Below are positions 1 to 64,000 of a DNA stretch of 64,000 nucleotides, piece after piece (the first letter of the stretch is position 1; every line of letters starts with the position of its first letter). The stretch covers positions 1 through 64,000 of the forward strand of contig NZ_SMFV01000004.1 in NCBI RefSeq assembly GCF_004339575.1. The letters run 5' to 3'. Position numbers and translations under genes: made by a program. This DNA comes from Phorcysia thermohydrogeniphila (lineage in GTDB: Bacteria > Aquificota > Aquificia > Desulfurobacteriales > Desulfurobacteriaceae). The notes under the pieces were generated by a model that had not been told where the DNA came from, did no database searches, and saw only the letters and a list, made by a program, of their open reading frames with translations.

Positions 1-171
1 ACAGGAAAGGTTAAGCTTCCAGAAGGCGTAGAGATGGTAATGCCCGGAGACAACGTTACCTTTGAGGTAGAGCTTCTCAAGCCAGTAGCTATTGAAGAAG
101 GACTCAGGTTTGCTATTCGTGAAGGTGGAAAGACTGTTGGTGCTGGCGTAGTTACTGAAATTCTTGACTAA
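1..171 (+). CDS. tuf: Elongation factor Tu, C-terminal end (partial)
   Basis: The first 56 codons in frame 1 encode the last part of EF-Tu, domain 3 of the GTPase that delivers aminoacyl-tRNA to the ribosome. The translation contains the family signatures MVMPGDNV and [10 protein letters not shown] and ends ...[10 protein letters not shown] followed by TAA. The start lies before the window. It is followed by a terminator and then by rpmG, tRNA-Trp, secE and nusG, the usual bacterial order, which supports the call. Confidence 0.97.
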
Positions 172-181
172 TAAAACTCTC

Positions 182-210
182 GCCCCCTTCTACGAGGGGG
201 CTTTTTCTTC
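182..210 (+). terminator. Rho-independent terminator after tuf
   Basis: A GC-rich hairpin (arms gcccccT / Agggggc around a short loop) is followed at once by a T-rich tract (ctttttcttc). It sits 11 bases after the tuf stop and before the rpmG ribosome-binding site, so it separates tuf from the rpmG-secE-nusG unit. Confidence 0.88.
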
Positions 211-238
211 AAAAATACCCTTAAGTTAGGAGTCAAAA

Positions 239-403
239 ATGGCAAAGAAAGGTGCACGTGAGATAATCCAGCTTGCCTGCACAGAGTGTAAGAGGAGGAA
301 CTACACAACAACTAAGAACAAGAGGAACACGCCCGACAGGCTTGAACTCAGGAAATACTGCAAATGGTGCAACAAACACACCTTGCACAGAGAGGTGAAA
401 TAG
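239..403 (+). CDS. rpmG: Large ribosomal subunit protein bL33
   Basis: This small gene encodes 54 residues beginning [17 protein letters not shown]. Cys pairs CTEC (14, 17) and CKWC (41, 44) form the zinc-ribbon version of L33, so this is the zinc-dependent (C+) paralogue type. A good ribosome-binding site (taggag) lies 7 bases before the ATG. It is immediately followed by tRNA-Trp and secE, a common bacterial arrangement. Length and spacing are normal for the family. Confidence 0.96.
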
Positions 404-424
404 TCTATATTTCCTCTTGCAGGT

Positions 425-500
425 AGGCCAGTAGCCCAATTGGTAGGGCTCCGGACTCCAAATCCGGCGGTTGGGGGTTCGAGTCCCTCCTGGCCTGCCA
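425..500 (+). tRNA. tRNA-Trp (anticodon CCA)
   Basis: A 76-base cloverleaf can be folded by eye: acceptor arms AGGCCAG and CTGGCCT, anticodon stem CCGGA/TCCGG with loop reading CTCCAAA (anticodon CCA), and a T-loop GGTTCGAGTCC. The 3' GCCA is encoded in the DNA. It lies between rpmG and secE, its usual place in many bacteria. Confidence 0.97.
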
Positions 501-586
501 TTTATTTTTATTTCCGTCTTTTTTGATAAAATCTCTAAATCAAAATCCCAAGTTAAAAATAACTCTTTACAGCTTAAGAGGAAATC

Positions 587-769
587 ATGTCTCCAGCAAA
601 GTTTTTAAAAGAAGTCAGAGAGGAGTTAAACAGAGTTACATGGCCTAACAAGGAGGAGGTTGTAGAGGCAACGGTAGGAGTTGTTGTCTTTTGCGCCTTT
701 ATCGCAGTTTACTTTTGGGTACTTGACTTTGTATTTTCCGAGCTCTTAAAAGTCATAATTGCCAAATAA
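587..769 (+). CDS. secE: Preprotein translocase subunit SecE
   Basis: This 60-residue protein has the SecE signature FLKEVREELNRVTWPNKEEV followed by one hydrophobic membrane segment (about residues 30-55). It is the single-span short form of SecE that braces SecY in the inner-membrane translocon. The ribosome-binding site aagagg precedes the ATG. nusG starts 13 bases after its stop; secE-nusG pairing is nearly universal in bacteria. Confidence 0.96.
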   Translation: MSPAKFLKEVREELNRVTWPNKEEVVEATVGVVVFCAFIAVYFWVLDFVFSELLKVIIAK

Positions 770-782
770 AGGGGTGATTCCA

Positions 783-1523
783 ATGGGAGAAAAAAAGTGG
801 TATTCCCTTCACGTCCAGTCGGGATTTGAACACAGGGTTAAGGCGAATATCCTCAAGGCTCTGAAAGAAGAGGGACTCAGCGAAAAGGTAGAGGAAATCT
901 TCGTTCCTGCAGTTGAGAAGGTGGTATTCAAGGTGAAAGGAAAAGAAAAGGGGGAGCTCCCTCTCTACTCAGAAGAACCAAGAATCTACGAGGTTGAGGG
1001 AGAAGAGGGGAAAAAGGTCGTTTTCAGGATTGAAGACGGTAAGGTATGGGTTGAGTCCTGCGAGTGCGAAAAGAAAAAGTGCACGCCAGATAAGCCAATT
1101 GAGAAAATCGGCCAGAAAATCAAGTGTCCAGAAAATAGAGTAGAGGCTAAAATAGAGCTCCGCGACAGACTCTACCCCGGTTACATATTCATAAAGGCAG
1201 AGCTTGACAAAAACGTTCAGAGCACAATAAGGAGAGTTCCAAGGGTCTTAGGCTTTGTCAGCGCCGGTGGAAGGCCTGTTGTAGTGCCAGAATCTGAAAT
1301 TACCATGATGAGGGAAAGGCTCAAGAAGGGCGTCCCAAGAATCAGGAAGCTCGGCCTTGACATTGGAGACAAGGTTAAGATTAAAGAAGGTCCATTCATC
1401 GGCTTTGAAGGCACAATCTCAGAGATTGACCCTGTCCACGAAAAGATTATAGTTTTGGTGAACATTTTTGACAGGCAAACTCCGGTTGAACTGGAGTTTG
1501 ACCAAGTGGAGAAAATCAGTTAA
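783..1523 (+). CDS. nusG: Transcription elongation/termination factor NusG with inserted domain
   Basis: NusG binds RNA polymerase and links it to Rho or the ribosome. The N-terminal NGN domain starts WYSLHVQSGFE and resumes at RDRLYPGYIFIKAEL. The C-terminal KOW domain holds GDKVKIKEGPFIGFEGTI. At 246 residues it is about 65 longer than the E. coli protein; the extra sequence (about residues 47-125) interrupts the NGN domain, as known in Aquifex and Thermotoga NusG. The insert has four Cys (93, 95, 100, 115), which could bind metal. I chose the ATG at 783 because aaggggtg precedes it; an in-frame ATG at 759 would overlap secE. Confidence 0.95.
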   Translation: MGEKKWYSLHVQSGFEHRVKANILKALKEEGLSEKVEEIFVPAVEKVVFKVKGKEKGELPLYSEEPRIYEVEGEEGKKVVFRIEDGKVWVESCECEKKKCTPDKPIEKIGQKIKCPENRVEAKIELRDRLYPGYIFIKAELDKNVQSTIRRVPRVLGFVSAGGRPVVVPESEITMMRERLKKGVPRIRKLGLDIGDKVKIKEGPFIGFEGTISEIDPVHEKIIVLVNIFDRQTPVELEFDQVEKIS

Positions 1524-1541
1524 GGATAGACGGAGGAAGAT

Positions 1542-1967
1542 ATGGCTAAGAAAGTAGTAGCTGAGGTTAAGCTTCAGCTGCCTGCCGGTGAAGCAACACC
1601 TGCACCACCGGTTGGACCGGCTCTTGGTCAGCACGGCGTAAACATTATGGAGTTCGTAAAGGCCTTCAACGCAGCAACAGCTGATAAGAAAGGTCTTGTT
1701 ATCCCCGTTGTAATTACGATTTACGCAGACAGGACATTCTCCTTCGTCCTGAAAACACCTCCAGCTTCCGTCCTCATCAAGAAGGCAGCAGGAATAGAGA
1801 AGGGAGCTCACAGCCCTAAGAAGGAGTGGGTAGGTCAAATCACAAAGAAGCAGCTCAGGGAAATCGCAGAAATGAAGATGCAGGACCTCAACTGCTACGA
1901 CATTGAAACAGCTATGAAAATCATAGCTGGAACAGCTGAAAACATGGGAGTAAAAATCGTTGACTAA
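1542..1967 (+). CDS. rplK: Large ribosomal subunit protein uL11
   Basis: This 141-residue protein is ribosomal protein L11, part of the GTPase-associated centre that binds 23S rRNA. Family blocks are visible: [22 protein letters not shown] near the start (proline-rich hinge; first 20 residues of it suffice), the [12 protein letters not shown] motif, and the C-terminal [18 protein letters not shown]. It has a strong ribosome-binding site (ggagga) and lies 18 bases after nusG and 53 before rplA, as in the standard L11 operon. Confidence 0.97.
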
Positions 1968-2020
1968 ACTTACTCCAACCACCTAAAAGGTGGGAGGCAA
2001 AAAAGCCGAAGGAGGTAAAG

Positions 2021-2743
2021 ATGCCAAAGCACGGTAAGAAGTACATGAACGCCTTAGCCCTCGTGGACAGGCAGAAGCTCTATCCCCTTGACGAGGCCAT
2101 TGCCCTCGTTAAGAAGATGGCAGAGGTAACAAAGAGGAACTTTGACCAGACCGTTGAAATGGCCGTAAGGCTTAACGTTGACCCAAAGTATCAGGACCAG
2201 ATGGTAAGGGGTAGCGTCGTCCTCCCCCACGGTCTCGGAAAAGAGAGGGTTGTTGCAGTAATCGCTCAAGGTGAAAAGCTGAGGGAAGCTCAGGAAGCCG
2301 GTGCTGACTACGTTGGTGGCGATGAGCTTATCCAGAAGATTCAGCAGGGATGGCTTGACTTTGACGTTCTCATTGCAACTCCCGATATGATGGGTAAAGT
2401 GGGAAGGCTCGGTAGAATCCTTGGTCCAAGAGGACTTATGCCTAACCCCAAGACTGGAACTGTAACCTTTGACGTTGCAAAGGCCGTTAAGGAAGCTAAA
2501 AGCGGTAAGGTTGACTTTAAGGTTGAGAAGGCCGGTATCGTTCACGCTCCAATAGGAAAGGTCTCCTTTGACGAGAAGAAACTCCTTGAGAACGCAGTTG
2601 CCCTCTTAAAGGCTATCCTTGCAGCAAAGCCATCCGGAGCAAAGGGTCAGTACGTTAAAACAATCGCCGTTTCTGCAACAATGGACCCAAGTGTTAAAGT
2701 TGACGTATTTGACGCTATAAGCAGAGCTCAGTCAACAGAGTAA
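2021..2743 (+). CDS. rplA: Large ribosomal subunit protein uL1
   Basis: The 240-residue product is ribosomal protein L1, which forms the mobile L1 stalk and classically represses its own operon. The signature [20 protein letters not shown] is near residue 130, followed by [16 protein letters not shown]. The ribosome-binding site is aaggagg. It follows rplK directly and is separated from rplJ by a 197-base leader, the expected split between the L11 and L10 operons. Confidence 0.97.
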
Positions 2744-2752
2744 ACTCAGAGG

Positions 2753-2780
2753 TTGACAAACTGTAAATTTTGAATAAGAT
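2753..2780 (+). promoter_or_regulatory. Candidate sigma-70 promoter for rplJL
   Basis: TTGACA (2753-2758) and TAAGAT (2775-2780) are separated by 16 bases, a good match to a housekeeping promoter, just after the rplA stop. However, AGGTTGACA here is also perfectly complementary to TGTCAACCT at 2869-2877, so the -35 match could instead be part of a folded leader RNA made by read-through from rplA. Confidence 0.55.
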
Positions 2781-2803
2781 TAGCGCGACAGTTTAGGTGC
2801 GGT

Positions 2804-2906
2804 CGTAGAGGGCAGGTGCATAGAGCTTAAACGCCTTAAAAGGCGGCCTGCTGAGACCGGGAGAAGCCTGTCAACCTATCCCTCCCCTCTATGCCCTCCC
2901 TCTACG
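2804..2906 (+). promoter_or_regulatory. L10 leader, autoregulatory mRNA element
   Basis: The region before rplJ folds into a long helix: the arm at 2804-2825 (cgtagaggg...gcatagag) pairs with 2887-2906, enclosing a smaller hairpin (cgccTTAAAAggcg). The end of the structure lies about 35 bases before the rplJ start. Position and shape match the known L10 leader family, to which the L10-(L12)4 complex binds to repress translation. The fold is made by eye, without thermodynamic calculation. Confidence 0.78.
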
Positions 2907-2940
2907 AGACTCCGCGCAAAACTCTCCGGAGGTAGCTCCA

Positions 2941-3474
2941 TTGAAGACGAGAAAACATAAGGAGCAAATTGTAAAGGAAATAAGAGAAAAGTTTGAGAAG
3001 GCTTCCCTCGTAATACTCACAGACTTTCACGGCATGACCGTTGCCGAGAGCACCACTTTAAGAAGAAAGCTCAGGGAAGTCGGCGCTGAGTACAAGGTAG
3101 TAAAGAACACCCTTATGAGGCACGCCTACCCCGGAACACCTGTAGAGCAGATTAAGGACGCCTTCGTAGGGCCAACAGGTATCGTTTTCGCTACAGAGGA
3201 CATCGTAGCCGCTGCAAAAGTTTTAAAGGAGTTCTTTGAGGACGAAGGCTTCAACCTTAAATTCAAGGCGGCCGTTGTTGAGGGTAAGGTTGCCGACTAC
3301 GAGATGATAAAACAGCTCGCGTCCCTTCCAAGCAGGGAGGAGCTCCTCGGTCAGCTTGTATCTGTCCTCAAGTACCCAATCAACGCTATCGCTTGGTCTC
3401 TTGACAACCTCTTTACAAAGCTCGTTACAGTTCTTGAGAACGTCAAGGCTGAGAAGGAAAAGGCAGGTGCTTAA
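2941..3474 (+). CDS. rplJ: Large ribosomal subunit protein uL10
   Basis: L10 (177 residues) anchors the L7/L12 stalk to 23S rRNA. The N-terminal block EIREKFEKASLVILTDFHGM and the RRKLREVGAEYKVVKNTLM region are typical; the C-terminal helix that docks L12 dimers runs from about residue 140. The start is TTG at 2941, supported by ggaggt 6 bases upstream; there is no ATG in a suitable place. It is followed 28 bases later by rplL. Confidence 0.96.
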   Translation: MKTRKHKEQIVKEIREKFEKASLVILTDFHGMTVAESTTLRRKLREVGAEYKVVKNTLMRHAYPGTPVEQIKDAFVGPTGIVFATEDIVAAAKVLKEFFEDEGFNLKFKAAVVEGKVADYEMIKQLASLPSREELLGQLVSVLKYPINAIAWSLDNLFTKLVTVLENVKAEKEKAGA

Positions 3475-3502
3475 ATTTTCATAAATCAAGAGGAGGAGAA
3501 AA

Positions 3503-3889
3503 ATGGCTGAGATCACAAAGGAGCAGATCATTGAAGCTATCAAGAACATGACAGTTCTTGAGCTCGTAGAGCTCATCAACGCTATTAAGGAAGAGTTCGG
3601 CGTTTCCGACATGCCTGTTGTTGCAGCTGGAGCTGTTGCTGCTCCCGGAGCTGCTGCAGGAGCTGCTGCTGAGGAGAAGACTGAGTTTGACGTAATCCTC
3701 AAGTCCCCCGGTTCCAAGAAGATTCAGGTTATCAAGGTTGTTAGGGAAATCACTGGTCTCGGACTCAAGGAAGCTAAGGAGCTTGTTGACGGAGCTCCAA
3801 AGCCAGTTAAGGAAGGAGTATCCAAGGAAGAGGCTGAGGAGATTAAGAAGAAGCTTGAAGAAGCCGGTGCTGAAGTAGAAATCAAGTAA
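3503..3889 (+). CDS. rplL: Large ribosomal subunit protein bL12
   Basis: The 128-residue stalk protein L7/L12 recruits translational GTPases. It has the three expected parts: N-terminal dimerisation helices ([18 protein letters not shown]), an Ala/Gly/Pro-rich hinge at about 45-60 ([13 protein letters not shown]), and the C-terminal domain with [20 protein letters not shown]. The ribosome-binding site aggagg is strong, as expected for a protein made in excess over other ribosomal proteins. Confidence 0.98.
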
Positions 3890-3893
3890 CCCC

Positions 3894-3922
3894 TTGAAAA
3901 CCGACTAAAGAAGGACTATAAT
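3894..3922 (+). promoter_or_regulatory. Strong candidate sigma-70 promoter for rpoBC
   Basis: TTGAAA (3894-3899) and a perfect TATAAT (3917-3922) are separated by exactly 17 bases, right after the rplL stop. Transcription should begin near 3929, so the hairpin at 3932-3959 would be at the very 5' end of the rpoB mRNA. Confidence 0.75.
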
Positions 3923-3931
3923 TTATCAGCT

Positions 3932-3959
3932 GGGAGACTGCCTATAGGGGTAGTCTCCC
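3932..3959 (+). promoter_or_regulatory. Leader hairpin between rplL and rpoB
   Basis: The perfect arms GGGAGACT and AGTCTCCC enclose a 12-base loop. It is followed by ttctgctattt, a weak T-rich tract, so it may be a partial terminator that lowers rpoBC relative to ribosomal protein transcripts, as the rplL-rpoB attenuator does in E. coli. If transcription starts at the promoter just upstream, it would be a 5'-terminal stem-loop instead. Confidence 0.6.
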
Positions 3960-4005
3960 TTCTGCTATTTAAAGGTAAAAAAACTTCCGGGAGAAGAGGA
4001 CGACT

Positions 4006-7000
4006 ATGGGAAAAATCAAAAAAACAGCCCCCTCCACCGTTAGAGAGCCAATAACATCTCTTCCAAGGAAGAGTTTCGCAAAAAGAAAAGAAACTTTCCC
4101 AATTCCTGACCTTCTCCAGTTTCCATTTGAATCCTACGAGAGATTTCTCCAGCTCAACAAAGCTCCCCACGAGAGGGAAAACGTAGGACTTGAGTCCGCT
4201 TTCAGACAGGCTTTCCCAATTGTAGATGAAGCTACAGGAGTTGAAATCCACTACAAAGGTTACGAGATTGGCGACTGGTACTGTAAGTGTGGAAGGTTTC
4301 AGGGGCTTGGCGGTAAAGGGGTAGTTTGCCCTAAGTGTGGAATGGAAGTTGTCTTCCGCCCAAAGTACACCCCAGATGAGTGTAAGGAAAGAGGAATAAC
4401 CTACAGCGCACCTTTAAGGGTTCTATTTGAGCTCCACGTATGGCAGAAAGACCCAAAGACCGGCGAGAAAATCGCCCCCATCATCAAAGAAAACAAGATG
4501 TACTTTGGTGAAATTCCCCTGATGACAGACAGGGGAACCTTCATCATAAACGGAACAGAAAAAGTAGTCGTTAGTCAGCTCCACAGGTCACCGGGTCTCT
4601 TCTTCAAGAGCGAAGTATCAAAAACAACGCAGGTTGCCCGCATCATTGACATTGCCAGCATTATACCCGCAATGGGTTCATGGCTTGAATTTGAAATACC
4701 CCACAACGAGATACTCTACGCAAAGATTGATAGGAAGAGAAGGTTCATTGGAACTTACCTTTTAAGGGCCTTCGGAATTAGAACCGACGAAGAAATCCTC
4801 AACCTCTTCTACGGCGACGTTATAGAGACATTTAAGGTTGAAAACGGTGAAGTTATCAACGTAGAGACCGGTGAAGTTAAAACCCCCGAAGAGCTTACCG
4901 GTTACTACCTTGTAACCGACGTTATTGACCCAGAAACCGGTGAGGTTATTCAGGAAGCTTATGAGGAGCTCTCCACCAGCTCAAGGAAGCTCCCAGAAGG
5001 AGCTGAGTTTAAGGCTGTAAACAAGAAGGCTACGCCTTACGGTGCCGTAATCATCAACACCTTAAGGAAGGAAAAGAGGGACAGGGTAAGGGAAAAGATA
5101 GAAGACCCACTAATTGCTGCCTACGTTGAGATATTCAGAAAGGTAAGGCCGGGAGACACCGCAACAGTTGAAGGAGCTAAGAAGCTCTTTGAGTCCATGT
5201 TCTTCAGCACCAAGAACTACGACCTTTCAAGGGTTGGTAGGGCTAAGATAAACGAAAAGGTCTACCCGAAAGAAAAGCTCCAGAAGCTCACAAAGGAAGA
5301 CCTTAAAAATATTGAGTGGCTTCCACCTTTAAGGGTAGCCAAGGACATCTACAACGAGGAAAACGACATCGTCGTTCCTGCCGGAACTCTCATTGACTCT
5401 GAAGTTGCCCTAAAACTTGCCGCTGCAAACGTAGACGAAATACCTGTTGAGCCAGACTACGACGAGGCCGGAAGGATTCTCCACAAGGCCGACATCGTCG
5501 GTGCAGTTAAGGCACTCCTTGAAGTTCACGCCGGCATCAGGGAGTACGACGACATTGACCACCTCGGTAACAGAAGGGTTAGGGGAGTTGGAGAGCTTGC
5601 AGAGATTGCCTTTAAGTCCGGTCTCTTTAAGCTTGAAAAGGCAATAAGGGAAAAGCTCGCCGTTGCCGATATAGACTCCGTAATGCCCCAAGATTTAATT
5701 AACCCAAGGACTGCTCTCAATCCACTAAACGAGTTCTTCACACTCACATCCCTCTGCCAGTTTATGGATCAGACAAACCCACTGGCAGAGACCACCCACA
5801 AGAGGCGTCTCTCTGCACTAGGTCCCGGTGGTCTTACAAGGGAGAGGGCTGGATTTGAAGTCCGTGACGTTCACCCATCCCACTACGGAAGAATCTGTCC
5901 AATTGAAACTCCAGAAGGTCAGAACATCGGTCTTATCAACTCTCTAACAACCTACGGAAGGATTAACTGGCTCGGATTCCTTGAAACTCCTTACAGGAAA
6001 GTTGTTAACGGTAAGGTTACAGACGAAATCGTATACATGACTGCCGACGAGGAAGAGAAGTACGTTATAGCTCAGGCAAACGCTCCCGTTGACGAGAACG
6101 GCTACATAGCCGCCGATACGGTAATGGCACGCCACAAGGCGGAGTTTAAGCTCGTTAAGAGAGAAGAAGTCCAGTTCATGGACGTCTCTCCAAAGCAGGT
6201 ATTCTCAGTCTCCTCCTCTCTCATCCCGTTCCTTGAGCACGACGACGCTAACCGTGCTCTCATGGGTTCAAACATGCAGCGTCAAGCGGTGCCCCTCATA
6301 AAGACGGAGGCACCACTCGTTGGAACGGGAATGGAGAAAGAGGTTGCCCTCTACAGCCGCGCAGCTGTAGTCGCAAAGAGATCCGGTATCGTTGAGAGCG
6401 TAACCGCTGACAAGATAATAATCAGAGTTGACCCTGAAGAGTTAGAGGAAGGTGGTCTCTCCGTAGATACAGGATTTGACGTTTACGAGCTCAAGAAGTT
6501 CCAGAAGTCCAACCAGAAGACCTGCATCAACCAGAGGCCTATCGTCAGAAAGGGACAGAGGGTCAAGAAGGGTCAGATTATCGCAGACGGCCCATCTATG
6601 GAAAACGGAGAGTTAGCCCTCGGTAAGAACGTCCTCGTCGCCTTTATGCCGTGGCGCGGTTACAACTTTGAGGACGCTATTCTGGTAAGCGAGAGACTCC
6701 TTAAAGACGACGTTTACACATCTATCCACATTCAGGAGTTTGAGTGTGAAGCTGTAGAGACAAAGCTCGGAAGAGAGGAAATTACGAGGGATATTCCTAA
6801 CGTTCCAGAGTCCCTCCTCAAGAACCTTGACGAGTCCGGTATCGTAAGGATTGGAACTTACGTTAAACCGGGAGACATCCTCGTCGGTAAGGTTACTCCT
6901 AAGGGAGAGCAGGTTCTCACTCCAGAAGAAAAGCTCCTTCAGGCAATCTTCGGTGAGAAGGCTAAGGGCGTTAAGGACTCCTCCCTCTACGTTCCCCACG

Positions 7001-8340
7001 GTGTTGAGGGAGTTGTTATAGACGTTAAGATTCTCTCAAGGAAGGGAGAGAAGAAAGACCCAAGAACCCAGCTCATTGAAGCTGAAGAGAAGGCAAGGCT
7101 TGAAAGGGAGAAACAGGAAGAGATTGCCCTCATCAAGAAGGACAGGGACAGAAAGGCTGCTGAGGCTATCCTCGGTAAGAGGGTTAGGGAAGACGTCCGC
7201 GACGCAGCCGGAAACCTCATCATATCTGCTGGTGAAGAGATTACAGAGGACAAGGTTGAACAGCTCGTATTCTTTGCCCTCAGGAAGCCGTCAATCATTG
7301 ACGACGAGGCTACAGTAGAAGAGCTCAAGAAGATAAGGCTAAAAGCGGTAGATAAGATTGCCCTCATTGAGAACATCTATGAAGAGAAGAAGGCTGCCCT
7401 TGAAATGGGGCACGACCTTCCTGCCGGCGTTAACAAGAAGGTTAAGGTTTACATCGCTACGAAGCGTAAGCTCACCGTTGGCGACAAGATGTCTGGTCGC
7501 CACGGAAACAAGGGTGTTATCTCCCAGATTAGACCCGTTGAGGACATGCCATTCCTTGAGGATGGAACACCTATTGATATCGTTCTCAACCCACTTGGTG
7601 TTCCGTCACGTATGAACGTTGGACAGATCCTTGAAACCCACCTTGGACTTGCAGCTAAGGCCCTCGGTAAGAAGATAGAGGAGCTCCTAAAGGTAGGCCT
7701 TGAGAAGGTAAGGGAAGAGCTTAAGGCTATCTACAACGACGAGAGAATCAGCAAGCTCATAGACTCCCTCTCAGATGATGAGCTTAGGGAAGTCGCCAAG
7801 AAGATAGCTAAGCAGGGTATAAGGTTTGAGTCCCCAATCTTTAACGGTGCAAAAGAGGAGGAGATTAAGGAGCTCCTAAGAAGAGCAGGCCTTCCCGAAA
7901 CCGGAAGGTTAAAGGTCTACGACGGCCTTACAGGTGAACCTTTTGACCAGGACGTTACAGTTGGTTACATGTACATGCTTAAGCTCATCCACCTTGCCGA
8001 CGATAAGATTCACGCCCGTTCCACAGGTCCATACTCCCTCATTACTCAGCAGCCTCTTGGTGGTAAGGCCCAGTTCGGTGGCCAGAGGTTCGGTGAGATG
8101 GAGGTGTGGGCCCTTGAGGCTTACGGTGCTGCCTACACCCTCCAAGAGATGCTCACCGTTAAGTCCGACGACGTTGAAGGTCGTTCAAGGGTTTATGAGG
8201 CCATCGTCAAAGGTAAGTACTCCTTTGAGCCGGGACTCCCTGAGTCCTTCAACGTACTGGTAAGGGAGCTTAAAGCTCTCGCCCTTGACGTAAGGTTCAT
8301 CAAGCAGATTGAAGAGGATGAAGAAGGAAACGAACATTAA
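4006..8340 (+). CDS. rpoB: RNA polymerase subunit beta, with an extra zinc-ribbon-like segment
   Basis: At 1444 residues this is a full-length beta subunit, half of the RNA polymerase active-centre cleft. Clear blocks are the rifampicin-pocket region [20 protein letters not shown], the segment [20 protein letters not shown], and [15 protein letters not shown] near the C-terminal part. An unusual segment at residues 91-115 (W91, C93, C95, C108, C111; CxC-x12-CxxC) interrupts the N-terminal lobe between HYKGYEIGD and the normally adjacent [16 protein letters not shown]. It strongly resembles the RpoC zinc finger. The start follows gggagaagagg. Genes rplL and rpoC flank it in the normal order. 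Confidence 0.98.
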
Positions 8341-8419
8341 GGCTAATACGGGTGGGGAGCTCTTAGCTCCCTGCCCTTAAACTTCCCTCCCTTAAACCCC
8401 TAATCAGGAGGAACTGGTA

Positions 8420-11400
8420 GTGAGCAAGAAAGAAATAATCTTCTCTGAAGAACCAAAAACTTTTGACTTTGATGCAATTGAGATTGGCCTTGCCTCCCCT
8501 GAAAAAATTAGGGAATGGTCCTACGGTGAAGTTAAGCTTCCAGAGACCCTTAACTATAGAACGCTAAAGCCCGAAAGGGACGGTCTATTCTGTGCAAGGA
8601 TTTTTGGCCCCGTCAGGGACTGGGAGTGTCTCTGTGGTAAGTACAGGGGTTCAAAGTACGCCGGCGTTGTCTGTGATAGGTGTGGCGTTGAGGTAACCCT
8701 TTCTAAAGAGAGGCGTAGAAGATTTGGTCACATAGAACTTGCCGCTCCCTGTACCCACATCTGGTACGTTAAGTCCGTTCCGAGTAAAATCGGAGCTCTC
8801 CTCGGCCTCTCTGTAAGGGAAGTTGAGAGGGTCGTCTACTTTGAGAGCTACATCGTCCTTGACCCGGGAGACGAGGAGGAAACCGGCCTCAAGAAATTCC
8901 AGATACTCACCGAAGAGGAGTACAGGGAAAAGGTAGAGGAGCTCGGAGAGGACGCCTTTGAAGTTGGAATCGGCGCTGCCGGTATAAAGGAGGCACTCAA
9001 GAGGGTAGACCTTGAGGAGCTTGCAGAGGAGCTCCGCGAAGAGATTAAGATGTACTCCGGTGAAATCTCCTCTATCAACGCAGACCTCCAGAAGCGCCTA
9101 CCCAACGTATTTAAAGCAGCAGTTGACACCCTCTCCTACTACACAGGCCTTTCTGAGGACGTAATTATCGGAATCGTTAAGAACGTCCTCGTAGTTGTAA
9201 CAGACCCGGGCGACTCTAATCTGGAAAAAGGCCAAATAATTGAGTACAACGAGTATAAAGCCCTTAGGGACAAGGTTAACATAGAAGTTGAAAAGGGCGG
9301 AAAAGCCCTTGACTGGTACGTTGACTTCTTAGTTGAGCAAGGAAAAATCCAGAGTAAAGAGCTCGTAAAGGAAGAGATAAGAAGGGCTACGAGGAAGGAC
9401 ACAACAGAAGCTAAACTGAAGAAGCTCGTTAGAAGGCTAAAGATAGTTGAGTCCTTCCTCAACTCAAACAACAAGCCAGAATGGATGGTTCTTGAGGTTC
9501 TTCCCGTCCTTCCGCCAGAGCTCCGTCCACTTGTACCTCTTGAGGGAGGAAGGTTCGCAACATCTGACCTTAATGACCTCTACAGGCGCGTTATAAACAG
9601 GAACAACCGTCTAAAGCGCCTCATTGAGCTTGACGCTCCAGACATCATCATAAGAAACGAAAAGCGCATGCTTCAAGAGGCCGTTGACACTCTCATAGAC
9701 AACGGAAGACGTGGAAGACCCGTTAAGTCCTCCAAAGGACACCCACTTAAGTCTCTCTCTGATGTCTTAAGGGGTAAGCAGGGAAGGTTCAGACAGAACC
9801 TCCTCGGTAAGCGTGTTGACTACTCCGGTCGTGCCGTTATCGTTATCGGTCCTGAGCTCAAGATGCACCAGTGTGGCCTTCCAAAGGTAATGGCCCTTGA
9901 GCTCTTTAAGCCATTCATCTACAGGAGGCTTGAAGAGAAAGGCTACGCCAACACGGTTAAACAAGCCAAGAAAATGGTTGAGCGTCAAGAGCCTGAGGTC
10001 TGGGAGTGCCTTGAAGAAGTTATTAAAGAACACCCAGTCCTCCTAAACCGTGCGCCAACCCTTCACAGGGTTTCCATACAGGCCTTTGAGCCCGTTCTCG
10101 TTGAGGGTAAAGCTATTAAGCTCCATCCACTCGTATGTACAGCATTCAACGCTGACTTTGACGGCGACCAGATGGCCGTCCACGTGCCACTCTCCCTTGA
10201 AGCACAGCTTGAAGCCTACACTCTCATGCTCTCAACCCAGAACATCCTCTCCCCCGCCCACGGAAAGCCGTTAGCTGTTCCAACTCAGGACATGGTTCTT
10301 GGGCTCTTCTACATGACCCTTGAAAAGCCGGGAGCTAAGGGAGAAGGAAAGGTATTCTCCTCAATAGACGAGGTTCTAAAAGCCCTCGACCTTGGACTTG
10401 TAGACCTTCACGCCAAGATAAAGGTAAGACTCCCTGCCAACAAGACAGAGTCCGGAAAGCCTGAAATCGTTGAGACAACGGTAGGTAGGGTTAAGTTCAA
10501 TACACTCCTTCCGGAGAACTACCCCTTCGTTAACAAGGTAATGACAAAGAAGGCCGTTGCAGAGCTCATTGCCGACATCCACAAGAAGATGGGTAACGAA
10601 GTAACCGTTGACATGCTTGACAGACTAAAAGAGGCCGGCTTCATTCAGGCTACCCTTGGAGGACTCTCAATCGGAATTGACGACCTCCACGTTCCTCCTA
10701 CGAAGAAGGAGCTCATTGAAAAGGCCAAGAAAGAAGTTGCCGAAATAGAGGAAGGCTATAGAAAAGGCCTCCTTTCCAAAGACGAACGTTACAACAAGAT
10801 CGTTGACATCTGGACAAGAGTTACCGAACAGCTCACCCGCGACATGATGGAGTACATGCAGAACCACGACCTTGACGCCCGCGGAAGGCTTCCAAACGAC
10901 GGAAGGTTCAACCCCGTCTTCATGATGCTCCACTCTGGAGCTCGTGGTAACGTTACACAGATTCGTCAGCTTGCCGGTATGCGTGGTCTTATGGCTAAGC
11001 CTTCCGGTGAGATCATTGAAACTCCAATTATCTCCAACTTCCGTGAAGGTCTGACAGTTCTTGAGTACTTCATCTCTACCCACGGTGCAAGGAAAGGTCT
11101 TGCAGATACGGCTCTTAAGACCGCCGACGCCGGATACCTCACAAGGAGACTTGCAGACGTTGCACAGGACGTAATCATCACTATGGAAGACTGTGGTTGC
11201 GACGACGGTATAGAAGTTTCTGCCCTTATGGAAGCTGGAGAGGTTGTTATTCCTCTCTCTAAGAGGATTGCCGGAAGATACGCAGCAGAAGACATCGTTG
11301 ACCCTGTAACCGGAGAGGTTCTCGTTAGGAAGAACGAGGAGATAACCGACGAGGTTGCAGAGAGAATTGAAGACCTTGGAATAGACACGGTTAAAATCCG

Positions 11401-12832
11401 CTCCGTCCTAACCTGCCGTGCATCCTTTGGAGTCTGTGCCAAGTGTTACGGTAGGGACCTTGCAAGGAGACGCCCCGTACAGCTCGGAGAGGCGATAGGT
11501 ATCATCGCAGCCCAGTCCATCGGTGAGCCGGGTACTCAGCTAACGATGCGTACCTTCCACATCGGTGGTATTGCCATGAGGGGGGCTGAGGCCTCCGACT
11601 ACAGGGCTAAGCACGACGGTATCGTCAGGATATTTGACGTCAACACAATCACCGATAGGGAAGGCAGGGTTATCGTCATCAACAGGGCCGGAAAGATTGC
11701 CGTTGTTGACGAGAAGACCGGCAAACACCTTGAGCGCTACGACATACCCTACGCTGCAGTCCTTAAGGTTAAAGACGGAGAGAAAGTTACAAAAGGACAG
11801 GTACTTGCTGAGTGGGATCCTCACGCAATTCCAATTCTTGCCCTCAGGAAGGGTAGAGTTAGGTACAAGGACATCATCCCCGGTGTAACGATTTCTGAGA
11901 CTGAGCCGGTAGTTCTTGAGTACAGGACACTTCCTTACGAGCCTACGGTGGAGCTCCTTGACGAAGAGGGCAACGTAATTGACTTCTACCCAATCCCCGT
12001 AGGCGCAAGGATTATGGTTAAGGAAGGCCAAGAGGTAGAAGTTGGTGAGCAGATTGCAAGGCTTCCAAGGAAGATCGGTGGAACAAAGGACATCACCGGT
12101 GGTCTTCCAAGGGTTGCGGAGCTCTTTGAGGCAAGGAAGCCTAAGGACCCTGCAATCCTTGCCGAGATTAGCGGTAAGGTCTACATAGAAACCGACAAGA
12201 ACAAGAAGATAATAACAATCCTTGACCCAGAAACCGGTATTAAGCGTGAGTACGAAGTTCCAAAAGGTAAGTACATCTACGTAAGGACTGGAGACTACGT
12301 CAAAGCCGGAGAGCCTCTCACCGACGGACAGCTCAACCCTCACGACATCCTCAACATCCTCGGTGAAAGGGCTGTTGCAAGGTTCCTCCTTGACGAGATT
12401 CAGTCCGTATACCGCGCTCAGGGCGTAGACATCAACGACAAGCACTTTGAGGTAATCATCAGGAAGATGCTCTCTAAGGTAAGGATTGAAGACGCCGGAG
12501 ACAGCAACTTCTTAGTTGAAGAAGTTGTTGACAGAGAGGAGTTTGAAAGGGTAAGGGAACAGCTCTTCAAGGAGGGTAAGAGACCTCCTAAAGCAAGGCC
12601 TGTCCTTACAGGAATCACAAAGGCAGCCCTCTCTACAGACTCCTTCATCTCTGCTGCATCCTTCCAAGAGACGACAAGGGTTCTCTCTGAGGCCGCAATT
12701 GCCGGTAAGAGGGACTACTTACGCGGTCTCAAGGAGAACGTAATAATCGGAAGGCTCATTCCTGCTGGAACTGGAAGGAAGGAGTACAGGAAGGTTACTT
12801 GGACTCCGTGCAAGGAGACCCAAACTGAGTGA
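8420..12832 (+). CDS. rpoC: RNA polymerase subunit beta-prime
   Basis: The 1470-residue beta-prime subunit carries the catalytic Mg-binding loop [12 protein letters not shown] and the upstream [10 protein letters not shown] motif. The N-terminal zinc finger (C70, C72, C85, C88; [10 protein letters not shown]...[11 protein letters not shown]) and the second zinc site ending [16 protein letters not shown] are intact, as is the trigger-loop region [16 protein letters not shown]. The start is GTG at 8420 with aggagg upstream. A short hairpin (ggggagctcttagctccc) lies in the 79-base gap after rpoB but has no T-tract. A terminator follows the stop. Confidence 0.98.
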
Positions 12833-12858
12833 AACCTCTTCAGCGAGGAAATTCTCTA

Positions 12859-12886
12859 AGCCCCGCCACTACCGGCGGGGTTTTTT
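12859..12886 (+). terminator. Rho-independent terminator after rpoC
   Basis: The hairpin gCCCCGCC-actacc-GGCGGGG is followed directly by six T residues. It lies 26 bases after the rpoC stop and 30 bases before the comM start, so it closes the ribosomal/rpoBC cluster. Confidence 0.92.
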
Positions 12887-12915
12887 ATAATAAACAAAAC
12901 GGTAAGGGGGATTTT

Positions 12916-13761
12916 TTGGTATCCACCGTTATCAGCTATACAACCGTTGGCGTAGATGCCTTAGAGGTTTTCGTAGAGGTTGATGCCGGAAGGGGACTGC
13001 CGGGAGTAACAATCGTCGGCCTTCCGGACTCGGCGGTAAAGGAAAGTAAAGAGAGGGTAAGAGCGGCCATTGTAAACTCAGGCTACCCATTTCCAACGAA
13101 AAAGGTTGTGGTAAACCTTGCTCCGGCAGACTTAAGAAAGGAAGGAACTCTATACGACTTGCCTATAGCACTCGGAATACTGGCAACAGCAGGACTCCTT
13201 TCAGAAGAAAGTTTAAGGAACTACATAGTAGCTGGAGAGCTGGGTTTAAAAGGAGAAGTCACAAAGGTAAAAGGGGTTCTACCTGCCGCAATTCTTGCAA
13301 AAGAAAGAGGTTATAAAGGTTTAATAATTCCTCCTGAAAACGTTGAAGAGGCCTTACTCATAGAAGGAATAGAGGTTATACCCGTAAAGAACCTTGTAGA
13401 AGCGGTAGCTTTCCTCAATGGAGATATAGAGATACCTCCGGCCAAAGCTTTAGGCCTTAACTTAGAACTTAGCTACGACGTTGATATGGCCGATATCGTC
13501 GGTCAGCTCCACGCGAAGAGAGCTCTTGAAATCGCCGCAGCAGGCCACCACAACGTCTTTATGGTTGGCCCTCCCGGTTCAGGAAAAACTATGCTCGCAA
13601 GGAGGATGCCGACCATAATGCCCCCAATGACGGAAGAGGAAATCGTTGAAACGAGCAAGATATACAGCATAGCCGGGCTAACAGAAGAAGTTCCTGTAAC
13701 AAGGCGTCCTTTTAGAGCTCCCCACAGTAGCTCTTCAGACGTCTCCCTTATCGGTGGAGGG
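12916..13761 (+). pseudogene. comM: comM (yifB) 5' fragment, split by the Tn7-like element
   Basis: These 282 codons are the first part of ComM/YifB, an AAA+ hexameric helicase of the Mg-chelatase-like family that drives branch migration during natural transformation. The start is TTG at 12916 (protein begins VSTVISYTTVGVDALEVFVE after it) with taaggggg upstream. GLPDSAVKESKERVRAA and Walker A GPPGSGKT (about 218-225) are intact. The frame is cut after RAPHSSSSDVSLIGGG by the transposon left end. Walker B lies in the 3' fragment beyond the element, so neither piece can be a working ATPase. In-frame reading continues 29 codons into the transposon and stops at 13851. Confidence 0.95.
13757..13761 (+). 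repeat. Target site duplication GAGGG, left copy
   Basis: The five bases GAGGG directly before the element's terminal TGTAGAA are repeated directly after its terminal TTCTACA. Five bases is the duplication length made by Tn7-family transposases. Confidence 0.93.
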
Positions 13762-13827
13762 TGTAGAATCCAAAAGTTCCTGCAACTCTCCAACAAATAC
13801 TGCGACTCTACAAAATTTATTGCAACT
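13762..13827 (+). repeat. Transposon left end with three TnsB-type sites
   Basis: After the terminal TGTAGAA, the core TGC(A/G)ACT occurs at 13781, 13801 and 13821, exactly 20 bases apart, each preceded by an A-rich CAAAA/ACAAA block. Three spaced sites at the left end is the layout of Tn7 itself. These should be TnsB binding sites; that role is inferred from the repeat pattern and from conservation with the right end. Confidence 0.88.
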
Positions 13828-13838
13828 GAGGAACAGCT

Positions 13839-15491
13839 ATGCCTTCCTTAGAAGAAATAATACTAAACGACGATAGAATATGGAATAACACTCCTTACTT
13901 TATCCCTTTCGTGATTGACTTGCAGGAACTTGGCGATACTCTGTCCGGTCTCCATTTCAGGGTTCTTTTTCTTAACGAAAAGAAAGACTACGTTTTTACC
14001 GTTTTAATTCCACCAGAGTTCCTTAGATACTATTCAATTTTCAGCTACGTGGTAGTTGATAGAAAAAAAGAAAAGGTTGAAATAACAAAGATAGGAGAGG
14101 AAAGGGACGTTTGGTTTTCTCTTGAATCTAATAGTTCTTTGACAAGAGTGGGAGACATTCCGTCTCTTTCCAACTTTATTAAGCAATATGTTCCTAATAA
14201 CAGCCTTCATGGAGAGCTTGACAGGCAAAGAGTTTTAGTCATAAACTCAATAGATGGAACCTACTACATCCCAGCGTCAGTAATAGGTAGTGCTTTTTAC
14301 TTTCCCTCTACTAAGTTTACCCACAATCTCTTTAAAGGAACTTTGAGCAGTGAAGTTTTAGACTTTAGTTCTACGGCTACTCCTCCATACGTTCACGTTA
14401 AACACGGATACTCTAATGCAGACCCTTTCTTCCTGTACCTTTACCTGAGCAATAGGGAGGCTAAAAAGGCTTACGACTCAGTAAGTTCCCTCTACTTTGG
14501 AAAAAAGAAGCAAAGAAGGGAACAAGGGAAACCTTTAAGGTACGTTTTTAGGGCAACTTTGCCCGTTTCTGGGGATTGGGAAGCAGGATTCCGAGTTATT
14601 CCAATCTCTGAAAGTGAGTTTCTCGTGGCAGAGATATTGTGGGTTAATGAAAGAATGCTTTTAGGAACGGATACCCTTGAGGTCAAAAGGTACACCCGTG
14701 AGGGTAAAAAGGAGTCTAAGACGCTTGGGTTTTATCGTTCCTCTAATGCCGTAAGTTCTAAGTCTACTAAGAGATACGACGTTAATCAGGCTTATTCCTC
14801 AAAGGAGGCTCCAGAGAAAATTTCGTTCAATCCCCTTTCCCCTAAGGCTGATAAATCTGTAATCATAGTTAAAACCGGAGTTAAAGTACCTAATAATGGA
14901 ATGGTCAAGGCTATTCCATTAGCCCTTTCTACCAGTGAAGTTAAAGACTTGAGTAAGGTAAGGGGGAAAGAGGATGGTAGTGCTAAGCCTGTAAATTTGG
15001 AAAGGAAAGAGAGAGGGAGGGTGGGTAAAGATGAGAGAACATTTGGTTTGGACATCGTTAAAAAGTTAATGAGAAGAGTAGAGATTGCTTTGGGCGTCAA
15101 GATAGAATACAGAGAGTTCACTCCTAAGAAGATTAAACCACGGAGGAAAAAAGATTATCAACAGCTTTACTATCCAGACGGTAGAAAGAAAAAGGTTGGA
15201 GTATTCTTTATTCCGTTACCGCAGGGAAGATGTGCTACAGTTATCTTTACAGACCAGGGAGACGTTTCGGAGTTTATAAGCTTGCCTATAATTATAGGTA
15301 ATAGGTGTTTGGAATTCCCAGATGAAGTGGAGAACTTCTTTAAAGCGTTTATGGAGATAAATCACAAAGGGTTTAGACGCTTTTGTGAGAAAAGAGGCTT
15401 TAAGGTTTTTTACAAAAAGCCCATACAGGGCGTAAGTAGAAAAGACTGGGAGAATTGGGTGAGGAGGATGATAAGAATAGTTAGTAATTAG
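13839..15491 (+). CDS. tnsE: TnsE-like target-selection protein
   Basis: I identify this 550-residue protein as a TnsE homologue. TnsE directs Tn7 to replicating DNA, conjugal plasmids and DNA ends through 3'-recessed ends and the sliding clamp. Similarities to E. coli Tn7 TnsE, judged from memory, are the length (Tn7 538), the YYIPASVIGSAFYF block followed by a TLSS element near residues 135-165 (Tn7 has YHIPQLELARSLFL), a low-complexity middle after EKISFNPLSP, and the end SRKDWENWVRRMIR (Tn7 SREDMEGWAERVVR). The ATG lies only 77 bases from the transposon end with gagga upstream, and overlaps the stop of the read-through comM fragment. nurA follows after 19 bases. A profile search should confirm the family. 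Confidence 0.82.
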   Translation: MPSLEEIILNDDRIWNNTPYFIPFVIDLQELGDTLSGLHFRVLFLNEKKDYVFTVLIPPEFLRYYSIFSYVVVDRKKEKVEITKIGEERDVWFSLESNSSLTRVGDIPSLSNFIKQYVPNNSLHGELDRQRVLVINSIDGTYYIPASVIGSAFYFPSTKFTHNLFKGTLSSEVLDFSSTATPPYVHVKHGYSNADPFFLYLYLSNREAKKAYDSVSSLYFGKKKQRREQGKPLRYVFRATLPVSGDWEAGFRVIPISESEFLVAEILWVNERMLLGTDTLEVKRYTREGKKESKTLGFYRSSNAVSSKSTKRYDVNQAYSSKEAPEKISFNPLSPKADKSVIIVKTGVKVPNNGMVKAIPLALSTSEVKDLSKVRGKEDGSAKPVNLERKERGRVGKDERTFGLDIVKKLMRRVEIALGVKIEYREFTPKKIKPRRKKDYQQLYYPDGRKKKVGVFFIPLPQGRCATVIFTDQGDVSEFISLPIIIGNRCLEFPDEVENFFKAFMEINHKGFRRFCEKRGFKVFYKKPIQGVSRKDWENWVRRMIRIVSN

Positions 15492-15510
15492 AGTTTAGGG
15501 AGATGAAGCT

Positions 15511-16527
15511 ATGAAATATACGGAAGCATTGAAAAAAAGGGAGCAGATACTGAGGAAGATAGAAGAAGATATACAAAAACTTGAAGAGATGAAAAAAAGG
15601 CTTAGGGAAGAAGTTCTAGACAAATTAAGAAAAAGAAAGGTAAAAAGCCAGTCTGGTGATGAGAAATATAGAACAGCAGGGATAGATAGCGCTAGAGGGA
15701 TTAAAAGGTATATACCATCAAATTTTTATGCTTATGTGTGTATCTCTTTTAGAGAAAAGCTGGATACTTACTTGCAAGAAGTAGATTTTGATGTAATAGG
15801 TTTCGTGGAAGAGGAAGTTGAACTTGCGGATAGAATATTGGAAGGTTTATCAATGGGGGCCGAGATTTTGTTAGCTTGGGAGGAAGTAAAAAATGTAGAT
15901 TTTGTTTTTATGGACGGTTCTGTTTCTACATTTATAATAAAATTAAATTCTGCAGCAACAGCTGCAAGCAAATTGGAAGGGAAGTTGTCAAATAAACTAA
16001 AACAATTTTATGAGAAAATAATAAGTGCTTTCGTCGCATTATTATTATCTGGAAAGGTTGTATTTGTTCCTAAATCTACACAAAAGGACGACTTTAAAAA
16101 TTTCGTTTTAAGCAAATTGCCATCCTCCTTAAAAGAGAGTTTTGAAGATAGGATAAAATCTATTTCAGATGTAAAGCTAGCCCAAATAATTCTAGAGCCT
16201 TTGGAGTATGTGAGGGTTCCTATAGTTCCACATCCGTATAATCTATATAATCCGTATGAGGAAGGTACAGAGGAATATTATCGCTTTTCAGAATTAACAA
16301 AAAGCTTGTTTAGTTTAGCCAATAGTCCAGAAGTTTTCTACTTCAAGGGCATAGGCGAGTATACATATAGATTAGAGAGCTTTGTTCAAAATCTTCCGAT
16401 GGACCTAATAGCACAATACACTTTTGGAAAAACATTTTATTTAACAACCGAAGCTGATAGAAGAGCGAAGGACTATGTAAAAACTTTACTTAAGGCAAGT
16501 TTTCCTATAGAAGAGGAAATCAGGTAA
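15511..16527 (+). CDS. nurA: NurA-like 5'-3' nuclease
   Basis: The 338-residue protein has the layout of the NurA domain, an RNase H-fold nuclease that resects DNA ends together with HerA. After an N-terminal coiled coil (residues 1-45) come the two metal-binding Asp motifs, TAGIDSARG (D59) and FVFMDGSVST (D135), and near the C-terminus the typical TTEADRRAKDY element. The ribosome-binding site gggaga is present. It lies between tnsE and herA with gaps of 19 and 12 bases, so all three are probably co-transcribed. It is much richer in A+T than the neighbouring housekeeping genes, suggesting separate acquisition. Confidence 0.82.
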   Translation: MKYTEALKKREQILRKIEEDIQKLEEMKKRLREEVLDKLRKRKVKSQSGDEKYRTAGIDSARGIKRYIPSNFYAYVCISFREKLDTYLQEVDFDVIGFVEEEVELADRILEGLSMGAEILLAWEEVKNVDFVFMDGSVSTFIIKLNSAATAASKLEGKLSNKLKQFYEKIISAFVALLLSGKVVFVPKSTQKDDFKNFVLSKLPSSLKESFEDRIKSISDVKLAQIILEPLEYVRVPIVPHPYNLYNPYEEGTEEYYRFSELTKSLFSLANSPEVFYFKGIGEYTYRLESFVQNLPMDLIAQYTFGKTFYLTTEADRRAKDYVKTLLKASFPIEEEIR

Positions 16528-16539
16528 GGGGAGGGAACT

Positions 16540-18261
16540 ATGGCTGTAGGACAGATTATTCCACCGTACTCAACTTCTAAGATTAAAGTAGTTTTAAAAA
16601 AGGATTTTATTTTCAAAGGAGAACCTATTCTTGGCCGGTATTTAAAAGTAAACTTTAAAAGAAGAGGAAAAGATTGTATAGCGTTGCTTAGGGTGGTTAA
16701 TCTACAAACAGAAAATAGAACTCTAACAAATGCAGAAATGGCTCAAAATGCTACCCAAATAGAGGGAGTAAAGGAAAGAATACAGAAAAATGATGTTCTG
16801 ACAATAGATTGTGAAGTCCTAACAGCCTTTGAAAGGAATGGAGATTCATATAGAAGAGTCAACTTAGATACAATAATAAACTCACTTGAGGATGTAGAAT
16901 TTATTGATGAGAACCTAATAAACCAAGTAATAGATAGAATTAAAGACGATGTGTTTTACTTAGGAAAAGCTATAGATGAAAACTTTGACATCCCTTTGGT
17001 TTTTCAACCTTTCTATGTATTAAATGAAGCATATCACATACTTATATCAGGTCAAACAGGTTCAGGAAAATCTACAGAGGCAAAGAAAATTTTAGTAGCT
17101 TATGCAAAAAGTGACAAGCAGAAAGCAGATGAGTATAGAAGGAATAATAAACAATACAGAAAAATGAACTTTCTCATCTTAGACCCTGTTGGAGAATTTG
17201 CCAAATCTTTTCAGGGTAGAGATACAAGTCATTTTCCTTTAGATTTAGGGAATATCTGGAACATATTAGGCAAAAGAGAACCAGAAATTTATGGTATTGA
17301 CGAGATAGCTCTAGATAGATGGGATATGTTGGAAGTTTTGATGAAAAAAGAAGGCTTGTTAAAAACAATAGCTATAAAAGGTGCAGAAAATCAAGATATT
17401 GCGATAGATATAATAATCCGAGAGTTAAAGGCAAGAGGAGGATTATCTTCCTTAAAAAGAGTACCTGTTAGGGATTTATTTGACATTATTGAAGCCAATT
17501 TAGAAAGGATCTATACCCAATCGAATAAAAGAGAGGAGGTCCGAAACCTGATGAGAGAACCTCATATAGAAAGTGAATTTGAAGACAAGTGGCTACAGAT
17601 AGCAGATTGGTTTGATACAAGCACAGGTAAAAGAAGGATTGATAGCATAGTGAGGGACTTAACTCGGAATTCTGACAAAACAATAATTATAGATTTAAGT
17701 AGACTAGACTGGGAAAACCCAATAAAGTTTATGATTATCTATTCAATATTTTCAACACTGATAAGAGCAGGAGAAGATGCATATCAGGAAAACGACATGT
17801 TGAATACTTTAGTAGTAATAGATGAAGCTCATAGAATAGCACCTGCGAAGCTTCCATCAGATGCGGAAGAATACAAAAGAAGGACAAGAGAAAAAGTAGT
17901 AACAGCGTTTAGAGAGACAAGAAAACTTGGTATTGGTTGGATGGTTATTTCTACAAGAATTTCCAATTTAGATACAGAAATTTGGGAACACGCTCGTGTA
18001 AAATTATTCGGCTTTGGGCTGTCAACAGGTAAAGATGCCGACCTTTTAAAGGAACTGTATGGCAAAAATGTTCTTGAGATATATAAACAAAAGATATGGG
18101 ACCCATATGACTTAATGAGCGAAAGAGTTCATAAATTTATGATAGACGGACCTGTAAATGTAATATCAAAGAAAATTCCAGAATTCTATGAGGCTTATAA
18201 TAATGTGAACGAGTTCTTGGGAAAGAATGGACTGGATATACTATCCATTTTTACTTCTTAG
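16540..18261 (+). CDS. herA: HerA-like hexameric DNA-translocating ATPase
   Basis: This 573-residue protein resembles HerA of the FtsK-HerA superfamily, a ring translocase that partners with NurA. The N-terminal about 140 residues match the HAS-barrel position. Walker A is GQTGSGKS (171-178), Walker B is LVVIDEAHRIAP (D428, E429), and the late block STRISNLDTEIWEHARVKLF is typical. It directly follows the nurA-like gene, the classic pair in thermophiles, but here it is transposon cargo downstream of tnsE. Its end overlaps the convergent DUF4338 gene by 11 bases. Codon use is A/T-rich like the nurA gene. Roles in phage defence or in target-DNA processing are both possible. Confidence 0.87.
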   Translation: MAVGQIIPPYSTSKIKVVLKKDFIFKGEPILGRYLKVNFKRRGKDCIALLRVVNLQTENRTLTNAEMAQNATQIEGVKERIQKNDVLTIDCEVLTAFERNGDSYRRVNLDTIINSLEDVEFIDENLINQVIDRIKDDVFYLGKAIDENFDIPLVFQPFYVLNEAYHILISGQTGSGKSTEAKKILVAYAKSDKQKADEYRRNNKQYRKMNFLILDPVGEFAKSFQGRDTSHFPLDLGNIWNILGKREPEIYGIDEIALDRWDMLEVLMKKEGLLKTIAIKGAENQDIAIDIIIRELKARGGLSSLKRVPVRDLFDIIEANLERIYTQSNKREEVRNLMREPHIESEFEDKWLQIADWFDTSTGKRRIDSIVRDLTRNSDKTIIIDLSRLDWENPIKFMIIYSIFSTLIRAGEDAYQENDMLNTLVVIDEAHRIAPAKLPSDAEEYKRRTREKVVTAFRETRKLGIGWMVISTRISNLDTEIWEHARVKLFGFGLSTGKDADLLKELYGKNVLEIYKQKIWDPYDLMSERVHKFMIDGPVNVISKKIPEFYEAYNNVNEFLGKNGLDILSIFTS

Positions 18262-19336
18262 GCTCCAGTCTTTTGGGGAGCCATCTTTTTTTCCAATAAA
18301 AGAAGTTTTCTTCCAATGGTTTTGCAATAAACTTAGGGTCATTTGTTTTCATTAACAAGAACTCTCGCCAATTCTCTGCGAGAGGTGCAAAGTAATAACC
18401 CCTTTTTATAGAATGCATAGTTAATTTTTCTTTACTTAGCCCTAAGATTTTTAGTCCCTCAGATATTACTCTAAGTTTATAATTCGGGCCTTGTCCGAAC
18501 TTATATTTTTTCAACACTTCTTCGTTTCCATACTTCCTAATAACCTCAAGTAATAATTCGTATACTCCATTCAAAGTTAGATGAAAGTGGCTTTGTCCTC
18601 TTGTATATCCTACGAACTTCCATCCTCTTAATCTTGTATAGATAGCACTTTTGCCAAAAGCTCCCATGGTATCAATCGCAACTAGATAAGGAAGTTTCTT
18701 CTTGTTTTTTATCACTGTTCTTGTATTGCCGTACCTATTGTAGAAATCGTCAATGACTTGTTTTGATATGGCAGAGAGAGCCACTAGTTTAGCTCCTAAA
18801 ATTTGGTTGTAAGGTGGAACAGCTCCCAATATGTATGCTGTTAGCATGTTATAAAGTCTTTCTTCTTTTATTTTTCTACTCCATCCTATGAATTCATCCC
18901 TTACTCCCAGACCAATAATCGGGTCGCAGAGTCCGAATATTCCTATTACCTTTCCTGTATTATCGTCCCACAGGATGTAGTCCATCCTTCTTCCGAAACC
19001 GGTAGAAACAGGAACACTCCAAAAGGATTTTGCAAAGTTAAAGATTTTCTTCTTAAGAAGAGTTTTCTTATCAGACTTTCCTTTTTCTATTAATTCCAAT
19101 CTTGGCACTATATTTTGAGGATCAATTTCATCTAACGATTTTGCAAAAAATTTAGAAACATCCTTTTCATATTTTTTATACTGGGCATTTAAAATCTTAG
19201 CAAACTTGTATTGTATGTCCCTTATACAGGAAACTACTTGTAAGTTCCCTTCCTTATCCATTTTAAAGCCATACTTTTCTAGCTCTTCTTGAATTCTAGC
19301 TATATACTGCTTCCTTTCTTCATCTATCATAGCCAT
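18251..19336 (-). CDS. DUF4338 (DruA-like) protein of the transposon
   Basis: The 361-residue product contains the DUF4338 pattern shared with DruA of Druantia systems and with proteins common in mobile elements. GLCDPIIGLGVRDEFIGWS (about 135-155) leads to an LYNMLTAYILGAVPPYNQI...GAKLVALSA block and then DTMGAFGKSAIYTRLRGWKF and GYTRGQSHFHL. Its biochemical activity is not known to me. It starts 2 bases after the tniQ stop, so the two are very likely co-translated. The ATG at 19336 is used; a second ATG two codons later is equally possible because aaggat overlaps the first. It could assist target choice or be defence cargo. Confidence 0.75.
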   Translation of the reverse strand: MAMIDEERKQYIARIQEELEKYGFKMDKEGNLQVVSCIRDIQYKFAKILNAQYKKYEKDVSKFFAKSLDEIDPQNIVPRLELIEKGKSDKKTLLKKKIFNFAKSFWSVPVSTGFGRRMDYILWDDNTGKVIGIFGLCDPIIGLGVRDEFIGWSRKIKEERLYNMLTAYILGAVPPYNQILGAKLVALSAISKQVIDDFYNRYGNTRTVIKNKKKLPYLVAIDTMGAFGKSAIYTRLRGWKFVGYTRGQSHFHLTLNGVYELLLEVIRKYGNEEVLKKYKFGQGPNYKLRVISEGLKILGLSKEKLTMHSIKRGYYFAPLAENWREFLLMKTNDPKFIAKPLEENFFYWKKRWLPKRLEPKK

Positions 19337-19338
19337 CC

Positions 19339-20520
19339 TTATCCCTGTATTTGTTTTTCATCAAAAAAAAAGTTAACATCTCTTCTTTTTCTGCTGTCAA
19401 GAAATCTACCTGTAATTTTCCTTAGGTTTATCCAGTTTATCTTTAATCCTCTCTTACGAAGATATTTTACTGCCTCTTCTATTTCCCTGAGAGTTGGAGC
19501 ATACCCTTTGTCGCTATACTTGTCCACAAATTTCTTATACCAGAATGGATAATCTCTGAAATCTCTTGTTAATTCGGTCTTTTTTAGTTTATTGTCAACT
19601 ATGAACTTTTCTAAATTCTCTTTTGAAGAAAGTATGTCGGTTATCACTGTAAATAGAATATATTGCACTTTAATGGGAGCATCATAATAGAGTCTCTTTT
19701 TCTTCTTGTCCAGCCGAACTCCAATGTTTTCTTCCTCTATTCTTATTGAACCCCAATTCCTTTTCTGCCAGTTGTAAACTACTTTGGTAAAGTGTTCCAG
19801 GACTTTAAAATAAGCTATAGAGTAATAGACCCTGTCTTCAAATTCAAAGTATCCTTTTTTCAAAATTTCATATAGCAATCTTATAGCTTCTATTCCTTTT
19901 GACTCTTTTGGAACCTCTTCTGCTTTCGCATTCATGAACTCAAACCCGCACTTCCAGCAGTGGAAGTGGAACTTATCTGGCTTCCACTTTTGAATGGTCA
20001 GAGGCTCTCCGCACTCCGGACATCTGTCCAGCAAAAATACTTTATGCTTTACACAAGCCGTAGAGAACGTTAGCCTCCACTCTTTACGGAAGTATTCTTC
20101 TTCTCTTAAACAGTAAGGGCAGAACCTAAGACCGTGCCTTCTGTTCCTACCGCCTCTGAATCCAACGGGGTTAATAAAAGGTTTATTGCTGTTAAACTTT
20201 TTCTGGGCTTCAAATAAGTATCCTTCATAGCTCTTCAAGGTTAAGTTCCAAACCCTTTCCTTTTTGAACCCTACTCTCTGAGAAAGAGCTTTTACGAAGT
20301 CCTCTCGGTTCCAGTCAAAGTCCCCGTTAAACACAGATTGGTAATTCCCGAAGTAAAGGTTGAGAAAACTGGACGGTATGGTAAAGTTTTTGACGGCCAT
20401 CCTGCAGAACCACGAAGAGATAAGTTCGTTCTCAAACGGCTGAGGGTGAACTCTTATCTTCCTGTTGCTAAGACTGTTCTTCGTTAATCCTTGTAGGTTC
20501 GTTAGTAATCGTCTACCCAC
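19339..20520 (-). CDS. tniQ: TniQ/TnsD-family target-site selector
   Basis: The 393-residue protein has the TniQ N-terminal motif PQPFENELISSWFCRMA (about 28-43) and a zinc-finger module: CPYC near 131, CVKHK, CPECG and CWKCG. Helix-rich, probably DNA-binding sequence follows. TniQ/TnsD proteins recognise the attachment site and recruit TnsC; this one presumably recognises comM. It is shorter than Tn7 TnsD (508) and is the only TniQ in the element. The start is GTG at 20520; no ribosome-binding site is visible, but TATAAC lies 5 bases upstream, so the message may be leaderless or the start may lie further in. Confidence 0.9.
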   Translation of the reverse strand: MGRRLLTNLQGLTKNSLSNRKIRVHPQPFENELISSWFCRMAVKNFTIPSSFLNLYFGNYQSVFNGDFDWNREDFVKALSQRVGFKKERVWNLTLKSYEGYLFEAQKKFNSNKPFINPVGFRGGRNRRHGLRFCPYCLREEEYFRKEWRLTFSTACVKHKVFLLDRCPECGEPLTIQKWKPDKFHFHCWKCGFEFMNAKAEEVPKESKGIEAIRLLYEILKKGYFEFEDRVYYSIAYFKVLEHFTKVVYNWQKRNWGSIRIEEENIGVRLDKKKKRLYYDAPIKVQYILFTVITDILSSKENLEKFIVDNKLKKTELTRDFRDYPFWYKKFVDKYSDKGYAPTLREIEEAVKYLRKRGLKINWINLRKITGRFLDSRKRRDVNFFFDEKQIQG

Positions 20521-20523
20521 GCT

Positions 20524-20570
20524 GTTATAATTTAATTAGGGTTTATAGAATTATAACACTATGACACTAT
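20524..20570. promoter_or_regulatory. Divergent control region between tniQ and the small RHH-like gene
   Basis: The 67-base gap contains a perfect 9-base inverted repeat, GTTATAATT (20524-20532) and AATTATAAC (20549-20557), whose arms also look like -10 elements for each direction. Next to it is a direct repeat ACACTAT (20556-20562 and 20564-20570) spaced 8 bases apart. Such short repeats suit a ribbon-helix-helix repressor. The operator role is inferred. Confidence 0.55.
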
Positions 20571-20587
20571 AGTTGCAAGAGGTTAAC

Positions 20588-20770
20588 ATGAGAAAGGAGA
20601 AAAAAGAGATAGTTCAGATTAGTTTGAGAATTGAAAGGGAAAAGTTAAATGCTTACAAGAAATGGTTAATAGACAACGGATACAGGTCTATTAACGAACA
20701 CTTAAACAAAATGATAGACAACATTCTGAAAAGAGCCAAGGAGGCGAAAGACTCTAATCAAAAGGATTAG
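20588..20770 (+). CDS. Small ribbon-helix-helix-like DNA-binding protein
   Basis: This 60-residue, highly charged protein starts MRKEKKEIVQISLRIERE, where alternating hydrophobic residues suggest the short beta strand of Arc/CopG/MetJ-type regulators, followed by two helices (KLNAYKKWLIDNG and SINEHLNKMIDNILKRA). I chose the ATG at 20588 because agaggt lies just upstream; an in-frame TTG at 20573 is less likely. It lies on the opposite strand to all tns core genes, diverges from tniQ and overlaps the tnsC end tail-to-tail by 17 bases. It probably represses the tniQ operon, but the fold is assigned only by eye. Confidence 0.6.
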   Translation: MRKEKKEIVQISLRIEREKLNAYKKWLIDNGYRSINEHLNKMIDNILKRAKEAKDSNQKD

Positions 20771-21641
20771 CTCTTTTCAGGAGAGGTAGCGTTATCCTTT
20801 CCTCTCCTGAAAGGATTGCCTCCCTTGCTGCTAACTTAATGTTTCTTATTATTTCCGCAAGTATTCCTTCCGTTTTTTCTATCAGGTACTTTGCAAGTTC
20901 TTCGTTCTTCCACATGTAAGACGGCTGTCTTAGGGGAAGAGTCGCCTCTATCGTTTTTAGTAGCCTCAAAAATTCCTTGTCGTAAGTCCAGTTGGTTAGG
21001 TGATATGGGTTAAACCTTCTCTTAACCTCTTCGTCGGTTTCTACGGCTATGAGGACGTCTTTTGTCCCTACCAGCACTATAGGTATTCTCAACCTGTTGG
21101 TAAGGCTTTTTACTGCCGCCAGAACTCTCCTTTGTTGGATTGCTGTGCCGTTAAGGACGTTGTGAAACTCGTCAAAGATAATCATCTTGATGTTAAGCAA
21201 GTCAACGTAGTGCCTGACGTTTTTCTCCTTTTCCAACACGTCCTCATTTTTCCTATAAGGAACTCCTATCTCGTCAAGTATCCTGTCATAGAGAAGTTTT
21301 TCTTTGGGTTCGGTGGGAGTTTCCACTACGAGAACGGGTATTTGGTCAACGTCGGCTTCTTCGTCCTCTATCGGAAAGTGTTTTTCAAAGAAGTGTCTTA
21401 CTATCATCGTTTTTCCTGAGCCGGAGTCTCCGTAAAGGAGTATTCCATCCATTCTCGGCTTTCTGGGTAGTTTGAGGAGCAGTTCCATGTAGTCCAGAAT
21501 TTTCTTTGCTCTGCTGTGGTTTATAAATCTGTCCGTCATTGCAAATATTATTCTTTCCTCGTCGGAGGCCTTGAGAACTTTCCTTGCGTCTGGTATAAGT
21601 GAGTTAACGTGTTTTTCTATCTCTGCTTGAGAGAGCTTCAC
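20754..21641 (-). CDS. tnsC: Transposition AAA+ regulator TnsC (TniB-like)
   Basis: TnsC links target selectors (TniQ, TnsE) to the TnsAB transposase through ATP-dependent filaments. From the GTG at 21641 the protein is 295 residues. Walker A is GDSGSGKT (about 71-78), Walker B is KMIIFDEFHNVL (about 153-164), and sensor-type LVGTKDVLIAVETDEEVKRRF follows. Its compact size is nearer TniB than Tn7 TnsC (555). The start was chosen because GGAGGA lies 9 bases upstream; an upstream TTG at 21671 would overlap tnsB but lacks a ribosome-binding site. Confidence 0.92.
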   Translation of the reverse strand: MKLSQAEIEKHVNSLIPDARKVLKASDEERIIFAMTDRFINHSRAKKILDYMELLLKLPRKPRMDGILLYGDSGSGKTMIVRHFFEKHFPIEDEEADVDQIPVLVVETPTEPKEKLLYDRILDEIGVPYRKNEDVLEKEKNVRHYVDLLNIKMIIFDEFHNVLNGTAIQQRRVLAAVKSLTNRLRIPIVLVGTKDVLIAVETDEEVKRRFNPYHLTNWTYDKEFLRLLKTIEATLPLRQPSYMWKNEELAKYLIEKTEGILAEIIRNIKLAAREAILSGEERITLPLLKRANPFD

Positions 21642-21657
21642 TTTCACGTGTCCTCCG

Positions 21658-23547
21658 TTAATCAACTTCAAACGGTTCTATATCGTCTAAGTCGTCAAAT
21701 TGTGGCGTTCTTGGTGGTAGTTGGCGTGTTTTTTCTTCGTTTGCTTCCTTTTTGCTTTCGTCTGAAGAAGTCTTCTGTTCTACGTAGGACTTAAAGTCGT
21801 AAAGTTTCTTGGAGTTCCTTTTGCGTTTTACTCTCTTGGTTTTCTCTAATGCCTCTTCTTCCAGCGTTATGAGCTTTTTAAGTCCCTCAAGTAGTTCGTA
21901 TTCCTTTGCTTTTCTCTTAAGGTTTAGGCGTTTTCTGTATTCTTTAAGTTCCCACAAAGACAGCTTGGGTAGTCGGGTTTCCCGACAAGGTATTTTGTAG
22001 TACTCTTTAGTCTGGGGGTGCTGGAAGTAGACGTACCTCATGTCCCTTGGGTCGTACTTGAATGTGTAGGTTTCACTCTTTTCGCCTTGTTTTCTAAGCC
22101 TTATAAATGGCTTTAGGACGTTGTCGTAGTATCTAAGTCCAAACAAGTGAACTCCGTCTTTTTGAATGGTTCTCCTGGCAGAGGGTAGTAGTGAAAACCA
22201 GAGTTTTTTCGCCTCTTCACCGGTTATGAGTTTAAAAAGCCCTCTTCCTTTAGAAGTTTCGTTTCCTAAGATGCCTTCCTTATACTTTTCTTCAGGTGTA
22301 GTGCCTGTTTCTGAGTGAATTCTTTTGTGGTAGTAGTTAACTATAAACTCTACGAGCCACTTCTCAAGTTCTAATAGGGTCATGCAGGCGTGTCTTTCAG
22401 GGTCGTAGCCTTTTTTCTCTACGGGGTTGGAGAAAGTCGTACCCGGTAGGTTGTGAATTTCCTCGTTAATTGTTCTGAAGAGTCTTTCTACGTGTCCGCC
22501 ATAGTGAGGAGTTTTACTTGGTCTGTAGTCTATCGTTATGCCGTATTCCTTGCAGAAATCTTCAAGGTAGGTACTCCTAAACTCTTTGGCGTTGTCAACG
22601 TGTATCTTCTCTGGTATTCCCCACACCTCCCACTTACCTTCCACTCCAAGTTCTTCCAAGAGGTTGTCTTTAGGGGTAATTCCGACGAAGAGGGTTTGAG
22701 CTACTGAAAAGTAGCTTGGGGCGTCCAAAGATAGGTAATATCCGAAAACTGTTCTGCTATAGACGTCTAATGCTATGGTTAGGTATGGCCTACCTATAGG
22801 TTCTCTCGTCAACTCGTCTACTACTACTACGTCAAGGAGCGTGTGGTCTATCTGGACGACTTCAAGGGGACGCTCTGGTTCAAAAGAGCTACTTGCGGCT
22901 CCGTAAAGCGACTGAGCTACGACTTTACCTTTTCTTTTCTGAGTAGTCATAAACGGGGATAGCTCCTTAATTCGGTTTCTAAACGTGTTAATGTGAGGAG
23001 GAGTAAGCCCAAGCTCTCGGCACTTTAAGAGGAGTATCTGGTAGGCTCTCTTTACGGAAACTCTTTTGTAGGGGTTGAGATAGACCGTTTCTATTACTTC
23101 TTTTATGAGTTTTTCTACTTCAGGATTAACTCTTTTCTTACCTTTTCCACCTCTTCTGCCGTAGTTGGGGACTAACGCTGAAAGCTGTCCGCCAGATTCT
23201 TCAAACTGCTTTATCCACCGGTATAGGGTAGCAGGGTTAAGGTTGAACTCTTTTGCTCTTTCTTCTACCTGTTTTTTGGTTCTACTTGGCACCAATAAAG
23301 GCTTTATTACTTCGTACCTAAACCTTGCCAGCTCTAAGTACTTTGAGTCGGGAGAGTCAGGGTCTATTGGGTGATAGGGTTTTTCGTCAGTTGAAATTGA
23401 ATCAAGCTGAGAAATCGGGACGATTAAAGTTTCCCCAGTTTCAAGGTCTGTTACTTCAACTGTTGACAGGTCTACCACGGCAGTAATTAAGACTCTGCGG
23501 TTTCTAAAAAACGCAGTTTGCCCTCTTTTAATCTCTATAGGGGACAC
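21658..23547 (-). CDS. tnsB: Transposase TnsB (DDE, TniA-like)
   Basis: The 629-residue protein is the DDE strand-transfer transposase that binds the end repeats. The catalytic triad is visible as D234 (QIDHTLLD), D318 (IHVDNAKEF) and E354 (GGHVERLFRTINEE), giving the classic D-D-35-E spacing. N-terminal helix-turn-helix segments (around ATLYRWIKQFEES, 106-118) should bind DNA. An acidic C-terminal tail ends DDLDDIEPFEVD, which in Tn7 contacts TnsC. The start is GTG at 23547, overlapping the tnsA stop by 13 bases, so translation is probably coupled. In Tn7-like systems with TnsA, the pair gives cut-and-paste movement. Confidence 0.96.
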   Translation of the reverse strand: MSPIEIKRGQTAFFRNRRVLITAVVDLSTVEVTDLETGETLIVPISQLDSISTDEKPYHPIDPDSPDSKYLELARFRYEVIKPLLVPSRTKKQVEERAKEFNLNPATLYRWIKQFEESGGQLSALVPNYGRRGGKGKKRVNPEVEKLIKEVIETVYLNPYKRVSVKRAYQILLLKCRELGLTPPHINTFRNRIKELSPFMTTQKRKGKVVAQSLYGAASSSFEPERPLEVVQIDHTLLDVVVVDELTREPIGRPYLTIALDVYSRTVFGYYLSLDAPSYFSVAQTLFVGITPKDNLLEELGVEGKWEVWGIPEKIHVDNAKEFRSTYLEDFCKEYGITIDYRPSKTPHYGGHVERLFRTINEEIHNLPGTTFSNPVEKKGYDPERHACMTLLELEKWLVEFIVNYYHKRIHSETGTTPEEKYKEGILGNETSKGRGLFKLITGEEAKKLWFSLLPSARRTIQKDGVHLFGLRYYDNVLKPFIRLRKQGEKSETYTFKYDPRDMRYVYFQHPQTKEYYKIPCRETRLPKLSLWELKEYRKRLNLKRKAKEYELLEGLKKLITLEEEALEKTKRVKRKRNSKKLYDFKSYVEQKTSSDESKKEANEEKTRQLPPRTPQFDDLDDIEPFEVD

Positions 23548-24215
23548 GGTAGGCCTCTTTTAGCGTCCTTTTTCAAGTAAACGTAGGTGAGATTCGTTAG
23601 TTCTTCGTCAAGGTTAGTTTGAAGTTTACCCGTGGCTATTAGATGCCATACGGTTGAAAGGTAGAAGCCTGTTGGTATGAACTCTCCTTTGCCGAGTATC
23701 TTGGCCACGTCAATAACCCTTACGGGTTGTTTTTCTCTCACGAAGTTAATTACGTTTTCCACGTAGGTAGCATAGAGGTTTTCAGGTAAGGGCTTATCCA
23801 GATAGTTGTAGAGGAACTTGTAGTTTTTAAGTCTTGGTGTTAATAGGTCTTTTTCCGTGAATACTTTAAAGTCGTAGCCTTTTTTAAGGGCATACTTTTC
23901 AAGAGTTTCAAACTTCGTAAGAAGCTTGTCAGAGTTTTTCCTTATTTCTGAGGAGTACTTGACTTCAACGAGAAGAGGTCTTCTTAGAGGTTCATTAAAG
24001 AAAACTAGGAAATCAGGGACGTAGTGTCTTCCAGAAGGAGAAGGAACCTTGCATGGTTGTTCTACGTAAGCTTTCACGTCTGGAGAGAACTCCAAGTGGT
24101 AGAGAAATGCTAACTCCAATTGAGACTCATAGCTTACTATTCTGGAGTTCTTCCTGCTTGAGAATTTGCCACCTACCGAAAGTGTCTGAATGGGAATAGC
24201 TCTTACAGGTTTCAT
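23535..24215 (-). CDS. tnsA: Transposon endonuclease TnsA
   Basis: TnsA cuts the 5' ends of the transposon so that it moves by excision rather than by cointegrate formation. The 226-residue protein shows the restriction-endonuclease-like core: SYESQLELAFLYHLE (E34), YVEQPCK (Q53), HYVPDFLVFF (D68) and LLVEVKYS (E84, K86), then a C-terminal winged-helix-type region. It is the first gene from the right end, as in Tn7. The ATG is preceded by gaggag 9 bases upstream. The promoter must lie within or beside the right-end repeats, which would allow TnsB to autoregulate it. Confidence 0.94.
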   Translation of the reverse strand: MKPVRAIPIQTLSVGGKFSSRKNSRIVSYESQLELAFLYHLEFSPDVKAYVEQPCKVPSPSGRHYVPDFLVFFNEPLRRPLLVEVKYSSEIRKNSDKLLTKFETLEKYALKKGYDFKVFTEKDLLTPRLKNYKFLYNYLDKPLPENLYATYVENVINFVREKQPVRVIDVAKILGKGEFIPTGFYLSTVWHLIATGKLQTNLDEELTNLTYVYLKKDAKRGLPCPL

Positions 24216-24256
24216 AAGGCGTTCTCCTCTATACTTAGGTTATCATATTGGTAGAG

Positions 24257-24392
24257 AATTTGCAATAACTTTTGTGTTTTGGTGGAGTGGTCGCACTATA
24301 TTGTGTTATAGTCGCAGTATTTGTTATCATACTCCACCTGTTAAAACGTTGACTTACGGCTTAGGTAGTTGCAAAAATTTTTGTGTTCTACA
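24257..24392 (-). repeat. Transposon right end with four TnsB-type sites
   Basis: Read inward from 24392, TGTAGAA is followed by TGC(A/G)A(C)-type cores starting at 24373, 24316, 24295 and 24264, each with an upstream ACACAA/AACAAA block. The outermost core is at position 20 from the end, exactly as on the left. Four sites on the right and three on the left match the asymmetric Tn7 design. The innermost site (ttgcaa) lies near the likely tnsA promoter. Confidence 0.85.
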
Positions 24393-24397
24393 GAGGG
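24393..24397 (+). repeat. Target site duplication GAGGG, right copy
   Basis: The five bases match those at 13757-13761. Joining the left copy directly to base 24398 gives codons for LIGGG-TNVKPGE, the uninterrupted conserved ComM sequence. Confidence 0.93.
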
Positions 24398-25066
24398 ACG
24401 AACGTAAAGCCGGGAGAAGTTAGCCTTGCCCACAACGGAGTTCTATTCTTAGACGAAATGCCAGAGTTTAAACGGACAGCACTTGAAGCCCTAAGACAAC
24501 CCTTAGAGGACGGTTTCGTAACGATTTCAAGAGCCTCTGGAAGCTTTACCTTTCCTGCCCGATTTTCCCTCATAGGAGCAGCAAACCCCTGTCCCTGTGG
24601 GTACTACGGATTCTCAGACGGAGTCCACCACTGCACCTGTTCCCCTCACCAGATAAAAAAGTACATGGGAAAAATCTCCGGCCCCATCTTTGACAGGATA
24701 GATATCTACATATCTGTTCCAGCCGTTAAACCAGAAGAGCTAAAGAGTAAGTCTTCAGGAGAACCCTCAGAAAAGATAAGGGAAAGGGTCATAAGGGTTC
24801 ACGAAATTCAGAAGAGGAGGTTTAAAGGAAGAAAGGTTCGTTTTAACAGCCAGATGGGAAGGAGGGAGATAAAGGAATTCTGCAGGATGTCGGAAGAGGC
24901 AGAAGAAATGCTGGTCAAAGCTGTAAGAGCTTTCGGCCTTTCCACAAGGGCTTACACGAGGGTTATCAAACTCTCAAGAACCATTGCCGACCTTGACGGA
25001 AGTGACGTTATACAAACTAAACATATAGCAGAAGCACTCAGCTACAGGGAACAAGCTCTAAAATGA
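24398..25066 (+). pseudogene. comM: comM (yifB) 3' fragment
   Basis: These 223 codons complete ComM. They begin TNVKPGEVSLAHNGVLFLDE, which includes Walker B, and contain the zinc-like motif NPCPCGYYG...HHCTCSPHQ, the arginine-finger region ISGPIFDRIDIYI, and the C-terminal GLSTRAYTRVIKLSRTIADL. No mutation beyond the insertion is evident, so precise excision would recreate the gene. An internal ATG inside the transposon tail at 24383 could express this part alone, but it lacks Walker A. Confidence 0.95.
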
Positions 25067-25151
25067 CAAATTTTGTTACATTACTCGGGATAATTGCTAC
25101 ACTTGAGGTTTTCCGCAAGAAACCTTCTTTAGAATTTGACAAATTTTGTCA
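25064..25151. promoter_or_regulatory. Paired TGACA/TGTCA palindromes upstream of pilA
   Basis: TGACAAATTTTGTTA (25064-25078, overlapping the comM stop) and the perfect palindrome TGACAAATTTTGTCA (25137-25151) lie about 125 and 53 bases upstream of the -24 element of the pilA promoter. This is a typical place for enhancer sites of a sigma-54 activator. TGTC-type motifs are reported for PilR, but the assignment to PilR is an inference. Confidence 0.55.
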
Positions 25152-25202
25152 TTATTACACTCTAAAGCCGTTGAAACTCCGCCCCTGCAACCTGCAGAAA
25201 AT

Positions 25203-25218
25203 TGGCATAAATCGTGCT
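25203..25218 (+). promoter_or_regulatory. Sigma-54 (RpoN) type promoter of pilA
   Basis: The sequence TGGCATAAATCGTGCT has the invariant GG (25204-25205) and GC (25216-25217) separated by exactly 10 bases, the -24/-12 arrangement of RpoN promoters. It would start transcription near 25229, about 40 bases before the pilA ATG. RpoN/PilR control of the major pilin gene is known from Pseudomonas, Geobacter and others. Confidence 0.75.
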
Positions 25219-25267
25219 AAAATTCTACAGTGAAAATCAAAAAAACTAAACTAAAGGAGGGTAAAAG

Positions 25268-25756
25268 ATGAAACAAGCAACCCAAATGTCAAGGAGCGGT
25301 TTCACTCTGGTGGAGCTCCTAATCGTCATCGCAATCATTGCAATCTTAGCAGCGATTGCAGTGCCCCAGTTTGCCAAGTACAAGGAAAGGGCCTACGTTG
25401 CCGCTATGAACTCTGACGCCCACAACATCATAGCTGCAGAGGAAGCTTACTACTCCCAGTACGACAAGTACGCCACAGGAGGTGATACTAGCTTTAACTC
25501 TTCAAAGGGAACACTAACAATCTCTAACGGCACTACAACAGTAACTACTCTAAATCTCAGCAAGAATGTTGTGCTTCTTGACTACGATGATTTAACAGCA
25601 GCAACCCAAATTGAAGCCGTTACCTGCCCTGATGGTTCTCCCGGTTACAAGTTTGCCCTTGGCCACAACAACATAAAAGCTTCTGACGGAACTTACAAGA
25701 GAGGAGTTAAGTTTAACTCCTGCACAGACAAAGCTCCTGTTGAGTGGACTCAGTAA
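25268..25756 (+). CDS. pilA: Type IV pilin major subunit (PilA-like)
   Basis: The 162-residue prepilin has an 11-residue basic leader ending SRSG, followed by the mature N-terminus FTLVELLIVIAIIAILAAIA with Glu at position 5, the prepilin-peptidase and assembly signature. The mature protein continues PQFAKYKERAYVAAMNSD, as in major pilins. Two Cys near the C-terminus (VTCPDG and FNSCTDK) probably form the D-region disulfide. The ribosome-binding site aaggaggg is very strong. An own terminator follows, and an RpoN-type promoter precedes it. The pilus should serve twitching, adhesion or DNA uptake. Confidence 0.94.
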   Translation: MKQATQMSRSGFTLVELLIVIAIIAILAAIAVPQFAKYKERAYVAAMNSDAHNIIAAEEAYYSQYDKYATGGDTSFNSSKGTLTISNGTTTVTTLNLSKNVVLLDYDDLTAATQIEAVTCPDGSPGYKFALGHNNIKASDGTYKRGVKFNSCTDKAPVEWTQ

Positions 25757-25772
25757 TAACTGCTTTGTGGGG

Positions 25773-25802
25773 GGGGAGTTCCTCCCCTTTGTTTTCTTTT
25801 TA
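25773..25802 (+). terminator. Rho-independent terminator after pilA
   Basis: The hairpin GGGGAG-ttc-CTCCCC is followed by a T-rich run (tttgttttcttttt) 17 bases after the pilA stop. It may let pilA be expressed far above the second pilin gene. Confidence 0.83.
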
Positions 25803-25824
25803 ATGCCTCAGACCGGGTTGAAGT

Positions 25825-26316
25825 ATGGAAGAGCGGGTAAAAGATGGATTCTCGCTACTGGAGCTCTTAATAATCATAGTAATAATTGGAATTCTAACTA
25901 CAATTGCTGTGAACGGTTATCGCCTCTTCAAAATAAGAGCTTACAACAACAACGCCCTTTACGACCTTAAAAACCTGATAAACGACGAACTTGCCTACTA
26001 CGGAGTTGAACAGAAGTTTGTAGGCTTTTCTCCTTCAGACGTAAGCTCAAACGGAATAGTTGTAATAGGGAACTTTACACACAAATACGTTTCAGATGAA
26101 GTAAGGGCCGTTGCAAAGGTCAGCAGCAGCGGTGACTACGCAAACTTTTGTACAAAACACAAAATGGGAACTCTAATATACGGGTACCAAACAGAAAACG
26201 ATACAATCTATTATAAGGAAAGTCAGCAAGGTTACGAGCTCCAAGCCTCCGACTGTCCAGACGCAACAGAAAACGACGATTTCTCTGGCTGGAAGGTCTT
26301 ATCCCAAAAAGAGTAA
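25825..26316 (+). CDS. Type IV pilin-like protein (minor pilin candidate)
   Basis: The 163-residue prepilin has a short leader MEERVKDG and mature start FSLLELLIIIVIIGILTTIA with the expected Glu5. The body differs from the PilA upstream and carries two Cys (NFCTKHK and ASDCPD). The ATG at 25825 is preceded by a weak site (gaagt) 22 bases after the T-tract of the pilA terminator. It could be a minor pilin, a pseudopilin or a second major-pilin variant; the sequence alone does not decide. It ends one base before the convergent lptD. Confidence 0.85.
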   Translation: MEERVKDGFSLLELLIIIVIIGILTTIAVNGYRLFKIRAYNNNALYDLKNLINDELAYYGVEQKFVGFSPSDVSSNGIVVIGNFTHKYVSDEVRAVAKVSSSGDYANFCTKHKMGTLIYGYQTENDTIYYKESQQGYELQASDCPDATENDDFSGWKVLSQKE

Positions 26317-28263
26317 CTACTTCCTACCTACAAACTTGTAACCGTAACTGCCGAGTTTCACAAGATTTACAAGCAGTGAAACCTGATAGTCCACAGTGTT
26401 ATCGTAGTTCTTAACCCACCTATAGGTTAAACGGCCACTCCAGCATCCCCTATTAACTGCAAGTGAGTAGGAACGCTCCCTATCCTGCGAAAGCTCCAAA
26501 TCGTACCTCTGCCTGTAGGAAAGAGAGAAGACTCCAATTTTCAGTTCTGTTCCCCACCGCACGTACCTAACTCTTTCTGTCAAGTCACTACTGTAGTAGT
26601 TTGCCCAGAGGCTTAAACTTCCCCAAGAGACTGAAACGTAGGTGTTGCTCTTCTTAAGGCCGTTTTCCTCAGGAGAGTAGTAGAACGTCTCTTTCAGCTC
26701 AAGATTCCCCAAGGGGTACAGGTCAAGGTCAAGTCTCCACAGTTTCCAAGGGTCCTCCGAGTCGTAAAGGTCGTACTGGCCACTAATGGACAAACGGAGG
26801 AACTCTTTTCCATCCTCGTAAAAATATCCTGTAACCCCTGAGTAAATTTCCTTCTTCTTTCCCACTCTGTCACTTCCATCGTAGAAAGGATTTACTTCCT
26901 GATTTTCACTTTCCACAAAACGAAAAGAGAGCTCCGGGTTTAGCGAAACAGAAACGGTATCTCCTAAGTGAAAATACTTGTTAGTTACTGTCTTACTCTC
27001 AAACTTAAAAATGCTCCTATCACCACCAAGCTGATACTTTGAAATTAGGTACGAGACTTTCATAGTGTTCTTAAAGACACCAAAAAAGCGGCTGTACTTT
27101 AGGATAGGCTCAAGGTTTAGCCTATAGCTACTTCCTCCTGCTTCACGGTAAAAATAGGTTAACTCCGTGTCAAAACTGAATGTAAATGGAGTCTTAGGCA
27201 AGGGGATATCCATCAAGTAGAAGTTAACGTTCGGAACTCTCTGGTAAACAGTGCTTGATGAACCATCTAAGTAATCAAGATAAACGGCGTTAACGTTCAA
27301 GATTGCGTGTTCCCAAAGCTTAGAGAGGGTAACGTCAGACTTAGTATAAACTCTTGTCTTTTCTTCAACATCAAAAGTAGTAGTACTCTTGTAGTACTCT
27401 CTGCTGTTTACAAGCTCTGCATTGAGTCTACCGTAGAGGAGCTCTGAAGGGTAGAAAGAGTGAGAATAAGTAAACTTCCAGTCCCTTCTGTTCTCCCTAT
27501 CTATCCTGTAGTAGTAGAGCCTTCCCTTACTCTTTTCAGAGAGAACATAGCGGAGTTCTGCTGACTTACCATCCCCATCCCTGAATCGCTTTTCATAAGT
27601 AAGTGTTAAGTCAGCACTTCTTCCAAGAACGATATAGAAAGGCTGCCTGTATATAAACCCATCCTCACTCATGTAGCCAAAGCGTGGAAAGAGGAAACCA
27701 GTTGTCCTCTTCTTAACGATAGGGCCGCTAAGAACGGGGGAAACGAAAATGGGAATCTCCTTTACCCTGAAAGCTACCCACCTTCCCTCAAAACTTTCCC
27801 CCAAAAGAATCCTGAACCTCTTTGCTCCTACTGACCAGTCAGGACAGGTGTGTTTACAGGGAGTATACTCTCCATCGTAAGCTATCCACTCTTTCTCAGA
27901 AAGCCTCTCTATTCTATCTGCCTTAATGTAATCGGTTTCTGAAATTTTTCCGGAAACGCCCTCAAGGACAGCCCTTTTTGTTTTAAGGTCGTAAACTATA
28001 CTCTGGCAGCGAAAGCTTGCAGGAAACTCTTTTACAACAACGTTTCCCCGGACTATCAGCAGTCCTTTTTCTCTATCGTAAACAGCACTATCGCCAGAAA
28101 TCTCCACCTTATCGTAGGTAATTACTACGTGTCCCCTTGCCTCCACCCTTTTACTTACGTTACCGAATACCTTATCAGCAGTTATATTAACGGGAACTTC
28201 AACTGCTAAAGCCCTAGAAAAAAGGAACAGCCAAAAGGCAAAAGCCCAAAGCCCTACTTTCAA
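26317..28263 (-). CDS. lptD: LPS-assembly outer-membrane protein LptD
   Basis: The 648-residue protein has a signal peptide (about 1-20, WAFAFWLFLFSRALA), an OstA-like periplasmic domain (VPVNITADKVFGN, RVEARGHVVITYD, GDSAVYDREKG), and the LptD signature YTPCKHTCPDWSVGAKRFRI (about 133-152). The rest is rich in alternating aromatic/polar segments of a beta barrel and ends in the aromatic-containing KFVGRK. LptD inserts lipopolysaccharide in the outer membrane, which marks a Gram-negative envelope. It is shorter than the E. coli protein (784), normal for deep-branching lineages. Family member uncertainty is small. Confidence 0.88.
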   Translation of the reverse strand: MKVGLWAFAFWLFLFSRALAVEVPVNITADKVFGNVSKRVEARGHVVITYDKVEISGDSAVYDREKGLLIVRGNVVVKEFPASFRCQSIVYDLKTKRAVLEGVSGKISETDYIKADRIERLSEKEWIAYDGEYTPCKHTCPDWSVGAKRFRILLGESFEGRWVAFRVKEIPIFVSPVLSGPIVKKRTTGFLFPRFGYMSEDGFIYRQPFYIVLGRSADLTLTYEKRFRDGDGKSAELRYVLSEKSKGRLYYYRIDRENRRDWKFTYSHSFYPSELLYGRLNAELVNSREYYKSTTTFDVEEKTRVYTKSDVTLSKLWEHAILNVNAVYLDYLDGSSSTVYQRVPNVNFYLMDIPLPKTPFTFSFDTELTYFYREAGGSSYRLNLEPILKYSRFFGVFKNTMKVSYLISKYQLGGDRSIFKFESKTVTNKYFHLGDTVSVSLNPELSFRFVESENQEVNPFYDGSDRVGKKKEIYSGVTGYFYEDGKEFLRLSISGQYDLYDSEDPWKLWRLDLDLYPLGNLELKETFYYSPEENGLKKSNTYVSVSWGSLSLWANYYSSDLTERVRYVRWGTELKIGVFSLSYRQRYDLELSQDRERSYSLAVNRGCWSGRLTYRWVKNYDNTVDYQVSLLVNLVKLGSYGYKFVGRK

Positions 28264-28326
28264 TAACCTTCCCTCTTGAGAGGATAGACTTAAATTTTAA
28301 GAGAAATCATATCACGAGGTAAAAAG

Positions 28327-28638
28327 ATGGGAGGTCCAGCCAAAGCAATAAAGAAACTTTTCTTACTGCAGATAGGAGCTCTTTCCCTCCTTGCCGAAAA
28401 GGCCGAAAAATTTGTAAAAGAACTGGAGGAGAAGGGAAAACTCTCTGAGGAGGAAGGAAAGAAGTTCATTCAGCAGCTAAAGAAAAGCATTGAAAAACAG
28501 AAAGAGGAACTTTCAGCTGAAGTTGGAAAACTCCTCAAAGAGATGAACTTAGCAACAAGGGAAGACCTTGAAACCTTGAAGGAGGAAATAAAGGAACTGC
28601 GGGCAGAAGTTGAAAAACTAAAAGGCCAGAAAGATTGA
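28327..28638 (+). CDS. Phasin-like coiled-coil protein
   Basis: The 103-residue protein is almost all helix and charged: MGGPAKAIKKLFLLQIGALSLLAEKAEKFV at the N-terminus and a heptad-rich end (REDLETLKEEIKELRAEVEKLK). This layout matches the PhaF/PhaI-like phasin-related family often found next to UbiB kinases; no polyhydroxyalkanoate genes are in the window, so a storage-granule role is not supported. The ribosome-binding site is cgaggt. Its stop overlaps the ubiB start by one base (TGATG). Confidence 0.68.
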   Translation: MGGPAKAIKKLFLLQIGALSLLAEKAEKFVKELEEKGKLSEEEGKKFIQQLKKSIEKQKEELSAEVGKLLKEMNLATREDLETLKEEIKELRAEVEKLKGQKD

Positions 28639-30137
28639 TGGGTTTTATTAGGCGTTCGTGGGAAATTATCGGCCATATCTACTTCTGCTCTTATGAGTAC
28701 CTTTCATCTTTTCTGCCGGGAGCTCTAGTAAAGCTAGTAGGTTTTTTACTCTTCTTTCCCTTTAAAGAGCTCCTTTCACTTCCTCCGCCGGTAAGGTTAA
28801 GGGTAACGCTTGAAAGGTTAGGACCAGCCTACCAGAAAATAGGCCAGCTCCTTTCAACAAGGGTGGATATACTACCGCCTGAGTTCATCAGGGAACTTGA
28901 AAAGCTACAGGACAGAGTTCCTCCTTTACCGCCAGAAAAGATTCTTAAAAGCTACAGCCACATAGGAGAGTACATAGAAGAGTTTGACCCTAATCCCATA
29001 GGCTCAGGCTCTGTTGCGCAGGTCCACAGGGCCCTTTTAAAAGACGGTAGAGAGGTCGCGATTAAGATTCTGCGTCCCGATGCGGAAGAAATAATAAAAC
29101 AGGATATGAGAATCCTTAAAGTAACGGTTTCCTTTCTAGCCTTTTTTGTTCCGTTTTTCCGACAGTTTAGAATTTCTCAGATTTTAGATGAGTTTGAAAG
29201 AATGCTCACAGAAGAGCTTGACCTAAGAACAGAAGCTGCCTACATGGAGCTCTTTAGACAGTTCTCCGAAAAAGAGCCTTCCCTCTACGTTCCAGAGGTT
29301 CTGTGGGAGCTCTCTGGAAAAGAGGTCTTGGTAACGGAGTTCGTTAGAGGGAAAAAACTAACGGAAATCGGCAACCTATCAGAGAAGGAAAGGAAGAAAT
29401 TAGCAGAGCGCTTGGTCCACATCATTCACAGGACAATCTTTGAACTGGGGGTGTTCCACGGCGACCTTCACCCCGGCAATATTTTCCTGCTTGAAGACGG
29501 AAGGTTTGTTTTCATAGACTTTGGAATAGTTGGGAGGCTCTCTCCCGATACCTTATCAGCCTTCTTTGTCTTCTCTTTGGGAGTTATGAACAAGGACTTA
29601 GAGTTAATTGTTGGAGCGCTAAGGGAAATAGGAGCAGTTCCAGAAAACATAAACGAAACTCTCCTTAAAAGAGAAATTCTTTCTTTCCTTGACAAATACT
29701 ACAACCGCCCACTATCCCAGATAGACGCAGAAAAGCTATTTTACGAGGAACTTTCAGCAGCAAGGCGATTTAGGATAGTCCTGCCGGAGGAGCTCTTAGT
29801 CCTCATGAAAACCATAGCCCATACAGAATCAATAGCAAGGCTAATATACCCTGAATTTAGACTTCCTCCACTACTCAAACCTTACCTTAGAAAAATAGCT
29901 CCAAGAGTAGTCACCCAAGAGGTAAAGAGAAGGCTTACAAGATTAGCAATGACTTACTCAAACCTAATTGAGAAAATACCCAAAATCGCTGAGAGCAACA
30001 AAAAAGAAACAGAAAGAAAAGACGATATCTTCTGGGGAAGTGTCATATTAGGACTCGCTGTAGTTCTAACACTTGCTCCAAAACTTTTGTTTATTTACGT
30101 TCCAGCCGTTCTGGCAACTAACCGCCTAAGAAAATGA
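28638..30137 (+). CDS. ubiB: UbiB/ABC1-family atypical kinase
   Basis: This 499-residue protein belongs to the UbiB/ABC1/ADCK family, ATPases tied to quinone biosynthesis or lipid handling. Signatures are the KxGQ-type segment AYQKIGQLLSTR (about 73), the alanine-rich loop equivalent PIGSGSVAQVHRALL, the lysine EVAIKILRP, the catalytic FHGDLHPGNIF and metal-binding VFIDFGIVG. Two membrane helices near the C-terminus (about 458-490, WGSVILGLAVVLTLAPKLLF) anchor it. Translation is coupled to the phasin-like gene. In this lineage the quinone partner may be menaquinone-like; the substrate is not shown. Confidence 0.9.
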   Translation: MGFIRRSWEIIGHIYFCSYEYLSSFLPGALVKLVGFLLFFPFKELLSLPPPVRLRVTLERLGPAYQKIGQLLSTRVDILPPEFIRELEKLQDRVPPLPPEKILKSYSHIGEYIEEFDPNPIGSGSVAQVHRALLKDGREVAIKILRPDAEEIIKQDMRILKVTVSFLAFFVPFFRQFRISQILDEFERMLTEELDLRTEAAYMELFRQFSEKEPSLYVPEVLWELSGKEVLVTEFVRGKKLTEIGNLSEKERKKLAERLVHIIHRTIFELGVFHGDLHPGNIFLLEDGRFVFIDFGIVGRLSPDTLSAFFVFSLGVMNKDLELIVGALREIGAVPENINETLLKREILSFLDKYYNRPLSQIDAEKLFYEELSAARRFRIVLPEELLVLMKTIAHTESIARLIYPEFRLPPLLKPYLRKIAPRVVTQEVKRRLTRLAMTYSNLIEKIPKIAESNKKETERKDDIFWGSVILGLAVVLTLAPKLLFIYVPAVLATNRLRK

Positions 30138-30174
30138 TAGACTTAAATTAGGGAACCATCCTTAGGGGTATAAG

Positions 30175-30492
30175 ATGAAAAAGTTTATTTTCTCTCTACT
30201 ATTTGTAGCCTTCCTCATTTTCCCGCTAACTGCTCAAGCAACCAATGAGGATAAGCCGGTTGAAATCTGGACCGTTGAAAAGGTTGAAAATGGAAAAAGG
30301 GTTGAAGTAATAAAGGTAAGGCTTGAATCAGGAAAGATAGTTGAAATCCGCCCCCACCTTACAAAAGAACAGATTCCTAAACCAGAAAGTAAGCTATCCT
30401 CAGGCAAGCTGGAAAGACTTCTTGAATATGTAGGAATTGCAATTATAGGGTTAGCCGTTGGGATAGGGGTGTATTTACTGGTGAAGAAGTAA
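30175..30492 (+). CDS. Hypothetical secreted, C-terminally anchored small protein
   Basis: I do not recognise this 105-residue protein. It has an N-terminal signal sequence (KKFIFSLLFVAFLIFPLTAQA), a polar middle domain with repeated beta-like segments (VEIWTVEKVENGKRVEVIKV), and a C-terminal membrane helix (about 84-103, YVGIAIIGLAVGIGVYLLV). The most likely topology is a periplasmic domain of about 60 residues held in the inner membrane. The ribosome-binding site is ggggtat, weak. It follows ubiB by 37 bases and ends at a terminator shared with atpC. Confidence 0.7.
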   Translation: MKKFIFSLLFVAFLIFPLTAQATNEDKPVEIWTVEKVENGKRVEVIKVRLESGKIVEIRPHLTKEQIPKPESKLSSGKLERLLEYVGIAIIGLAVGIGVYLLVKK

Positions 30493-30500
30493 AGGTAAGG

Positions 30501-30521
30501 AAAGCCCGCTTAGCGGGCTTT
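30501..30521. terminator. Bidirectional terminator between the small membrane protein and atpC
   Basis: The perfect hairpin AAAGCCCGC-tta-GCGGGCTTT has a T-run on both strands. The atpC stop codon (TAA on the minus strand) forms its loop, so one short element ends both convergent units. Confidence 0.85.
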
Positions 30522-30932
30522 CTCTATGAGGGTTTCCTTCATTCTAATCTCAGCTTCAACACTCTGACGAGCTTCAACTTCCTCTTCAGAAAGGGAGGCG
30601 AGCCTTTCTTTAAGCTCGGCAACTTCTTTCTCTAAGGACGAAACATCAACCTCTTCTGGGTCGTAGATTTCTTGAACGCCAATCCTGACAACATCCGGCT
30701 CTATCTGAACAAAGCCGTTAAAGAGAAGTTTTGTAACCTCATTTCCTTCTTTATCCTTGAACTTCACGAACCCAGCACCTACTGAGTAAAACTCAGGTTG
30801 GTGACCGGGGAGAACCCCCAAGTCACCATCATCAGTCTCTATGTAAACTTCCTTAGTTTCAAGCTCTATGTGCTTCCCAGTGGAGGAAGCTATAAGGAGC
30901 TTCATCTCAGAGGGTATACCCTTTACAGCCAT
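30510..30932 (-). CDS. atpC: ATP synthase epsilon subunit
   Basis: The 140-residue epsilon subunit sits at the foot of the F1 central stalk and can block ATP hydrolysis. It has the N-terminal beta-sandwich signature VYIETDDGDLGVLPGHQPEF and the C-terminal helical hairpin (EVDVSSLEKEVAELKERLASL). It is the last gene of the mnmA-atp operon, 11 bases after atpD, and its stop is inside the terminator hairpin. Confidence 0.94.
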   Translation of the reverse strand: MAVKGIPSEMKLLIASSTGKHIELETKEVYIETDDGDLGVLPGHQPEFYSVGAGFVKFKDKEGNEVTKLLFNGFVQIEPDVVRIGVQEIYDPEEVDVSSLEKEVAELKERLASLSEEEVEARQSVEAEIRMKETLIEKAR

Positions 30933-30943
30933 CCTTATCTCCC

Positions 30944-33261
<2,318 letters not shown>

Positions 33262-33273
33262 TTTCTACCTCTC

Positions 33274-34782
33274 TTAAGCAGTAAACGTAGCCTTGAACTC
33301 CTTAATCGCGGAGTGGAGCTTGTTGGTCAGTTCGTCGTCAAGCTGTTTCTTGTCAAGAATCTCCTTGAGGATCTCAGGATGCTTAGCATCCATGAAAGCG
33401 TAGAGCTCCTTCTCAAACTTCGTAACAGCCTCAACAGGAATATCATCAAGGTAACCGTTGATTGCTGCAAAGAAGGCTACAATCTGCTTCTCAACTGGAA
33501 TTGGGCTGTAAGGTGGTTGTTTGAGGAGCTCCATAAGTCTTCTACCGCGCTCAAGCTGAGCCCTTGTTGCAGGGTCAAGATCAGAAGCGAACTGAGCGAA
33601 GGCCTCAAGCTCCCTGTACCTTGCAAGCTCAAGCCTGAGCTTACCTGCAACCTGCTTCATAGCCTTAATCTGAGCTGCACCTCCAACCCTTGAAACAGAA
33701 AGACCTACGTTAATAGCCGGCCTCTGTCCCTTGTAGAAGAGGTCTGTCTCAAGGAAGATCTGTCCGTCAGTAATGGAGATAACGTTTGTTGGAATGTAAG
33801 CGGAGATGTCACCAGCCTTTGTTTCAATAATTGGAAGAGCTGTTAGTGAACCAGCACCAAGCTCATCGTTGAGCTTAGCAGCCCTTTCAAGAAGCCTTGA
33901 GTGGAGGTAGAAGATGTCACCCGGATAAGCTTCACGTCCCGGTGGACGCCTGAGGAGGAGGGACATTTCCCTGTAAGCTACAGCCTGCTTGGAGAGGTCG
34001 TCGTAAACGATGAGTGCTGCTCTTCCTGTATCCCTAAAGTACTCAGCAACCGTTACTGCAGAGTATGGAGCGAGGTACTGAAGGGCAGCTGGGTCAGAAG
34101 CTGTAGCAGAAATAACTATCGTATAATCCATAGCTCCGTGCTCTTTGAGGAGCTGAATCGTCTGAGCTACAGTAGAACGCTTCTGACCGATAGCACAGTA
34201 AATACAGATAACTCCTTCCCTCTTCTGGTTGAGGATTGTGTCTATCGCAATAGTTGTTTTACCGGTCTGCCTGTCACCGATGATAAGCTCCCTCTGTCCC
34301 CTTCCAATCGGAATGAGAGCGTCAATAGCCTTAATACCTGTCTGGAGGGGCTCGTGAACAGGCTTCCTCGTTACGATACCGGGAGCAATACGCTCAACAG
34401 CCCTTCTCTCTACGTATTCAATCTCTCCTTTACCGTCAAGGGGTCTTCCAAGTGGGTCAAGAACCCTTCCTATAAGCCCTTCTCCTACGGGCATGTCAAG
34501 GATTCTTCCTGTCCTCTTTGCCTTACTACCCTCAACGATTCCCCTACCTTCACCGAGGAGAACGACACCTACGTTGTCCTCCTCCAAGTTGAAAGCAACA
34601 CCCTCTGTTCCATCCTCAAACTCTACAACTTCTCCGTATTCAACGTTTTCAAGGCCGTAAACCCTTGCAACACCGTCACCAACCTTGATGACGATACCAG
34701 TTTCGTCAAGCTTTACGGAAGCCTCAAACTCTTCAATCTGTTTTCTTATCAGTTCTGAAATCTCTTCCGCTCTGATCTGCAT
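33274..34782 (-). CDS. atpA: ATP synthase alpha subunit
   Basis: The 502-residue non-catalytic nucleotide-binding F1 subunit shows GDRQTGKT as Walker A (about 170), the ...[17 protein letters not shown] motif and [18 protein letters not shown]. Its N-terminal crown domain begins [18 protein letters not shown] ribosome-binding site (ggtgaaggg) precedes the ATG. It lies between atpH and atpG, as usual. Confidence 0.98.
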
Positions 34783-34811
34783 CCCTTCACCTCGCCTTAA
34801 GAGTTTTTATG

Positions 34812-35345
34812 TTAATCAGCTATAGCTTTTTTAAGGTTTTCAAGCTGCGTCTTTATAGAAGCATCAAGAACCTTGTCTGCTACCCTGACAACAAATCCAC
34901 CAATCAGGGAGGGATCAAGCTTTACAGAGATCTCAGCCTTCTTTCCGAAAATTTCTTCAATTTTTGATTTAATCTTTAAAACCGTTTCCTCGTCAATCTC
35001 TGTAGCTGTTGTTATTTCAGCCTTGATAATTCCCAGCCTGTAATCAACGAACTTTTCAAACTCTGAAGCAAACTCCCTGAGCGTCCCCAGCCTATCCTTC
35101 TGGGCCATAAGGAGCAGAACTCTTTTTAGCTCCTCAGAAGCCCCAACCTTCTCTAAGATCTGCTCTATGAGGCTCCTCTTTTTCTCAGGAGGAACAACAG
35201 GGCTCTTAAAATACTTAATTACCCTGTCGTCAAGGAGAGAACCTATCGTCTTCACCTCTTCCAGAACCTTCTCCAGCCTGTCGTCCGGCAGGACATCAGC
35301 CAGGGCCTTCGCGTACCTCCTCGCTACTCTCACTTCCAGTCTCAA
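34812..35345 (-). CDS. atpH: ATP synthase delta subunit
   Basis: The 177-residue delta subunit ties the peripheral stalk to F1. It starts with the helical ARRYAKALADVLPDDRLEKV and ends with the conserved KLDPSLIGGFVVRVADKVLD-type sheet region. The start codon is taken as ATG at 35345 behind ggaggg. Position between atpF and atpA and length agree with the family. Confidence 0.93.
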   Translation of the reverse strand: MRLEVRVARRYAKALADVLPDDRLEKVLEEVKTIGSLLDDRVIKYFKSPVVPPEKKRSLIEQILEKVGASEELKRVLLLMAQKDRLGTLREFASEFEKFVDYRLGIIKAEITTATEIDEETVLKIKSKIEEIFGKKAEISVKLDPSLIGGFVVRVADKVLDASIKTQLENLKKAIAD

Positions 35346-35356
35346 TTTGATCCCTC

Positions 35357-35830
35357 CTAAAGCTTTTGAAGGGTAGATTCTATGAGTCTCTTGTTTATCT
35401 CAGGATTAGCCGCCGCCTTAAGCTTTGCCTCAGCTATTTCTACAGCCTTACGAGCCGCAAACTTCTTAAGCTCTTCCTTGGCCTTGTAAACCTCTTTCTC
35501 TATCTCCTCGTCAGCCATCCTGATTATCCTTTCAGCAGTCTGCTTAGCTTCAGCTATTATCTGCTCTCTCTCCTTAGCAGCAAGCTCCTTTGAATACTGA
35601 AGTATTCTCTCTGCCTCTGCTTTTGCTTCCTCAGACTTCCTCTCAGCTTCCTTGAGGAGCCTCAGAACCTCCTCCTTTTCCTGCTTTGCCCTCTCAAACC
35701 TGCTGACAACAGCGTTAATACCGTCGGATATGAACTTTGAAACGGGCTTCTTGAGAAGCCAGTATAGGATTGCTATCAAAATTACTGTATTTACAGTTTT
35801 CCAAAACAGCTCATGTTGAATGTGCTCCAT
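35357..35830 (-). CDS. atpF: ATP synthase b subunit (first of two b-type genes upstream of atpH)
   Basis: The 157-residue peripheral-stalk subunit has one membrane helix near the N-terminus (TVNTVILIAILYWLLKKPV), then a long charged coiled coil with right-handed stalk character (EEAKAEAERILQYSKELAAK). The preceding gene also encodes a b-type protein, so this synthase uses a b/b' heterodimer as in cyanobacteria and several deep-branching bacteria. Which of the two is b and which b' is arbitrary from sequence alone. Confidence 0.9.
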   Translation of the reverse strand: MEHIQHELFWKTVNTVILIAILYWLLKKPVSKFISDGINAVVSRFERAKQEKEEVLRLLKEAERKSEEAKAEAERILQYSKELAAKEREQIIAEAKQTAERIIRMADEEIEKEVYKAKEELKKFAARKAVEIAEAKLKAAANPEINKRLIESTLQKL

Positions 35831-35839
35831 CTCACCCCC

Positions 35840-36277
35840 TTATGCTGCCTTTCCAAGTATTTTCTTAACAATTTCTTCAGCTATCTTTTCAGCCTCAGAT
35901 TCAAGTTTTGCCTTCTCTGCCTCAAAGGAGCTCCAGATTTCTTGCTTGGCACTCTCTAACTTAGCAGCAGCCTCTTCATGCGCCTGCTGAAGGATTCTCT
36001 CCCTTTCAGCCCTGGCCTCTTTAACAGCCTCATCAACGAGAGCCTTCGCCTTAGCCCTCGCCTCGCCCAGTACCTGTTCCACCTCTTTAAGTAGGCTCTC
36101 AGCCTTTGCCCTCAAGGCCTCAATTTCAGAGTACTGGGCCTCAAGCTCCTTTTCCCTCTCTTCCATCAAGCCAAGGAGCGGTTGGAAAAGAAACTTGTTG
36201 AGGAGAACCATAAAGATTAGGAAGTTGACAGCCTGAACCAGTAGGGTTCCGTCTATCGCTACGATGCTCCCCGCCAT
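35840..36277 (-). CDS. atpF': ATP synthase b' subunit
   Basis: The 145-residue protein has an N-terminal membrane helix (TLLVQAVNFLIFMVLLNKFL) followed by PLLGLMEEREKELEAQ and a long coiled coil, the b' pattern. Its ATG overlaps the mnmA stop as TAATG, so the ATP synthase genes are translationally coupled to mnmA. It is 9 bases before atpF. Confidence 0.9.
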   Translation of the reverse strand: MAGSIVAIDGTLLVQAVNFLIFMVLLNKFLFQPLLGLMEEREKELEAQYSEIEALRAKAESLLKEVEQVLGEARAKAKALVDEAVKEARAERERILQQAHEEAAAKLESAKQEIWSSFEAEKAKLESEAEKIAEEIVKKILGKAA

Positions 36278-37311
36278 TACCCTTCTCCTTGCTTTGTGAT
36301 TTCCCCGCCTCCAAGGAGGAGGTCACCGCTGTAAAAGGCACACACCTGCCCCGGAGCGGGGGCGTCAACTTTCGCCGCTAATTTTACATAATAAAAGCCG
36401 TTTTTTAAATACTCTACCGACTCAACTGGAACAGGACGAGAACGATATCTAACCTGAACCTGAAGGCCTTTGAGCTCTTTAACTTTCTCATACTCAAGGT
36501 GCCAGTTTACGTTCCATACGTACACAGTACTCTTTAGAACGTCCTCTTTCCCTCCCAGAATCACCCTGTTGTTTTCAGCATCTATTTCAACAACGTAAAG
36601 GGGCTTACCGTAAGAGATTCCAAGCCCTCTCCTCTGACCAACCGTATAGCGGTGGTATCCCTTATGCCTACCAACAACTGTTCCGTCCTTTAAAACAAAA
36701 AGGCCGGGAGGAGGCTTGACAAACTGCTCTACAAAAGAAACGTAATCCCCCTCTATAAAGCAGATATCTTGGCTTTCACTCTCAAACGGAAATCCTATGG
36801 CTTTAGCCCTCTTGATAACCTCGTCCTTAGTAAACTCTCCAAGTGGAAGCAATAACCTCTCAAAAACACGCTGCTCAACAAGCGAGAGGAAGTAGGACTG
36901 CTCTTTTCTCCTATCCTTACCCCTAAGGACTAAATGTTTTCCCCACTCCTTAGAAAAAACAACGCGGGCGTAGTGGCCAGTAGCTATGAAGTCAGCTCCA
37001 AACTCCTTCATTAAAAGATAAAGGTAATTAAGCTTTATCTTTCTATTACATACCGCGCAAGGGTTGGGAGTTAGGCCCTTTCTATAGTAACGGACAAAGT
37101 AATCAATTACCTCTTTCTGGAACTGGTCTGTAAGGTCAATAACGGAAAGTTTAAGTCCTAAGAGCTCCGCTGCTTTTTGCGCCTTTTCAGGTGACGCTTT
37201 TTGGGTGAGGCGGAAAAAGACAGGAATAACTTCATAGCCCCTTTCTTTCAGTAGGTATGCCGTATAGAAGCTATCTACTCCTCCACTGAGACCAACAACA
37301 ACCCTTTTCAT
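36277..37311 (-). CDS. mnmA: tRNA-specific 2-thiouridylase MnmA
   Basis: MnmA adds sulfur to U34 of tRNA-Lys, -Glu and -Gln. The 344-residue protein has the PP-loop GLSGGVDSFYTAYLL (about 8), the first catalytic Cys in NPCAVCNRKIK (about 99) and the second in ESQDICFIEGD (about 190), then the YTVGQRRGLGI tRNA-contact region. It is the first gene of the minus-strand operon that continues into atpF'. Its start lies only about 30 bases after a terminator-like hairpin, which may attenuate the entire operon. Confidence 0.96.
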   Translation of the reverse strand: MKRVVVGLSGGVDSFYTAYLLKERGYEVIPVFFRLTQKASPEKAQKAAELLGLKLSVIDLTDQFQKEVIDYFVRYYRKGLTPNPCAVCNRKIKLNYLYLLMKEFGADFIATGHYARVVFSKEWGKHLVLRGKDRRKEQSYFLSLVEQRVFERLLLPLGEFTKDEVIKRAKAIGFPFESESQDICFIEGDYVSFVEQFVKPPPGLFVLKDGTVVGRHKGYHRYTVGQRRGLGISYGKPLYVVEIDAENNRVILGGKEDVLKSTVYVWNVNWHLEYEKVKELKGLQVQVRYRSRPVPVESVEYLKNGFYYVKLAAKVDAPAPGQVCAFYSGDLLLGGGEITKQGEG

Positions 37312-37339
37312 GATAGCTCAAGTTTACAGCATGCGAGGC

Positions 37340-37371
37340 AAAAAAAGAAGGGCGCCGGGATGGCGCCCTTT
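37340..37371 (-). terminator. Terminator or attenuator between ruvX and mnmA
   Basis: On the minus strand, AAGGGCGCC-atccc-GGCGCCCTT is followed by ctttttttg. It can end transcripts from ruvX. Because the best promoter for mnmA (37418-37445) lies upstream of it, it would also act on transcripts entering mnmA-atp. Confidence 0.82.
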
Positions 37372-37379
37372 AAATCTGT

Positions 37380-37405
37380 GGGGAGGAGGGAGGGGGATAG
37401 GGGGG
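37380..37405 (+). other. G-run tract with quadruplex potential
   Basis: The plus strand carries four or more runs of three to six G within 26 bases (gggg, ggg, ggggg, gggggg) with short A/T spacers. The pattern meets the usual G3+N1-7 rule. It lies on the non-transcribed-like strand of the mnmA leader (the RNA would be C-rich). Only the sequence pattern is shown. Confidence 0.5.
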
Positions 37406-37417
37406 TGTCTACTATTA

Positions 37418-37445
37418 ATAATAGTTCTCATTCTCAAGTTGTCAA
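37418..37445 (-). promoter_or_regulatory. Candidate promoter for the mnmA-atp operon
   Basis: On the minus strand TTGACA (37445-37440) and TATTAT (37423-37418) are 16 bases apart. Transcription would begin near 37411, about 100 bases before mnmA. A 26-base imperfect palindrome (AACAG...CTGTT, 37451-37476) lies just upstream and might be an activator site. Confidence 0.6.
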
Positions 37446-37515
37446 GGGGTAACAGCATCAATATGGTAATACTGTTGTAGAAATTTTTATCACAAAAAGC
37501 GCAAAGCTAAATATA

Positions 37516-37938
37516 TTAAGGAGAACCTTTGAAGGCAAGCCAGTCTCGGAGGAAAATGGCCGCAGCTATATCGTCCACTTCTTCTCTCTTTTTTCCGAGC
37601 TCTCTGCACAAGTTTGTCGCCTCTAAGGTAGAGTAAGACTCATCAACAAAAACAAAGCTTACCTGCCTTCCACTCTCTTTAAGGAACTGCTGAAACTTGG
37701 TGGCGAACTTCTTAATCTTCTCTCCTATCTTTGTATCCCTACCCTCTAAGCTTAACGGAACGCCAACAAGAATGGTATCAACGTCTTTTTCATCAATAAT
37801 CCTTAGGAGCTCCTCAAAGGTCTCCCTGTTACTCTTCCTATGAATAATCTTATAAGGGTACGCTGTAAGCCTTAAGGGGTCTGAAAGGGCTACGCCTATC
37901 CTCTTAAAGCCAACGTCAAGGGCCATTACCCTCTTCAA
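37516..37938 (-). CDS. ruvX: RuvX/YqgF-family RNase H-fold nuclease
   Basis: The 140-residue protein begins RVMALDVGFKRIGVALSDP, the acidic first strand of the YqgF fold, and later has VFVDESYSTLEA and REEVDDIAAAIFLRDWL, with the conserved acidic residues. The family processes pre-16S rRNA in bacteria and was earlier annotated as a Holliday junction resolvase. It is 3 bases downstream of the MoaD-like gene on the same strand. Confidence 0.93.
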   Translation of the reverse strand: MKRVMALDVGFKRIGVALSDPLRLTAYPYKIIHRKSNRETFEELLRIIDEKDVDTILVGVPLSLEGRDTKIGEKIKKFATKFQQFLKESGRQVSFVFVDESYSTLEATNLCRELGKKREEVDDIAAAIFLRDWLAFKGSP

Positions 37939-37941
37939 CTG

Positions 37942-38148
37942 CTACCCCTTTGAAGTGGCAACAACTACTTTTACGCGGTCTCCATCGGATAGTCTCTCAT
38001 CGTCACAGAGGAGTTTACCGTCCTTCACCACGACGGCAGTTTCAGGGTAGATGTCAAGGAGCTCCAGCAGTCTATCAACCCTTATACTCCTTCCCTTTAT
38101 CTCTACCTCCCTTTCCTTTCCATCCATTTCTACTAAAATTCTGCCCAA
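37942..38148 (-). CDS. MoaD/ThiS-like ubiquitin-fold protein
   Basis: The 68-residue protein looks like a beta-grasp sulfur carrier: strands ILVEMDGKEREVEIKG, a short helix VDRLLELLD, then TAVVVKDGKLL and LSDGDRVKVVVATSKG. Working carriers end in Gly-Gly, but this one ends Ser-Lys-Gly with one Gly, so thiocarboxylate chemistry is uncertain unless trimmed or unless a single terminal Gly is enough. It is in an operon with ruvX. Start ATG at 38148. Confidence 0.75.
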   Translation of the reverse strand: MGRILVEMDGKEREVEIKGRSIRVDRLLELLDIYPETAVVVKDGKLLCDDERLSDGDRVKVVVATSKG

Positions 38149-38176
38149 AGCCTACCTCCAGAAGGGGAGTTTAACG

Positions 38177-38497
38177 ATGAAAATATACCTTGACGACTGG
38201 AGAACGCCACCTCCCGGCTACGTGCTGGTTAAGACCGTAAACGAGTTAAAAGAGTTCGTTAAGGAGCACGGAAAGGAAATTGAGGTCCTTGACCTTGATA
38301 ACTACCTTGAAGAGTACTCAGCCTACGGAGGAAACGGTATAGACTTCATAAGGTGGTTAGAGGAAGCAGTTTACACGGGAGAAGTAGAGCTTAACCCTAA
38401 TGTTAAAATTGTATCTCACTCTTCTGACCCTGTAATGGCAGAAAAGATTGAAGAGATTGGAAGAAACATAAAAGCCTTTCTAAGGAGTAAGAGATGA
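38177..38497 (+). CDS. Small receiver-like protein (cyclic-phosphate processing receiver family)
   Basis: The 106-residue protein begins MKIYLDDWRTPPPGYVLVKT, a start typical of the small stand-alone receiver-like family called cREC (cyclic-phosphate processing receiver). The DD pair (6-7) and the second acidic cluster LDLDNY (about 41) resemble phospho-acceptor-type pockets; GNGIDFIRWLEE and VSHSSDP follow. Its molecular role is not established to my knowledge. ATG at 38177 has aagggg upstream. Its stop overlaps the gatC start (ATGA). Confidence 0.7.
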   Translation: MKIYLDDWRTPPPGYVLVKTVNELKEFVKEHGKEIEVLDLDNYLEEYSAYGGNGIDFIRWLEEAVYTGEVELNPNVKIVSHSSDPVMAEKIEEIGRNIKAFLRSKR

Positions 38498-38784
38498 AGC
38501 TAAGCAGGGAAGAGGTAAAGCACATTGCAATGCTTTCAAGGCTTGAGCTAAAAGAGGAGGAGATAGAGAAGTTTCAGGAACAGCTCAGCAAGATTTTGGA
38601 CTTTGTAGAGAAGCTAAACGAGCTGAATACTGAGGGTATTGACCCTAAGTTCCAGATTATCCCTCCCCAGAACGTTCTAAGAGAGGACGTTCCCGGCGTA
38701 AGCTTACCACCAGAGAAAACCTTTAGAAACGCCCCTGAAACGGACGGTAAGTTCTTCATCGTTCCTAAGGTCGTCAAGAAATAA
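38494..38784 (+). CDS. gatC: Asp-tRNA(Asn)/Glu-tRNA(Gln) amidotransferase subunit C
   Basis: GatC (96 residues) wraps GatA and GatB in the amidotransferase that makes Gln-tRNA or Asn-tRNA. The pattern is clear: REEVKHIAMLSRLELKEEEI, then QLSKILDFVEKLNELNTEGI, and the conserved LREDVPG segment. It overlaps the preceding gene and is followed, after a small Cys-rich gene, by gatA. gatB is not in the window. Confidence 0.95.
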   Translation: MKLSREEVKHIAMLSRLELKEEEIEKFQEQLSKILDFVEKLNELNTEGIDPKFQIIPPQNVLREDVPGVSLPPEKTFRNAPETDGKFFIVPKVVKK

Positions 38785-38804
38785 CGCTAAAGGGGGCTTT
38801 AAGA

Positions 38805-39029
38805 ATGGAGTGCAGGAGAGCTGAAAACTTAAAGGACTGTGGCTGTACCTATACAGCATGTTCACGTAGGGGAATATGCTGCCTGTGCATCAGGAACCAT
38901 AGGAATAAAGGAGAGGTTCCGGCGTGTTTCTTCCCCCCTGAGGCAGAGAGAACTTATAACCGTTCTATAGAGTTCTTCATAAAGGTGTGGGCAGAAAAAC
39001 TGGGATACAAACTGGTAAAAGAAGCGTAG
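38805..39029 (+). CDS. Small Cys-rich protein of the DUF6485 type
   Basis: The 74-residue protein has a cysteine cluster [17 protein letters not shown] within its first third, then [20 protein letters not shown] and a helical C-terminus. This matches a small uncharacterised family (DUF6485 as I remember it) found in anaerobes; the Cys pattern suggests metal or Fe-S binding. It lies between gatC and gatA on the same strand with 20- and 10-base gaps, but a link to tRNA amidation is unproved. Confidence 0.7.
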
Positions 39030-39039
39030 GGAGGAGAAA

Positions 39040-40503
39040 ATGGAGCTTTTAAATAAACCACTGAAAGAACTTAACAGGCTAATAAAGGAGAAAGAGGTTA
39101 AGCCTTCAGAGCTCTTAAAGGAGCTCCTTGACAGGATAGAGGAAACAGAGCCCAAGTTAAACGCCTACATAACTGTATGCGAAGAAGAGGCCGTTAAGAG
39201 GGCAGAGATTGCCGATAGGGAGCTTGAGAAGCTCTCTAAGGATGAAGTGCCGGAGCTCTTTGGAATACCCATTTCAATAAAGGACAACATAAACGTAGAA
39301 AACGTCAGAATGACCTGCGCCTCTAAGATTCTAGAGAACTTCATCTCTCCCTACGATGCAACAGTAGTAAAAAAACTAAGGGAGAAAGGAGCTATCTTTG
39401 CCGGTAAGAACAACCTTGACGAGTTCGCCATGGGCTCTTCAACAGAAACCTCCTACTTTGGCCCTACCAGAAACCCTTGGGACTTAGAAAGAGTCCCCGG
39501 AGGCTCTTCCGGTGGTTCTGCTGCTGCCGTTGCAGCAAGGTCAGCAATCGCCTCCCTTGGCTCTGACACGGGAGGTTCTATAAGACAGCCTGCAGCCCTC
39601 TGCGGAGTGGTCGGCCTAAAGCCCACCTACGGAAGGGTTTCAAGGTTTGGACTAACGGCCTTTGCATCATCCCTTGACCAGATAGGCCCAATCACAAAAA
39701 ATGTTGAGGACGCTGCATACCTTCTCAACGTAATCTCCGGACAGGACGCAAAAGACGCAACGAGCGCAAGAGTGCCAGTTCCCGACTTCCTCGCCGGACT
39801 AAACAACGAGGTAAAAGGCCTAAAGGCCGGACTTCCAAAAGAATACTTTGTAGAGGGAATAGAGCCAGAGGTAAAGGAGAAGGTTCTTGAGGCAGTTAAG
39901 AAGCTTGAAAGCTTAGGAGTTGAAGTAGAAGAGATTTCTCTTCCCCATACTGAGTACGCCGTAGAGACCTACTACATCATCGCCCCTGCAGAGGCCTCAT
40001 CAAACCTTGGAAGGTTTGACGGAGTCAGGTACACATACAGGGCAAAGGACTATAAAGGTCTAGTTGATATGTTCTGCAAGACAAGGGCTGAAGGCTTTGG
40101 CGACGAGGTCAAGAGAAGGATAATGATAGGAACTTACACTTTAAGCGCCGGATACTACGACGCCTACTACCTGAAAGCCCAAAAAGTCAGAACCCTCATC
40201 TATCAGGACTTTGAAAAGGCCTTTGAGAAGGTGGACTTTATAGTGACTCCAACATCACCAACAACGGCCTTTAAACTCGGTGAAAAAACGGCCGACCCGA
40301 TAAAAATGTACCTCTCAGATATCTTTACGATTGCCGTAAACCTTGCAGGCCTACCTGCAATCTCTATCCCATGTGGGTTTGACGGAAAGGGACTCCCTAT
40401 AGGTCTTCAGATAATAGGAAAGGCCTTTGATGAGGCAACGATTCTCAACGTTGCAAACGTCCTTGAGAAGGAGCTGAAGGTAAACAACTTACCGGAACTT
40501 TAG
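39040..40503 (+). CDS. gatA: Asp-tRNA(Asn)/Glu-tRNA(Gln) amidotransferase subunit A
   Basis: GatA (487 residues) is the amidase subunit that releases ammonia from Gln. The Ser-cisSer-Lys triad is visible: [10 protein letters not shown] (Lys about 81), [14 protein letters not shown] (cis-Ser) and [13 protein letters not shown] (nucleophile). TPTSPTTAF and [14 protein letters not shown] near the C-terminus are also typical. The ribosome-binding site is gggaggag. It is followed by tRNA-Sec on the other strand. Confidence 0.97.
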
Positions 40504-40511
40504 ATTTTAAG

Positions 40512-40606
40512 TGGCGGAGGCGGATGGGAATCGAACCCACCGTCCCGCCCTTGACGGGACCACCGGATTTGAAGTCCGGGGGGGACACCAGCCCCCTTCC
40601 GCCTCC
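40512..40606 (-). tRNA. selC: tRNA-Sec (selenocysteine, anticodon TCA)
   Basis: On the minus strand a 95-base tRNA begins GGAGGCGG and ends CCGCCTCC-GCCA, giving the 8-base acceptor stem typical of tRNA-Sec. The anticodon arm GGACTTCAAATCC has anticodon TCA. A long variable arm (GGTCCCG-tcaag-GGCGGGAC) and T-loop GGTTCGATTCC complete it. It shows that the organism reads UGA as selenocysteine in some genes. Confidence 0.95.
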
Positions 40607-40650
40607 AGAAAATTAGTGCTTTAATAAGTTAGGTAATAGAAAAGAACTTA

Positions 40651-41325
40651 TCAAGTTCCAAGAATCTTCTTCAGCCTGTCCTTAGCCCGTCCCACAAGTC
40701 TTTCACTGTTAGCAAAACACTCCTCAACCTCCTGAACCGTCAAGCCAGCCCCAACTCCAACCTTTATGGCAAAACCTCTGGCTATTAAGTCAGAAGGCGA
40801 GTGAGCATCGGTGTTAATAACGAGGGGAGCTCCCACCTTTTTAGCAAGCCTTACAACGTGGCCGTTTGTAATGTTGTGTCCCTTCCTTGCAGTTACCTCC
40901 AAGAAAACACCGTTTTCCGCAGCAAGCCTTACCTCTTCTTCAGTTATAAGTCCCGGGTGAGCAAGGATGTCAGCTTTTCCTTCTATAGCTGCTCGGTTAG
41001 TTCCGGGAGCAACCGGCTCAACTACCGTCTCACCGTGAACGACGACAATCGTAGCTCCAGCCTCCCTACAGAGAGCAATAAGTTCTGGAATCTTGACAGG
41101 CGGAACGTGTGTAATTTCAACTCCGGGAAGGACGTCTAAGGAGGTATACTCGTTTAGAACCTCCACAGTCTCGTAAAGCCTTTCAAGAACGAATCTGTAG
41201 TTTGAGTAGTCAACGTGGTCGGTAATGGCGATAGCTCTATAGCCGATACTTTCTGCACGCCTTACAAGCTCACTTGGAATTAGAGCTCCATCGCTAAAAA
41301 TCGTGTGGGTGTGAAGGTCTATCAC
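40651..41325 (-). CDS. PHP-domain metal-dependent phosphoesterase
   Basis: The 224-residue PHP protein begins (V)IDLHTHTIFSDGALIPSEL, with the first metal-binding HxH, followed by AIAITDHVDYS, VLPGVEITH, VVHGE, ILAHPGLI and INTDAHSPSD, the four PHP motifs. Substrate cannot be assigned; histidinol-phosphatase-like or nucleotidase activity is possible. The start is GTG at 41325 with ggaggt upstream. The gap to the divergent glycosylase gene is only 33 bases. Confidence 0.87.
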   Translation of the reverse strand: MIDLHTHTIFSDGALIPSELVRRAESIGYRAIAITDHVDYSNYRFVLERLYETVEVLNEYTSLDVLPGVEITHVPPVKIPELIALCREAGATIVVVHGETVVEPVAPGTNRAAIEGKADILAHPGLITEEEVRLAAENGVFLEVTARKGHNITNGHVVRLAKKVGAPLVINTDAHSPSDLIARGFAIKVGVGAGLTVQEVEECFANSERLVGRAKDRLKKILGT

Positions 41326-41358
41326 CTTTAAAACCTCCAGTCTATCTTTTTTAATACC

Positions 41359-42009
41359 ATGCTTAGGGAAGTTTACCAGATACTCTTAGAGAGCTACGGA
41401 GAACAGAACTGGTGGCCAGCAGAGACACCCTTTGAGGTGTGCGTTGGAGTTCTCCTAACTCAGAACACCGCTTGGAGGAACGTTGAAAAGGCTATAAGCA
41501 ACCTGAAAGGTCACAAATTACTCACCCCCGAGGGAATCCTTGAGTGCCAAAAAGAACTTTTAGAAGAGCTAATAAGACCTGCAGGTTTCTACCGCCAGAA
41601 GGCCAAGTACTTGAAAAACTTCTGTAGCTACCTCGTAAGCTCTGGAGGACTTGAAAACCTAAAAAGGAAAAAACTGGAAAACCTAAGAAATGAGCTCCTC
41701 AAGCTAAAAGGTATCGGAAAAGAAACTGCCGATTCCATTTTACTATACGCCCTTGAAAAACCAGTATTTGTAGTTGACGCCTATACAAAACGGCTCTTCT
41801 ATCGTCTTGGAATTTTAAAGACAGAAAAAGAAAACTACGAAAAAGTAAGAAGAATTGTAGAAGCCTCCTTCTCCCGCGAATCAGACAAGTTAAAAATATT
41901 TAAGGAATTTCACGCTTTAATAGTTGAACACTGCAAGGCCACCTGCCGGAAAAAACCTCTGTGCAATAGCTGCTGTCTATTGAAACTCTGTAGGTATGTT
42001 AAAATTTAG
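41359..42009 (+). CDS. HhH-GPD DNA glycosylase, endonuclease III-related (MagIII-like)
   Basis: The 216-residue base-excision protein has QNTAWRNVEKAI near the start, the helix-hairpin-helix LKGIGKETADSILLYALEKP and the catalytic Asp in FVVDAYTKRLF. The Lys used by endonuclease III in GxGxKT is Glu here (GKETAD), as in H. pylori MagIII, so it is probably a monofunctional 3-methyladenine-type glycosylase. A C-terminal Cys cluster (HCKATCRKKPLCNSCC...LC) could hold a 4Fe-4S cluster. No ribosome-binding site precedes the ATG, so the start could be leaderless. Confidence 0.85.
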   Translation: MLREVYQILLESYGEQNWWPAETPFEVCVGVLLTQNTAWRNVEKAISNLKGHKLLTPEGILECQKELLEELIRPAGFYRQKAKYLKNFCSYLVSSGGLENLKRKKLENLRNELLKLKGIGKETADSILLYALEKPVFVVDAYTKRLFYRLGILKTEKENYEKVRRIVEASFSRESDKLKIFKEFHALIVEHCKATCRKKPLCNSCCLLKLCRYVKI

Positions 42010-42039
42010 GTCAAGTCAAAACCGAACACAGGTGAGAGG

Positions 42040-43071
42040 ATGCAAAAACTGAGCTTCCTCAAGTTCCCCACGGCAGGAGCAAACACTCTTTTAATATTTG
42101 TTCTCCTTATTGTCGCCTTCCTACTGTTCATTATGCTTGCTGGCCTTATAAGAGAATACCTAAAAGAGAAAAAGCTAAGGATTTCTTTCTTTAAAGAGGC
42201 TTCCGAAAAAGGACTTACAGAAGAAGAAGCAACAACTCTATGGACATACTCAAGAAAATTTGGCAGAGACCCATTCCTCGCTTTGGAGTTTAAAGCCCCA
42301 TTTGAAAGGGTTGTAGACTTTTACCTTAAAAACGCTCCAAATCCAAAAGAAGAATTAGTTCAGGACATGAGAATGAAACTTGGTTTTGACTATATTCCCT
42401 ACTTCGTTCCTCTAACGAGCACGAAAGACATAGAGCTCTTCCAGACCGCAAAACTCTACATCTCCGACAAGAGACGCTACGAGATAGCCCTCTTTGACAA
42501 GGACGAACGCTATATGTACTGGACACTACTTGAACCGGTTGCAGGAGGTAAAGAGTTAGTAGGAGTTGAGGCGAAAATCACCTTTATAAGAAAGGGAGAC
42601 GGTATATACACCTTCAAGGAAGTCATAGAGAAAACCTCCTACGAGAACGGGAAGCTCATACTTCACATGCCCCACACCTTTGAGCTAACAAGGTACCAGA
42701 GAAGGGAGTACGCAAGAGTTGAGGTAGAGCTTGCTGCGTCGGTAGGAATCTACGACAGGAAGGAAGGTAAAACGAAATGGGTATCGGGAGAAATTGTTGA
42801 CATAAGTGCCGGAGGAGCCAAAGTCTGCATACCTCTTACAGAACTTGATACAGAGCTCTCCGGGATGACCGAAATTATCCTCAGGTTTGAACTCAACGGC
42901 CACCACTTTAACCAGAAGGCAACAGTTGTAAATGTATACCCAAGACGGCATACAACGTGCTACGGCGTAAAGTTTGAGCAAATAATGCCTGAGGAGCAGA
43001 AGATAATCCACGATTTTGTAAAACGCGAACAACAGCGACTCGCCCAGCTTGCCATAAGGAATAAAGGCTAA
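42040..43071 (+). CDS. Membrane-anchored PilZ-domain protein
   Basis: The 343-residue protein has an N-terminal membrane helix (about 15-40, TLLIFVLLIVAFLLFIMLAG), a middle part similar in position to the YcgR N-domain, and a C-terminal PilZ domain with RREYARVEVELAASV and EIVDISAGGAKV, the RxxxR and D/NxSxxG c-di-GMP contacts. It probably lets c-di-GMP tune motility; fliJ follows after 3 bases, so it likely belongs to the flagellar set. ggtgagagg precedes the ATG. Confidence 0.85.
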   Translation: MQKLSFLKFPTAGANTLLIFVLLIVAFLLFIMLAGLIREYLKEKKLRISFFKEASEKGLTEEEATTLWTYSRKFGRDPFLALEFKAPFERVVDFYLKNAPNPKEELVQDMRMKLGFDYIPYFVPLTSTKDIELFQTAKLYISDKRRYEIALFDKDERYMYWTLLEPVAGGKELVGVEAKITFIRKGDGIYTFKEVIEKTSYENGKLILHMPHTFELTRYQRREYARVEVELAASVGIYDRKEGKTKWVSGEIVDISAGGAKVCIPLTELDTELSGMTEIILRFELNGHHFNQKATVVNVYPRRHTTCYGVKFEQIMPEEQKIIHDFVKREQQRLAQLAIRNKG

Positions 43072-43074
43072 ATT

Positions 43075-43482
43075 ATGAGGTTCTTAAGCATTCTGCTTAA
43101 ACTAAGAAAGAGGGAGCTCCGGAAGGAGAAAAAGAGACTATCGCTACTTTTAAGGGAGCTCCACGAACTAGAGGAAGAAAGGAACAGTCTGTTAAAAGCC
43201 CTACAGGAAACTTCTGAGTTTGAGCCACAGGATATAAACTTACTTTCCTTTAAGAACTCTTACCAGCACCACCTACTTGGAAAAATAGCAAACATTGATA
43301 GAGAAATAGCAACACTTCAAGAAACCATAGAACAGCAGAAGGAGAAAGTTGCCCTGATAAACAGTGAGATAAAATTGCTTGAAAAGAGACAGAAATATTT
43401 AAAGCAGGAAGCCGAAAAGAGGGCAGACATACTCCTTGAGAGGTTCATAAATGAGGTTCTTTATCGCCCTGAGCTTGATTAG
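43075..43482 (+). CDS. fliJ: Flagellar export protein FliJ-like
   Basis: The 135-residue protein is a continuous coiled coil (LLKLRKRELRKEKKRLSLLL ... LEKRQKYLKQEAEKRADILL) of FliJ size, a stalk of the flagellar type III export ATPase. FliJ proteins are variable in sequence, so the call rests on length, coiled-coil form and placement beside motE and the flagellar operon. Its end overlaps motE by 32 bases. Confidence 0.72.
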   Translation: MRFLSILLKLRKRELRKEKKRLSLLLRELHELEEERNSLLKALQETSEFEPQDINLLSFKNSYQHHLLGKIANIDREIATLQETIEQQKEKVALINSEIKLLEKRQKYLKQEAEKRADILLERFINEVLYRPELD

Positions 43483-43909
43483 TATTCTGATTCCCTGTTC
43501 CCTGCAGGCACAGGTAGAGGAGAGGGAAGCACGGAAAGAGATTAAGAAACTTGAGAAGCTTAAAGCAGAAGTTGAAGCCCTCTTAGAGGAGAAAAGGAAA
43601 GTTCTCCAAAAAATAAAGGAAGAAAGAGAGAAACTTAAAAAGGAAAGAGAGGCTCTTGAAAAGCTCATTAAGGAAGCAAGAGCCGAAAGGTATAAGAAGC
43701 TTGCAAAAGTCTTTGAGAAAATGGACCCTGAGCTTGCAGGACAGAAGATATCAAAGTTCACAGACCCAAAAGAGGCAGCCTACATCATATACAACATGAA
43801 AGAGCGAAAGGCGGGACAGGTAATGAACTACATAGACCCTGAGATGGTAGATAAGATTGTCAGAATCTTAACAGACATAAAGCTCAAAAGTAGCGAAAGT
43901 TCCCCCTAA
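43451..43909 (+). CDS. motE: MotE-like flagellar chaperone (MgtE N-domain-like)
   Basis: The 152-residue protein has a signal peptide (FFIALSLISILIPCSLQAQ), a long coiled coil (residues 22-90) and a C-terminal domain YKKLAKVFEKMDPELAGQKI...AAYIIYNMKERKAGQVMNYI, the pattern of MotE/MgtE-N-like proteins that help MotC/MotB or motor assembly. It overlaps fliJ and ends 4 bases into the convergent flhB end. Confidence 0.82.
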   Translation: MRFFIALSLISILIPCSLQAQVEEREARKEIKKLEKLKAEVEALLEEKRKVLQKIKEEREKLKKEREALEKLIKEARAERYKKLAKVFEKMDPELAGQKISKFTDPKEAAYIIYNMKERKAGQVMNYIDPEMVDKIVRILTDIKLKSSESSP

Positions 43910-44949
43910 AACATCTTCCTCCGCCTGTAAATCTTTGCCAGAATTTTTGCAACTACCCTGTAGAACTCCTCAGGGATGTAGTCCCCAATCTCGCAACTCT
44001 CATAGAGAGCTCTCGCAAGTTCCGGATTCTCCTCAATATGAACGCCGTGCTCTTGAGCTATCTCCTTTATCTTAAGTGCAACGTGGTCTACTCCTTTAGC
44101 AATAACCTGTGGAGCTTCCATCTTTCCACGCTCGTACTTTAAGGCAACGGCGTAGTGGGTTGGGTTCGTGATAACGACATCAGCCTCTGGAACTTTTGCC
44201 ATCATCCTCTTAAAGGCTATCTCCCTCTGCCTCTTCCTTATGGCCGACTTAATGAGGGGGTGACCTTCGTACTGCTTCCTCTCTTCCTTTATCTCCTCCT
44301 TACTCATCTTTAAGTTCTCCTCGTACTCCCAACGCCTAAAGAGGAAGTCAGCACCGGCAATGGGTATGGAGAGGAGACCAAAGATGAGAAAGAGAAGGAG
44401 GGTAAACTTCACCATCAAGACTACCTGTTCCTGAAAGGAGATAAAGCCAAGGGTAAAGAAACCGGAAAGAAAGTGCTTGGCAGTGAAGTAACCAACAACA
44501 AGGGCAACAAGAAGTTTAAGGGTATTCCTGAAAGTCTCAAAGAGGGTCTTTATGGAAAAGAGTCTCTGAAAGCCTTTTACTGGATTAACGTTATCAAGCT
44601 TTGGTATAAGTGGCTTCAGCGTAAAGATAAAACCAAACTGGACAACGTTCCCAAAGATACCCGTTACAAGTAATACAGTAAAGATGGGAAGGACGAGGAG
44701 TAGAAATATCCACGATAAAGTGAAAACTGCCGAGTCAACGTCGGGCGATAATGCCACTTTAAAGGTATATGAAAAAGCCTTTTGGAGCTCTCCATAGGCG
44801 TAGGGAATGTAAAAGTAAAGGAGTATAGAAACCGCTAAAAGCGAAAAAGCAATAGGGACATCCTGACTCTTTAAAACCTGTCCCTCTTCCCTCGCTTTCT
44901 GACGCCGCCGCGGTGTCGCCTTTTCGGTTTTTGAAGGGTCCTTAGCCAC
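43906..44949 (-). CDS. flhB: Flagellar export protein FlhB
   Basis: FlhB (347 residues) controls the substrate switch of the flagellar export gate. It begins with KTEKATPRRRQKAREEGQV, has four membrane spans, and shows the self-cleavage motif in VVITNPTHYAVALKYE (cut between N and P). C-terminal GDYIPEEFYRVVAKILA is typical. Its start overlaps fliR by 8 bases. It ends the minus-strand flagellar run. Confidence 0.97.
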   Translation of the reverse strand: MAKDPSKTEKATPRRRQKAREEGQVLKSQDVPIAFSLLAVSILLYFYIPYAYGELQKAFSYTFKVALSPDVDSAVFTLSWIFLLLVLPIFTVLLVTGIFGNVVQFGFIFTLKPLIPKLDNVNPVKGFQRLFSIKTLFETFRNTLKLLVALVVGYFTAKHFLSGFFTLGFISFQEQVVLMVKFTLLLFLIFGLLSIPIAGADFLFRRWEYEENLKMSKEEIKEERKQYEGHPLIKSAIRKRQREIAFKRMMAKVPEADVVITNPTHYAVALKYERGKMEAPQVIAKGVDHVALKIKEIAQEHGVHIEENPELARALYESCEIGDYIPEEFYRVVAKILAKIYRRRKMF

Positions 44950-45730
44950 CGTTTCCGCTCAGAATTCTGATTAAACCGATTATATCAGTAACCATTCGCT
45001 TGACTAAATCTTCAGAAACGTATACGACAACTGAAAAGCCTATGGCTAAAAAGAGAAGACCTACGAACACCTGAAAGGGCAGACCTACAATAAAAACGTT
45101 TATTTGCGGTATCAACCTGTTTATGAGGGCAAGAATAAGGTTTGTTATAAAAAGAGTTATGAGAAATGGAAATGCCAGCTTAAAACCTAAGATAAAAATG
45201 AGGGAGCTCTCTGAGAGGAAAAAACTTAACAGAGAATCACTTACGTGGAAGTGGCCCGGAGGTATCAAGTGGAAACTTTCTACCATAGCAGCGATGAACA
45301 GCCTGTAAGCACCTGTCGTAAAGAACAGAAGGTAAAAGAGAAAGACGAAAAAACGGCCAATAACTGAAACCATTCCAAAGGTAGGATCAAACATGTTAAC
45401 AACGGTTAACCCCATGAGGTAGCTAAGGAGCTCCGCTGCGTAGATAACGATAGCGTAGAAGACCAAAACCGAAATGGAAAGGGCTACACCTACCAGAACC
45501 TCTTTAAGTACAAGAATGAACAGGGATACTGTATCAAGCTCTATAATGTTAAAAGGGGATACGCCTATCAATTCCGAAAGGTAAAACGAGAAGGCCACTA
45601 TGAGGAAAACCCTGACATTAGGAGGAACAAAAGCCGTTGAGAAGAAGGGAAAAGCCAGCATAAAAGCGCCAACTCTAAGGAGAACTAAAAGGAAAAGGGA
45701 GAGAACATTAAGGTCAATGAGCTGGCTCAT
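44942..45730 (-). CDS. fliR: Flagellar export protein FliR
   Basis: The 262-residue, strongly hydrophobic protein has several membrane helices and FliR-type motifs (FLLVLLRVGAFMLAFPFFS near the start; LSYLMGLTVVNMFDPTFG in the middle; LINRLIPQINVFIVGLPFQV near the end). It is part of the FliPQR export gate. Its start overlaps fliQ by 4 bases, and flhB follows with an 8-base overlap. Confidence 0.96.
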   Translation of the reverse strand: MSQLIDLNVLSLFLLVLLRVGAFMLAFPFFSTAFVPPNVRVFLIVAFSFYLSELIGVSPFNIIELDTVSLFILVLKEVLVGVALSISVLVFYAIVIYAAELLSYLMGLTVVNMFDPTFGMVSVIGRFFVFLFYLLFFTTGAYRLFIAAMVESFHLIPPGHFHVSDSLLSFFLSESSLIFILGFKLAFPFLITLFITNLILALINRLIPQINVFIVGLPFQVFVGLLFLAIGFSVVVYVSEDLVKRMVTDIIGLIRILSGNGG

Positions 45731-45996
45731 TGCAGAATCTTCATTAGCATCTGAAAGTTTTCCCTCGTGTAATCAATAAGCTTCATAAACATCCAGCCGC
45801 CAAAGAAGAAAACGGCAAGGAGAGCAGCCAATATCTTGGGAATAAAAGTAAGGGTCATTTCGTGTATCTGGGTCGCTGCCTGAAAGATGCTTATGATAAT
45901 TCCGACGAGAAAGGTAATCACCAAAACGGGAGCTCCAACCAAAAGCGCAACCTCAAGCATCCTCTGTCCAAAAGTTATGACTTGGTCCACTGTCAT
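45727..45996 (-). CDS. fliQ: Flagellar export protein FliQ
   Basis: The 89-residue protein has two membrane helices and the conserved VALLVGAPVLVITFLVGIII and FQAATQIHEMTLTFIPKILA segments of FliQ, a lateral component of the export gate. Genes overlap on both sides by 4 bases (ATGA-type junctions), indicating coupled translation with fliP and fliR. Confidence 0.97.
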   Translation of the reverse strand: MTVDQVITFGQRMLEVALLVGAPVLVITFLVGIIISIFQAATQIHEMTLTFIPKILAALLAVFFFGGWMFMKLIDYTRENFQMLMKILQ

Positions 45997-46712
45997 CTGT
46001 AGCTCACGATTATTGACTTTATGAGAAGTTCCCAGCCTCCGGATGCAATAAAGAGAATTAGCTTAAAGGGTAGAGATAGCATCATAGGAGGAATCATCAT
46101 CATACCCATTGACATTAAGATACTCGCAACGAGGAGGTCAATTACTATAAAAGGCAGGAAGATGACAAAAACAACTTCTAATGCCGTCTTTATTTCGCTA
46201 ACCATAAAGGCAGGGATGAGAGTAACAAGAGAAACTTCCTCTGGAGATTTCGGCTTTTCCTTCCTTATGTCAAGGAAGAGTTTTAAGTCTTCCTTTCTCG
46301 TATTCTTGAGCATAAACTCCTTTAAAGGTTCAACAGAACGCTTTACAGCTTCAACATCCGATATCTCCTTGTTTAGATAAGGCCTAATAGCAACCTCGTC
46401 TATCTTCTCAAAGGTAGGCGCCATCGTAAAGAGGGTTAGGAAAAGGGATAAAGCAATAACCACCTGATTAGGGGGCGTCTGGGGTGTTCCAAGGGCATGC
46501 CTTAAAAGGGAAAGTATAATCACTATTCGGGTAAAAGAAGTTACCGTGATAAGAATAGCAGGAGCAAGGGAAAGAACAGTTATTAAGAAAATCAGTTTAA
46601 GGGTAATATCAATCTGTCCGAGTCTTGAAAGGAAATCATTAACCGTTTCGGCACTGGCAGGAGCGTTAAGAACAGTTACCAGTAGGAGAGTCAGAAATAA
46701 CGTCCTCTTCAT
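45993..46712 (-). CDS. fliP: Flagellar export protein FliP
   Basis: FliP (239 residues from this start) forms the core of the export gate. A signal peptide KRTLFLTLLLVTVLNAPASA precedes the conserved SFTRIVIILSLLRHALGTPQ and PFIVIDLLVASILMSMGMMM. I chose the ATG at 46712 because it starts the signal peptide and has ggaag before it; an in-frame upstream start at 46760 would add 16 unusual residues. It overlaps fliO by 47 bases. Confidence 0.95.
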   Translation of the reverse strand: MKRTLFLTLLLVTVLNAPASAETVNDFLSRLGQIDITLKLIFLITVLSLAPAILITVTSFTRIVIILSLLRHALGTPQTPPNQVVIALSLFLTLFTMAPTFEKIDEVAIRPYLNKEISDVEAVKRSVEPLKEFMLKNTRKEDLKLFLDIRKEKPKSPEEVSLVTLIPAFMVSEIKTALEVVFVIFLPFIVIDLLVASILMSMGMMMIPPMMLSLPFKLILFIASGGWELLIKSIIVSYR

Positions 46713-46971
46713 TTTTCTTCCAGTCCTTGAGCAGATAAATACCGCCTCTGTCGTATGCAAGGAAGAACTCTCTACCTCTCACTCTTACAAGTAGAAAACC
46801 TCTATCTCTGTCAATGGGCCTATAGTCAAGGAGCTCTATAAGCTGAGCTCCTCTACGAGAAGGGAAAGCCACCCCCAACCTGTTGACAAAGTAGTAAACA
46901 ACGAGCAGAAGTCCAATAACAGCAGCAGAGGAGAAAAGGAACTTCCAGAGGTTCACATCATACAAGGTCAA
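46666..46971 (-). CDS. fliO: Flagellar biosynthesis protein FliO-like
   Basis: The 101-residue protein has one N-terminal membrane helix (LFSSAAVIGLLLVVYYFVNR) and a small C-terminal domain (ELLDYRPIDRDRGFLLVRVR), the shape of FliO, a helper for FliP oligomer assembly. FliO is poorly conserved; the place between fliN and fliP is the main support. It overlaps fliN by 14 bases. Confidence 0.8.
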   Translation of the reverse strand: MTLYDVNLWKFLFSSAAVIGLLLVVYYFVNRLGVAFPSRRGAQLIELLDYRPIDRDRGFLLVRVRGREFFLAYDRGGIYLLKDWKKNEEDVISDSPTGNCS

Positions 46972-47200
46972 CCAACCTCAGACTAAACTTGTCGTTGACA
47001 ATTATGAGCTCCCCAATACCGAACTTCTGCCCATTAACATAGACGTCCAGATAATCCTCAAGCTTTCTATCAAGCTCTATTATGTCCCCTTCTTTGAGCT
47101 TTAAAACCTTGCTGAGGGACATACTTTTGCTTCCTACGACAAAAGACACCTTCAGGCGAACATCCTTAAAGCGCTCAAAATCCTTATCCTGTTCCTTCAT
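46958..47200 (-). CDS. fliN: Flagellar C-ring protein FliN
   Basis: The 80-residue protein is a minimal SpoA-domain FliN: DVRLKVSFVVGSKSMSLSKV, LKLKEGDIIELDRKLEDYLD and VNGQKFGIGELIIVNDKFSL. FliN forms the lower C-ring that binds FliH and CheY-linked parts. It is shorter than E. coli FliN (137) because the N-terminal extension is absent. A fliM gene is expected upstream in many operons but fliL is there instead. Confidence 0.93.
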   Translation of the reverse strand: MKEQDKDFERFKDVRLKVSFVVGSKSMSLSKVLKLKEGDIIELDRKLEDYLDVYVNGQKFGIGELIIVNDKFSLRLVDLV

Positions 47201-47202
47201 GA

Positions 47203-47715
47203 CTAACCTGTCTGAACGATAAACTCGGTGAAGTAAACGTTCTTTACACCTCCTAAGGGCAGTATAGCGTTAACTCTCTTGGCAATCTCCTCTTTAAGGA
47301 ACTCTATACCTTCCGGAGTTCTAATCTCAGAGGACCTCTTAGTTAAAAGAAGGGTTGTTATAGCATCCTTTATCTCTGGAAGCCTCTTCTGGGCCTCCTG
47401 CTGGACTTGCTGGTCTTTTAGCTCAAGAACTACAGAAACCTTCAGATACCTCTCAATGTCAGGGTCAGCCAAGTTAACTACAAAAGTTCCAAGGTCAAAC
47501 ATTACACCAACGCTTTCAGTAGCCTTTATCTCCTCAATAATCTTCTGTGCCTGTTTCTCCTGAGACTCAGCAGCCTTCTTATCTAAAACCAGAAACTTGT
47601 AGGCAAGACCTCCTCCTACTCCCAGTAAAATCAGCAGAAGCAATAAAATTATTAACTTTTTCTTACCTCCTCCCTTCTCCTGTCCTTCTTGAGCCTGCTT
47701 TTCCTCTTCAGCCAT
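47203..47715 (-). CDS. fliL: Flagellar basal-body protein FliL
   Basis: The 170-residue protein has a charged N-terminus, a membrane helix (KKLIILLLLLILLGVGGGLA) and a periplasmic domain with FDLGTFVVNLADPDIERYLK and the C-terminal NVYFTEFIVQTG, all typical of FliL, which surrounds stators. It lies between flgE and fliN. Confidence 0.93.
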   Translation of the reverse strand: MAEEEKQAQEGQEKGGGKKKLIILLLLLILLGVGGGLAYKFLVLDKKAAESQEKQAQKIIEEIKATESVGVMFDLGTFVVNLADPDIERYLKVSVVLELKDQQVQQEAQKRLPEIKDAITTLLLTKRSSEIRTPEGIEFLKEEIAKRVNAILPLGGVKNVYFTEFIVQTG

Positions 47716-47732
47716 CTACCGTTACCTCACCT

Positions 47733-48950
47733 TTATCTCTTGATGTTCATCGTTTCCTGAAGTATTTGATCGTCCGTTGTAATAATTCTGGCGTTAGCCT
47801 GATAGGAACGTTGGGCAGTTATAAGGTTTATAAATTCATTAGCTATGTCAACGTTTGACATTTCCAGAACGCCACTTCTTATCTTAGAAATCACACCTCC
47901 CGGCATGATAATCGGTGTAAAGGTTTGAACATTGGGCATGTAGAGCCAGCTACCCTTCCTAACGAGTATCTCTTTATCCCTAAACGTCGCAATGGCTAAC
48001 CTTGCAATATCCTTAACCTCACCGTTGGTATAAGTGGCTTTTATTACTCCATCCTCACTAACAGCAATTGACATAATGTCTCCCTTACTGTTTCCGTCCT
48101 GCTGTGCGTAAAAGATAAAATCGGAAGCGACCTGTTTTACACGGGACATGTCAACCGTGATTGACAAGTTGTTTGCTCCGTTGGTTAAAGTAGCATTTAC
48201 GGTTATCGGAGAACCGGAAGTAAGATTTCCGTTAGAATCAAACTGGAGCGTTGAGTTCGTAATAGAACTACCATCAAGGTAAACGTAAACTTCCCACTGG
48301 TTGCTACCAACCTTCCTGAAATAGAAAGACAAATCGTGCGAATTTCCGAGGGAATCGTAAACGGTTATTGAGTTAACGTAATTGTAAGTAGTAGCATCTG
48401 CCGGATCAAAAGTACCGGTAACCACCTGTGCTCTTGAATCAAGGTTCGTAGGCTCTTCAAAGGAAACGGACGTTGTTTCCTTAGGTTCTATACTCATAGG
48501 CACGTTTATGCTATCAACAGCACCTACCATGTTTCCGTTTTCATCAAGCTCCCACCCTTGAACCTTCATTCCCTGCATGTTTATGAGGTCACCGTTTGCA
48601 TCAAGCCTAAACTGCCCGTTTCGGGTATAGTAGGTAATACCGGCTTCATCCTTCACCATAAAGAAACCTTCTCCGTCAAGGGCCAGATCAAGGGAGTTGT
48701 TCGTATTCATAAACGTTCCCTGACTGAAATCCTTAACAGTGGTGCTAATAAATGTTCCACCACCAATCTCCTTGTTTACGGGAGCTCCATTCTTAAAAGT
48801 TACTAGGCTCCGGGCTAGTAAATCTTCAAAGACAGCTCTCTCAGCTTTATAACCTACAGTATTTACGTTAGCTATGTTATCCGAAATAACTGAAAGCCAA
48901 TCTTTGTCCGCAGTCAATCCTGTAAAAGCCGTGTAGAAAGACTGAAGCAT
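47733..48950 (-). CDS. flgE: Flagellar hook protein FlgE
   Basis: The 405-residue hook subunit starts MLQSFYTAFTGLTADKDWLS, with the rod/hook motif SDNIANVNTVGYKAERAVFE, and ends with the matching helix SNVDIANEFINLITAQRSYQ. The middle carries beta-rich D1/D2 domains. It begins 2 bases after flgD, its assembly cap, in the usual pairing. Confidence 0.95.
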   Translation of the reverse strand: MLQSFYTAFTGLTADKDWLSVISDNIANVNTVGYKAERAVFEDLLARSLVTFKNGAPVNKEIGGGTFISTTVKDFSQGTFMNTNNSLDLALDGEGFFMVKDEAGITYYTRNGQFRLDANGDLINMQGMKVQGWELDENGNMVGAVDSINVPMSIEPKETTSVSFEEPTNLDSRAQVVTGTFDPADATTYNYVNSITVYDSLGNSHDLSFYFRKVGSNQWEVYVYLDGSSITNSTLQFDSNGNLTSGSPITVNATLTNGANNLSITVDMSRVKQVASDFIFYAQQDGNSKGDIMSIAVSEDGVIKATYTNGEVKDIARLAIATFRDKEILVRKGSWLYMPNVQTFTPIIMPGGVISKIRSGVLEMSNVDIANEFINLITAQRSYQANARIITTDDQILQETMNIKR

Positions 48951-48952
48951 CC

Positions 48953-49615
48953 TTACCCTCCTATCCCAACGATTTTGTCTACTGGTATTGAAGAAACCTC
49001 AGTTACGGCGTAAACGTTACCACTTTCATCCCTCCTCACCTCTTCAACAAGAGCGAGGCTAACTACGGTGGCATCAACGGGAGCTCCACCGCTTTCAGCA
49101 TCAACCATAACGGTATAGTAACCGTCTGGAAGGTCTGGATTATCTATCTCTAAAGAATACTTCTCGCCGGCGTTAAGGTTACTATAAACCTTCTCCTCAA
49201 CTACGTTGCCAGACTGATCAAGTACCGTTACCTTCACCGTATCTGCAGGGGCAGAAAGGGTAAAGGATACATAACCTTTCCCATCTTTAACGTAAGTTTG
49301 ATTTCCCTCGTACTCCACAAGCTTTCCTATAAAGCCCGTAGCAAAGAGAAGAGCTTGAGACTGGATTGCAGAAACAAAGGTTTTAACGCTACTTTCAAAG
49401 GAGTTTAAAACTTCAAGTTCTCTTAGTTTTACGCTGTTGTTGATGAAATCACTGATATCTGCTGCGTTAAGTGGATCCTGCCACTGGATATCGGCCAGTA
49501 GAACTTTTAAAAAGTCCTCCTGAGACATCTTAGAGTTGTCGTAACCGGCATCAACAATCTTAGGCTCTTCCGAAGTAGGATAAAGAAAATCAGCTGTTAT
49601 TCCATCTATAGCCAT
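48953..49615 (-). CDS. flgD: Flagellar hook cap protein FlgD
   Basis: The 220-residue protein has the N-terminal MSQEDFLKVLLADIQWQDPL motif, a normal FlgD signature, and the C-terminal FlgD_ig-like domain with VLDQSGNVVEEKVYSNLNAG and NPDLPDGYYTVMVDAESG. It caps the growing hook. The start overlaps fliI by 26 bases. Confidence 0.94.
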   Translation of the reverse strand: MAIDGITADFLYPTSEEPKIVDAGYDNSKMSQEDFLKVLLADIQWQDPLNAADISDFINNSVKLRELEVLNSFESSVKTFVSAIQSQALLFATGFIGKLVEYEGNQTYVKDGKGYVSFTLSAPADTVKVTVLDQSGNVVEEKVYSNLNAGEKYSLEIDNPDLPDGYYTVMVDAESGGAPVDATVVSLALVEEVRRDESGNVYAVTEVSSIPVDKIVGIGG

Positions 49616-50915
49616 GGCGCTCTCCGCATTCTTTAATATATTCTACCAAACGGCTAAGTCCTTCAAGACTTTCTGCAAAAGAAACCTTTTCATTCATATC
49701 CTGCTTTATAAAGTTTTCTATAGCAGGATGGGCTTCTATAGCCATATCTATACGAGGAGAGGTTCCTCTCTTATAAAGTCCAAGGTTTATAACATCGCTG
49801 TTTTCTCTATATACACTCTCTACTTCCATAACTATCGCCTGCATCCTGAGGACTTTCTCATCAACCACCTGAGGAGTCAACCTACTAATGCTTCTAACGA
49901 GATCTATCGCAGGGAAAAGCCTTCTGTTTGCCAGTTCCCTTGAAAGCATTACATGTCCGTCAAGAATTCCTACGGCAGCATCGGCTACGGGGTCAAGTGA
50001 AACGTCGTCACCTTCAACGAGAACGGTGTATATACCCGTTATACTCCCTCCTCCAACGAAATTTCCCGCCCTCTCAACAAGCTTAGCCATAGTTGTAAAG
50101 ACCGAAGGGGTATAGCCTTTTGAGGTTGGAGGCTCTCCAACAGCAAGACCTATCTCCCTCTGTGCCATAGCCAGACGGGTAAGTGAGTCTATCAGCAGAA
50201 GTACATCTTTACCCCTATCGGAAAAGTACTCGGCAATGGCACAGGCCGTAAAGGCAGCCCTTATCTTTGCAAGGGGTGGCATATCGGAGGTGGCAACAAC
50301 TACAACGGATTTTTTTAGTCCTTCTTCCCCGAGGTTATCCTCTATGAACTCCCTTACCTCCCTCCCCCTTTCACCTATCAGGGCGACAACGTTAACGTCA
50401 GCACTTGTGAACCTTGCAATCATTCCCATAAGGGTACTCTTTCCAACTCCTGCCCCGGCAAATATTCCAATCCTTTGACCTTTCCCAACAGTAAGCAGAG
50501 CATTTATTGCCCTTATTCCTAAGTCAAGGGGCTCTTTTATTCTCTCCCTTTTCATCGGGTTGATAGGTTCAGCTTTAAGGGGAACAAAGTCCGTAGGAAT
50601 AAACTTCTCAGCGTTCATTGGGTTGCCAAAAGGGTCAAGGACAAGGCCGAGGAGGTCTTCAGAAACCCCCACCTTTAAACCGGAAATTTTCGTCTCTACT
50701 TTGCTGCCAAGGCTTATACCAACCGTGTCGCTGTAGGCCATAAGAAGGGTCTTTCCATCCTTAAAGCCGACAACTTCTGCCTCAACGTTTCCGTTAACAG
50801 TGCAGAAGTCTCCTATGTGAACTCTCGGGAGCTTTGCCTCAATTACAGCTCCCTTTACTCCAGAGACCTTTCCTATAACCCTATACTTAGGAAGACTTCT
50901 TAATCTCTCTCTCAA
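49590..50915 (-). CDS. fliI: Flagellar export ATPase FliI
   Basis: The 441-residue ATPase is an F1-beta-like hexamer that drives export. Walker A is GIFAGAGVGKSTLMGMI (about 160-170), followed by ALIGERGREVREFI and VLLLIDSLTRLAMAQREI. Overlaps with fliH (29 bases) and flgD (26 bases) indicate tight coupling. The start is the ATG at 50915, inside the end of fliH. Confidence 0.96.
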   Translation of the reverse strand: MRERLRSLPKYRVIGKVSGVKGAVIEAKLPRVHIGDFCTVNGNVEAEVVGFKDGKTLLMAYSDTVGISLGSKVETKISGLKVGVSEDLLGLVLDPFGNPMNAEKFIPTDFVPLKAEPINPMKRERIKEPLDLGIRAINALLTVGKGQRIGIFAGAGVGKSTLMGMIARFTSADVNVVALIGERGREVREFIEDNLGEEGLKKSVVVVATSDMPPLAKIRAAFTACAIAEYFSDRGKDVLLLIDSLTRLAMAQREIGLAVGEPPTSKGYTPSVFTTMAKLVERAGNFVGGGSITGIYTVLVEGDDVSLDPVADAAVGILDGHVMLSRELANRRLFPAIDLVRSISRLTPQVVDEKVLRMQAIVMEVESVYRENSDVINLGLYKRGTSPRIDMAIEAHPAIENFIKQDMNEKVSFAESLEGLSRLVEYIKECGERHGYRWNNS

Positions 50916-51552
50916 TCTCCTCTCTCAAAAGGGCTAATTTTTCCTTTAGACGGGACTCTATGGAAAAGTCCTTAAAGGAAATCTTAAAATCGTTATCACC
51001 CAAGGAATCAGAAACTTTAACCTTTTCAGATTCCAAGAAAGGAGCAAGCTTTTTTCCTACTTCAATCTGCAGGAGCTCTTCATCTGGAAACTCTTTAAGT
51101 ATTTCTCCAACCTTCTCGGCAACGAAGGAAGAGTTAGCAGGACTTATGTAGAGAAATTCAAGGATTTCAATAACGTAAGATACAAAAAGCGACTCTAACC
51201 TTTTGAGGATTTCCTTTTCCTTCCTTTCAAGCTCCTTCTGGAAAGCATCAAGGTTTAGCTTTAAAGAGTTAAGCTCCTCTCTATAACGAACTTCAAGCTC
51301 TTTAAGCTTCTTTTCATACTCTACGAGAATTTCTCCCTTAGCCTTCTCGTAGCCTGACCTGAAACCTTCCTCATAACCCTTTCTTTGGGCTTCCTCAAGC
51401 TCTAAGGAATGTTTTCTCTGGAGCTCTAAAATTTTTTCTCTGTATATGGACTCAATCTCCTCAACGGAAAGTTTCTTTCCTTTCTCCTGCTTCTTCTCCT
51501 TCTCTTCCTCAGGTTCAAGTAGCGGAGTAAAGTCTTCCAGCTCTATCATCAT
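50887..51552 (-). CDS. fliH: Flagellar export regulator FliH
   Basis: The 221-residue protein has a charged N-terminus, long coiled coil with GxxxG-like spacing (AQRKGYEEGFRSGYEKAKGE) and a C-terminal domain resembling the V/F-type ATPase stalk subunit. FliH binds FliI and FliN. Its ATG overlaps the fliF stop (ATGA). The usual fliG gene between fliF and fliH is not present. Confidence 0.9.
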   Translation of the reverse strand: MMIELEDFTPLLEPEEEKEKKQEKGKKLSVEEIESIYREKILELQRKHSLELEEAQRKGYEEGFRSGYEKAKGEILVEYEKKLKELEVRYREELNSLKLNLDAFQKELERKEKEILKRLESLFVSYVIEILEFLYISPANSSFVAEKVGEILKEFPDEELLQIEVGKKLAPFLESEKVKVSDSLGDNDFKISFKDFSIESRLKEKLALLREEIEREIKKSS

Positions 51553-53138
51553 TTGGCTAATCCTTCTTCCCTAATCCACTTACTAATAACATTGGCAACG
51601 AGCTCCGGATAGTCCCTTGCCACTTCAACAACCTTGACGTAAACCGGGTCGTCCTCTATTCGTATCTCCTCAAACTCCTCCTTATGCTCAGCCCTTGCCT
51701 TCATCTCAGCAAGTATGGCTTCAGAAACTTCCGGCCTCTCAGTAGGAGCTCCCTTCTTACCTTTAATGAACTTAAAAGCAGCAAAGCCTCCCATTCCTAA
51801 GGCAAGAAGCGCTGCAGCAGCAACGTAGTACCATGGGAACTGTTTTTCGCCTTCAGGTGCCGCAAAGAGTTCCCTCGCTTCAAATGGAACGCTTGCCACA
51901 GTTACCCTGTCACCACGTTTAGGGTCAAACCCTATTGCGCTCTTCACAATATTCTCATACGTCTTTATTTCCTCCTCTGAACGGGGGACGAACTTCACTA
52001 TCTCGTTCCCGTCCTTATCCTTAACCTTCTGGTACTTTCCGTCAACAAGAACACCAACGCTAATTCTCTTTATCCTAAAAATCGGAGTAACTGACCTCTC
52101 CACAGTCTTTGAGACGTCATAGTTCGTCGTAACGTCCTTTTTCTCCCTTTTAACAATCCCCCCGCCAGCCTCAAGGTTAACAACAGGCGGAACGTTTGTT
52201 GCCGTTCCCGGAACGCCCTGCTCCTGTCTCCTTCGGCCTTCCTCCTTTTCCTGAATCTTCCTCTCACTCACAACGGCTGTCATATCGGGATCGTAGAGCT
52301 CCTTCTGCCTCTCTACTCTTCCCATTTCTATTTCTACAGAAGCCCTTACTACGACCTTACCTCCCCCAAGAACTTGAGAGAGCATCGTTTGAATCTTCCT
52401 CTCTATTTCCCTCTCTAAACGCTGTTTAACCTCAAATTCCCTCGTTACTTCTAAAGAATCTCCTTCCTCCTCTATCAGGTCGGAAAGAACCCTACCTCTG
52501 TTATCAACAACGGTCACGTTGTTAGGCTTAAGCTTAGGAACTGCATGAGAAACCAAGAAAACAATAGCCTTTACCTGCTCTTTGGAAAGTTCCCTACCTT
52601 CCCAGAGCCTAACAAGGACAGAGGCCTTTGGCTCGTCCTCTTCCCTAACAAAGAGGGAATCTTTTGGAAGGGCAATGTTTACTTTAACGTCCTTAACAGG
52701 GTCAAGCCTTTTTATGGTTCTCTCAAGCTCTCCCTCAAGAGCTCTTAAAAACTCTACGCTCTCCTGAAACTGAGTAGTTCCAAGTTTCGGCTCGTCAAAT
52801 ATCTCAAACCCTACAGCTTTACCGTGGGGAAGACCTTTAGCAGCAAGCTTTAGCCTTACATCGTAGACTTTATCCTTTGGAACAAGGATTATGCTTCCTC
52901 CACCCTCTATTCGGTACGGAACTCTTTCTTCCTGCAAGACTGAAAGGATAGCTCCTGCATCGTCAGGACTTAGGTGAGTATAGAGAACCGCGTAGTTCCC
53001 TTCCCCGCCTTTACGTAGAGCAAAAACGGCAAGGAAAGAAACGAGGGTAAGAACTGAAAGAAGGAGCACTATATTCTTAGGGTTGGCATTGTTCCTTATA
53101 AACGTTTCTATCTTCTCCTTGAAACTCTTTACGTCCAC
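51549..53138 (-). CDS. fliF: Flagellar MS-ring protein FliF
   Basis: FliF (529 residues) builds the MS ring. It has an N-terminal membrane helix (NIVLLLSVLTLVSFLAVFAL), the YscJ-like periplasmic region (YAVLYTHLSPDDAGAILSVL; RALEGELERTIKRLDPVKDV), a second helix (WYYVAAAALLALGMGGFAAF) and a cytoplasmic tail ending VISKWIREEGLAK that should dock FliG. Genes fliE and fliH flank it. Confidence 0.96.
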   Translation of the reverse strand: MDVKSFKEKIETFIRNNANPKNIVLLLSVLTLVSFLAVFALRKGGEGNYAVLYTHLSPDDAGAILSVLQEERVPYRIEGGGSIILVPKDKVYDVRLKLAAKGLPHGKAVGFEIFDEPKLGTTQFQESVEFLRALEGELERTIKRLDPVKDVKVNIALPKDSLFVREEDEPKASVLVRLWEGRELSKEQVKAIVFLVSHAVPKLKPNNVTVVDNRGRVLSDLIEEEGDSLEVTREFEVKQRLEREIERKIQTMLSQVLGGGKVVVRASVEIEMGRVERQKELYDPDMTAVVSERKIQEKEEGRRRQEQGVPGTATNVPPVVNLEAGGGIVKREKKDVTTNYDVSKTVERSVTPIFRIKRISVGVLVDGKYQKVKDKDGNEIVKFVPRSEEEIKTYENIVKSAIGFDPKRGDRVTVASVPFEARELFAAPEGEKQFPWYYVAAAALLALGMGGFAAFKFIKGKKGAPTERPEVSEAILAEMKARAEHKEEFEEIRIEDDPVYVKVVEVARDYPELVANVISKWIREEGLAK

Positions 53139-53150
53139 CTACCGCAACCT

Positions 53151-53438
53151 CTACACCTGCATTCTCATGATTTCTTGGTAGCTTTCAAGGGCTTTATTCC
53201 TTATCTCCACTAAAAGCCTCAAAGAAAGCTCTGCCTTTTCAATACGGTACATAAGTTCCTCTATATTCTCCACATTCCCCTTAATAAGGGCTTCCTCTGC
53301 TGCTTTTGCATCAAGCTGGTCCCTGTTAACGTCCTCTATGAAATTTTCAATAAGCTCCTTAAAACCACTCTTAACTTTTTTCTCTTTCACTTCCAAGCCA
53401 AAAGTAGAACCGATATTTGTATCAAAACTCACCTTCAT
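53151..53438 (-). CDS. fliE: Flagellar hook-basal body protein FliE
   Basis: The 95-residue protein is a compact FliE with FKELIENFIEDVNRDQLDAK and the C-terminal SLRLLVEIRNKALESYQEIM RMQV pattern (conserved region interrupted here only for display). It joins the MS ring to the rod. Position between flgC and fliF is standard. Confidence 0.95.
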   Translation of the reverse strand: MKVSFDTNIGSTFGLEVKEKKVKSGFKELIENFIEDVNRDQLDAKAAEEALIKGNVENIEELMYRIEKAELSLRLLVEIRNKALESYQEIMRMQV

Positions 53439-53450
53439 AACTTCCTCCAG

Positions 53451-53858
53451 TTACGCTTTGAGTAGACTTAAGGAGCTAAGTATCATTCCCTTGTGAGTAT
53501 TGAAAGCAGTAAGGTTAGCTTCATAAGTTCTCATTGCCGATATCATGTCAACCATTTCTCTCAGAGGGTCAACGTTGGGAAGCTTCACGTAACCCTTTTC
53601 GTCGGCAAGAGGGTTTGAAGGGTCGTACTTGAGTTTAAAGGGAGAAGGATCCTCAACAATCTTCTTAACTCTCACCCTATAGGCCTTTGTCTTTCCAACG
53701 TCTTCAAGAACTGCCTCAAAGACGGGAATTTTCCTTCTATAAGGGTTACCGTTCTCATCCAGAGAGTTGGCATTTGCCAAGTTACTTGCGTGGATGTCCA
53801 TTCTAACTCTCTGGGCAAGCATACCGGTCAATGATATTTCAAGCCCTTTGAAGAGCAT
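53451..53858 (-). CDS. flgC: Flagellar proximal rod protein FlgC
   Basis: The 135-residue rod protein begins LFKGLEISLTGMLAQRVRMD with IHASNLANANSLDENGNPYR, and ends with NVDPLREMVDMISAMRTYEA and the FNTHKGMILSSLSLLKA helix. It is preceded by flgB by 3 bases and followed by fliE, the usual flgBC-fliE trio. Confidence 0.96.
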   Translation of the reverse strand: MLFKGLEISLTGMLAQRVRMDIHASNLANANSLDENGNPYRRKIPVFEAVLEDVGKTKAYRVRVKKIVEDPSPFKLKYDPSNPLADEKGYVKLPNVDPLREMVDMISAMRTYEANLTAFNTHKGMILSSLSLLKA

Positions 53859-53861
53859 CCC

Positions 53862-54236
53862 TTACCTCCCCAGAATGCTAAGCTTTAGTTTGCCAATTTC
53901 TTTTCGTAGAACCTCGTTGAGAGCTCTCGTCATTAAAGCAGTTTCAGCAAGCTTAGCAAGTTCCTTGTCAAGGTTTACTTTATTCGCGTCGTAGCCGTTT
54001 ACGTCGTTTAGCTCTACTACCCTATAACCGCCACCTTCGCCTGAAGGCTCAATATGGCGAGGGTCAGTTCTTTTAAGCCTTAGCGTTTCTTCAAGCTCTT
54101 TTTCAAAGACGAGGTCACGGGGCTTATAGAATGGGGTATCTGCATTTGCGATGTTACCCTGTATAACCTTAGAACGTTCAAAGTAGAAAGATGCTACTTT
54201 TGCAATCGGCTCAAGTTCTTCAAAAAGTCCTCCCAC
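53862..54236 (-). CDS. flgB: Flagellar proximal rod protein FlgB
   Basis: The 124-residue FlgB has the rod motif SKVIQGNIANADTPFYKPRD and the C-terminal KLAETALMTRALNEVLRKEI. Its ATG overlaps the end of the upstream TPR-protein gene by 17 bases, so translation of the two is probably coupled. Confidence 0.95.
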   Translation of the reverse strand: MGGLFEELEPIAKVASFYFERSKVIQGNIANADTPFYKPRDLVFEKELEETLRLKRTDPRHIEPSGEGGGYRVVELNDVNGYDANKVNLDKELAKLAETALMTRALNEVLRKEIGKLKLSILGR

Positions 54237-56157
54237 CTCTCAGCGCCTCCTCAAGCCTTGCGTCAGAGTATACCGTTTTAGCAAGTCGGGAGATAGTGTC
54301 CCTACATCCCTTGAGTTTTTCTATAACCTCCGAAACTTCGCTTACCTTTCCAAGCCGAACTCCTGAGATTACCAAGATACTCCCTGTATAGCAATCAAGG
54401 TAACCGCCATCAACGAGCTCTCGGCTTATACTGTAAGCTTGGCCGTACCGCTCCTCCGCCACTGCTTTTTCCATAAGAACGCTAAGGGCAGCTTTGACAA
54501 CAGGAACAGAACCGTAAGCTTTCCTTAGCATCTCTCTGTTCCTGTCAAAGACTCTGAAACTCTCATCAAGTTTACCATTTTTAACAAGATAGTAAATGAA
54601 AATGGCAGGTACCTCTGGGTCTTTTTCCTTAGCACAAGAATTTTTAAGTATTTTTAAATTGGACGGAACACTCCTTTCAAGGAAAATACCGAGCTTAAAG
54701 AGGAGTTTTTGGTAACCACAGAGTTTCTTATTTCTGACTTTCTTAAGGACATTATAGGCATCAAGGAAGTCTTTATTATCGTACAAGGCTTGAGCCATAA
54801 GAATCATATCATTATCGGAGTTCCACTTTTTAACCATAAACCTGAGAAGGTCTATTCTCAAACGGCGCATATTGCAACTTTTCAGAGCCCCAGCCACCTT
54901 TAAAAGAACTTCTCTTGTGAAAATTTCCTTAAAGAAACGCGTGTTTGAGCGGTAGAGCTTGCAGAGTTTATCAGACGGAAGCCTTAAAAGGTAAGGTGTC
55001 CAAAGTAACCTCAGGAATTCCCTTTGCTCGTACTTTACCTGCTCGGGGAAAACGAGGGATACTTCCCAGAGAAGCCTTTCAAAAGTGCTTTTGGGTGCAC
55101 CGATGTCAAATATGAGGTAGCCAAGGTCTGCCAAAGCGTATATACCGACGTAAGTCGTTCTGTAGTTAACGAGTAGATGGGCGATGTACTTTATAGAGTC
55201 CTTAAAAGCCTCGTCTTCTGTAAGGGTAGTCCTATACTTGATTTCTGGGTCCCTCATCATGGGAATTATCTTTAACCTTGCTACCTCTGCTTCCTGAGAC
55301 TTTGGCGCATCCCTGATTACGGAGTAGTAGTAGACAAAAGCCAGTTTTTTGTTACCTTTTCGGAGCTCTATATCCCCCAGTCTCAGAATGGACTTTCTTA
55401 TAACTTCCTTACTCCTTGTAAGGCTTACTATTCTCCTAAGAAGCTGTTCTGCAAGGGTCAGATTACCTACCCTGTAGATGTTCTCTGCCACCAAGAAGTA
55501 GTACTCAGGGTTATCTATCAGGTAGTTCTCATATTTGCGGTAGACTTTTAAGAAGTGAGGGAGAGCCTTTCTGTAATCACCGCGACTAAAAAGCATAAGC
55601 CCCCTTACAAACTCAACTTCCCTCTCCTCCTCAGGCGATAATTTCGCAGTGCTTATCAGTATGTAGTACTCCTCAACAACGTCAGGCCTCCTAACCCAAA
55701 CTGCCGTTCTGATTATTCCAACGGTGGTTTTTATCCTTTCCTTCTCTGTCTTAGCTTTCAGGAAGGCTACCCTGTAGATAGCCAAGGACTGCTCGTAGAA
55801 ACCTAAGCTCTCGTAAATCCTTGCTTTCATGTAGTAGTAGTCCCAAGGGAGCTCCCTATCCCCCATAGCTATAAAGTAGAGCTGTAAATAGTTAAGCGCC
55901 TGCCATAAGTACTGTTTTTTTCCAATCTTTTTGCCTATAGCGAAATAGGTTCGCGAGAGCATTAAAAGAGTATCTCTATAGTAAGGAGAATCCGGTTTTA
56001 ACAGCCGAAAGAAATACTCAAGAGCCGTAGAGTAGGAGCCTATACTGTACTGTCTAACTCCTTTTTCAAAGGTTTTCTTGTCCTTATCAACTTCAAAGGC
56101 ATGTGAGGTAGAAGAAAGTATGAAAAGACACAGAATAAAAATCCTAAGCAGCCACAT
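54220..56157 (-). CDS. Large secreted TPR-rich protein of the flagellar operon, function unknown
   Basis: I do not recognise this 645-residue protein. It has a signal peptide (WLLRIFILCLFILSSTSHA) and then helical repeats of TPR type across nearly all of its length, for example FEKGVRQYSIGSYSTALEYF and QALNYLQLYFIAMGDREL, ending ...ALRGGRTF. The product should be in the periplasm or anchored by its N-terminus. It lies between fliK and flgB and is coupled to flgB. A motor-disk, rod or peptidoglycan-associated role is possible but not shown. Confidence 0.75.
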   Translation of the reverse strand: MWLLRIFILCLFILSSTSHAFEVDKDKKTFEKGVRQYSIGSYSTALEYFFRLLKPDSPYYRDTLLMLSRTYFAIGKKIGKKQYLWQALNYLQLYFIAMGDRELPWDYYYMKARIYESLGFYEQSLAIYRVAFLKAKTEKERIKTTVGIIRTAVWVRRPDVVEEYYILISTAKLSPEEEREVEFVRGLMLFSRGDYRKALPHFLKVYRKYENYLIDNPEYYFLVAENIYRVGNLTLAEQLLRRIVSLTRSKEVIRKSILRLGDIELRKGNKKLAFVYYYSVIRDAPKSQEAEVARLKIIPMMRDPEIKYRTTLTEDEAFKDSIKYIAHLLVNYRTTYVGIYALADLGYLIFDIGAPKSTFERLLWEVSLVFPEQVKYEQREFLRLLWTPYLLRLPSDKLCKLYRSNTRFFKEIFTREVLLKVAGALKSCNMRRLRIDLLRFMVKKWNSDNDMILMAQALYDNKDFLDAYNVLKKVRNKKLCGYQKLLFKLGIFLERSVPSNLKILKNSCAKEKDPEVPAIFIYYLVKNGKLDESFRVFDRNREMLRKAYGSVPVVKAALSVLMEKAVAEERYGQAYSISRELVDGGYLDCYTGSILVISGVRLGKVSEVSEVIEKLKGCRDTISRLAKTVYSDARLEEALRGGRTF

Positions 56158-56159
56158 TT

Positions 56160-57692
56160 TTAGACTCTTAGCTCTAAGGATACCTCTTCTTTTTTCACGC
56201 TTGAACTGTAAACCGTTTTCCCCTTTACCTTAAGCTGAATCCTCCCGAAAGCTATCCCGCTTGACCTTATAACAGACTCTATTTCCTCTATCAGCGAAGG
56301 AGTTACTCCCTGCTCGTTGAGGAAGTTAATACTTAAGCTTAGAGCATTCCGAGTAAAGCCTGCCCTAAATGAAAAGTTCTTTAAATCAAGGGAGAAAGTG
56401 TAAGCTGGAAACTGCTTCTGAATGTTCTGACGGCCAGATTCTTGATGGAAGTTATCGCTACCCTCGTGGCTATCGCTACTTTGCTCAAATCCCCAGTAAG
56501 TTAACTGCAATCTACCGGTTTCTGCTGTAGCTGGTCTGGAAGAAACATTTTCCCCTTTTGCGATTTCATGCCGTACCTCTCCGTTAGAAGGTAACGGCAC
56601 ATCATCCACAGAGTGAATGCTGTGGGGAGCTCCATCCCCAACACCCTGAAGCTGTGAAACTCCCTGAAAATCTCTCCTACTTTCACTTAACAAAATGTCA
56701 TGTTTTTTCTCCTTACGAACTACACCCTCTTTGCTCTGATGGAGCTCTACACCTGCTACAGACTTAGACTTTGAAACTCCATTAGGAAGATGCTTTGGAG
56801 ACTCCTCTTTCTTTGAAACCGAAAGGACTTTAGTTGCAGTTATGATTTCTTCAGACTTAGTGAGAGTAGACCTTCCTGCTTCCTCATTAACAAGTAAACT
56901 ACCCTGAAAGCTAAGAGAAGGCAGGCTATCATTAGCTATAGTTAGTAAACCAGCATCAGTTTCTCTCTCTCCAGAAGAACTAACGTTTAAACCGGAGAAC
57001 TCCCCCTCAACATAGGAAGGGTGTAAAGATGCTAATCTTTCTCCTTTTTGCTCAAAGGTGGTTAAAGATTCCCGAGTTTTTACCGAATCAGGAGCTCTCT
57101 CGCCACTAATCTGCAAGGAACTCTCTTTAGAGTTAGGAACTTTCCCACTGACAGGGTAACTACCTCCCAATAGTTCAGATTGAAGGTGTTCCTTCTTTCC
57201 TGCAGACTCCTTCTTTACACTGTCAGCAGAAGGGAAACCTATTTGATTGATGTTCTTCCCTTTACGGTAATGGGATACGCTGACTGAAAGAGTTTCCTCT
57301 TTCTGAAAGGTGCTTTTTTTACCCTTCAAAGCAACTTTAACATCTTTTCTTAAAGAGGGAGTTCTAAGCAAACTACCCTTTACTTCTTTATGGTGTAGAG
57401 CTGTTTTTGTTCGTTGTGAGAAAACGAGCTTTTCAGTACCTTTAAGATTAAAAGGTTCCTCTTTGGAGCTCCCAGTTAAACGAGCTGACTGCTCAGTAAC
57501 GCTAAGCTGTTTTTTCTCCGCAAGATTTCTATTCCCGGTAGGTAAAGCTACATGTGGAGTTTGCCCTTGAAGAATAGTATCAAAAAGTAATGAGAAACCT
57601 TCCTTCCCTACGGGTCTTTTCCTCTCCTTCCCAGCCAAGGAAGAGCCTGAACTCTTACCTTCCAAAGCAGATAGTAAGTCTAATAAAAACAT
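56160..57692 (-). CDS. fliK: Flagellar hook-length control protein FliK-like
   Basis: The 510-residue protein has a long Ser/Lys/Glu-rich, low-complexity N-terminal ruler-like part and a compact C-terminal domain (about 430-510: SLDLKNFSFRAGFTRNALSL, INFLNEQGVTPSLIEEIESV, FGRIQLKVKGKTVYSSSV), as expected for the Flg_hook domain that contacts FlhB. Sequence conservation is weak; position and layout support the call. fliA lies 39 bases upstream. Confidence 0.78.
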   Translation of the reverse strand: MFLLDLLSALEGKSSGSSLAGKERKRPVGKEGFSLLFDTILQGQTPHVALPTGNRNLAEKKQLSVTEQSARLTGSSKEEPFNLKGTEKLVFSQRTKTALHHKEVKGSLLRTPSLRKDVKVALKGKKSTFQKEETLSVSVSHYRKGKNINQIGFPSADSVKKESAGKKEHLQSELLGGSYPVSGKVPNSKESSLQISGERAPDSVKTRESLTTFEQKGERLASLHPSYVEGEFSGLNVSSSGERETDAGLLTIANDSLPSLSFQGSLLVNEEAGRSTLTKSEEIITATKVLSVSKKEESPKHLPNGVSKSKSVAGVELHQSKEGVVRKEKKHDILLSESRRDFQGVSQLQGVGDGAPHSIHSVDDVPLPSNGEVRHEIAKGENVSSRPATAETGRLQLTYWGFEQSSDSHEGSDNFHQESGRQNIQKQFPAYTFSLDLKNFSFRAGFTRNALSLSINFLNEQGVTPSLIEEIESVIRSSGIAFGRIQLKVKGKTVYSSSVKKEEVSLELRV

Positions 57693-57731
57693 TCCATCCC
57701 CTTTCTAACCTCTAGATGAACCTGTTTTCAA

Positions 57732-58343
57732 TTATACTGAATCGGAAATAAGACTCTTCAGCCTCTTGATGGCAGAAGCTTTGAGCTGAGAAACCCTAGA
57801 AACCGAAACTCCCAGAATCTCTGAGATTGACCTTAAGTCAAGCTCCTCAACAAAAATAAGCTGCAGGACAAGCTGTTCTTTTTCGGGAAGTTTAGAAATA
57901 GCCTCGGCCAGCTTTTGGCGGAGCTCCGCTAATATTACTTCCTCTTCCGGCGACCTGTCAGAGGAGGAGAGAATATCCTTTACAGTAAACCTGTCAGAGT
58001 CTGCAAACAGTTTCTCCTCAAGACTAACGAAGGCTGCTATTTCTTCCTTTAGAGCGTCAAGCTCTCCGCTTTTAACCTTTTCTCTAACGTTCCTTGGCAG
58101 GAAGTCAAGCTTCCTCAGGTAATCTAATATCTCGCCTCTAATCTTTATGTAAGCGTATGTTGAGAACTTAGCCTTATTCTCATCGTACCTATCTATAGCC
58201 TTGATGAGACCAATAACACCAGTGTTTACCAGCTCCTCAAACTCAACGGCACCTTCCGGAATCCTCTTGTAGATCTTACTGGCAACCTTTTTAACCAGTG
58301 GTAAGTGCTCAAGGACCAGCTCTTTTCTTGTTTTTGTGTACAT
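57732..58343 (-). CDS. fliA: Flagellar sigma factor FliA (sigma-28)
   Basis: The 203-residue protein has sigma regions 2 (VKKVASKIYKRIPEGAVEFE, NTGVIGLIKAIDRYDENKAK, FSTYAYIKIRGEILDYLRKL), 3 and 4 (LPEKEQLVLQLIFVEELDLR, ISEILGVSVSRVSQLKASAI). The SxxAxxxIRGxxxDxLR form marks the FliA/SigD class. It is slightly shorter than E. coli FliA (239). Its start follows flhG with no gap. Confidence 0.93.
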   Translation of the reverse strand: MYTKTRKELVLEHLPLVKKVASKIYKRIPEGAVEFEELVNTGVIGLIKAIDRYDENKAKFSTYAYIKIRGEILDYLRKLDFLPRNVREKVKSGELDALKEEIAAFVSLEEKLFADSDRFTVKDILSSSDRSPEEEVILAELRQKLAEAISKLPEKEQLVLQLIFVEELDLRSISEILGVSVSRVSQLKASAIKRLKSLISDSV

Positions 58344-59201
58344 CTACACTCCTTCCCTAAGGATACGGAGAAGTCTCGCAATAAAACCCTCTTTCTCCTC
58401 TGGAAGAGCTTCACCCGTTTCAAGCTGGGCTATCTTCCTGATTTCAACAGAATAAGGGTCTGACGGGTAGTCTTTCACAACAAGAGCTTTTCCCCTAAGG
58501 CTTCTTGCTACGTTCCTTGAACGGGGCAGAACTCCTGCAAGCTTTAAGGAGATACCTAAGAAGTTCTTAGCAGAGAACTGGAGCCTTTCAAAGGTCTCAA
58601 ATCCTTCAGAGCGTGTCTGACACATATTCACAACAACCTTAAAGCTACTGTAACCGTAGAGCTTGTAGAGGGATTTTATAAAAGCGTATGCGTCGGTAAG
58701 GGCTGTAGGCTCAGGCGTCGTTATAATGTAGGTCGTTGTAGCTACCCGAGAGAAACCTATCGTGTGACGGTTAAGTCCGGCCGAGTTATCTATTAGAACG
58801 TAGTCGTACTCTGAAATTACCTCCTCAAGCTGGAGAAAGAGGTTGGCAGTATCGGCCGATTCAAGGTCGTCTATGGAATCTATACCGGAAAACCCTAGAA
58901 CGACATCAAAGTTGTAAACAGGCTGTATCACTTCCCTAATGTGAGCTCCTTCAAGCACAGCTTTAAGGTTCTTATTAGGCTCAAGTCCCAAGAGAATGTG
59001 AACGTTACCAAGTCCTATGTCACAGTCAAGTAAAAGAACCTTCTTGTCAAACAGGTTCGCAAGAACGTAGGCCATAGATACAGAAACGCCTGTTTTTCCT
59101 ACCCCTCCTTTTCCACTGGCAAAAGAAAGGACCTTAGCCTTGCCGGATAGGTTCTCCTTGCTCTTTATTAGCCTTAACAGATTTTCTGCCTGAGAACTCA
59201 T
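58344..59201 (-). CDS. flhG: Flagellar number regulator FlhG (MinD-like ATPase)
   Basis: The 285-residue ATPase has the deviant Walker A SFASGKGGVGKTGVSVSMAY (about 26-45), LLLDCDIGLGNVHILLGLEP and the switch-like DYVLIDNSAGLNRHTIGFSR. An N-terminal DQAxxLR-type helix (SSQAENLLRLIKSKENLSGK) activates FlhF in the family. It directly follows flhF. It controls number and place of flagella. Confidence 0.94.
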   Translation of the reverse strand: MSSQAENLLRLIKSKENLSGKAKVLSFASGKGGVGKTGVSVSMAYVLANLFDKKVLLLDCDIGLGNVHILLGLEPNKNLKAVLEGAHIREVIQPVYNFDVVLGFSGIDSIDDLESADTANLFLQLEEVISEYDYVLIDNSAGLNRHTIGFSRVATTTYIITTPEPTALTDAYAFIKSLYKLYGYSSFKVVVNMCQTRSEGFETFERLQFSAKNFLGISLKLAGVLPRSRNVARSLRGKALVVKDYPSDPYSVEIRKIAQLETGEALPEEKEGFIARLLRILREGV

Positions 59202-60338
59202 CTACTTCCCTAAAAGGTAATCTGCCATAGTTTCAGGTGTTAATAGTTTAATGTCTTCTGGAACCCTTTGACCGGTACTTATGTAAGAAACCGGGAGCTC
59301 CGTCAAGATTGGTAGATTAAGAAGAATTCCCGGCCGAGAAGTTTCATCAACCTTGGTGAAAAAGAGGGAACTTATAGGGAAAAAGGTGCGATACCTATTG
59401 ACCACCTCCACAGCCTCGTGAGTTTGATAGTTGCAGCTCACAAGTAGCACCACCTTCATTGGAATATTGGCACCTGAGAGTATGGCCTTTATTTCTCCAA
59501 GACGGAAATAATCGTAGTGACTTCTGCCAACGGTATCTATCAGCACAACGTCTAAGTTCTCCACCTTCTCAAGGGTCTCTTTCAGCTTTTTGGGGTCGGT
59601 AACTACAAAGAAGGGAATGTTCAGTATAGAAGCATACGTCCTTGCCTGCTGAACCGCCCCAACCTTAAAGGTGTCAGTAGTTATAACGCCAACTTTTAGC
59701 TCCTTCTCTATGACAAGCTTAGAAGCAATCTTAAACAGGTTGGTTGTCTTCCCGACCCCGGTAGGACCGACAAAAGCAAACACGGCCTTTTCGCCCGGCG
59801 TTACTTCAAACTCACCGGTAAAGTTCACCTTTGCGCTAATACCTTTTATTAAGGCTTCCCTGAAAGTAGTGGTGTTTAAATCAAGCTTCTCGGTCTCTAT
59901 ATCAAGCCCACAGGCTTCCCTTACAACCTCTTCGGCTATCTCCGGCTTTACTCCTTTAGCAACAAGGGTCTGTATTAGCTCAACTGCATCTCCGGTAAAT
60001 TCTGTGAAAACCTTACTATCACAGGCAACTTCAGGAGAAGGGACATGCTCTGGCACAGGAGGCAAAGGGGTAGGAGAAGAGGAAGGAGTCTTCATGAATT
60101 CTTCAAGCATCTCTTTAAGCTCTGCTATCTCCTCTTTAAGTTCCAAAACCTTCGGGGATTCCTCCTCCTCTTTCTTAGGGGCAACAAAAAGTCTGTAATA
60201 CTTCTTCTTGAAGAAGGGAAAGATGCTCCTCTTTTTCTCCACCTCGTAGTAGAGGATGTCTAAATTCTGACCGAGCTCCCTCTTTGCCTTCTCTATGAGG
60301 AGCTCCAAATCCTCTCCTTCAAACACCTTTACAGTCAT
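59202..60338 (-). CDS. flhF: Flagellar placement GTPase FlhF
   Basis: The 378-residue SRP-type GTPase begins with a basic B domain, then N and G domains: FAFVGPTGVGKTTNLFKIAS in its P-loop region (about 187-200), TTDTFKVGAVQQARTYASIL, LIDTVGRSHYD and FFTKVDETSRPG. It recruits early basal-body parts to the pole in polar flagellates, so the cell is probably polar-flagellate. Its ATG overlaps the flhA stop by 4 bases. Confidence 0.95.
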   Translation of the reverse strand: MTVKVFEGEDLELLIEKAKRELGQNLDILYYEVEKKRSIFPFFKKKYYRLFVAPKKEEEESPKVLELKEEIAELKEMLEEFMKTPSSSPTPLPPVPEHVPSPEVACDSKVFTEFTGDAVELIQTLVAKGVKPEIAEEVVREACGLDIETEKLDLNTTTFREALIKGISAKVNFTGEFEVTPGEKAVFAFVGPTGVGKTTNLFKIASKLVIEKELKVGVITTDTFKVGAVQQARTYASILNIPFFVVTDPKKLKETLEKVENLDVVLIDTVGRSHYDYFRLGEIKAILSGANIPMKVVLLVSCNYQTHEAVEVVNRYRTFFPISSLFFTKVDETSRPGILLNLPILTELPVSYISTGQRVPEDIKLLTPETMADYLLGK

Positions 60339-62419
60339 CTTCCTTTAACCGTCCCAACTATGTTTACCTTAGCTCCCGGCTCAATCTCGGTGTAAGAGAG
60401 AACCGCTACAGATGGCAAATAGGGCTCTATTATCCTTTTAACAAACCGCCTTACCGCGGGCGACGTTATTAAAACAGGCGTAACCTGATTTATTATAAAT
60501 TTTTCAAGGCTCTGACTGATACTCCTTACAAGGTTCTGGACAAAAACTGGGTCAAGGGGAGGGAGAAAACCTCCGTTCTCTTTTACCTTTTCCATTATGT
60601 ACTCCTCAGTAGAAGGGTCAAGGGAAAGGGCAATGATGGTTCCATTCCTCGCGTACATGTTGGTTATTAAGCGTGAGAGGGCTTGACGGGCAAACTCTGT
60701 AAGGAGGTCAGGGTCTCTCGTCCTATCAATGTTATCGGAGACGGCCTCTATAATCGTAAGGAGGTCCTTTACAGGTATACCTTCTTTAAGTAGTCCCTGA
60801 ACAACCTTTGTCAAAATGCCTAAGGGTACCTGTTCCGGAACAATCTCTTTTACGACCGGGTACTTCTTTGAAAGGTTATCTACAAGGCGCTTTACATCAG
60901 CTCTTCCAACAATTTCGTGGGCGTGCTTCTTGATAACCTCCGAAAGGTGAGTGACTATAACAGTAGGAACATCAACCACCGTATAGCCAAGTAGCTTAGC
61001 CCTATCCCTGTTTTCTTCATCCACCCAGTAAGCTGTAAGGCCAAAGGCAGGCTCTTTCGTTGGAATTCCATTTACCTTTCCTTTAACACCACCTGTATCA
61101 ATGGCAAGGTACTTACCGGGGACAACCTCTCCTCTTGCAATCTCAACGTCTTTTAGGAGAATCCTGTACTCACCGGGCTTTAGCTCAAGGTTATCCTTAA
61201 GGTGAACAAGCGGAATGATAATTCCAAGTTCCTTCGCAAGCTGCTTTCTCAGGCTTTTTATCTTCTTCACTATCTCGCCGTTCTGGGACTCATCAACGTA
61301 AGGGATTAAAGAGTAGCCAATCTCAAGTGTAAGAGGCTCCGGCTGAACGACTATGTCCTCCGGCTTTTCCTCCTGTTTCTCTGCCTGCTTTAGGAGCTCC
61401 TTTGCCTTCTTCTCCGCCTCCTCTATCTCTTTTTGTTTTGCCGACTGGTAAACCATGTAGGCAATGCCGGCTATAAGGGCTGACAGGAGAGCAAAGGGAA
61501 GAGTTGGCATTCCGGGAACAATGCCGATAACGGCGAGAGCTCCAGAAGCCATAAAGAGAGCCTTGTAGTAACCGGTAAGCTGTTTGAATATCTCCCGTCC
61601 AAGGTCTGTCTCGGCGGCCGCCCTAGTAACCATCAATCCTGCGGCAGTAGAAGTAATAAGGGAAGGAATCTGTGAAACTAAACCATCACCAACCGTAAGG
61701 AGAGTAAACGTCTTTGCAGCGTCGGCAAATCCCATGTTATGCTGGAAAACACCGATTGCGAGGCCACCGAGGATGTTTATGAGGGTTATGATTATTCCAG
61801 CTATTGCATCGCCCCTTATGAACTTAGAAGCACCGTCCATAGCTCCGTAAAAGTCCGCCTCACGGGCAATCTCCTCCCTTCTCCTCCTTGCCTCCTTCTC
61901 GTCTATTAAACCTGCGTTAAGGTCAGCGTCTATACTCATCTGCTTTCCCGGCATAGCGTCAAGGGTAAACCTTGCGGCAACCTCTGAAATCCTTTCCGTT
62001 CCTTTCGTGATGACGATGTAGTTGATAACGACCAGTATCAGGAAAACGACAATTCCTACAACGTAGTTACCACCGACAACGAACTTTCCAAAGGCTTTTA
62101 TAACGCTACCGGCAGCGTCGGGTCCCTCGTGACCGTGAAGAAGAATTCTCCTCGTCGTCGCCACGTTAAGGGAAAGGCGAAAGAGAGTAGCAAGGAGGAG
62201 GAGAGAGGGAAAGGAGGAGAGCTCTAAGGGATGGTTGATGTATACAGTTGCCATTAGAATCACTAAGGAGAAAGTGATGCTTGTAGTTAGGAGAACGTCA
62301 AGGAAAAAAGGAGGGATAGGAAGTATCATAGAAGCTAAAATGGCAAGAATGAGAACGACAAATATTATGTCCGAGTAGCGATAAAACTTGCTGTAGTAAA
62401 GACTTACCGTCTCCCTCAT
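60335..62419 (-). CDS. flhA: Flagellar export gate protein FlhA
   Basis: The 694-residue FlhA has eight or so N-terminal membrane spans with FPSLLLLATLFRLSLNVATT and the FHIPEP-like cytoplasmic loop ARFTLDAMPGKQMSIDADLN, GLIDEKEARRRREEIARE and DFYGAMDGASKFIRGDAIAG. The C-terminal domain docks chaperone-substrate complexes. It overlaps the FlgJ-like gene and flhF by 4 bases each. Confidence 0.97.
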   Translation of the reverse strand: MRETVSLYYSKFYRYSDIIFVVLILAILASMILPIPPFFLDVLLTTSITFSLVILMATVYINHPLELSSFPSLLLLATLFRLSLNVATTRRILLHGHEGPDAAGSVIKAFGKFVVGGNYVVGIVVFLILVVINYIVITKGTERISEVAARFTLDAMPGKQMSIDADLNAGLIDEKEARRRREEIAREADFYGAMDGASKFIRGDAIAGIIITLINILGGLAIGVFQHNMGFADAAKTFTLLTVGDGLVSQIPSLITSTAAGLMVTRAAAETDLGREIFKQLTGYYKALFMASGALAVIGIVPGMPTLPFALLSALIAGIAYMVYQSAKQKEIEEAEKKAKELLKQAEKQEEKPEDIVVQPEPLTLEIGYSLIPYVDESQNGEIVKKIKSLRKQLAKELGIIIPLVHLKDNLELKPGEYRILLKDVEIARGEVVPGKYLAIDTGGVKGKVNGIPTKEPAFGLTAYWVDEENRDRAKLLGYTVVDVPTVIVTHLSEVIKKHAHEIVGRADVKRLVDNLSKKYPVVKEIVPEQVPLGILTKVVQGLLKEGIPVKDLLTIIEAVSDNIDRTRDPDLLTEFARQALSRLITNMYARNGTIIALSLDPSTEEYIMEKVKENGGFLPPLDPVFVQNLVRSISQSLEKFIINQVTPVLITSPAVRRFVKRIIEPYLPSVAVLSYTEIEPGAKVNIVGTVKGR

Positions 62420-62706
62420 TTGGATTCCTTTGAAAACTGTGAGTAGCTTGCTATAGCCTTTTCAAATAGAATCTCAAACTTAAGAGGGTCTGTCTGGGAA
62501 GCTACCTCTGCCATCTCCATATCAAGTAGGTCATAGTAGAACTTAGAAGAAAAAGAGCTAAAGAGTCCTTCAGGAATAGACTTGCGGGCTTCTTTCAGGA
62601 AAATTCTAAAGAGGTACGCCTCAAACTCCTTTATAGCCTCTTTGGGCTCTTTTATCTGCTGGATAGAAACTATATCCCAGTAGGCTTTTCCTATTTTCTC
62701 AACCAT
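62416..62706 (-). CDS. flgJ: Rod-binding protein, FlgJ N-domain-like
   Basis: The 96-residue protein contains AIKEFEAYLFRIFLKEARKS and FSSKFYYDLLDMEMAEVASQ, similar to the rod-binding N-terminal half of FlgJ (EFEaxFlxxLLKxMR...yxdMxdxQLa). No muramidase domain is present, so, as in many lineages, it is a stand-alone rod cap. It follows flgI by 9 bases, the standard FlgJ position. Confidence 0.78.
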   Translation of the reverse strand: MVEKIGKAYWDIVSIQQIKEPKEAIKEFEAYLFRIFLKEARKSIPEGLFSSFSSKFYYDLLDMEMAEVASQTDPLKFEILFEKAIASYSQFSKESK

Positions 62707-62715
62707 TTAAATCCC

Positions 62716-63807
62716 TCACATGACAATAACTTTTGCGTGAAGTTTCCCCGCAGCCTTTATAGCCTGTATTATGGCAATTAAATCTCCGGGAGAAACGCCG
62801 AGCTCGTTAAGAGCTTTCACTAAATCCCGCAGAGAAGGGGACTCTATGGCAAATATCCTCCCGTGCTCCTCCCTAACGGTAGTCGTAACTTTCTCCGTAG
62901 TTACAGTTTTACCCCCAGAAAGAGGGGGAGGCTGCGAAACGACAGGAGTTTTAGTAACAGAAACGTATATGTTCCCGTGGGAAACGTAGACGGGCGGGTC
63001 AATCTTTATGTCTCCGCTCATAATAACCGTTCCCGTCCTTTCGTAGATAACTATTGTCGGCTCCGGATTCGTCTCAACGGTAAGGTTCAAAACTTCCGAT
63101 ATGAAGCTGACTTTATCAACACCGGGAGGGTACTTAACTTCTACAGTTGCTGAGTCCTTAGCCTTTGCAACATCTATTCCACAGTGTTTATTGATAGCAA
63201 AAGCTATAGCGTTAGCCAAGGAAAAGTCAGGATGTTTCAAGGTGAGAATAAGGTTCTTGACGTTATCAAGCTCAAAAGGCAAGTCTCTCTCAACTATTCC
63301 TCCGCCGGGAATAATACCTGTAGTAGCAAAGTTCTTCTTTACTTTACCTCCCTTGTTTGACTCGCTGTAACCGCCGCCCGTTGAGACAGGCCCCTGAGCA
63401 AAGGCGTAAATTTTCCCGTCGGGCCCCATAAGGGGAGTCCTTATTAAAACACCTCCCTGAAGGCTCTTAGCGTCTCCTAAGGAGGCAACCTCAACGTCAA
63501 AGGTCATACCAGCCTTAGCAAAAGGAGGTAGCTTGGCCGTAACTATTACAGCCGCGGCGTTCTTCGTCTTTACAGCCTTAGGGTCAACGTAGATTCCCAT
63601 CTTCCTGAGCATATTCGCTATACTCTGAAGGGTAAAGACGCTCGTCGTTCCGTCACCGGTTCCGTCAAGCCCAACGACTATACCGTAACCTGTAAGGTAG
63701 TTAGGCCTAACGCCAACAATGTTAACTTCAGTCCCTATCTTTACTTCCGCAGCGATAGCAATTAGAGGAGATAGTAGAGTTAAGAGGAATAAAAAGAACC
63801 TATTCAA
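62716..63807 (-). CDS. flgI: Flagellar P-ring protein FlgI
   Basis: The 363-residue P-ring subunit has a signal peptide (RFFLFLLTLLSPLIAIAAEV) and family blocks RPNYLTGYGIVVGLDGTGDG, NAAAVIVTAKLPPFAKAGMT, GDAKSLQGGVLIRTPLMGPD and, near the end, LVKALNELGVSPGDLIAIIQ. The start is TTG at 63807 behind ggaggaga. Its presence with FlgH shows a peptidoglycan-and-outer-membrane flagellum. Confidence 0.96.
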   Translation of the reverse strand: MNRFFLFLLTLLSPLIAIAAEVKIGTEVNIVGVRPNYLTGYGIVVGLDGTGDGTTSVFTLQSIANMLRKMGIYVDPKAVKTKNAAAVIVTAKLPPFAKAGMTFDVEVASLGDAKSLQGGVLIRTPLMGPDGKIYAFAQGPVSTGGGYSESNKGGKVKKNFATTGIIPGGGIVERDLPFELDNVKNLILTLKHPDFSLANAIAFAINKHCGIDVAKAKDSATVEVKYPPGVDKVSFISEVLNLTVETNPEPTIVIYERTGTVIMSGDIKIDPPVYVSHGNIYVSVTKTPVVSQPPPLSGGKTVTTEKVTTTVREEHGRIFAIESPSLRDLVKALNELGVSPGDLIAIIQAIKAAGKLHAKVIVM

Positions 63808-63817
63808 GTCTCCTCCC

Positions 63818-64000
63818 CTAAAACGGCCAAATCTTCATGAGGAACCTTGCAAGCCAGCCGGGTCTCTGGTTTTCTGCCATATAACCTTTTCCGTTATACT
63901 CAACGTACATGTTAGCAACCTTACTTGACGGAACGGAGTTATCAGGAGCTATGTCCTCAGGCCTTACAATGCCGGAAATCCTTAAAACCTGAACATCGTC
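63818..64000 (-). CDS. flgH: Flagellar L-ring protein FlgH, C-terminal end (partial)
   Basis: The last 60 codons of FlgH read DDVQVLRISGIVRPEDIAPD, NSVPSSKVANMYVEYNGKGY and end PGWLARFLMKIWPF before TAG. This is the conserved C-terminus of the lipoprotein L ring in the outer membrane. The 5' part lies beyond the window end. It is directly upstream of flgI in the same operon. Confidence 0.93.
   Translation of the reverse strand, partial: DDVQVLRISGIVRPEDIAPDNSVPSSKVANMYVEYNGKGYMAENQRPGWLARFLMKIWPF

What the first reader, a model, noticed from the sequence alone, without database searches (positions are those of the whole stretch)
18251..20520. TniQ coupled to a DUF4338/DruA-like protein
The DUF4338 gene starts 2 bases after tniQ. 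DUF4338 (DruA) is known from Druantia defence islands and mobile elements, with no settled activity. Pairing with the only TniQ of an element that hit comM suggests a second targeting or assembly factor, perhaps compensating for the short TniQ. Alternatively it is defence cargo.
Basis: partly seen in the sequence, partly recalled or inferred. Interest (0 to 1): 0.65.

Follow-up and report, generated by a model that had tools for sequence, protein, structure and literature searches.

The report
DruA-NurA-HerA cargo in a comM transposon
The gene next to the transposon's targeting gene tniQ is not a second targeting factor but most likely part of a three-gene DNA-attack cassette (DruA, NurA, HerA) that the transposon carries as cargo; the same trio turns up in unrelated bacteria and in virus-classified contigs, and may be an undescribed phage-defence system.

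Summary
Confirmed: a DruA/DUF4338 gene (18251-19336, -) starts 2 bp after tniQ (19339-20520, -) in a 10,631-bp Tn7-like element (13762-24392, TSD GAGGG) inside comM.

Not supported: DruA as a second targeting factor. Two other Aquificota genomes hold elements of the same TnsABC-TniQ family in comM (one with both junctions read, at the same codon position) without DruA. Their tns/tniQ DNA is 94-96% identical, yet the genes after tniQ are unrelated restriction-modification genes. That slot is exchangeable cargo.

DruA belongs to a recurrent trio with a NurA-family nuclease and a HerA translocase. The trio recurs without Tn7 genes in a Thermocrinis MAG, two IMG/VR contigs and a Nautiliaceae MAG whose contig ends inside DruA. 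DruA's GC3 matches the NurA-HerA genes better than the tns genes. DruA is predicted to have a GNAT (acyltransferase) fold, not a target-selector fold.

Most likely mechanism (inferred): HerA pumps DNA into the NurA nuclease, and DruA acylates DNA or protein to mark self or trigger attack. I found no paper naming this trio. A conserved left-end gene (13839-15491) is a better candidate for a second targeting factor than DruA.

The parts
13757..13761 (.). target-site duplication GAGGG, left copy, in comM
   Evidence: matching copy at 24393-24397
13762..13830 (.). transposon left end: TGTAGAATCCAAAAG... with TnsB-site-like repeats
   Evidence: inverted repeats 13771-13799/24246-24274 and 13792-13810/24307-24325
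13839..15491 (+). 550-aa protein of unknown family, first gene inside the left end; a homologue sits at another Tn7-like left end in G044
   Evidence: no Pfam, PADLOC, NCBIfam or PDB match
15511..16527 (+). NurA-family nuclease of the cassette
   Evidence: 46% identical (E=3e-103) to L025 2257-3288, which passes the Pfam NurA cut-off (28.2 vs 21 bits); no direct Pfam NurA hit for the window protein itself
16540..18261 (+). HerA-family hexameric translocase ATPase (DUF87)
   Evidence: PF01935 E=3.9e-8, above cut-off
18251..19336 (-). DruA / DUF4338 protein, 361 aa, predicted GNAT-type fold; convergent with herA (11-bp overlap)
19339..20520 (-). TniQ (TnsD-like) target-selection protein, 393 aa
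   Evidence: PF06527 E=5.9e-26; family alignment
20754..21671 (-). TnsC (TniB) AAA+ regulator
   Evidence: PF05621 E=2.4e-60
21658..23547 (-). TnsB DDE transposase
   Evidence: PF09299; PADLOC TnsB E=1e-49
23535..24215 (-). TnsA endonuclease
   Evidence: PF08722 and PF08721
24240..24392 (.). transposon right end, ...TTCTACA
24393..24397 (.). target-site duplication GAGGG, right copy
12829..13761 (+). comM (YifB), 5' part
   Evidence: PF13541 and PF01078
24398..25066 (+). comM, 3' part including Walker B (LFLDE)
   Evidence: PF01078 and PF13335

Best explanation
DruA is cargo, not a targeting factor. It is one gene of a DruA-NurA-HerA cassette, probably anti-phage or anti-plasmid, carried by a Tn7-like transposon whose TnsABC and TniQ target comM without DruA. 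Shown: the gene content, the exact insertion, recurrence of the trio outside Tn7, DruA-free relatives in comM, and an exchangeable slot after tniQ. Inferred: DruA is transcribed with tniQ because it entered at the end of the tns operon. HerA forms a hexameric ring that pumps double-stranded DNA into a NurA nuclease dimer, as in solved HerA-NurA complexes. DruA, with a GNAT-type fold, transfers an acyl group onto DNA or a protein, either marking self DNA or switching the HerA-NurA machine on.
For: (1) The trio recurs. L007 (Thermocrinis MAG) has druA-nurA-herA as overlapping genes with no Tn7 genes (HerA 29% id E=2e-62, NurA 29% E=5e-20). L025 (Nautiliaceae MAG) has DruA 74%, HerA 59% and NurA 46%, in the window's convergent layout. 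Virus-classified contigs L055 and L056 have druA>nurA>herA (Pfam NurA E~1e-7, DUF87 E=1e-11 to 1e-13; HerA E=8e-67 and 2e-50 to the window's). In 136 Aquificota genomes the window's HerA type occurs strongly in two, both beside DruA. (2) comM relatives lack DruA. (3) Between G121 and G125 the tns/tniQ DNA is 94-96% identical but downstream DNA does not align; the next genes are different RM genes, as in G101 (HsdM-like by its sequence). (4) GC3: DruA 0.33, NurA 0.29, HerA 0.27, against TniQ 0.43 and TnsABC 0.44-0.49. (5) DruA model pLDDT 84.8; PDB neighbours are mostly GNAT acyltransferases.
Against: The 2-bp gap to tniQ is tighter than in relatives (142-261 bp), as expected of a coupled gene. 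In the window and L025 druA is convergent with nurA-herA, so it is not in their operon there. L025's DruA is cut by the contig end, so a TniQ beyond it cannot be excluded, although none was found in that incomplete MAG. Defence activity is untested. No single Foldseek match is significant (best E=0.018), so the GNAT reading rests on consistency and on PMC10853773. DruA also occurs without NurA-HerA in phage contigs.
Confidence: 0.8

Rival explanations
1. DruA is a second target-selection or assembly factor: it binds TniQ or comM DNA and helps place the element, as TnsF does for Tn6022, which also targets comM with a short TniQ.
For: Adjacent co-directional gene with a 2-bp gap. Tn6022 shows that a short TniQ can need an operonic partner for comM, and Faure et al. 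report short TniQs without a known partner (PMC10293859).
Against: Same-family elements in comM in G121 and G125 lack DruA, and nothing shared replaces it after tniQ. The closest TniQ relative (G101) has no DruA. DruA relatives mostly occur without Tn7 genes. The model resembles acyltransferases, not recombinases or HTH target selectors. TniQ length is normal for the family.
Confidence: 0.06
2. DruA is cargo, but a solo gene (a Druantia remnant or single-gene system) that happens to lie beside NurA-HerA.
For: Solo DruA genes occur in phage contigs L041 and L042, in a Pelagibacter phage (L074) and in an inovirus-like contig (L008). In the window druA points against nurA-herA.
Against: The trio recurs in five loci in different hosts or virus contigs, three of them as a tandem with NurA and HerA.
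Confidence: 0.12
3. DruA regulates transposition indirectly, for example by acylating TnsC or TniQ or by marking transposon DNA, without choosing the target.
For: Likely co-transcription with tniQ; acyltransferase-like fold.
Against: No other Tn7-like element found here carries it; the same DruA clade occurs without any transposon.
Confidence: 0.02

Closest known systems
Tn6022-type Tn7-like transposons (TnsABC, TniQ, TnsF; comM; PMC10293859)
   Same: Insertion in comM near the Walker B motif; short TniQ with a co-directional neighbour gene; a further gene of 500+ aa on the opposite strand
   Different: The neighbour is a GNAT-like DruA, not the zinc-finger/tyrosine-recombinase-like TnsF; relatives in comM lack it; no TnsF gene was seen in the element
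Druantia anti-phage systems (DruA with DruB, DruC and DruE, type I)
   Same: DruA is homologous over its full length (32-34% identity to type I DruA)
   Different: No DruE-type helicase, DruB or DruC; the partners are NurA and HerA
HerA-nuclease defence systems and archaeal HerA-NurA (PMC12977600; its refs on SIR2-HerA and HerA-DUF4297; PMC11291478)
   Same: HerA translocase paired with a nuclease
   Different: Addition of DruA; carried as Tn7-like cargo; no published DruA link found

Membership tests
Tn7-like transposon | TnsA, TnsB, TnsC/TniB and TniQ genes together | tested here: met
   Pfam hits
Tn7-like transposon | TGT...ACA ends with repeated TnsB-like sites and a 5-bp TSD | tested here: met
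   TSD GAGGG
Tn6022 family (comM, TnsF) | insertion in comM | tested here: met
Tn6022 family (comM, TnsF) | tnsF next to tniQ (zinc fingers plus tyrosine-recombinase-like part) | tested here: not met
   the neighbour is PF14236 DruA and no recombinase domain is found in the element's genes; DruA model without a recombinase-like match among the hits shown
Tn6022 family (comM, TnsF) | tnsE on the opposite strand | tested here: inconclusive
   13839-15491 has that place and size but no sequence match
Target selector for comM (function of DruA) | present in related elements that target comM | tested here: not met
   absent in G121 and G125
DruA / DUF4338 family | PF14236 above its curated cut-off | tested here: met
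   215 vs 27 bits; 49 invariant columns shared with Druantia I DruA
GNAT fold | structural match to GNAT acyltransferases | tested here: inconclusive
   pLDDT 84.8; best PDB hits mostly GNAT-type but E >= 0.018; PMC10853773 calls DUF4338 a GNAT domain
Druantia system | DruE (YprA-like) helicase with DruA | tested here: not met
   no such helicase among the element's genes
HerA-NurA pair | HerA DUF87 domain | tested here: met
   above cut-off
HerA-NurA pair | NurA domain PF09376 | tested here: inconclusive
   not hit directly, but the close homologue L025 (46%) passes; D59, E118, D135 and D316 invariant in 6 sequences
Anti-phage defence system | protects cells from phage | not testable with these tools
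   needs an experiment

The most novel reading that the evidence does not exclude
DruA-NurA-HerA is an undescribed mobile defence system in which a GNAT-fold DruA acylates DNA bases (or a partner protein) to separate self from non-self and HerA-NurA destroys unmarked DNA; it moves on Tn7-like elements and in virus-like contigs.
Probability: 0.3. Interest if true: 0.65.

Novelty: new variant of a known kind. Interest (0 to 1): 0.42.

Why it matters
It removes DruA from the list of likely Tn7 target selectors and points to a three-gene cassette that links two defence-associated families not seen joined before in the papers searched. Because the trio is small and DruA has no known activity, it offers a compact way to find out what DruA does, a question that has stayed open for Druantia. 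Related elements in comM with the same transposition genes and different cargo also give a clean natural control for comM targeting by TniQ.

Tried and rejected
DruA as a Mu Mom-like DNA modifier: hhalign gave no similarity (one Mom sequence only). Genome and viral scans with the DruA sequence alone found nothing; alignments were needed. A shallow structure (4 sequences) had pLDDT 61 and was replaced. The NurA profile found no PDB chain. The left-end gene of the G121 element is not convincingly related to 13839-15491. Window NurA had no plasmid match; the HerA matches on plasmids were few, and the Rhizobium one is NurA-HerA-GHKL without a clear DruA. The insertion point of the G101 element was not resolved, but its comM is intact.

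Full report
OBSERVATION. The host element is complete. It has TnsA, TnsB, TnsC and TniQ on the minus strand, ends TGTAGAA...TTCTACA at 13762 and 24392, repeated end motifs, and a 5-bp duplication GAGGG. Joining the flanks restores an open comM frame with the junction in the IGGG codons, about 16 codons before Walker B. Faure et al. (PMC10293859) report that Tn6022 inserts in comM using a short TniQ (369 aa) plus TnsF, which recognises the Walker B region.

TEST OF THE TARGETING IDEA. TniQ relatives occur in 6 of 136 Aquificota genomes, counting the window's own. In G121 the element lies inside comM with TSD GGGGA at the same codon position as here. In G125 the right junction is the same and the comM halves lie on two contigs. 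Neither carries DruA. comM is found in 130 of 136 genomes; it is split at about residue 311-315 only in G000, G121 and G125, and is intact in G101, G044 and G037. The TnsABC and TniQ stretches of G121 and G125 are 94-96% identical in DNA, apart from a TnpB-like gene inserted between tnsC and tniQ in G121. Downstream of tniQ nothing aligns: G121 has a 443-aa Eco57I-type methylase, G125 a 707-aa N6 methylase, and G101 an HsdM-like gene (named from its sequence, not scanned). The place behind tniQ is thus exchangeable cargo, and in the cases read it holds restriction genes. TniQ length in the family is 382-435 aa, so 393 aa is ordinary. The TniQ tree does not resolve whether comM targeting arose once (support 58).

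WHAT DRUA TRAVELS WITH. In Aquificota, DruA relatives are in 4 of 136 genomes, and only the window's lies with TniQ. L007 (the Thermocrinis MAG G075) has DruA, NurA-like and HerA as overlapping genes and no Tn7 genes. HerA is 29% identical to the window's (E=2e-62) and NurA 29% (E=5e-20). This HerA type has strong matches only in G000 and G075, both beside DruA. A Nautiliaceae MAG (L025) has DruA 74%, HerA 59% and NurA 46%, in the same convergent layout as the window, not next to comM on the side that can be read; its DruA is cut by the contig end. Two IMG/VR contigs, L055 and L056, carry druA>nurA>herA in tandem with Pfam-level NurA and HerA domains. Other DruA genes are in Druantia type I operons (L009, L010, L039, L040; L011 with the helicase), beside a YprA-like helicase (L006), alone in phage contigs (L041, L042, L074), in a 7.4-kb inovirus-like contig (L008), or beside other ATPases (L064, L065). 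Among about 20 DruA loci read, only the window's has TniQ beside it; L055 and L056 were read by ORF only, and L025 is open at that side.

COMPOSITION. GC3 is 0.27-0.33 for HerA, NurA and DruA, 0.40 for the 550-aa gene, and 0.43-0.49 for TniQ and TnsABC. The step between DruA and TniQ fits separate origins, though on its own it is modest.

FOLD. With ten aligned relatives the DruA model reaches mean pLDDT 84.8 and pTM 0.81. Its best PDB neighbours are mostly GNAT-type acyltransferases (malonyl-CoA decarboxylase, tRNA(Met) cytidine acetyltransferase with probability 0.92, MesI, KKT23). No single E-value is below 0.018, so this is supportive, not proof. It agrees with a published statement that DUF4338 is a GNAT-like domain fused to some DndF proteins (PMC10853773). 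Foldseek gave no recombinase-like or Tn7 target-selector match among the hits shown.

MECHANISM. In known HerA-NurA complexes a HerA hexamer feeds double-stranded DNA into a NurA dimer, which degrades it; the authors of PMC12977600 suggest an antiviral role, and HerA with SIR2 or DUF4297 is an established defence pair. Here the same machine would be directed or licensed by DruA through acyl transfer to DNA or protein. That step is inference. A Mom-like reaction found no sequence support.

CONCLUSION. The trio itself appears not to be described: no paper in the library holds NurA, HerA and Druantia together. That library lacks most subscription journals.

A BETTER SECOND-FACTOR CANDIDATE. The 550-aa gene at 13839-15491 is the first gene inside the left end, on the strand opposite to tns. 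Its only clear homologue among the Aquificota searched (G044, L070 9571-11247) sits just behind a tRNA-Pro gene and a TGTAGAA... end with repeated GCGACTGG motifs. Its place is like that of tnsE in Tn6022, but sequence searches found no link to TnsE.

Noticed in passing
window 13839-15491 (+); L070 9571-11247 (+): 550-aa protein of unknown family, first gene inside a Tn7-like left end in two elements (comM here, tRNA-Pro in G044); possible divergent TnsE-like factor, unproven.
   Followed up: partly
L019 13092-14357 (-): A TnpB-like gene (OrfB_IS605 and Cas12f1-like TNB domains) lies between tnsC and tniQ of the G121 comM element and is absent from the nearly identical G125 element.
   Followed up: partly
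L008 (7394 bp): Inovirus-like contig (Zot-like ATPase, rolling-circle-type replication gene) ending in a DruA gene 47% identical to the window's.
   Followed up: no
L064 1029-4783; L065 993-4735: Long DruA proteins (about 660 aa) overlap a GHKL-type ATPase gene on Roseobacter plasmids; a further possible DruA partner.
   Followed up: partly
L073 4779-9853: Rhizobium plasmid with NurA, HerA and a GHKL-type ATPase in tandem and no clear DruA.
   Followed up: partly
L061 2309-9137: Nitrosophilus labii plasmid carries two consecutive tnsA-tnsB pairs before one tniB and one tniQ.
   Followed up: no
L018 15947-16575: tnsA of the G101 element is split into two fragments, so that element may be immobile or contain a sequencing error.
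   Followed up: no
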